In this document: positions 1 to 32,081 of the stretch, one piece after another
How the letters are laid out: every line of letters begins with the position of its first letter
Numbering within the stretch: the stretch's first letter is position 1
NCBI GenBank assembly: GCA_003646815.1
Contig: QMLQ01000008.1
Location: forward strand, 1 to 32,081
From: Deltaproteobacteria bacterium
Lineage (GTDB): Bacteria > Desulfobacterota > DSM-4660 > Desulfatiglandales > Desulfatiglandaceae
Length of the DNA: 32,081 nucleotides
Direction: 5' to 3'
The notes under the pieces: generated by a model
Database searches by the model: none
Seen by the model: the letters and a program-made list of their open reading frames with translations, nothing else
Told to the model about the DNA's origin: nothing
Translations under genes and position numbers: made by a program

Positions 1-763
1 GCCCAAGGGCATAGGCATCCCTGATGGTTGCGGAAACCGACATGGTGGTGTTCCCATGCCAAAGGAGGTCCGGCTTAAATTTCTTGAGCGCCATGATCTG
101 GCTCTTGGTGTCCAGAGCAAACAGGGATACGTCTTGGTCAGGACCTACCTCAAATCCCAGCATCTTTGCCTGGTCCTTGATCGCCTTGATGGGTGCGCTG
201 CAGTATGGAGAAGCAAACATATAGCAGCAGGCAAACCGGGGTTTTCTCTTCCCGTAGTCAGGTTTGGCGGGCCATTTTTTGTCAAACCAGGCCGTAATTG
301 CCGCCCTTGCATTGGTAGAATAGTCAGAGGAAAAGAAGAGGTTGTAGCGGCTCTTGGCCGGATTCGTCAAATGCGCGGAATAGGAAGCCGACACGTAGGG
401 AATCTTGTCCTTGTTGATGGTGGGAGAAAGTGCCTCGGTATCACCGGTCCCCCATCCCATAATGGCCGTGCTTCTCAGCCTTTTCAGAAGCTTATACTTG
501 GTGATTGCTTCAGGAATGCGATATCCGTAATCAAACCAGGTATACTTGATCTTTTTCCCGTTCACGCCTCCCTGTTCATTAATGTATTTGAATGCTTCAT
601 CCATGCCGAGCGCATAATCCTTGCCCACATCAGACGTAGCGCCGGTGGTGTCCATAATACCACCGATTCTGATCTTCTTGGCCACAGCCATGGAGCTGAA
701 CCCAAAAAGAAAAACCCCTACCAGAAACAGCGCGATAAAACCCAGAAGGATACTCTTTTTCAT
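1..763 (-). CDS. livK: ABC transporter substrate-binding protein, branched-chain amino acid type (LivK-like), C-terminus truncated by window edge
   Basis: My translation of the minus strand from the ATG at 763: MKKSILLGFIALFLVGVFLFGFSSMAVAKKIRIGGIMDTTGATSDVGKDYALGMDEAFKYINEQGGVNGKKIKY... (signal peptide plus periplasmic-binding family start), open to the edge. The supplied ORF track omits it because it has no stop in the window. Preceded by GGGGGAGATAGTT-ATG. Confidence 0.9.
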   Translation of the reverse strand, partial: MKKSILLGFIALFLVGVFLFGFSSMAVAKKIRIGGIMDTTGATSDVGKDYALGMDEAFKYINEQGGVNGKKIKYTWFDYGYRIPEAITKYKLLKRLRSTAIMGWGTGDTEALSPTINKDKIPYVSASYSAHLTNPAKSRYNLFFSSDYSTNARAAITAWFDKKWPAKPDYGKRKPRFACCYMFASPYCSAPIKAIKDQAKMLGFEVGPDQDVSLFALDTKSQIMALKKFKPDLLWHGNTTMSVSATIRDAYALG

Positions 764-848
764 AACTATCTCCCCCTTTGCGGTTAAAAAACATGAAGTT
801 CAACAAAAACCCCGACAATTGGTATAAAAAACGCTTTTCACCTCCTTC

Positions 849-1949
849 CTAGTATGAAAATGGCCAAAGATTAAAATAGTTTTTCACCTGCCACCATCGG
901 TAGGCAAGCCCGTTGGGCTCATAGATGAGAAATGCACAGATGGCCAGTCCAAAGGCCATGTCTTTTATAAACGCAAAGTCGATGAGGAGCTTGGGATAGT
1001 AATCCGCAAGGGGAATAGCCACCATCTGAAGCAGTTCCATGATGACCACCATAAAAATTGAACCGAAGATCGCGCCATGAATGGAGCCGACTCCTCCAAT
1101 AAGTATTACTCCCACAAGCCACAGGGACCAGAACCAGGGAAAATGCTCCGGGCTGAGCGCAGCAGTATTGCTGACCCAGAATGCCCCTGCAATCCCGGCC
1201 ATGAACCCGGCCACAAAAAAGGCAAGGAGTTTATACCATACGATATTGATCCCCAGTGCCTCGGCCGCAATATCATTATCCCTGATGGCCACCCAGGCAC
1301 GCCCCACCTTTGACCGCAGTAAATTCGCCAGGATAATAACCATCAAGGTCAACAAGGCCGCCATAAGATAGTAGACCTCAAAGTCATTGTCTATCACCCA
1401 TGGGCCGATCTTAATGGTTCCGGGCGGCAGGGAAAAGGCCTGGCCCCTTCCGCCAATCTGACTCACGTACTGAGTGAGGATGAAATCCACTGTGATAAAC
1501 TGGGCCGCCATGGTGGTAAGGATCAGGTAAAAGCCCTTCACCTTGGCAGAAGGCAGCCCGAAGAGCACACTCCACAAGCCTGCCACGATACCGGCAACAA
1601 CAATGCTGATGGGATAGGCAAGGCCCCATTGCACAATGAATGGAGGCCATGGAAACTGGAGGACCAGGAGCGTGCTCGTGTATGCTCCCACGGCAATAAA
1701 TGCGGCGTGCCCCAGGGTGATCAACCCGGTGTATCCAATAAGGAGTTGTACTCCAAGGGCGCCCATGGCGGTATAGCCCACCATTACGGCAATCCCAAGC
1801 CAATAATCCGGGGCCAGGAGCGGAATCCCGAGAAACATGATTGCCAAAAGCAGAATCATCTTGCCTTTTATGACTTTCGACTGCCACCATCCTTGGTCTT
1901 CCGCGTAATCCTGATGATAATCACCACACGGTAACCACACACTGGACAT
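849..1949 (-). CDS. livM: branched-chain amino acid ABC transporter permease (LivM family)
   Basis: ORF translation; hydrophobic, LivM-like GYTGLITLGHAAFIAVGAYTSTLL and GGVGSIHGAIFGSIFM motifs; adjacent to livH/livG. Confidence 0.92.
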   Translation of the reverse strand: MSSVWLPCGDYHQDYAEDQGWWQSKVIKGKMILLLAIMFLGIPLLAPDYWLGIAVMVGYTAMGALGVQLLIGYTGLITLGHAAFIAVGAYTSTLLVLQFPWPPFIVQWGLAYPISIVVAGIVAGLWSVLFGLPSAKVKGFYLILTTMAAQFITVDFILTQYVSQIGGRGQAFSLPPGTIKIGPWVIDNDFEVYYLMAALLTLMVIILANLLRSKVGRAWVAIRDNDIAAEALGINIVWYKLLAFFVAGFMAGIAGAFWVSNTAALSPEHFPWFWSLWLVGVILIGGVGSIHGAIFGSIFMVVIMELLQMVAIPLADYYPKLLIDFAFIKDMAFGLAICAFLIYEPNGLAYRWWQVKNYFNLWPFSY

Positions 1950-2005
1950 ATACTACCCCCTCGTCAACTTACGAATTTCCTTCCGCATTCCGCCTTCCGC
2001 ATTCA

Positions 2006-2890
2006 TTAGACCCTCTCAATCCGTTCCCATCCCCAGAGCCCGTAGGGTTTAAACAGCAGGAAGACGGCCATGAAAGCAAAGGGCATGATCTGTTTCACCC
2101 CACCGGGGAAATACCTGTCCAGGTAGGCCCCGGACAAATTCTGAAGAACCCCGATGATAATCCCACCAACGATGGCACCGGGCACTGAATTCAGTCCCCC
2201 GAGGACAACCGCAGGGAGGACAAGGAGGCCCAGATACCCTACCGAAATGTTTATCCCGTTAATATTCCCCAGGAGTGCACCACCGACCCCCGCGCTCATA
2301 AACGCGATGGCCCACGCGGCAGCGTATACAAACCTCGCGCTGACTCCGAGAGACAGGGCTGCTGTTTCATCATCAGCAGTGGCCTGCATGGAAAGGCCCC
2401 ACCTGGTGTATTTGAAAAAACAGACCAGGATGATGAGTAATAAAATAGAAAGGATAAAAGACCAGAGATACACCGGAGAGATCTTGAGAAAGCCGATACT
2501 AATAGGCTTCAGAGCGAAAACAGGAGGAGTAAAGACACGGGTATCAGTGCCAAAGACGAATTCGATTGCACCCTTGAAAAAGAACGAAAGCCCAACAGTG
2601 ACCATAATAACGCTCAGAATCGGCTCACCAATCAGTTTGTCCAGGAAGATTCTTTCGGTCAGGAACCCGAGGACAATGCCCACGAAAAGGGTGAGGACAA
2701 CGGCAAGGATAAAAGGGATGTGCATCTCATAAAATGCATAGGTCACATACGCGCCAATGAGGGTTAATTCTCCCATTGCCAAGTTCAGGACTCCTGAACA
2801 CTTGTAGATCAGTACCCACCCAAGGGCAACCAGGGCGTAGATTCCACCGACCAGGATACCGGTCGTCAAGGTCATCAGGAACAGCTCCAT
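2006..2890 (-). CDS. livH: branched-chain amino acid ABC transporter permease (LivH family)
   Basis: ORF translation; GGIYALVALGWVLIYKCSGVLNLAMGELTLIGAYV and VVLGGLNSVPGAIVGGIIIGVLQNL motifs. Confidence 0.93.
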   Translation of the reverse strand: MELFLMTLTTGILVGGIYALVALGWVLIYKCSGVLNLAMGELTLIGAYVTYAFYEMHIPFILAVVLTLFVGIVLGFLTERIFLDKLIGEPILSVIMVTVGLSFFFKGAIEFVFGTDTRVFTPPVFALKPISIGFLKISPVYLWSFILSILLLIILVCFFKYTRWGLSMQATADDETAALSLGVSARFVYAAAWAIAFMSAGVGGALLGNINGINISVGYLGLLVLPAVVLGGLNSVPGAIVGGIIIGVLQNLSGAYLDRYFPGGVKQIMPFAFMAVFLLFKPYGLWGWERIERV

Positions 2891-2902
2891 TCTCTTCCCC
2901 CT

Positions 2903-4825
2903 CTAGATGTTGATTTTCTGGATTCGTAAATCAGTCTTTATCCGTTGCTCTCTTCCATCCTCGTAGGTAATGGTTGTATCCATGTGAACCACATCCCGGT
3001 CCGAATACAGCCCGTCAACGATGTCTTTATACCTCTTCTCCACGAAGGCACGACGCAACTTACTTGTCCTCGTCAGCTCTTCATCATCAGCATCAAATAC
3101 CTTGTAAAGATTCACGAATTTGTGGATCTTGGCGGGTCCGGGCAAATCTTTGTTGGCCTCCTCAATCTGGGACTGCACAAGGTTGTACACACCGGGCTCC
3201 TGAGAAAGCTCCATGTAGCTCGTGTAGTTGATCTTCCGGTCGTCCGCCCACTTGCCCACCACGGCATAGTCAATACACATGACAGCCACAACATAATCCC
3301 GCTTATCACCAATTACCCATGCCTCCTGGATGAATGGGCTGAATTTCAAACGAGTCTCCAGGTACTGAGGTGAAAAAGGCCTGCCATCGTTCAGCGTCAT
3401 AACATCCTTTGAGCGGTCAAAAACCACCAAATGGCCGTCTTCATCAATAAAACCCCGGTCCCCTGAATAGAGCCATCCATCCACAAGTGTCTTCTTTGTG
3501 GCTTCATCATTCTTGTAGTAACCCAGGAAAACTGAAGGGCTCTTGGAAATTATTTCTCCTTCCTCCGTGATCTTTACCTCTGTCTCAGGGATAGGCGTTC
3601 CTACAGTATCAAATTTCACATCCCCGTCCCGGTGCACGATTGAAATCCCCGCAATTTCGGTCTGGCCGTAAATCTGCTTGAGGTTCACTCCCAGCGCATG
3701 AAAAAAGCGGAAATGATCAGGACCCATGGCAGCTCCTCCCGTGTATGCATGCCTGAGGCGCGACATACCCAGGTGATCCTTGAGTTTCTTCTGCATGGCA
3801 ATGTATGCAATCCATCCAAGAAATTTCCACGCCCATGACACCGGTTTTTTTTCAAACTTCTTGTTGGCGATTTTATAGCCAATCTTGGTTGCGAGTTCAT
3901 AAATTTTTCTCTTGATCCAGGTTGAGTCAATGTATTTCACCTGGACTTTTCTGGTCATTCCCTCGTACAACCTCGGCGGCGCAAACATCACGTGGGGCCC
4001 GATTTCTCTGATATTCTCCTGAGCGGTTTCGGGCTCTTCGGGGAAATTGATGGTATAACCCACCTGGAGTCCGCATGAGATGGACATCATCTGCTCCCCG
4101 ATCCAGGCAAACGGCAGGTAGGAAACAAAATCGTCCGTGTCATAGCACGGATCCACGGCCATAAGATTATATCCCATGGTCAACATGTTCCAGTGGCTCA
4201 GGAGGGCACCCTTGGGCAACGCAGTGGTACCGGACGTGTAAAAGAGCAGACAGATGTCGTCACCGTGCCCTTCACTGATCCTTTTTTCAAAAAGATCCGG
4301 CTCCTTTTTCTCGAGTTCCCGTCCAAGTTCCTGCACCTTTTTTATGCTTATCAGAAAATCCTGATGATAGTTTCGCATACCCTTCGGATCATCCCAGACA
4401 ACCCATTTCAGCTTGGGGCATTGATCCTTGATAGCGAGTGCCTTGTCGACCTCTTCCTGCGTCTCTCCCACGAAAAATTTTGCATCGGAATGGTCGATGA
4501 TATATTTGACTTCATCCATCATACAGTCCTGAAAAAGCCAGACCCCTATTCCTCCTGCGCACATTGCCGCCATCTCGGCCCAAAGGCCCTCTGGCCTGTT
4601 ATCGCCGATCATGGCAACCTTGTCTCCAGGTTCCAAGCCAAGGCTGATCATACCCAGGCAAAGATACTTGACATTGTCATAGTAATCCTGCCAGGTAAAG
4701 GGGCGCCAGATCCCGAATTCCTTTTCACGCATGGCAACCTTTTTTGCCCCATATTTCTTACACTGCCTTGAGAACAACTTCGGTATGGTGAGGTCCTTGG
4801 TAATCTCTATTTCAGGGCTGCTCAT
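2903..4825 (-). CDS. AMP-dependent acyl-CoA synthetase/ligase (long-chain FadD15-like)
   Basis: ORF translation; AMP-binding signature YTSGTTALPKGALLSHWN, YGQTEIAG, GWLYSGDRGFIDEDGHLVVFDRSKDVM. Confidence 0.93.
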   Translation of the reverse strand: MSSPEIEITKDLTIPKLFSRQCKKYGAKKVAMREKEFGIWRPFTWQDYYDNVKYLCLGMISLGLEPGDKVAMIGDNRPEGLWAEMAAMCAGGIGVWLFQDCMMDEVKYIIDHSDAKFFVGETQEEVDKALAIKDQCPKLKWVVWDDPKGMRNYHQDFLISIKKVQELGRELEKKEPDLFEKRISEGHGDDICLLFYTSGTTALPKGALLSHWNMLTMGYNLMAVDPCYDTDDFVSYLPFAWIGEQMMSISCGLQVGYTINFPEEPETAQENIREIGPHVMFAPPRLYEGMTRKVQVKYIDSTWIKRKIYELATKIGYKIANKKFEKKPVSWAWKFLGWIAYIAMQKKLKDHLGMSRLRHAYTGGAAMGPDHFRFFHALGVNLKQIYGQTEIAGISIVHRDGDVKFDTVGTPIPETEVKITEEGEIISKSPSVFLGYYKNDEATKKTLVDGWLYSGDRGFIDEDGHLVVFDRSKDVMTLNDGRPFSPQYLETRLKFSPFIQEAWVIGDKRDYVVAVMCIDYAVVGKWADDRKINYTSYMELSQEPGVYNLVQSQIEEANKDLPGPAKIHKFVNLYKVFDADDEELTRTSKLRRAFVEKRYKDIVDGLYSDRDVVHMDTTITYEDGREQRIKTDLRIQKINI

Positions 4826-4834
4826 AACGGTTTA

Positions 4835-5656
4835 CTACCTCCTTGTGGAATACAGGTCCTCTTCACCCAGGTAGGCTTTAATAACGTCCGGATTCTTCTG
4901 GACCTCCTCCGGTGGTCCGTCCGTGATCTTGTTCCCGAAATTCAACACAAAAACATTATGAGAGATATCCATGACCACGCCCATATCATGTTCGACAAGA
5001 ATACAGGTCACTTTCCAGCGCGGCTCCTCATTGATATCCAGGATAAAACGGGCCATATCTTCCACTTCCTCAAGGTTCAGCCCTGCCAGGGGTTCATCAA
5101 GAAGAAGCAGTTCAGGGTTCAGGGCCAAGGCCCTTCCCAATTCTACTCTCTTCTGGAGTCCATATGGCAGCATGTGCACGGTCTTGTCCCGGATACTCTC
5201 AATTTCAAGGAGGTCAATGATCTCTTCCTCAATGAATTTCCTGGATTCCAGTTCCTCTTTTTTTGCCTTGCCCACATAAATGGAGCCGCTCACAATCCCT
5301 GACTTGAGATGGATGTGCCTGCCCAGTCGGATATTGTCGAGCACCGTCATTCCCCCAAACAGTTCAATCTTCTGAAAAGTTCTTGAAATGCCCAGCTCCG
5401 CACGGTGATACGGTCGGAGATGATTGACCGGCACTCCCTTGTAGTAGATATTCCCTTTTTGCGGCCGGTACAATCCGTTGATGCAATTCATCATGACCGT
5501 TTTTCCAGCCCCATTCGGGCCAATGATGGAATGAATCTCGCCTTTTTTCACTTCAAGGCTTACCCCGGCCAAGGCGGCCACTTTCCCGAAATACATGTGG
5601 ATATCTTCGAGCCTTAAGAGAGTATCTCCCTCTTTCACCTCCCCCACTTGCACCAT
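4835..5656 (-). CDS. livG: branched-chain amino acid ABC transporter ATP-binding protein (LivG family)
   Basis: Walker A GPNGAGKT, signature/Walker B LGRALALNPELLLLDEPLAGLN, EHDMGVVMDISHNVFVLNFG. Confidence 0.94.
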   Translation of the reverse strand: MVQVGEVKEGDTLLRLEDIHMYFGKVAALAGVSLEVKKGEIHSIIGPNGAGKTVMMNCINGLYRPQKGNIYYKGVPVNHLRPYHRAELGISRTFQKIELFGGMTVLDNIRLGRHIHLKSGIVSGSIYVGKAKKEELESRKFIEEEIIDLLEIESIRDKTVHMLPYGLQKRVELGRALALNPELLLLDEPLAGLNLEEVEDMARFILDINEEPRWKVTCILVEHDMGVVMDISHNVFVLNFGNKITDGPPEEVQKNPDVIKAYLGEEDLYSTRR

Positions 5657-5729
5657 ATGATCTGGCCTCCATTCTCGCTAAATGATGAACTTCACGGTTC
5701 TAGATGTGGAATTAAATCGGATGGGTTTA

Positions 5730-5910
5730 GGGCCTGTCATGAAATATCTATTCCATTCATGCACCTCGTCTTCAAGTTATCTTCAGTCGATCGCCAACAA
5801 CAAAGTCGTTGAAATAGTACAACTATTCCTGGAGCTTTGCTCAATCAGATCAACTAAAATTTAATCCAAACCGGAGCGCCTTAATGCAACACTTATTTAA
5901 TGACAGGCCC
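5730..5910. mobile_element. candidate MITE-like element, no coding capacity
   Basis: Terminal inverted repeats GGGCCTGTCATgAAATA (5730-5746) and TATTTaATGACAGGCCC (5894-5910), 16/17 matches; directly flanked by TTA (5727-5729) and TTA (5911-5913). Confidence 0.55.
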
Positions 5911-5989
5911 TTACTGCTAAATAAAGAGCTTACGTTCGAAAACCAGGAAGCGCTCTTGACATCCTCGAACATCAAGATCACGCCCATAC

Positions 5990-6018
5990 CATTTACTTAT
6001 TCGATTCTTTTTTGTCAA
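5990..6018 (-). promoter_or_regulatory. candidate sigma70-type promoter reading toward livG
   Basis: Minus strand TTGACA (6018-6013), 17-nt spacer, TAAATG (5995-5990); weak -10. Confidence 0.3.
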
Positions 6019-6051
6019 CACCTATTTGAAAAAAGCCCCAATGACCTTCCT

Positions 6052-7242
6052 TTATTTCCGGTTATTCTGCTCAAAAAAGCGCCTGGTTCTGACTTGCGGG
6101 ATGAGATTTTTTCTGCACTGCTCCAAGAAGTACTCGTCCGTCATCCCGGCAATAAAATCACGGACGATACCCGCAGGGGGTGTCTTCGCTTTGTAATCGG
6201 GGGACATCCCGTCAAGAAACTCCCGGTAGATGTCCGATGACTCATTTCCTTTTTCAAGATCATTCAGATATCGATTAAAAAGGAGTTCGAACATAATCCG
6301 TACTTTCCCCGTCTGGTCTTTTACCTTGGGATTTCGATAAATACGTTCCTGATTAAAGTTCTTGAGCTGTTTCAGTGACTCTCCAACCTTCTGGCTGAAA
6401 CAAAGAAATGGTTTGTCAAGACTGTTGGCAACAAGATCTTCCACCAGTCGATACACAATAGTCCCGTTGGAATCACCCAGCACCTCTCTACAACCGGCGG
6501 GGAGATCATTCCTCCGAATGAGGCCAAGACGAATGGCATCTTCGATGTCGCGTCCTACATAACTGATACTGTCTGCCATCCGAACCACGCATCCTTCCAG
6601 GGTCATGGGCCACATATCGAGCATCGGATCAGCAGATTTTTTTTCCATTTCACGATTGAGGATATCAAAGCTTTTCTTTCTGTTCGCTTCCAGTGCCTGT
6701 GAATGGATTTCTCCGTCATGGCAGAAAATCCCGTCAAGGACCTGGAGGGACAGATTCCAACCCCTCCCTTTCCGTTCAATCTCCTGAAGAAATCGGACAC
6801 CCTGGATATTGTGGAGGAAAGGGCCGATCTGGTGCTGCTGGCAAAGCTGGGAAAGAAATTTCTCCCCGTCATGCCCAAAAGGGGTGTGGCCGATATCATG
6901 CCCCAAGGCAATAGCCTCTATAAGATCTTCATTCAGCCGAAGCAGCCGCCCAACGGTGCGACCAATTTTTGAAACAAGCTGGACGTGCAATACCCGGTGG
7001 GTGATGTGGTCATTCTTGATAAGATAGAATACCTGTGTCTTGTCTATGTAGCGGGAGTAGGCCAGGGAGTGCAGGATACGGTCGGCATCAATGGAAAAAT
7101 TTTGCCGGTGTCCTCCACGCACCGCTGGTTCCTCTTTCATTCGTAGGGCATCCCTGCTCGGACACGCCAGGGGAGAAAGCCTTGTTAACTCGGAATTATC
7201 GAGAGCGACCCGTATTTCTCGAAGTGACGCGTTCACTTTCAA
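6052..7242 (-). CDS. dgt: deoxyguanosinetriphosphate triphosphohydrolase-like HD protein
   Basis: dGTPase/HD motifs EDLIEAIALGHDIGHTPFGHDGEKFL, RMADSISYVGRDIEDAIRLGLI; TTG start at 7242 overlaps the upstream ORF stop (TTGA). Confidence 0.88.
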   Translation of the reverse strand: MKVNASLREIRVALDNSELTRLSPLACPSRDALRMKEEPAVRGGHRQNFSIDADRILHSLAYSRYIDKTQVFYLIKNDHITHRVLHVQLVSKIGRTVGRLLRLNEDLIEAIALGHDIGHTPFGHDGEKFLSQLCQQHQIGPFLHNIQGVRFLQEIERKGRGWNLSLQVLDGIFCHDGEIHSQALEANRKKSFDILNREMEKKSADPMLDMWPMTLEGCVVRMADSISYVGRDIEDAIRLGLIRRNDLPAGCREVLGDSNGTIVYRLVEDLVANSLDKPFLCFSQKVGESLKQLKNFNQERIYRNPKVKDQTGKVRIMFELLFNRYLNDLEKGNESSDIYREFLDGMSPDYKAKTPPAGIVRDFIAGMTDEYFLEQCRKNLIPQVRTRRFFEQNNRK

Positions 7243-7493
7243 CCCTTGTCACTCTCCTTTTTTTTATTTTGTCTTGCGTACACCACCCTCAGCTCATTCC
7301 ACACGCTCCTGCCCCTCCTGGCAATGATATTATGCGCCTGGTCAACGACCTGCCTTGAATGACCCTCAATGGAGTCATCTGATGGCAATGGCCTGCCTTC
7401 TTTCCTGTACTTCCAGCGAATAACGGATCGAGTGATGCCACGCTCGGCCCTGTCCAGGGCTCTTCTTATCTCATTTCGATGGCCTTTTACCAT
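7239..7493 (-). CDS. small basic protein of unknown function, translationally coupled to dgt
   Basis: 84-aa ORF with ATG at 7493, preceded by AAGGATGGG; its stop overlaps the dgt TTG start. Confidence 0.55.
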   Translation of the reverse strand: MVKGHRNEIRRALDRAERGITRSVIRWKYRKEGRPLPSDDSIEGHSRQVVDQAHNIIARRGRSVWNELRVVYARQNKKKESDKG

Positions 7494-7855
7494 GAATTTT
7501 ACCCATCCTTATGGTCTGATCTCCAGTTTTGTTTACCACCGGACAAAAAACACTTTTTTTCTTGCACAAAATGCTCTTGAGTGTTATTTATATCTGCTTA
7601 TATTATTTGCGCGCTTCTACACCATATACCGCCACGCTTCCCCCTGGGAGCTTTGAAAACAACCATAGCAGTTTCGTTTGGAAACTTCAAGGCCCTGCCG
7701 TGGAAAAGGCGGCGGATGGGAGAATGCACGTAACAAACTTCGCAGATCCAGTGAGCCCCGGTGCCCGGTGCCTGGAAGGGTTTACTTTCATCTGGATCGA
7801 GGAAAAACTGTGGGAGGGAGATTCACCCGATATCTCCCGAGAAAAGGAGGAAATT

Positions 7856-8716
7856 ATGCTGGCAATTAACATGAAACAACTCCTGGAAGCAGGGGTCCAT
7901 TTCGGACACCAGACCCGGCGATGGAACCCGAAAATGAAACCGTACATATTCGGCGACAGAAACGGGATCCACATTATCGATCTGCAGAAAACGGTCAGGC
8001 TTTTCAGAACTGCCTATGATTTTATTACCAGGATCGTGGCCGATGGCTACTCGGTTCTTTTTGTAGGCACAAAAAAACAGGCCCATGATTCCGTTGTGGA
8101 AGAGAGCGAACGATGTGGCATGTTTTTCATGGTAAACAGGTGGCTTGGAGGCACGCTCACCAATTTCCAGACCATCCAGAGGAGTGTTGCCCGCCTCAAG
8201 GACCTGGAAACCATGAAAAATGACGGCACCATCGAGCGATATACCAAAAAGGAAGCGCTCAAGATGGAGAAAGAGCTTGCTAAGCTTGAAAAAAACCTCG
8301 GTGGCATCAAGAATATGGATGAATTGCCCGGGGCAGTATTCGTAGTTGATCCCAAGAGGGAACGAATAGCTGTGAAAGAGGCAAGAAAGCTTGGGATCCC
8401 GGTTGTTGCCATCGCTGATACAAACTGTGATCCGGATGAAATCGACTTTATTATCCCGGGAAATGATGACGCTATAAGGGCCATACGGTTGATCTGTTCA
8501 AAAATTGCCGATGCCTGTATCGAGGGACACAACCTGGCTGAAGAGCGGCTGAGGGCCGAGGCAGAAAAGCAGCACCAGGAAAAAGAAGAAAGTGAACCTG
8601 AGCCCCAGGTTCCGGAAGAAGGCTCAGCAGAAGGGCCGGAAGTAATAATCGTTTCCAAGAAAGAAGAGCTCCCTGGAGACGCATCCAAAGAAACCGGGGA
8701 AGTGGTTTCTGAATAA
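7856..8716 (+). CDS. rpsB: 30S ribosomal protein S2
   Basis: [46 protein letters not shown]...; start at 7856 behind AGGAGGAAATT, so the 7529 ORF start is over-extended. Confidence 0.97.
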
Positions 8717-8840
8717 AGGGCCCAACTGATGCTTGCGTAAGCAGTGCCCATCCATTTACCACTACGCCTTAATAATAAAACTGAACCATATGACATATCC
8801 CCTGCGACGGGATGGAAAAATTATACGGAGGAGTCAACCA

Positions 8841-9443
8841 TTGGAAATATCTGCAGGACTAATTAAGGAATTGAGAGATAAAACAGCCGTCGGTATTATG
8901 GATTGTAAAGAAGCCCTCACTGAATCCGAGGGGGATATCCAAAAGGCGATTGAATACCTGAGGAAAAAGGGAATTGCTACTGCCAAGAAACGAGGAGGCA
9001 GAACAACCTCCCAAGGCCAAGTGCAATCGTACATTCACGGCGGAGGAAAGATAGGGGTACTTGTGGAAGTAAACTGCGAAACCGATTTCACCGGCAAAAC
9101 AGAAGATTTTACCAGCTTTGTCCGTGATCTGGCCATGCAGATCGCTGCAACGAATCCTGTTGCCATTGATCGTGAACGGGTTCCCGAGGAGATCATTCAA
9201 AAAGAAAAAGAAATCTATGCCAGCCAGGCGCGAGAAACAGGCAAGCCCGAAAAGGTAATCGAGAAGATTGTGGAGGGGAAATTGAAGAAATTCTATAGCG
9301 AAGCATGTCTCCTCGAACAACCCTTTGTAAAAAATCCGGATATCACGGTGCAGGATCTGGCAAATGAAATGATGGCGAAAACTGGAGAAAACATCGTTAT
9401 AAAGCGGTTCGTGCGTTTTCAGCTTGGGGAGGAGGATGCATAG
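8841..9443 (+). CDS. tsf: elongation factor Ts (short, ~200 aa)
   Basis: (M)EISAGLIKELRDKTAVGIMDCKEALTESEGDIQKAIEYLRKKG; TTG start at 8841 after CGGAGGAG. Confidence 0.95.
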   Translation: MEISAGLIKELRDKTAVGIMDCKEALTESEGDIQKAIEYLRKKGIATAKKRGGRTTSQGQVQSYIHGGGKIGVLVEVNCETDFTGKTEDFTSFVRDLAMQIAATNPVAIDRERVPEEIIQKEKEIYASQARETGKPEKVIEKIVEGKLKKFYSEACLLEQPFVKNPDITVQDLANEMMAKTGENIVIKRFVRFQLGEEDA

Positions 9444-10167
9444 ATCCTCTCCCCCATTTAAGCGCATCATGCTTAAACTGAGCGGAGAGGCGCTCATGGG
9501 CCACCATGCCTATGGCATTGATCCGGCAGTACTGCGCTCCGTGGGTGAAGAAATTGTATCGGTCCACGCCAAGGGCATTCAAATTGCGATTGTGGTCGGG
9601 GGCGGCAATATTTTCAGGGGCCTTGAATCTTCAGCCTACGGTGTTGGAAGAGTCCCTGCGGACCACATGGGTATGCTGGCTACTATTATCAATGCACTCG
9701 CCCTTGGGGAGATCCTGGTTCGACTGGGGGCCGAGACGAGGATTATGACGGCCATCGATATGATCAAGATTGCTGAACCGTACATTCGAGGACGGGCTCT
9801 CAGTCATCTTTCAAAGGGCCGGATCGTAATATTTGGAGCCGGCACCGGGAATCCTTATTTTACTACAGACACTGCGGCCGCTCTCAGGGCCATGGAAATA
9901 AACGCAGATATCCTATTGAAGGCCACGAAAGTGGATGGTGTATTTGATTCCGATCCCGAAAAAAATCCTGAAGCACGATCGTTTTCAAACCTCACGTACA
10001 GGGAAGTGCTTGAAAAGGGCTTGAAAGTTATGGATTTAACTGCTGTTTCCCTTGCCATGGAACAAGACCTGCCCATCAGGATTTTTAACCTGAAGAAGAA
10101 GGGAAATATTCTGCGAGTTATGGCCGGGGAGGATGTTGGAACTCTTGTTACAGGAGATTTACCATGA
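9436..10167 (+). CDS. pyrH: uridylate kinase
   Basis: [30 protein letters not shown]...; ATG at 9436 overlaps the tsf end; order rpsB-tsf-pyrH-frr. Confidence 0.95.
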   Translation: [243 protein letters not shown]

Positions 10168-10721
10168 AAAATGAAATACTCTCTGAACTGCGACAGAAAA
10201 TGACCAAGACGGTTGAGGCAATCGGCAAGGACTTCAAGAAAATAAGAACCGGCCGGGCGTCTACCGCTCTCCTCGACGGGATCAAGGTGGACTGTTATGA
10301 CACCCAGATGCCTCTCGACCAAGTTGCCTCCCTATCCGCTCCAGAGCCGCGTCTCCTGACCATTCAACCCTGGGACCAGTCCATTATCGGGGAAATAGAG
10401 AAGAGCATTCTCAAATCAGAATTGGGGCTTACGCCCATGAACGATGGAAAATTGATACGAATCTCCATCCCTCCCTTGACGGAGGAAAGGCGCAAGGAGC
10501 TTGCAAAACTGGCAAGGAAGATGGCGGAAGACAGCAAAATTGCCATCCGAAATCATCGGCGCGACGCAAATGAAATGTTCAAACAGCTGAAAAACGACAA
10601 AGATATTTCAGAAGATGAATTTTTTAAGGCGCAGGATGAAGTCCAAAAAATTACCGATGAATTCATTGAAAAAATAGACGCTGTTACCAAAGACAAAGAA
10701 AAAGAAATATTGGAATTCTAA
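10164..10721 (+). CDS. frr: ribosome recycling factor
   Basis: MTKTVEAIGKDFKKIRTGRASTALLDGIKVDCY; ATGA overlap with pyrH. Confidence 0.96.
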   Translation: MKNEILSELRQKMTKTVEAIGKDFKKIRTGRASTALLDGIKVDCYDTQMPLDQVASLSAPEPRLLTIQPWDQSIIGEIEKSILKSELGLTPMNDGKLIRISIPPLTEERRKELAKLARKMAEDSKIAIRNHRRDANEMFKQLKNDKDISEDEFFKAQDEVQKITDEFIEKIDAVTKDKEKEILEF

Positions 10722-11073
10722 ACGGCTGCCTGAAATCATATTTCGCATGACAGGCCTTGTAACCCGACCGCAATCATAATTGCTGACTGCTCACCATCTT
10801 CACGCATTGTGACTACAAACGTGGCCAGGCTGAAGCTGTTTAGGCTGAAGGCTGCCGGGGTCAAAGAAGCGTGTGCATCACTTTGGCAGATCCAGAGCAG
10901 ACTCTTGCATCAAACATGGGTTTAGAGTGTGCAGTATTCCCCTTTTCCCTAACAGTCTTCAGGCTATCCACCTGAGTAGTTATCATTCATCACCGGAAAG
11001 GACAACCAGGCGGCGTTCTCCTTTGCCTTTACAGGCATCAGGTGAAAAACGTATCATCTCTGAAGGAAAAAAA

Positions 11074-11808
11074 TTGACTGACCCACAAAAACTTCCGGAA
11101 CATGTAGCCATTATTATGGATGGTAATGGCAGGTGGGCAAGACGCCGGGGCATGGACAGGGTGCGCGGGCACCGGGTGGGTGCGGAATCTGTCAGGGAAG
11201 TGGTGCGGGCCAGTCGGGAATTGGGCATTCACTGGCTCACTCTTTATGCCTTCTCAGAAGAAAATTGGAAGCGTTCCAAATTTGAAATTCGTGCGCTTAT
11301 GAAACTCCTCAGACAGTTTCTCAAGAGCGAGCTTGAAGAAATGCTTCAAAACGGTATTCGTCTTCAGGCGATAGGGCGAATCACCAAACTCGATGCCAAG
11401 ACCAGGGAGATCCTTGCAGATACCATTGAAAAAACCGCAAAGAATCGTGAAATGGTTTTGACATTGGCCCTGAGTTATGGGGGGCGGCAGGAAATCCTTG
11501 ATGCTTTTCGTTCACTGGCATCGCAAATACAGGAGCAGACCCTTGCTCCGGAAGAGATTACCGAGGAGGCAATCTCACGGTCTCTCTATACGTCTTCCAT
11601 GCCTGATCCCGACCTCCTGATCCGGACAAGCGGAGAATACAGGGTCAGCAACTTTCTCTTGTGGCAAATTGCGTATGCAGAAATGTATGTAACACCGACC
11701 CTCTGGCCCGATTTTAGAAAAGAGGAATTTCTGTGCGCCATTGAAGACTACAGGAAACGGGAGAGGCGCTTCGGTGCCACCTCAGAGCAGGTGGCCAGCA
11801 AGGCATGA
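11074..11808 (+). CDS. uppS: isoprenyl transferase (undecaprenyl diphosphate synthase)
   Basis: LPEHVAIIMDGNGRWARRRGMDRVRGHRVGAESVRE; likely TTG start at 11074 after GAAGGAAAAAAA; the upstream ORF extension from 10873 has no family signal. Confidence 0.93.
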   Translation: MTDPQKLPEHVAIIMDGNGRWARRRGMDRVRGHRVGAESVREVVRASRELGIHWLTLYAFSEENWKRSKFEIRALMKLLRQFLKSELEEMLQNGIRLQAIGRITKLDAKTREILADTIEKTAKNREMVLTLALSYGGRQEILDAFRSLASQIQEQTLAPEEITEEAISRSLYTSSMPDPDLLIRTSGEYRVSNFLLWQIAYAEMYVTPTLWPDFRKEEFLCAIEDYRKRERRFGATSEQVASKA

Positions 11809-11839
11809 TTCCCGGAACAGAACATATCGAGTTGAAAAA

Positions 11840-12649
11840 ATGGACCTGAAGCGATGGATTACCGGCCTTGTTGCCGTTCCCATACTGATATTGCTCATCG
11901 GTTTTGCACCGAGGTGGATGTTTTATGCCGTTGTCTGGTTGGTATCACTGGGTGGGCTCATGGAGTTTTACCGCTTGACCAGCCCTAATCTTTCCCGGCT
12001 TATCAGCTGGTCTACTGCCGCATTCACAAGCGTCCTTTTCTTTCTCCTGGGTATCCGGGAATTCTACCTTGCTCTGGGGTTTGTTCCCTTTCTTCTCATG
12101 GTGACCATGATCCTCTTCATGTTTTTTCATCGATCAACTGCTGCGGAAAACACGGGACTGCTGGCCAAAGCACTCTTGGGCCCGGTTTATATTACCCTGC
12201 CGCTCTCTCTTTTCCTTCTGATCGACCGCTTTCCTGGAGGAAAATGGTGGGTTTTCTTCCTCTTGTCCGTTATTTTTTCGAGTGACATGGGCGCGTTCTA
12301 TTTTGGCAGGCTTTTCGGGTCTCACAAACTCTTCAGGAGAATCAGTCCCGGCAAGACATGGGAAGGCGCGGTAGGCGGGTTGTTCAGCAGTGTCTTCGTT
12401 GCAGCGCTTTTTGCGAAGCTCTTCCCCCTCGGTCAGCACATTTCTTGCATGCTGTTTCTGGGTGCGGGGATATCAATAGCAGGCCAGCTTGGAGACCTCT
12501 GTGAATCCATGATCAAGAGGAATCACGGTGAGAAGGACTCGGGCAGGATCCTGCCCGGACATGGCGGTATGCTCGATAGAATTGATGGTTTGCTTTTCGG
12601 CATCCCGGTACTGTACGGGTACCTTTCTTTTGCGGTGTTCGTTAGGTAA
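11840..12649 (+). CDS. cdsA: phosphatidate cytidylyltransferase
   Basis: Membrane protein with CdsA signature SPGKTWEGAVGGLFSS and RNHGEKDSGRILPGHGGMLDRIDGLLF; in-frame ATG at 11840. Confidence 0.94.
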   Translation: MDLKRWITGLVAVPILILLIGFAPRWMFYAVVWLVSLGGLMEFYRLTSPNLSRLISWSTAAFTSVLFFLLGIREFYLALGFVPFLLMVTMILFMFFHRSTAAENTGLLAKALLGPVYITLPLSLFLLIDRFPGGKWWVFFLLSVIFSSDMGAFYFGRLFGSHKLFRRISPGKTWEGAVGGLFSSVFVAALFAKLFPLGQHISCMLFLGAGISIAGQLGDLCESMIKRNHGEKDSGRILPGHGGMLDRIDGLLFGIPVLYGYLSFAVFVR

Positions 12650-12663
12650 ATAGGCTGTAGCAT

Positions 12664-13833
12664 ATGAAAAACATTACGCTCCTTGGGTCCACCGGCTCCA
12701 TCGGAGTCAATGCGCTCAAAGTCATCAAGATGCATCCCGACCAGTTCAGGGTCGCTGCCCTGGGGGCGGGCAGAAATATGGAACTGTTGGCAACACAAAT
12801 TCAACACTTTCATCCTTCTGCAGTTGCGGTTCAGGACGAGGAAACAGCCCATCAGCTCCGCCGGATTTCCCCCAACATGAAATCATCGGAAATTTTTTGG
12901 GGCACGAAGGGCTTTATCGAATTATGCGCCCTCCAAGAAACAGACACGGTCATTTCGGCAATGATGGGAGCAGCCGGTCTTGTCCCCACTTTTGAGGCAA
13001 TCCGGGCCGGGAAAAATGTGGCCCTGGCAAATAAAGAAACCATGGTCATGGCTGGAGAACTGGTCATGGCGGAGGCAAAGAAACAGGGGGTATCTCTTCT
13101 GCCCATTGACAGTGAGCATAGTGCCATATTCCAGTCCCTGCAGGGACATTCAAACGAGGATGTAAAGCGAATCATTCTCACCGCTTCCGGGGGACCGTTT
13201 CGAAACTTCTCTCTCCAGCAAATGGCGAAGGTAACCCCCGAGGATGCCCTCAATCACCCCAACTGGCTCATGGGTGCCAAAATTACTATAGACTCTTCAA
13301 CGCTCATGAACAAAGGGCTTGAGGCCATTGAAGCGAAGTGGCTTTTTAATGTTCGCATGGATCAGATAAAAATCCTGGTGCATCCTCAGAGCATCGTGCA
13401 TTCCATGGTGGAATACCTGGACGGGTCCACAATTGCGCAGCTTGGTGTGCCCGATATGATGATACCCATCGCATATGCCCTCTCATATCCGCGACACCTG
13501 GAAAATGATCTGCCTCCCCTTGATCTTGGATCGCTGGGGACCCTGAGCTTTGAAGAACCTGAGCTTGACAAATTCAAATGTCTCTCCCTTGCCTTGAAAG
13601 CAGCCTCTACGGGAGGGACCATGCCCACTGTCCTGAACGCAGCAAATGAAATTGCGGTCTCCGCCTTTCTTTCGAAAAAGATCGGTTTTCTTGCCATTCC
13701 CGATCTGATTGAGCGAACCATGGATAACCACACGCCGTCACCAACACGGGATATTGAGCAGGTGATGGATGCAGATGCCTGGGGCCGGAAAACCGCAAAG
13801 GCTCTTTTAAATGAAATGCAAATTTTTCAATGA
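12664..13833 (+). CDS. dxr: 1-deoxy-D-xylulose-5-phosphate reductoisomerase
   Basis: MKNITLLGSTGSIGVNALKVI, LLPIDSEHSAIFQSLQG, ITIDSSTLMNKGLEAIEAKWLF. Confidence 0.97.
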   Translation: MKNITLLGSTGSIGVNALKVIKMHPDQFRVAALGAGRNMELLATQIQHFHPSAVAVQDEETAHQLRRISPNMKSSEIFWGTKGFIELCALQETDTVISAMMGAAGLVPTFEAIRAGKNVALANKETMVMAGELVMAEAKKQGVSLLPIDSEHSAIFQSLQGHSNEDVKRIILTASGGPFRNFSLQQMAKVTPEDALNHPNWLMGAKITIDSSTLMNKGLEAIEAKWLFNVRMDQIKILVHPQSIVHSMVEYLDGSTIAQLGVPDMMIPIAYALSYPRHLENDLPPLDLGSLGTLSFEEPELDKFKCLSLALKAASTGGTMPTVLNAANEIAVSAFLSKKIGFLAIPDLIERTMDNHTPSPTRDIEQVMDADAWGRKTAKALLNEMQIFQ

Positions 13834-14021
13834 CAAAACATATATTTCCCGTTAGCCTGTTCTCGCATCAATGTTGGCTGTTGTCCGATTTGTGGTCACT
13901 TGGTATTGGTCATTGATCTGGCATTTGGATTTTGAACTTTGCCGTTAGCCATCGTCACTCCGAAACTTTTGTGATGCTCTTGAGCGAAAATGCAAGCAAC
14001 TAGAAAACCAGTGGAGTTATT

Positions 14022-15104
14022 ATGAGTTTTTTTTCTTACTATCTCCTGCCATTTGTTGTCATCCTGGGGATTCTCATTTTTTTTCACGAGCTTGGTCATT
14101 TTCTCGTGGCAAAATATTTTGGTGTCAGGGTCCTAAAATTTTCTCTCGGGTTCGGGAAAAAAATCATTGGCAAGAAAATCGGAGACACCGAGTACCTCAT
14201 TTCCATGGTACCGCTCGGCGGGTATGTAAAAATGCTCGGTGAATCAGGAGATGATGACACTGAGCCACTCACTCGGGAAGAAGAAAAAAGCTCTTTCAGT
14301 CACCAGCATGTGCTCAAGAGAATGGCTATTGTTGCCGCCGGACCCCTATTCAATCTTCTTCTGGCACTGATCATCTTTTCTCTCTTTTACATCAGTGTCG
14401 GCAAACAGGTAATGGAACCGGAAATCGGGCAGGTCCGGGAACATTCCCCGGCGGAATCTGCAGGACTCAAAAAGGGTGACCTCATCCTGGCGGTGGACGG
14501 GAAACAGGTGGAGGCATGGGCTGAAATAAAGGAAGCTGTTCACGATCGAGCAGGAAAGTCTGTTCTCCTGGTTGTCAGAAGAGATCAACAACTGCTTCAT
14601 TTCACGGTCACCCCGGAAGAGAGCATATCCAAAAATATCTTCGGGGAGGATATCAAGACCGCACTCATCGGTATTGTTGCATCCGGAAAATTCAAGACCC
14701 TGAACCTTCCGACCGGTACTGCTGTAGTGGAAGCGGGAAAGAAGACCTGGGAGGTCATCTGGCTCACCTGTCTCACCGTGGTCAAACTCTTTGAAAGGGT
14801 AATCCCTATCAAAACCATTGGCGGTCCGATTCTGATCGGTCAGATGACCGGTCAGCTTGCCCAGGAAAGTTTTCTCTACCTGATTCCGTTTATGGCCGTT
14901 ATTAGCATAAATCTCGGGATTCTCAACTTGCTGCCGGTTCCCATTCTTGATGGCGGTTTTCTCGTTTTTCTTTTTATAGAACTTATTATCGGGAAGCCTC
15001 TCAGCCTGAAAAAGCGTGACATGGCCCAAAAGGTGGGGCTCTTTCTGCTGATCATGCTCATGGTGATAGTTCTCTTTAACGATATTACCAGGCTGTTTAA
15101 GTGA
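14022..15104 (+). CDS. rseP: RIP metalloprotease RseP (site-2 protease), single PDZ domain
   Basis: FFHELGHFLVAKYFGV (HExxH), LLPVPILDGGFLVFLFIE, one PDZ segment. Confidence 0.95.
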   Translation: MSFFSYYLLPFVVILGILIFFHELGHFLVAKYFGVRVLKFSLGFGKKIIGKKIGDTEYLISMVPLGGYVKMLGESGDDDTEPLTREEEKSSFSHQHVLKRMAIVAAGPLFNLLLALIIFSLFYISVGKQVMEPEIGQVREHSPAESAGLKKGDLILAVDGKQVEAWAEIKEAVHDRAGKSVLLVVRRDQQLLHFTVTPEESISKNIFGEDIKTALIGIVASGKFKTLNLPTGTAVVEAGKKTWEVIWLTCLTVVKLFERVIPIKTIGGPILIGQMTGQLAQESFLYLIPFMAVISINLGILNLLPVPILDGGFLVFLFIELIIGKPLSLKKRDMAQKVGLFLLIMLMVIVLFNDITRLFK

Positions 15105-15185
15105 GGCACAGGGCGCAAGGCGTAAGGTCAAACAGGCTGGCGTCTTTTCATGGTTTAGGGTGAAATCCCGAGGCTCAATGAAGTC

Positions 15186-15911
15186 ATGATTCTTGCAATA
15201 AATACTTCAACACTCCAGTTCAGTATCTCTTTATCCGCCATGAATGGGACTCTCCTGGCCGAATGCATAGTCTCAGCCCCGCACAGGAACTTTGGAAGTC
15301 TTTCCACCACCTTTGATTTTCTTCTCGAATCTTCCAGAAAAAACCTTGCTGATATACGTGCTGTTGCCGTTGCAATGGGCCCGGGAAGCTTTACCGGCCT
15401 CAGGGTTGGGCTCTCCATGGCCAAAGGAATATGTCACGGGCTTCACCTCCCGTTGATTGGCATCTCGACGCTGGAAGCTCTTGCAAACCAGATCCCTTAT
15501 TCCGATCTTCCCATTACCCCTATAGTCGATTCCAGGAAAGGAGAAGTATTTGTCGCCCGCTTCACCTGGGACAGACCGTCTGGATCTATGCGCCGGGTCA
15601 TGGAAGATCGGTGCGTGAAGCTTGAAGCCCTTCCGCAGATATGTAGTGAACCTACTGTCCTGATCGGGAATGATTTGGAAAAGCAGGCACCTCTCTTGCG
15701 CAAGGTAATCACAGATAATATTTTTTACGCTCCAGAGGACAAATGGCACGTCCGGGCGTCTGCCATAGGACAACTGGGACTCAAACATTACAGAAGAGGT
15801 AAAGAAGACAGTTTGGAATCCCTCTCCCCGAAGTATTTTCGGTCCCCGGACATTCGCCCGAATCCCTATCCCCTCCTTGAAAGAAATGAGGGAAATGAAA
15901 TAAAAAGCTGA
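15186..15911 (+). CDS. tsaB: tRNA threonylcarbamoyladenosine biosynthesis protein TsaB
   Basis: MILAINTSTLQFSISL, AMGPGSFTGLRVGLSMAKGIC. Confidence 0.92.
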   Translation: MILAINTSTLQFSISLSAMNGTLLAECIVSAPHRNFGSLSTTFDFLLESSRKNLADIRAVAVAMGPGSFTGLRVGLSMAKGICHGLHLPLIGISTLEALANQIPYSDLPITPIVDSRKGEVFVARFTWDRPSGSMRRVMEDRCVKLEALPQICSEPTVLIGNDLEKQAPLLRKVITDNIFYAPEDKWHVRASAIGQLGLKHYRRGKEDSLESLSPKYFRSPDIRPNPYPLLERNEGNEIKS

Positions 15912-15937
15912 GCCCAGGGAGTCCGGCCAGTTACAAA

Positions 15938-15967
15938 TTGACAAGACAGCACAAAAAATACTATGTT
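15938..15967 (+). promoter_or_regulatory. candidate sigma70-type promoter for psd-pssA
   Basis: TTGACA (15938-15943), 18-nt spacer, TATGTT (15962-15967). Confidence 0.35.
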
Positions 15968-16051
15968 CCCCACAGGTAAATACACATTGAAAAACACCTC
16001 TGACCAGGAAATGTTCATGGTCTTCATCAACGGGGATATTCTTGATCACTG

Positions 16052-16711
16052 ATGGACTCTTCACGGGTAAATAATAGATGGCCAATTGCCAAAGAAGGGG
16101 TCCCTTTTATCTTGATAGGCGTCCTCCTCACCATTCTTCTTTCCGTTCTTGGGATTTTGTTTTTGACAATTTTGTCGGGATGTTTAACTCTTTTTACAAT
16201 CTATTTTTTCAGAGATCCTGACCGCGCCTGTGCCTGTGCCCCGAACGCGATACTCACTCCTGCTGACGGTCGAGTCATTAAGGTTGAGAAGGTGGATGCA
16301 AAAGATGCTCCACTGGGAGAACCCGCTGTACTCATCAGTGTCTTTATGAGCCTTTTCAATGTACATGTGAACCGTATCCCCATCGGAGGAACAGTCCAGG
16401 AGATACATTATTATCCGGGCAAGTTTTTTTCGGCCAACCTTGACAAGGCGTCCGAACAAAATGAGCGGAACAGCGTAATTCTGCAGACAGTTAACAACAC
16501 CCGTATTGTGGTAACACAGATCGCGGGACTCATCGCCAGAAGAATTGTCTGCTGGGCAAGACAAGGCGACCCTGTGCAAACAGGACAACGATTCGGCCTT
16601 ATTCGGTTTGGATCCCGCCTTGACGTGTTTCTTCCTCAAGACAGTCGGGTCGTCGTGCGCAAGGGGCAACGTGTCAAGGCAGGTCAAACCATCATCGGGT
16701 ATATATCATGA
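16052..16711 (+). CDS. psd: phosphatidylserine decarboxylase (short, archaetidylserine-decarboxylase-type)
   Basis: FFRDPDR, FMSLFNVHVNRIPIGG, LIRFGSRLDVFLP (cleavage-site region); adjacent to pssA. Confidence 0.93.
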   Translation: MDSSRVNNRWPIAKEGVPFILIGVLLTILLSVLGILFLTILSGCLTLFTIYFFRDPDRACACAPNAILTPADGRVIKVEKVDAKDAPLGEPAVLISVFMSLFNVHVNRIPIGGTVQEIHYYPGKFFSANLDKASEQNERNSVILQTVNNTRIVVTQIAGLIARRIVCWARQGDPVQTGQRFGLIRFGSRLDVFLPQDSRVVVRKGQRVKAGQTIIGYIS

Positions 16712-17532
16712 GACGAAGACGAAAAAAGCGACCGAGAAACAGCAGAAAAAAGGGGATCTATGTGTTGCCGAATCTTTTTACTTCTGCAAGTCTTTTCGGC
16801 GGATTTTATGCTATCATAGCCGCGATACAGGGCAAGTTTTCCCTTGCGGCCACAGCGATCCTCATTTCCTGCGTGTTTGACGCGCTGGACGGAAGGATCG
16901 CTCGATTCACCCACACTTCCAGCCAGTTTGGATCTGAGTATGATTCCCTCTCAGACCTGGTGGCGTTTGGGGTTGCCCCAGGAGTTCTTGTATTTCTCTG
17001 GGCCCTGAAACCATTTGGCAGACTTGGTTGGCTGGCTTCCTTCATGTATGTCATCTGTGGTGCACTCCGCCTGGCCCGTTTCAATGTCCAGAAAAACACG
17101 GTTGAAGCCAATTACTTCAAGGGACTTCCCATTCCCGGCGCGGCAAGCTTTATCGCATCCCTCGTACTTTTTGCATCGGCACTGGGAGGTATCCCTGAAG
17201 GGTCAAAACATATCCTTATTATTCTCCTCATCTATGTCCTTTCATTTCTGATGGTCAGCGCTGTTCAATATCCGAGTTTTAAGGGATTGGAGTTCAAGCA
17301 CAGGAAATCTTTCAATGTTCTTGTTTCTATCATATTGATCGCCCTTGTGATTGCATACAAACCCAAGGTTATGCTTTTTTTCGTGCTGGCAGCCTACACG
17401 CTTTCAGGGCCGGCCATTACCCTGTACCGCATGCGCGCGAAACGTGCGGCAGCGGCCAAGACAGCAGAAGGGGTTCTTCCGCCAGCAAAAAAACAGCCGG
17501 CGAAAACGGGCGAAAACGGGATATCGCAGTAG
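16708..17532 (+). CDS. pssA: CDP-diacylglycerol--serine O-phosphatidyltransferase
   Basis: CDP-alcohol phosphatidyltransferase motif DALDGRIARFTHTSSQFGSEYDSLSD; ATGA overlap with psd. Confidence 0.94.
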   Translation: MRRRRKKRPRNSRKKGIYVLPNLFTSASLFGGFYAIIAAIQGKFSLAATAILISCVFDALDGRIARFTHTSSQFGSEYDSLSDLVAFGVAPGVLVFLWALKPFGRLGWLASFMYVICGALRLARFNVQKNTVEANYFKGLPIPGAASFIASLVLFASALGGIPEGSKHILIILLIYVLSFLMVSAVQYPSFKGLEFKHRKSFNVLVSIILIALVIAYKPKVMLFFVLAAYTLSGPAITLYRMRAKRAAAAKTAEGVLPPAKKQPAKTGENGISQ

Positions 17533-17537
17533 TCCCC

Positions 17538-18101
17538 ATGAGAATCACGGGCGGCAAACTAAAAGGCAGACATCTGGTGGCTTTAAAAGGGCTTAGTATC
17601 AGACCAACATCCGACCGGGTCAGGCAGGCAATTTTTAATGTGATCGGTCAGCACTGGGAAGGAAAACGCGTCCTGGATCTTTTTGCAGGCACCGGAAGTC
17701 TGGGATTGGAAGCCTTGAGCAGAGGAGCCTCTGAGGCTCTTTTCGTGGACGCATCCCCCTATGCCCTCAAACTCCTCAAGAAAAACATTGAACGGTGTGG
17801 AGTTGCCCATTGCAGCAGGGTTATACGAAGAGATCTGCAAAAAGGGCCTCCGGAAAAGCAGTCGGCTGGTGAAAGGTCTTTCCAACTCCTCTTTATGGAT
17901 CCGCCATATGGGAAGAATTTGATTCCCAAGGTAATGGGACGCCTGGGAGAAACTTCCCTGCTCTCTCCCGGTTCTTTGCTGGTTGCAGAATGTTCCAAGA
18001 ATGAAAATCTGCCTTCCAGAACAGGCCGATTTGCCATGCACGATGTGCGCATCTACGGTGACACAAAAATTACCATCTACATTTGCGAGGTTGTGGAATG
18101 A
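17538..18101 (+). CDS. rsmD: 16S rRNA (guanine(966)-N(2))-methyltransferase RsmD
   Basis: MRITGGKLKGRHL, RPTSDRVRQAIFNVIG, VLDLFAGTGSLGLEALSRGA, FMDPPYGK. Confidence 0.94.
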   Translation: MRITGGKLKGRHLVALKGLSIRPTSDRVRQAIFNVIGQHWEGKRVLDLFAGTGSLGLEALSRGASEALFVDASPYALKLLKKNIERCGVAHCSRVIRRDLQKGPPEKQSAGERSFQLLFMDPPYGKNLIPKVMGRLGETSLLSPGSLLVAECSKNENLPSRTGRFAMHDVRIYGDTKITIYICEVVE

Positions 18102-18595
18102 ACGGAAACTCAGCAATTTACCCAGGAACTTTTGATCCGATTACAAACGGCCATCTCAGCATAATCGACCGTGCGCTGACTATTTTTGACAAATTAATCA
18201 TTGCCATCCTTCATAACCCCCAGAAAGAACCACTGTTTTCTCTTGAAGAACGGATAGGTATGATAAAAGAAAGCCTTAACGGTGCACCGAACGTGGAAAT
18301 CGACACTTTTGACGGCCTGCTCGTAGACTATGCAGTCCAGAAAAAAGCCAATGTCATTCTTCGCGGTTTGCGGGCTCTTTCTGACTTCGAATATGAATTC
18401 CAGATGGCACTCATGAACAGGAAGCTCAACAGGGATGTGCAATCCATTTTTCTTATGACCGACTACAAGTGGTTCTATATCAGCTCCACCATTATCAAAG
18501 AGGCCGCAAGCCTCGGCGGCGACACGAGCGGACTGGTACCTGAAATTGTAGACAGGAAACTCAAAGAAAAATTCAATTTCGCAAAAAAAACTTGA
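18098..18595 (+). CDS. coaD: pantetheine-phosphate adenylyltransferase
   Basis: AIYPGTFDPITNGHLSIIDRAL, ILRGLRALSDFEYEFQMALMNRKL; ATG at 18098 overlaps the rsmD stop. Confidence 0.96.
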   Translation: MNGNSAIYPGTFDPITNGHLSIIDRALTIFDKLIIAILHNPQKEPLFSLEERIGMIKESLNGAPNVEIDTFDGLLVDYAVQKKANVILRGLRALSDFEYEFQMALMNRKLNRDVQSIFLMTDYKWFYISSTIIKEAASLGGDTSGLVPEIVDRKLKEKFNFAKKT

Positions 18596-18685
18596 CACAT
18601 CTTTTGCCATGAGCAATAGTGCAAGGTCAAAAGATTGAAATTAATGGGTAATATTGCTGAAAGCACCAGACGAGGAGGATGAAAA

Positions 18686-18985
18686 GTGGCCCTGACGAAA
18701 GAAAAAATTATCAGCAGCATTTATCATCAGGTTGGACTCAGCAAGAATCGTTCCAGGCTTGTCGTCGAGACGCTTTTTGAGATAGTTAAACAGACATTGG
18801 AACAGGGGGAAGACCTCCTGATCAGTGGTTTCGGCAAGTTCGTTGTCAAGGAAAAATCAGCGCGGAGGGGGAGAAACCCGCAGACAACCGAGGACCTTCA
18901 ATTGAGGGCCAGAAGGGTTGTGGTTTTTAAAACCTCCGGTGTGCTGAGGGACAAGATTAACCAGGGATCTAAAGACTCACGATAA
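18686..18985 (+). CDS. ihfA: HU/IHF-family DNA-binding protein (IHF alpha-like)
   Basis: MALTKEKIISSIYHQVGLSKNRSRLVVETLFEIVKQTLEQGEDLLISGFGKFVVKEKSARRGRNPQT; GTG start. Confidence 0.9.
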   Translation: MALTKEKIISSIYHQVGLSKNRSRLVVETLFEIVKQTLEQGEDLLISGFGKFVVKEKSARRGRNPQTTEDLQLRARRVVVFKTSGVLRDKINQGSKDSR

Positions 18986-19754
18986 AGGCCTTCTCAAACC
19001 CCATATCTTCCAACTTTTTTTCTACCTTCCCCGCCTGCTTCAACGTTGTTGATTTTGAAACTCGAAGCCGGTAAAGGGGGGTACCTCTTGGTGCCTTGAG
19101 TACTGTAATGCTCACATACTGAAACAGCACTTTTAACCGCTTTGCAAGCCTGAGCGCATTGTTGCGATCCCTAAATGCCCCAACCTGTACGGTAAAAGCC
19201 CCTTTCTCAAGATCTTCCGCTTCGACCACGGGTTCTTTCCCGGAGCTTGAAACGTGCTCCCCAACCTGTTTCCCCAACGCTTCAATTCGAACCTTGGCAA
19301 CGCCGGGCCCGATCAGACCAATATCCCGCGCAGCAGCATAAGAAAGATCGATAATTCTTCCCTTCACAAACGGGCCTCGATCATTTATCTTCACTATGGT
19401 CTGTTTTCCGTTTTCGAGATTCAGTACGCGCACATAGGTTCCCAAAGGCAACGTCTTGTGAGCCCCTGTTTTCCGGTACATGTTATACCGTACCCCGCTG
19501 GCCGTAGGCCTTCCATGAAAACCCTTGCCATACCAGGATGCTTGCCCGGTCTGGACGAACCCATGAGAATGGGGAAGCGGATAGTAGCGCTCGCCATTAA
19601 CAATGTAGGGCTTGAACCCTGGTCCCTGTTTTTCAGGAGTGATGACAACAGTGTTTTTCATCGGCGGTGCCATTACAACGTGATTTCTCGGCCCCGCACA
19701 GGAAGTCAAGACAACAATAATACCCACCAAAAAAGGAAAAAAATATTTATACAC
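18969..19754 (-). CDS. rlpA: septal ring lytic transglycosylase RlpA-family lipoprotein with SPOR domain
   Basis: GQASWYGKGFHGRPTASGVRYNMYRKTGAHKTLPLGTYVRVLNL plus C-terminal SPOR-like domain; lipobox VVLTSC; likely GTG start at 19754 with AGGAGA six nt upstream (ORF-track start 19829 seems over-extended). Confidence 0.88.
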   Translation of the reverse strand: MYKYFFPFLVGIIVVLTSCAGPRNHVVMAPPMKNTVVITPEKQGPGFKPYIVNGERYYPLPHSHGFVQTGQASWYGKGFHGRPTASGVRYNMYRKTGAHKTLPLGTYVRVLNLENGKQTIVKINDRGPFVKGRIIDLSYAAARDIGLIGPGVAKVRIEALGKQVGEHVSSSGKEPVVEAEDLEKGAFTVQVGAFRDRNNALRLAKRLKVLFQYVSITVLKAPRGTPLYRLRVSKSTTLKQAGKVEKKLEDMGFEKAFIVSL

Positions 19755-19860
19755 AACCGTTCTCCTGCATACTTCTATGACTTTTTGAGTGACCTTGATA
19801 TTACCAGAGACATGCAATTTTTCAACCACAAATCGTCCTGTCCCTTTTTGCTTGACACTC

Positions 19861-19920
19861 TTGTGAATTTTTTCTAGAGTTCACAACGTAACTATATTGT
19901 AATTATAATGTGATTATACT
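19861..19920 (+). promoter_or_regulatory. candidate promoter/operator region upstream of the SDR-had-oah-dch cluster
   Basis: TTGTGAA-N12-TTCACAA dyad (19861-19886); TTCACA-N18-TATAAT (19880-19909); TTGACA (19852-19857) upstream; adjacent 11-bp near-direct repeats TGTAATTATAA/TGTGATTATAC (19898-19919). Confidence 0.5.
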
Positions 19921-19980
19921 TTCCAGTCGTTTTCCACGCAGGAAGCATCGTTTTGAACCATTTCCAAGGGAGCATGTGTC

Positions 19981-20733
19981 ATGAAATTAGCAGAAAAAAT
20001 TGCAGTGGTGACGGGAAGCAGCCGGGGGGTAGGCAGGGCGGTGGCTCTTGGCTTTGCCGCTGAAGGCGCCCATGTGGTCATTAACTATACCTCCAATGAA
20101 AAAGCAGCAAATGAGGTTATTGATCTCATTGCGGACATGGGCCGTAAGGCGATTGCCATCAAGGCTGATGTGGCCGACAAGGACCAGGTTGACGAACTTT
20201 TTGGGCAGACCATGGAAACCTTCGGAAAGGTAGATATCCTCGTGAACAACGCAGGGTTCACCCGTCCCGCCCTGATGCTCAAGATGACGGAAGAACAATG
20301 GGATCAGGTGGTTGATATCCATATGAAAGGAGCTTTTCTCTGCGCTCAGGCAGCCGCAGCTCATATGAAAGAACAGCAGGCAGGGAAAATCATTAACGTG
20401 ACGTCAGTAGCCGGCCTCGTGGGCACTGTCGGTCAAATCAATTACAGTGCAGCCAAAGGCGGCATCATCAGCATGACAAAGTCGATGGCGAGGGAGCTGG
20501 CACGATACAACATCTGTGCCAATGTCATTTCCCTGGGTATCGTGGCAACCGACATGACTGAAAAAATCCGGACAGACGAAAAACTGAAAGACATTTATAT
20601 GAACAGAATCCTTCTCAAACGGTTCGCCGAGCCTGAGGACATATCACCGGCCTTTGTTTTCTTGGCCTCGGATGACAGCAACTATATCACGGGTCAGCTC
20701 TTGTGCGTGGATGGAGGCTATGGCATGATCTAG
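19981..20733 (+). CDS. short-chain dehydrogenase/reductase (FabG-like)
   Basis: GSSRGVGRAVALGFAAEGA, LVNNAG, YSAAKGG (YxxxK), CVDGGYGMI. Confidence 0.93.
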   Translation: MKLAEKIAVVTGSSRGVGRAVALGFAAEGAHVVINYTSNEKAANEVIDLIADMGRKAIAIKADVADKDQVDELFGQTMETFGKVDILVNNAGFTRPALMLKMTEEQWDQVVDIHMKGAFLCAQAAAAHMKEQQAGKIINVTSVAGLVGTVGQINYSAAKGGIISMTKSMARELARYNICANVISLGIVATDMTEKIRTDEKLKDIYMNRILLKRFAEPEDISPAFVFLASDDSNYITGQLLCVDGGYGMI

Positions 20734-20835
20734 GTACGTCATAAAAGAGGTTCACTCATGAACAACAAAGCAATAAGGAATTATTTTTAACTGATCAACG
20801 AATTAACAATCAGGAAATCAACAAGGAGGGAAAAA

Positions 20836-21945
20836 ATGGCGACAATACCGGACAAAATCCTGACGTGGCAAATGGTTCAACCAACTTCACGTAATAGAGA
20901 AACAGGCGAAGTAACGCCCGGAAAAATTGAGAAAACAGAAATCCCAGTTCCTGAACTTGGACCGGGTGAGGTCTTGGTGGAAGTGGCTGGGTGCGGGGTC
21001 TGCCACACGGACCTCGGCTACTTCTATGACGGCGTCCCCACTGTTTCCAAGCCGCCCCTGACCTTGGGTCATGAGATCGCAGGGACTGTTGTGGCCGGGG
21101 ATGAGGCATGGATTGGAAAAGAGGTCATCATCCCGGCGGTCATGCCCTGCCGCCAATGTATCCTCTGTAAGACAGGGCGGGGAAACCGGTGTCTTAATCA
21201 GAAAATGCCGGGGAACAGTCTCGGGATCTACGGTGGATTTTCCAGCCATATTCCTGTACCCAGCATCGATCTCTGCGAAGTCACGGACCGGGGAGAATTT
21301 CCCCTTTCACACCTGGCGGTCGTAGCCGATGCCGGTACCACCCCGTACCAGGCCACTAAACGGGCTGACCTGCAGCCCGGTGACAACGTGGTGGTCATCG
21401 GAATCACCGGTGGTGTTGGACAGTATGTGGGCCAGATCACAAAAGCCCTGGGCGCCAAGACAGTGGTCGGCATTGCCCGAAACCAGGAAAAACTTGATCG
21501 ATCCCTCAAGTACGGCGCGGACTTCGTTATTAATTCCACTGACAAAGACGCACGAGCCGTTTCTAAGGAATTCAAGGGCCTCTGCAAGGAAAACGGGCTC
21601 CCAACATTCGGGTGGAAGATCTTTGAAGTAACGGGCGTCAAGGCGGGTCAGGAAATCGGGCTCGCGCTCCTTGGTTTTATAGGAAAACTGATCGTGGTGG
21701 GGTTCGGCCTTGCCAAGACCGAATATGCCATCGGCCGACTCATGGCATTTGACGCAGATATCATCGGCACGTGGGGGTGTCTCCCTGAATATTATCCCAT
21801 TGTCATGGACATGGTGCTGAACAAAAAGATCGATATTGGCCCGTTTGTGGAGACTCGGCCCATGAGCTCCATTGTGGAAACCTTTGAAGAAGTGCACAAG
21901 GCGGGTTCCCCTGCCAAGCGAATTGTCCTGACCCCTGATTTTTGA
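20836..21945 (+). CDS. had: 6-hydroxycyclohex-1-ene-1-carbonyl-CoA dehydrogenase (Had/BamQ)
   Basis: Zn-dependent alcohol dehydrogenase fold (GCGVCHTDLGYFYDGVPTVSKPPLTLGHEIAG, CRQCILCKTGRGNRC) directly upstream of a BamA-type hydrolase and dienoyl-CoA hydratase. Confidence 0.9.
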   Translation: MATIPDKILTWQMVQPTSRNRETGEVTPGKIEKTEIPVPELGPGEVLVEVAGCGVCHTDLGYFYDGVPTVSKPPLTLGHEIAGTVVAGDEAWIGKEVIIPAVMPCRQCILCKTGRGNRCLNQKMPGNSLGIYGGFSSHIPVPSIDLCEVTDRGEFPLSHLAVVADAGTTPYQATKRADLQPGDNVVVIGITGGVGQYVGQITKALGAKTVVGIARNQEKLDRSLKYGADFVINSTDKDARAVSKEFKGLCKENGLPTFGWKIFEVTGVKAGQEIGLALLGFIGKLIVVGFGLAKTEYAIGRLMAFDADIIGTWGCLPEYYPIVMDMVLNKKIDIGPFVETRPMSSIVETFEEVHKAGSPAKRIVLTPDF

Positions 21946-22066
21946 GTAATTACTCACGAATATATCCGTGAAGACAGGACAAGGATTTTTTTCACACCGG
22001 GCTGCCGATCAGCTCGACAGCCGCCGTTGGCGGAATAACAACCAAGACATGAAGGAGGGAAAAATT

Positions 22067-23203
22067 ATGAGTTTGGAGTGGATGCCGAGAGACAACGGAA
22101 AAAAGGATCACCTGCTGCATACCGAGGTTCACTGGGGAACCGAACCACCGTGCGTTGTGTACGAAAAGAAACCCCTGACTGACCCCAAGGGCAACGTGGT
22201 GGAAGGACTTTATGTAGCGTGGATCCGCCTCAACAACCCAAAACAGTATAATTCATACACAACTGAAATGGTCAAAGGGGTCATTGCAGGATTCGACAAT
22301 GCATCCCTTGACAGGAGCGTTGTGGCAACGGTCTTCACAGGGACAGGACCGTTTGCCTTCTGTACCGGCGGAAACACAAAAGAATACAGTGAATATTACA
22401 GCCTCAGGTGTGATGAGTACGGCCAGTACATGGAGCTTTTCAACGGTATGGTGGATGCCATCCTGCGGTGCAAGAAGCCCACCATCTGCCGTGTCAACGG
22501 CATGAGAGTGGCCGGCGGCCAGGAAATCGGTATGGCCTGCGACCTTGCCATTGCATCTGACCTCGCCATTTTCGGCCAGGCCGGCCCGCGACACGGTTCC
22601 GCGCCCGTCGGGGGATCGTCAGACTTCCTGCCCTGGTACCTCAGCATCGAGGATGCCATGTGGAACTGCGTGTCCTGCGAAATGTGGTCCGCATACAAAA
22701 TGAAGGCAAAGAACCTGATCAGCAAAGTGGTACCGGTCCTGAAGGTCGACGGCAAATGGGTACGCAACCCCATGATCGAGACAGACAAATGGGTTGAGGA
22801 CGGCGAGATTGTCTACGGAGAATACAAGAAAGGCGACGCGTTCAAAGAAGCCCGTGCCTTTGTAAAAGAGCATCAGCCGAACGCCGACTTTGAATTGCTG
22901 GACAAGGAAGTACAGAAGATCGTCTGGACCTTTGCCAACCTCTTTCCCGGGTGCCTCATCGAATCCATTGATTCCGTGCGCCAGAAAAAGAAGTTCTTCT
23001 GGGATATCACCAAAAATTCCCATCGTCACTGGCTGGCCGCCAATATGGGTGGCGAGGCGTTCCTGGGTTTTGGCGCCTTCAACACCAAGAGAATCACCGG
23101 CAAGGATACCATTGATTTTCTGAAATTCCGGCAGAACATCGCCGAGTGCAAGACCTGGGATATGGACATGTTTGCAGAGGTAATGGGCAAACCCCAGGAA
23201 TAA
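22067..23203 (+). CDS. oah: 6-oxocyclohex-1-ene-1-carbonyl-CoA hydrolase (Oah/BamA)
   Basis: MSLEWMPRDNGKKDHLLHTEVHWGTEPPCVVYEKKP..., GGNTKEYSEYYSLRCDEYGQYMELFNGMVDAILRCKKPTICRVNGMRVAGGQEIGMACDLAIASDLAIFGQAGPRHGSAPVGGSSDFL; ATG at 22067 after GAAGGAGGG. Confidence 0.95.
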   Translation: MSLEWMPRDNGKKDHLLHTEVHWGTEPPCVVYEKKPLTDPKGNVVEGLYVAWIRLNNPKQYNSYTTEMVKGVIAGFDNASLDRSVVATVFTGTGPFAFCTGGNTKEYSEYYSLRCDEYGQYMELFNGMVDAILRCKKPTICRVNGMRVAGGQEIGMACDLAIASDLAIFGQAGPRHGSAPVGGSSDFLPWYLSIEDAMWNCVSCEMWSAYKMKAKNLISKVVPVLKVDGKWVRNPMIETDKWVEDGEIVYGEYKKGDAFKEARAFVKEHQPNADFELLDKEVQKIVWTFANLFPGCLIESIDSVRQKKKFFWDITKNSHRHWLAANMGGEAFLGFGAFNTKRITGKDTIDFLKFRQNIAECKTWDMDMFAEVMGKPQE

Positions 23204-23228
23204 TCGTTCGACACATTGTCACACACGT

Positions 23229-23268
23229 ATGGCAGGCCGGACTCTGCATTACTCGGCCTGCCATTTTT
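23229..23268 (+). terminator. rho-independent terminator-like hairpin between oah and dch
   Basis: ATGGCAGGCCG (23229-23239) / CGGCCTGCCAT (23254-23264), perfect 11-bp stem, 14-nt loop, followed by a T run. Confidence 0.65.
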
Positions 23269-23304
23269 CTTCCAAGGGTTCATAAAAAGAAAGGAGCACC
23301 AAAC

Positions 23305-24072
23305 ATGAGCTACGAGCATATAGAAACCAGTTTCGAGAAAGGGCTCGGGACCATTACCCTCAACAGGCCACCGGTCAATATCCTCAATATCGCCATGATG
23401 CAGGAAATCAATGATTGTCTTGAGTCCTGGCAAGGGAAAAAGGATCTCAAGGTTGTGCTTTTTAACGCCAAGGGTAAATGCTTTTCCGCAGGCGTAGATG
23501 TGGGTGAACACATGGGAGATCTCGCCCCAAAAATGATAGGCGCTTTTCACAAGATGTTTCGCCTCATGGACGGCCTCGGTGTCATGACCGTTGCCTCTGT
23601 TTTTTCGTCCTGCCTCGGCGGGGGATGCGAACTGGCGGTTTTCTGCGACCTGGTGATCGCTGCCGAAAACAGCAAGATCGGACAGCCGGAAATTCAAGTG
23701 GGGGTCTTCCCGCCTATTGCCGCCTATATCATGCCGCGGATTATGGGCCGAAAAGATGCCTTGGAACTTATTCTTTCTGGCCGAATCATCTCCGCGGCGG
23801 AAGCAAGACAGATGGCACTAATAAACAAGGTTGTTCCTGTCAATGAACTTGAGGCGGAAACAGCCCTTTTTGTAAAACCCTATCTGAAATTGAGCGCCGA
23901 GGTCCTCCGAAAGACCAAAAAGGCAATTACCGCCGGGCTGCGAGATGATCTTGAGCCTGCGCTCAGTGCCATTGAGGAGATCTACCTCAATGAACTCATG
24001 AAAACCTCAGACGCCCAGGAGGGTTTGAACGCATTTCTTGAAAAGAGAAAACCCGCCTGGAAAAACGAATAG
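23305..24072 (+). CDS. dch: cyclohexa-1,5-dienecarbonyl-CoA hydratase (Dch/BamR)
   Basis: Enoyl-CoA hydratase fold: LGTITLNRPPVNILNIAMMQEINDCLESW, GKCFSAGVDVGEHMGD, SSCLGGGCELAVFCDLVIA; location next to had/oah; ATG 23305 behind AAAGGAG. Confidence 0.88.
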   Translation: MSYEHIETSFEKGLGTITLNRPPVNILNIAMMQEINDCLESWQGKKDLKVVLFNAKGKCFSAGVDVGEHMGDLAPKMIGAFHKMFRLMDGLGVMTVASVFSSCLGGGCELAVFCDLVIAAENSKIGQPEIQVGVFPPIAAYIMPRIMGRKDALELILSGRIISAAEARQMALINKVVPVNELEAETALFVKPYLKLSAEVLRKTKKAITAGLRDDLEPALSAIEEIYLNELMKTSDAQEGLNAFLEKRKPAWKNE

Positions 24073-24188
24073 AACTTGGGGTCAGCTAACCCGCATTTCT
24101 CACGAGCAATCTATTGTGGCGGCTGGAAGACCCGCGAGAAAAGCGGCCTAAAGGCTGATCCTGTTCTCTCTTTTCTTTCCGAAAACCC

Positions 24189-24240
24189 TTGGAATTTCAA
24201 AAGAGCGACTTATATTATTCTGTCAGCGGGGAAATTCCCC
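24189..24240 (+). promoter_or_regulatory. candidate promoter plus start-site palindrome for the J-domain gene
   Basis: TTGGAA (24189-24194)-N16-TATATT (24211-24216) followed by the perfect 13-bp palindrome GGGGAAATTCCCC (24228-24240). Confidence 0.45.
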
Positions 24241-24283
24241 CTGCAAAAACCGCCGACGATTCCAATGGTTAAGGAGAAACAGC

Positions 24284-25102
24284 GTGCGTTCAAAAGATTA
24301 CTACGAAATACTCAACGTCCAGAAGAAGGCAGGGCAGGAAGAAATCAGGGAGGCCTACCGGAAGCTGGCCCTTCAATTTCACCCCGATCGGAACCGCAAC
24401 GACCCCACAGCCACCGCAAGGATGAAGGAGATAAACGAGGCATACGCGGTTCTCTCCGACCCTGAAAAACGGAAGCAATACGACGGACTATGTTCCACGT
24501 ACGGCTCTTCTGCTTACGATCACTTCAGAAGTACCTACTCCGAACAGGACATACTCAGGGGTTCCGATATCCAGGAAATCCTCGATCAGCTCAGCAAGGC
24601 CTTTGGATTCAGGGGATTCGAGGATATTTTTCGCGAAACCTACGGACCCGCGTACCGATCTTTTGAATTTCAGAAACCCGGCGCTTTCGGACGAATATTC
24701 GTCTCATCATCCGGGAGTGGCCACCCACACCGAAAACGTTCCGTTTTCCAGGGCCTCTTGGGCAAGGCTGTCAAATACGGGCTCAAGAAGAAATGGGGCA
24801 TAGAACTTCCTGAAAAGGGAAGAGATTTCCATGACATCATCACCATATCGCCGGGACTTGCACAGCGGGGCGGAAAGTTCAGATACGTAAACAGGAGTGA
24901 AAACAGGGAGTTGATCGTCAGCGTTCCCCCCGGGATCAGGCCCGGACAGCGTATCCGCCTCAAAGGGCTCGGAGCTGAAGGAATCGGTGGTGGAGAACCG
25001 GGCGATCTTTTTCTGCGTGTTCGTGTGCGACCGGTGCTTTTCCAGAAATTCAGGGATTTCCTGGATCAACTCCTGGCATATCTCTCCATCAAGACCCATT
25101 GA
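24284..25102 (+). CDS. J-domain co-chaperone (DnaJ/CbpA-like) without zinc finger and with an apparently single DnaJ C-terminal domain
   Basis: [37 protein letters not shown] (HPD motif); C-terminal [41 protein letters not shown] start with AAGGAG. Confidence 0.9.
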
Positions 25103-25148
25103 GTCAGTTTCAAAACGCCCCCTTTTGGCCGATCTCTGCATGGATGGA

Positions 25149-27080
25149 TTATTCAGACGTTGTCTTGGCGGGCGGGAAATAGAGGGTAAAGGTTGTGCCC
25201 CCCGAGGCGAAGCAATCTTCCCTCGTGGTGCAAAAACGGCATTCGCTGATAGTTCCGGGACAGGAGTCTTCCTCGCCAGGGATGAATTTACAACGGGATG
25301 ATTCCATGTTTATGGTAAAGTTGAATCGTTCGGAAAAAATCTTCATGCGCAGGAGATCAGCGCCCTTGCCTCCTGCATTGAATTCGAAGGGTTTCCCAGT
25401 CCGGTAGTCGGAGGTCTGTTGGGTCGAAAAGAAACCTTCAAAAATCCGTTGCTGGGCTTCTTTCACGATCCCCACTCCATAGTCACGGACCACAAACAGC
25501 GTCCCTTTTCCTTTTTGCCGGACAACCAGTTCCACCTTTCCTTCATCCGGGGTGTTTTCTATGGCGTTCCTGATGATGCCGTCAACGACCTTCTGCAAGG
25601 TATCCCGAGGCATCAGCACCGGGGGTGCTTTTTCAAACTCCTCACCTATAGTAATTGTGCGAAAGGAAAAGGAGGCCCGCAGTATTTCGAGCCTTTGCTT
25701 CACAAAATCGTGGAAATAAATTTTCTCTGCCTCTGCCTGATTTTCCCCGAATAAAATATCGATTTTTTTCCGTATACGCTCAGCAAGTTTCCCGTTTTGA
25801 GACTCTTCTTCCACCAGGACAGCCAGTTCATCCTTGCATTCTTCCAACAATACACTCAGGAGGTCATAGGCACGGTAGTGGCGGTCCCGCATGATATCAC
25901 TCACCTCGTATTGAATTTCTACAATACGATCCAGGTTTCTTTTCATCCTTTCAATGTTCTGCTCCCACGTGTTTCTGGGGACGGCGGACAAGGTCCGCTC
26001 CAGGATTTTCAAGGAACCCCCAAGAATTGAAACCGGTGTTTTCAGCTCGTGAGACAGGTGATGAATGACCTTATCCTTTGCTCGGTTCAGGCCCCTTACC
26101 TCTTCATAGGCCGTTTTGAGCTGACTGTTGACCCTTGCATTCTCCACCGATAAGGCAACGGTGCCAGCTATAGTGCTCAAGAGTTCGATATCTCTCTGGT
26201 CGAACGAGCCTTCCTTTTTGTTCAGCGCACACAGGACACCGGTGATTCGATCGCTGGTCCGAAGGGGCACCAGAGCCAAGTTCCGCGTCCTGTAGCCCAG
26301 CTTTCTATCTCTTTCCCGGTGAAGCTCGGCGTTCTCTGAAGTATCGGAAACAATAACGGGTTTCCCCGTGCGGATGACCTCTCCCGCAACGAGCTCATTC
26401 ATCCCGAAACGAATCTCTTTCACCCTCCTTTCGGTGGCCGAATCATCATACGCGGCGCCGAGCACGAAGAGTTCCTGTTTCTCTTCGTCCAGCAAGATCG
26501 CCACCGATCCTTCCGTCTCAAGGTTCCGCATGACTTCGCTGTCAACGAAATCAAGGAGTTCTTCCAGATCCGGGTGCTCCGGTAGAGCCGTGCTGATCCG
26601 CAAAATGGTCTCATTGATCCTTGCGATCCGTTTTTGCTCGGTAACATCCCTGAAAATCATCAGAAGACCGGCTGGTTCGTATTCTGATTCATGGTAGTAG
26701 GCAATCCGTATTACCACATCGAGAATGCGCCCTGTGCGGGTGATTCGCTTGGTTTCGCGGCGCAGCTGTGATTTTTCCTCTATAATTTTTTCAATATCTT
26801 CCTGGGCTTCCCGCATGACGTCCCTGGGCACAAAAGGAATCCTTTTCCCCTCCATTTCCTCCTGGGTCCAGCCGAAAAGGCTCACAAATCCTGCGTTAAG
26901 GTAGCGGACGCGCTGCTCAAGGCTGAGAACCACGAGGGGGTAGGCAACAAAATCAAATACCGTATTGAGTCTTCTCCTGGTCCGAATGAGGGCGTCTTCG
27001 ACTCTTTTCCGTTCGGCAAGTTGTTCTTCCAACTTTCGCACGCGGCGTTCGAGTTCTTCGTAGGTAGGTTTTCTGCTCAC
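25149..27080 (-). CDS. PAS-GAF sensor histidine kinase with cysteine-rich insert in the ATPase domain
   Basis: H-box HHLSHELKTPVSIL, N-box DGIIRNAIENTPDEG, G-box VRDYGVGIV; PAS and GAF-like N-terminal regions; GTG start at 27080 preferred (AGAGAGGAACTCG-GTG); ORF track begins at 27098. Confidence 0.9.
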   Translation of the reverse strand: MSRKPTYEELERRVRKLEEQLAERKRVEDALIRTRRRLNTVFDFVAYPLVVLSLEQRVRYLNAGFVSLFGWTQEEMEGKRIPFVPRDVMREAQEDIEKIIEEKSQLRRETKRITRTGRILDVVIRIAYYHESEYEPAGLLMIFRDVTEQKRIARINETILRISTALPEHPDLEELLDFVDSEVMRNLETEGSVAILLDEEKQELFVLGAAYDDSATERRVKEIRFGMNELVAGEVIRTGKPVIVSDTSENAELHRERDRKLGYRTRNLALVPLRTSDRITGVLCALNKKEGSFDQRDIELLSTIAGTVALSVENARVNSQLKTAYEEVRGLNRAKDKVIHHLSHELKTPVSILGGSLKILERTLSAVPRNTWEQNIERMKRNLDRIVEIQYEVSDIMRDRHYRAYDLLSVLLEECKDELAVLVEEESQNGKLAERIRKKIDILFGENQAEAEKIYFHDFVKQRLEILRASFSFRTITIGEEFEKAPPVLMPRDTLQKVVDGIIRNAIENTPDEGKVELVVRQKGKGTLFVVRDYGVGIVKEAQQRIFEGFFSTQQTSDYRTGKPFEFNAGGKGADLLRMKIFSERFNFTINMESSRCKFIPGEEDSCPGTISECRFCTTREDCFASGGTTFTLYFPPAKTTSE

Positions 27081-27101
27081 CGAGTTCCTCTCTCTCATAT
27101 C

Positions 27102-27860
27102 CTACAGGCTGACCAATGCCACGTTGCCCCAGGAGGCCATGGTATCCCCGAGAATGGCCACTCCACCAACAGTACCGACAATATTACGAGCCACAGCAGC
27201 AGTTGCCTCTAGATCCTTCTTCTCCTGGATAGTGTTCGCCAGTGCAGTTGCAGCACTGTCGGCAAGGGCTGCTGATCCTGCAAGGATGGTTACTGCGTGG
27301 GAAATGCCCAAACTCAGGGAATGCCCGATTCTGCCTGATGACGTACACACCCCGAGGGGCATCTGTTTTTCTGAGATCTTCAACCCGATCCGTTCACTCA
27401 GGGGCGAGTCCCCGGCAAAGATGGAAACCGTTAGCGGGCGATCGGCCTGCATGTAGATATCTCCCCCGTTTTCAACGACAACTTGCGTTGAATACTCCAT
27501 GAGTCCGGTTCCGACGTACTCGGCGATTGCCCCTGCAACTGCCGCCATGGGGCCCACCCCTGCACGCCCGGTTTTCTCAAGCATTTCTTTCACCACAGGA
27601 GGGGCATAGGGATCAGGAGCAAGAGGCTGGAGGGCTGTTTTGAAAAGGGGATGAGTCTGTATATAGCTTTCGATTTCATAGCGGCACTGGAGAACCAGGT
27701 CCCGCGCCTGCCTTTCAAGATTCCGATCAGCGCTTATCCATAAATCGGTCTCCTTGACACACACGCAGAAAGAATGAAGTCCGCGGGTGTGAATTCTGCT
27801 TCGATAGGTACGTTTTTCATAAGCAGATTCCATAAAATTACCACTCAGCGTCACTCCCAT
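27102..27860 (-). CDS. UPF0280 family protein (ApbE-like)
   Basis: [41 protein letters not shown]-type [53 protein letters not shown]. Confidence 0.85.
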
Positions 27861-29407
27861 TCAATGGTACTGGGGGGCTTTGAAGAGATATCATATACAA
27901 CCCTGTTTACCCCTTTGACACTGTTGATAATACGATTGGAAATTCTCGCCATGACTTCGTAGGGGATGCGCGACCAGTCGGCCGTCATGGCGTCCAGACT
28001 GTCAACTACTCTCACCGCCACCACGTTCTCATACGTCCGCTCATCGCCCATGACACCTACCGTCCTGATGGGCAAAAGAACTGCGAAAGACTGCCACACT
28101 TTCTCATAAAAGCCAGCGCTGCGGATTTCATCCTGGACAATAATATCGGCGAAACGGAGTATTTCAAGTCTTTCCCTCGTGATTTCTCCCAGTATCCTTA
28201 CGGCGAGTCCGGGGCCTGGAAAGGGCTGCCGCATCACCAGTTCCCGCGGCAGTTCCAGCTCCATGCCCACCTGCCGCACTTCATCTTTAAACAGTTCGCG
28301 CAGGGGTTCTATTAATTTCAGATTCATCGTTTCCGGCAGACCGCCCACATTGTGGTGGCTCTTTATGGTCGCAGACGGTCCTTTGAATGAGACGCTTTCT
28401 ATCACATCTGGATAAAGGGTCCCCTGGGCGAGATATCTTGCTTTTCCCAGTTCCTTGGCTTTTTTCTCAAAAACAGCGATAAATTCATGCCCGATAATCT
28501 TTCGCTTCTTTTCGGGATCAACGACCCCCTTCAACCTCTCCAGGAAGTGTTCAGAGGCATCCACCAGATGGAAATCCACCCCATAATGCCCTTTAAACAG
28601 ATCGATGACCTCTTCGGCTTCTCCCCGCCGGAGGAGCCCGTTGTCCACGAATATACACGAGAGGTTTTCCCCGATTGCCCTGTACAGCAACACCGCTGTC
28701 ACCGAGGAATCAACCCCGCCGGAAAGGCCGCAGATAACCCGCTCATTTCCAACAGTCTCCCGAAGGCTCTTCACGGTTCGCCTTACGAACGAAGACATGG
28801 TCCAGGACGGCTCACATCCACAGACGTGAAACAGGAAGTTTTTGAGGATTCTTGTTCCGCTCGGGGTATGCGCAACTTCAGGATGGAATTGTACACCAAA
28901 AAGCCTTCTTTCTCTGTCCGCCATGGCGGCTACTGGGCTGTTCTTACTGGAAGCCAGAGACTCAAAACCCTCCGGCATTTCCTCTATGCGATCGCCGTGA
29001 CTCATCCATACGGTTTCATCCCCTTCCGTCCCTACTCCGGAAAAGATATCACGGTGATCAAGGATGCTGATCTGCGCGTTGCCATATTCCCGGTCAAGGG
29101 CTTTTGTCACTGCTCCACCCCGCATTTGGGTCAGGAACTGCATCCCGTAACAAATCCCCAGAACCGGCACTCCCAGTTCAAGCACTTCTTTTTCCGCCAG
29201 CGGAGCATCCTGATCAAAAATGCTTGCAGGACCTCCGGAGAGGATGATCCCTTTCGGCGCAAAGGACTTGATCTCTTCCACTTCCATGTGAAAAGGATGG
29301 ATTTCGCAGTAGACCTGGGCTTCACGCACTCTCCTGGCGATGAGCTGGGTGTACTGGGATCCGAAATCAAGGATCAATATTTTCTGCTTGTACAGTTTGT
29401 TGGTCAT
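27851..29407 (-). CDS. guaA: GMP synthase (glutamine-hydrolyzing)
   Basis: [48 protein letters not shown]-terminal [11 protein letters not shown] at 29407 after GAGGG (ORF-track start 29455 over-extended). Confidence 0.96.
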
Positions 29408-29540
29408 GTTATCCCTCGTTGTCATATCATTCATGCAGGCACCAGCAGGAACCAAGAAGAATCCGCTTCATCCGACGCACAGGCCTTTCACAAATCACTC
29501 AGGTTCAAGCAGGGTGCGAAAAGAGTTGAAGATCCAGAAA

Positions 29541-31004
29541 TCATTCAACCCGATAATTGGGAGCCTCCTTGATAATGATGACATCATGCACGTGGCTTTC
29601 CCTGAGCCCTGCAGGGGAAATCTGCATGAACTTCGCCCTGGTCTGAAGCGTGTTAATGTCCTCGCATCCCAGGTATCCCATGCCGGCCCTCAGTCCTCCC
29701 ACGAGCTGGTACACCGTATCGGCAAGCGGTCCCCGGTATGGCACGCGTCCAACTATCCCCTCCGGTACCAGCTTTTTGTCCAGTTCCCTGTCTTCCTGAA
29801 AATACCGATCCCTGCTTCCCTCTTTCATTGCCTCCAGGGATCCCATTCCACGATACACCTTGTAAGTTCTGCCCTGGAATAGAATGGTTTCGCCCGGGCT
29901 CTCCTCTGTCCCGGCAAAAAGGCTCCCGATCATGACCGAGTCTGCACCCCCGGCCAGGGCCTTTGTCACGTCCCCGGAATACTTGATCCCCCCGTCTGCA
30001 ATAACAGGAACGTCTGCATCCCTTGCCACAGCCGCACAATGCATGATGGCGCTCATCTGTGGTACTCCCACCCCTGCCACCACGCGCGTTGTGCAAATGG
30101 AGCCGGGCCCAACGCCCACCTTGACCGCATCCACTCCGGCGTCTATGAGGGCCCTGGTGCCTTCAACAGTGGCAATATTTCCCGCAATCACTTCAAGGTC
30201 AGGAAATGTATTTTTAACCCTCCTGGCGGTTTCCACCACTTTTTCTGAATGCCCATGGGCGGTATCAATCACGATGACATCCACATCTGCCGACCTGAGA
30301 TCCTCAATCCTGTCCATGGTGTCCGGAGCGACTCCCACCGCAGCACCCACCCTGAGTCTTCCCAGGCCGTCTTTACAGGAATCCGGATATTTTTTTATCT
30401 TCTCAATGTCTTTGATGGTAATGAGTCCTTGCAGCTTCCCATTGTCATCAACGACCAGTAATTTTTCAATTCGTCTCCGGTGCAGGATCGCCTTTGACTC
30501 CTCAAGCGTAATTCCCACCTTTGCCGTGGCCAGGTTTTCCTTGGTCATGACGGCTTCCACTTTCTGATCAAGGTTGGTTTCAAACCGCAGATCCCGGTTC
30601 GTTATGATCCCAAGGAGATTGCCTGATTTCACAACCGGCACACCGGAAATCCGGTATTCTTTCATAATCTCGAGTACTTCATAGATTTTCTGTTCCGGCT
30701 CTACCGTAATGGGATCAACGATCATACCACTCTCTGATTTCTTGACCTTTTCCACCTCAAGGGCCTGGCGCTCAATGGGCATGTTCTTGTGGATAAATCC
30801 GATTCCTCCCTGCCGTGCCATAGTGATGGCGGTATCTGCCTCGGTCACGGTGTCCATGGCGGCGCTCACAATTGGGATATTCAGCGTAATATTTCGTGAT
30901 AGTTTTGTCTTTACATTGACTTCCCCTGGTAACACTGATGAGCTGGCCGGCATCAGGAGCAGATCATCAAATGTAAAACCAAACTGAACGTCTTTAGTTT
31001 GCAT
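29541..31004 (-). CDS. guaB: IMP dehydrogenase with CBS domains
   Basis: [64 protein letters not shown] at 31004 after GGAGGACAAAGGGT. Confidence 0.96.
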
Positions 31005-31971
31005 ACCCTTTGTCCTCCACATATTTCCATATCAGCCCCTCAAGAATATCTGAAAAGCAGACGGTAAGTTGATCCATACCAAAAAAATCCATTATCTCAG
31101 CAGCCAGAAGGAGACCCGCAGGGAAAACGTGCGCTCTCCAACCATCCAACCCATACCTGCGCACTCTTTCTTGCCGTTTCAAGGCGATTGTTTGTGCCAA
31201 AAGTTCCTGTATGGATCCCCTTGCAACCTCCAGTCCGTTCACGTGATCCGGATCCAGGTTGTTCCCGGAAATGTTGTGCACCAGCGCGCCGATGGTTACA
31301 ATGGTTCCTCCTGTACCCACCATTGAAATTACCTGTTGAAGGGGTATCCGGTCAAGTTCAATCACAAGGTGTTGCCTGATGAACTTCCGCAGAGACCAGG
31401 CTGCCTGCTTTCCCGGGGGATCGGTGTGGAGAAATCTTTCTGTGAGAACAGATGCGCCCACGGCTATGGACCAGGTCTGCCAGACATGTTCCTGCACAAG
31501 GACGAATTCAGTACTGCCTCCCCCCAAGTCCACCACGAGATGGGGATCATTTCCCCTATGAATCGCGTGGGAAACACCCGTAACAGTGAGCCTCGCCTCT
31601 TCCTCACCGCTCATCACTCTCACATCAATCCCTGTTTCTTCCTTTAAAACGCGCAGGAATTCATCCCTGTTCCCGGCCTGCCGGATCACTCCGGTGGCAG
31701 CCGCAATGGTGGTCTCCACTCCGAACTCATGAACCGCGCGATTAAACTCGCGGAATGCATTCACCACACGGACTGCTGCGCTCATTGATAGGTTTCCATC
31801 GTGGTGGTTCGTGCCATGAAAGGCATCGCCCAGGTGGACATAGGTACGGTATCTCGCAATAGGAATAATGCGTTGGTAGGCCTCATCCCACTCTGCTATC
31901 AGCAGCCGTGCTGTATGGGTCCCGAGGTCTATGGAAGCCAGCCTCCTGCACATATCCCATCCCTTCAACAC
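30994..31971 (-). CDS. Ppx/GppA family exopolyphosphatase/pppGpp phosphohydrolase
   Basis: [65 protein letters not shown]. Confidence 0.92.
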
Positions 31972-32081
31972 CTATGGCGTGAGCAAAATCTGATCTCCAA
32001 AACGCTTTTTTAAATCCCCGCTCAGGAGTTTGGCAGCGTGCTCATCAGGCAGCTCCACCATCAGTTCTCCATGTTCACCTA
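31972..32081 (-). CDS. C-terminal fragment of an unidentified protein, runs off window edge
   Basis: Minus-strand frame ending in TAG at 31974-31972: ...GEHGELMVELPDEHAAKLLSGDLKKRFGDQILLTP*; stop abuts the ppx start. Confidence 0.45.
   Translation of the reverse strand, partial: GEHGELMVELPDEHAAKLLSGDLKKRFGDQILLTP

Follow-up and report, generated by a model that had tools for sequence, protein, structure and literature searches.

Bacterial MITEs are usually regarded as a pair of ends plus neutral filler. Among the described elements closest to the one analyzed here, Chunjie of Geobacter uraniireducens measures 178-235 bp and is inserted in a phosphate operon, according to the account given in a review (PMC10969869). 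The same account depicts the transcript of the ~190-bp MITE QMITE2 (Coxiella burnetii) as a single hairpin, long and stable, and presents ERIC/IRU and Correia as palindromic MITEs with RNA hairpins in untranslated regions and effects involving RNase E/III (PMC10969869). About half of the copies of the bcr1-bcr18 repeats of the Bacillus cereus group are transcribed (PMC3446304, PMC2267715), and the elements of the ISAzo13 family make 3-bp target site duplications (TSDs) (PMC10045372).

The window, a stretch of 32,081 nucleotides from a deltaproteobacterial assembly of the phylum Desulfobacterota (contig QMLQ01000008.1), carries an element of 181 bp whose features are given below. It is in our judgment highly probable that this element is a MITE mobilized by an ISAzo13 transposase and that selection acts on its minus strand in folded form, the folded molecule being probably RNA.

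4835..5656, minus strand: livG-like ABC transporter ATPase (PF00005, PF12399); flanking gene, outside the element
5727..5729, no strand: target site duplication, left copy, TTA (read directly; single copy in the empty site of the sister species)
5730..5910, minus strand: MITE, 181 bp; the minus strand (5910 to 5730) folds as a full-length hairpin (family alignment, covariation)
5730..5746, plus strand: left TIR GGGCCTGTCATGAAATA (read directly; inverted-pair scan; family TIRs; ISAzo13 TIRs)
5813..5827, no strand: apical hairpin AATAGT-ACA-ACTATT, tip of the long hairpin (read directly; paired in the family structure)
5894..5910, minus strand: right TIR TATTTAATGACAGGCCC (read directly; inverted-pair scan)
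5911..5913, no strand: target site duplication, right copy, TTA (read directly; empty-site comparison)
6052..7242, minus strand: HD-domain phosphohydrolase gene, upstream flank, same direction as livG; outside the element

An Insertion between Two Genes

The element sits between the HD-domain phosphohydrolase gene and livG, both located on the minus strand, and livG is transcribed in the same direction as the hairpin-forming strand. The first-pass annotation had described two TIRs (5730-5746 and 5894-5910) that match in 16 of 17 positions and are bracketed by TTA, which direct reading confirmed, and a small hairpin that was indeed found at 5813-5827. The distance to the livG start (5656), given there as about 75 bp, was measured as 74 bp, and an ORF check bore out that the interior contains no plausible gene; the plus-strand ORF that overlaps the element (5884-6240) had no Pfam match. 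The element thus combines a length of 181 bp and TIRs matching at 16/17 positions with the absence of a transposase ORF, as is typical of MITEs. The first-pass annotation suggested that the insertion possibly alters expression of the amino-acid transporter operon, an effect to be viewed as conjectural; no promoter-like site was found inside the element. Elsewhere in the window, the ORF for ribosomal protein S2 (7529-8716, plus strand) comprises 395 amino acids with the S2 domain beginning at residue 118, which points either to a start wrongly called too early or to an extended N-terminus.

When the whole window was scanned for 17-bp inverted pairs (at least 16/17 matches, at most 400 bp apart), the element's site alone was found, the same arms scoring again one register over. 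Since the corresponding scan of 20 Markov-shuffled windows gave a single match, the TIR pair is more than a product of chance. The inverted repeat extends beyond the 17 bp recognized earlier, as the element matches its own reverse complement with 62% identity over 187 bp.

The closest available relative, a sister species of the same genus (G001, contig C154), has the same gene order around the site. Its alignment with the window runs to base 5729, where the left TTA ends, and restarts after the right TTA; at the position of the 181-bp element it carries one TTTA, with the TTA in single copy. This site is empty, and the element in the window is therefore a real insertion. A long stem-loop in an intergenic region might also be read as a chance inverted repeat or as an ordinary transcription terminator, but this reading was rejected, as it is refuted by the empty site in G001 and opposed by the dispersed copies and their TSDs, by the rarity of such pairs in the window scan, and by the finding of no terminator-like site in the region of the element; we assign it practically no probability.

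A Family of Elements in the Desulfobacterota

A search with the window copy retrieved elements of the same length and about 62-70% identity from further genera within its family and order, and of 85 genomes of the order, 37 gave matches in a consensus search. An HMM run over the retrieved loci identified 136 distinct copies, 106 of them full-length; counting by core pattern also works but underestimates the divergent copies. With a covariance model, which matches the MITE of the window on the minus strand (E = 6.9e-25), relatives were found in 36 of the 297 phylum genomes sampled. The named matches stem from Desulfobacteraceae/Desulfobacterales, from other deltaproteobacterial metagenome assemblies and from one Candidatus Fischerbacteria assembly; the full-length copy in the latter (L103:6864-7042) lies outside the phylum and reflects either horizontal transfer or binning contamination.

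The copies have sharp borders and flanks that are unrelated from one copy to the next. Their flanking triplets are TAA on both sides in 45 cases, TTA on both sides in 32, and TTA/TAA in a single case. Differing between copies and agreeing within a copy, the triplet represents a 3-bp TWA target duplication and not element sequence. The first-pass annotation had proposed a MITE-like element, to be checked by a search for multiple copies with conserved ends and for empty sites. Both were found, and together with the TWA duplications they support that proposal. In one genome (G009), 102 TIR matches were counted versus one in the control, which indicates that the family was active recently.

Family members are typically 178-179 bp long. 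A subfamily of 202-203 bp (L156, L187, L194, L196, L210, L212, L083; genomes G035, G072, and G002) belongs in this sample mainly to genus g2, and internal-deletion forms range down to 37-79 bp and keep little beyond the element ends. The window's own genome (G000) contains one full copy and a few end fragments; it also has a hairpin of about 40 bp (C208:4846-4887; L003:1502-1541) that consists of two element ends alone and directly follows a TAA stop codon, and mini-elements of this kind (37-79 bp) are present in G009 and G016 (L253-L258). In G017, some copies (L043, L051, L056, L059) are recognizable only over their right 30-80 bp, as are single copies in G000 (L002) and G001 (L034); considered as possible long parents, these six loci proved to be truncated fragments beside ordinary genes. 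The covariance model additionally matches hairpin elements of 141-150 bp with quite different ends, for instance GAGACCTTTGAAAAATG (L311-L314, L317, L318; e.g., L311:1430-1573 and L318:106-246), which probably make up a separate palindromic MITE-like family, perhaps unrelated to the present one, in which the strand preference is the same.

Insertion Targets

Target triplets overlap a stop codon at 17 of 76 reconstructed insertion points (22%) versus 20 of 1122 control sites (1.8%), an odds ratio of 16 (p = 4e-12); YTWAR sites of the same loci served as controls. The copies avoid genes: 10 of the 76 insertion points fall inside an ORF, compared with 714 of the 1122 controls. Since ORFs were called mechanically, the stop-codon and ORF figures are estimates. 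A TWA triplet can be, or be complementary to, a stop codon, and it is duplicated upon insertion, so that insertions at stop codons leave the gene product intact. The bias towards stop codons and intergenic DNA reflects either a target preference or the loss of harmful insertions, two processes that are inseparable in these counts.

A Probable Parent Transposase of the ISAzo13 Family

Genome G009 contains one convergent TIR pair spaced 1910 bp apart (contig C203), with the TIR GGGCTCGCGCAAAAATAATTTCACATTTTTG and TAA on both sides, and the enclosed DNA encodes an ISAzo13-family transposase (PF07592, E = 6e-118). It is the one complete autonomous element found with the TIR and TSD of the family, and it lies in a relative, not in the genome of the window. 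Its TIR GGGCTCGCGCAAAAATAATTTCACATTTTTG is shared with the MITE family (GGGCTCGCGCAAAAATAACTTCACATTTTCGC); the MITE and this insertion sequence have only about 30 bp of the left end in common, and the interior of the latter is not the source of the MITE core. A second ISAzo13 element (1300 bp, ends GGAGCTGACAATAAATAACC / GGGTCTGACAATTAATAACC, TTA flanks) occurs in G035, and a third type with 23 matches and ends starting GAGTCTGTCCGTTAATAACTTGAAC occurs in G011; both have TIRs similar to those of the MITE as well as TWA duplications, and the tip of the window element, GGGCCTGTCAT, resembles GAGTCTGTC of the G011 element. The long form of the transposase is encoded by two ORFs, which stand in the same frame relation to each other in two species, G009 (L252:843-2650, contig C203) and G020 (L264:1519-3236, contig C259); in G009 an A8 run lies at the ORF junction, and the arrangement looks like programmed frameshifting. 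The 285-amino-acid upstream ORF has an N-terminal part of about 210 residues without a Pfam match above the cut-off.

The first-pass annotation had assigned the element to the IS5 family. A 3-bp TNA duplication and G-rich ends would suit a MITE of that family, driven by an IS5/IS1031-type transposase. However, none of the 30 loci with DDE_Tnp_1 (IS5/IS4-type) matches in 13 carrier genomes is bracketed by matching TIRs, so that no IS5-type transposase locus examined lies between GGGCTCGCGCAAAAATAA-type TIRs; a search with PF13586 for an IS5-type parent gave no match, and a candidate parent, L134, was discarded because its apparent match was the truncated end of a MITE next to an unrelated transposase. 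As the autonomous element with matching ends carries an ISAzo13 transposase and no DDE_Tnp_1 locus has such ends, the ISAzo13 label replaces that of IS5, whose involvement we regard as very improbable. That the element is an ISAzo13-type MITE is close to certain in our view, and judging from its ends and duplications it was probably mobilized by a transposase of this type. No ISAzo13 transposase is present in the available assemblies of the window's genome or its sister G001, and we therefore infer mobilization in trans from the relatives.

The Whole Element Is a Hairpin under Strand-Specific Constraint

When 75 distinct copies were aligned, the column pairs with the strongest covariation lay mostly on the antidiagonal and, by mutual information, spanned the element from its tips (9-177, 6-180) to near its center (77-108). 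Read in the plus orientation, a structure of 72 pairs leaves 88.2% of the cells paired, with 47 pairs double-changed and 379 double-change cells, whereas slid control structures reach at most 90 such cells and shuffles average 116. The minus orientation gives 70 pairs, 94.4% of cells paired, 45 of the 70 pairs double-changed, and 306 double-change cells, compared with at most 62 in slid controls. The whole element is thus a long hairpin that is maintained by compensatory change. Internal loops are conserved within the family, and a G.U pair (columns 35-150) is present in all 63 sequences. A search of Rfam gave no match above the gathering score.

The constraint acts on one strand, which is the minus strand in the window. 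Within pairs on the plus strand, A.C mismatches have a weighted count of 93 versus 35 for G.T; A.C on the plus strand corresponds to a G.U wobble on the minus strand, and the imbalance hence reveals a strand-specific constraint. The minus strand folds more stably in 63 of 63 aligned copies (mean -90 versus -62 kcal/mol), and relative to composition-preserving shuffles its mean z is -11.5 versus -7.1 for the plus strand, with the minus strand more extreme in 28 of 30 copies. In the window copy, the minus strand forms a single full-length hairpin (-70.0 kcal/mol, z = -7.6), the corresponding values for the plus strand being -42.1 kcal/mol and z = -3.7. Among 27 copies that the covariance model drew from other genomes, almost all of them in this phylum and a few of them short elements of possibly different family, the model strand is the more stable in every case, which is weaker evidence given that the model favors its own strand. 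The unpaired positions of the minus strand consist of 42% A and 30% G (72% purine), and of 5% C. In counts uncorrected for phylogeny or mosaic copies, recent single transitions in pairs kept minus-strand pairing in 87 cases and broke it in 42, and double changes that preserve pairing were frequent even between near neighbors (28 columns kept versus 8 broken).

Such an abundance of double changes between near neighbors would also be expected if the hairpin were kept by mutation and not by selection, through template switching in which replication of the quasi-palindrome repeatedly turns one arm into a copy of the other and thereby mimics compensatory change. Template switching at quasi-palindromes is a known mechanism, and it could contribute to the matching of the arms. 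Under this mechanism, however, all pairs should be Watson-Crick and the two strands equivalent, yet the wobble classes (about 93 to 35) and the stability of the minus strand in all 63 copies display a strand bias; moreover, the conserved internal loops and the universal G.U pair have persisted unconverted. Mutation as the sole keeper of the hairpin is for these reasons an improbable explanation, and we have good confidence in selection on one folded strand.

What Is the Folded Molecule?

Covariation and strand-specific pairing, as known from structured RNAs, are both found in the family, and it is rather probable, from these sequence patterns, that the selected strand acts as RNA. Folded single-stranded DNA, serving replication-coupled transposition or recognition by a host protein or the transposase, is an unlikely, though by no means negligible, candidate for the same role. 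The element is mobile, G.T ranks among the least unfavorable DNA mismatches and is tolerated in folded single-stranded DNA, and strand-specific DNA hairpins are known from attC sites and REP/IS200-type systems; the slight bias in gene orientation would likewise suit it. TIRs, a TWA duplication and a DDE (ISAzo13) transposase, on the other hand, point to transposition of double-stranded DNA, and the purine-rich unpaired positions resemble structured RNA. With respect to the flanking genes, 34 copies are in sense, 21 in antisense, 19 in convergent, and 18 in divergent orientation, a weak skew that does not favor a simple role in mRNA.

We envision the following course of events. An ISAzo13 transposase supplied in trans would bind the tips of the TIRs, cut with a 3-nt stagger at YTWAR, and paste the element into its new site; the window copy would now be an orphan, its own draft genome having yielded no ISAzo13 transposase. 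Less certain than these mobilization steps is that the minus strand would act as a folded single strand, most likely as a hairpin RNA arising from read-through or from a promoter in the flank. Its compactness might let the element sit in untranslated regions and be tolerated by the host, and the hairpin is possibly a substrate of RNase III/E or an element of mRNA stability. Should the mRNA of the liv operon begin upstream of the element, the window copy would be part of its 5' untranslated region.

The outermost ~12 bases vary greatly from one subfamily to another, and left and right tips largely agree within a copy (for example GGGCCTGGCAAA/TTTGCCAGGCCC, GGGCTTGACAAC/GTTGTCAAGCCC, and GGGACGGGGGCG/CGCCCCCGTCCC). 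The core, unlike these variable tips, is recognizable throughout the phylum (36/297 genomes). The simplest interpretation of variable tips around a conserved core is that the tips follow different transposases and that the folded core owes its conservation to something else. We tentatively extend this into a proposal that is somewhat doubtful as a whole, namely that the family is a mobile structured RNA, with an inner core of about 130-150 nt forming an RNA hairpin from one strand, with interchangeable tips that track different ISAzo13 transposases, and with selection across the Desulfobacterota acting on the folded RNA and not on the ends alone.

Comparison with Known Systems

The MITE shares with the ISAzo13 family (PF07592 / NF033519) the type of TIR (GG-N9-AAATAAC..) and the 3-bp TWA duplication, but it lacks a transposase and its core hairpin does not come from the interior of the insertion sequence. 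An ISAzo13 element paired with a MITE was not found in the searched literature; with the MITE described here, this poorly studied family gains a non-autonomous partner, whose habit of targeting stop codons can make insertions harmless. Like bcr1 and its relatives, the family consists of interspersed MITE-like repeats that are able to fold, although the Bacillus repeats reside in an unrelated host, are unrelated in sequence as far as known, and have no stated ISAzo13 link. ERIC/IRU and Correia make TA and not TWA duplications. As described in the review account, these two are palindromic MITEs with hairpin RNA in untranslated regions, like the family studied here, and they are set apart by other hosts and by having no link to ISAzo13. 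Chunjie is likened to the window MITE by its description only, in terms of similar size and another host of deltaproteobacterial type, and the account mentions neither covariation nor strand specificity (PMC10969869). QMITE2, too, has a transcript depicted as a single long hairpin but, by the same account, differs in its 7-9 bp duplications and its TIRs, with no strand-specific covariation reported (PMC10969869).

In the family described here, the constraint on the filler is as strong as that on the ends and extends over the full length, on one strand, and across much of a phylum, and this renders testable the question of whether a bacterial MITE is selected as RNA. Palindromic and transcribed MITEs as such are already known from bcr1, ERIC, Correia, and QMITE2; as far as the searched literature shows, the link to ISAzo13, a phylum-wide family, and strand-specific covariation over an entire element are new.
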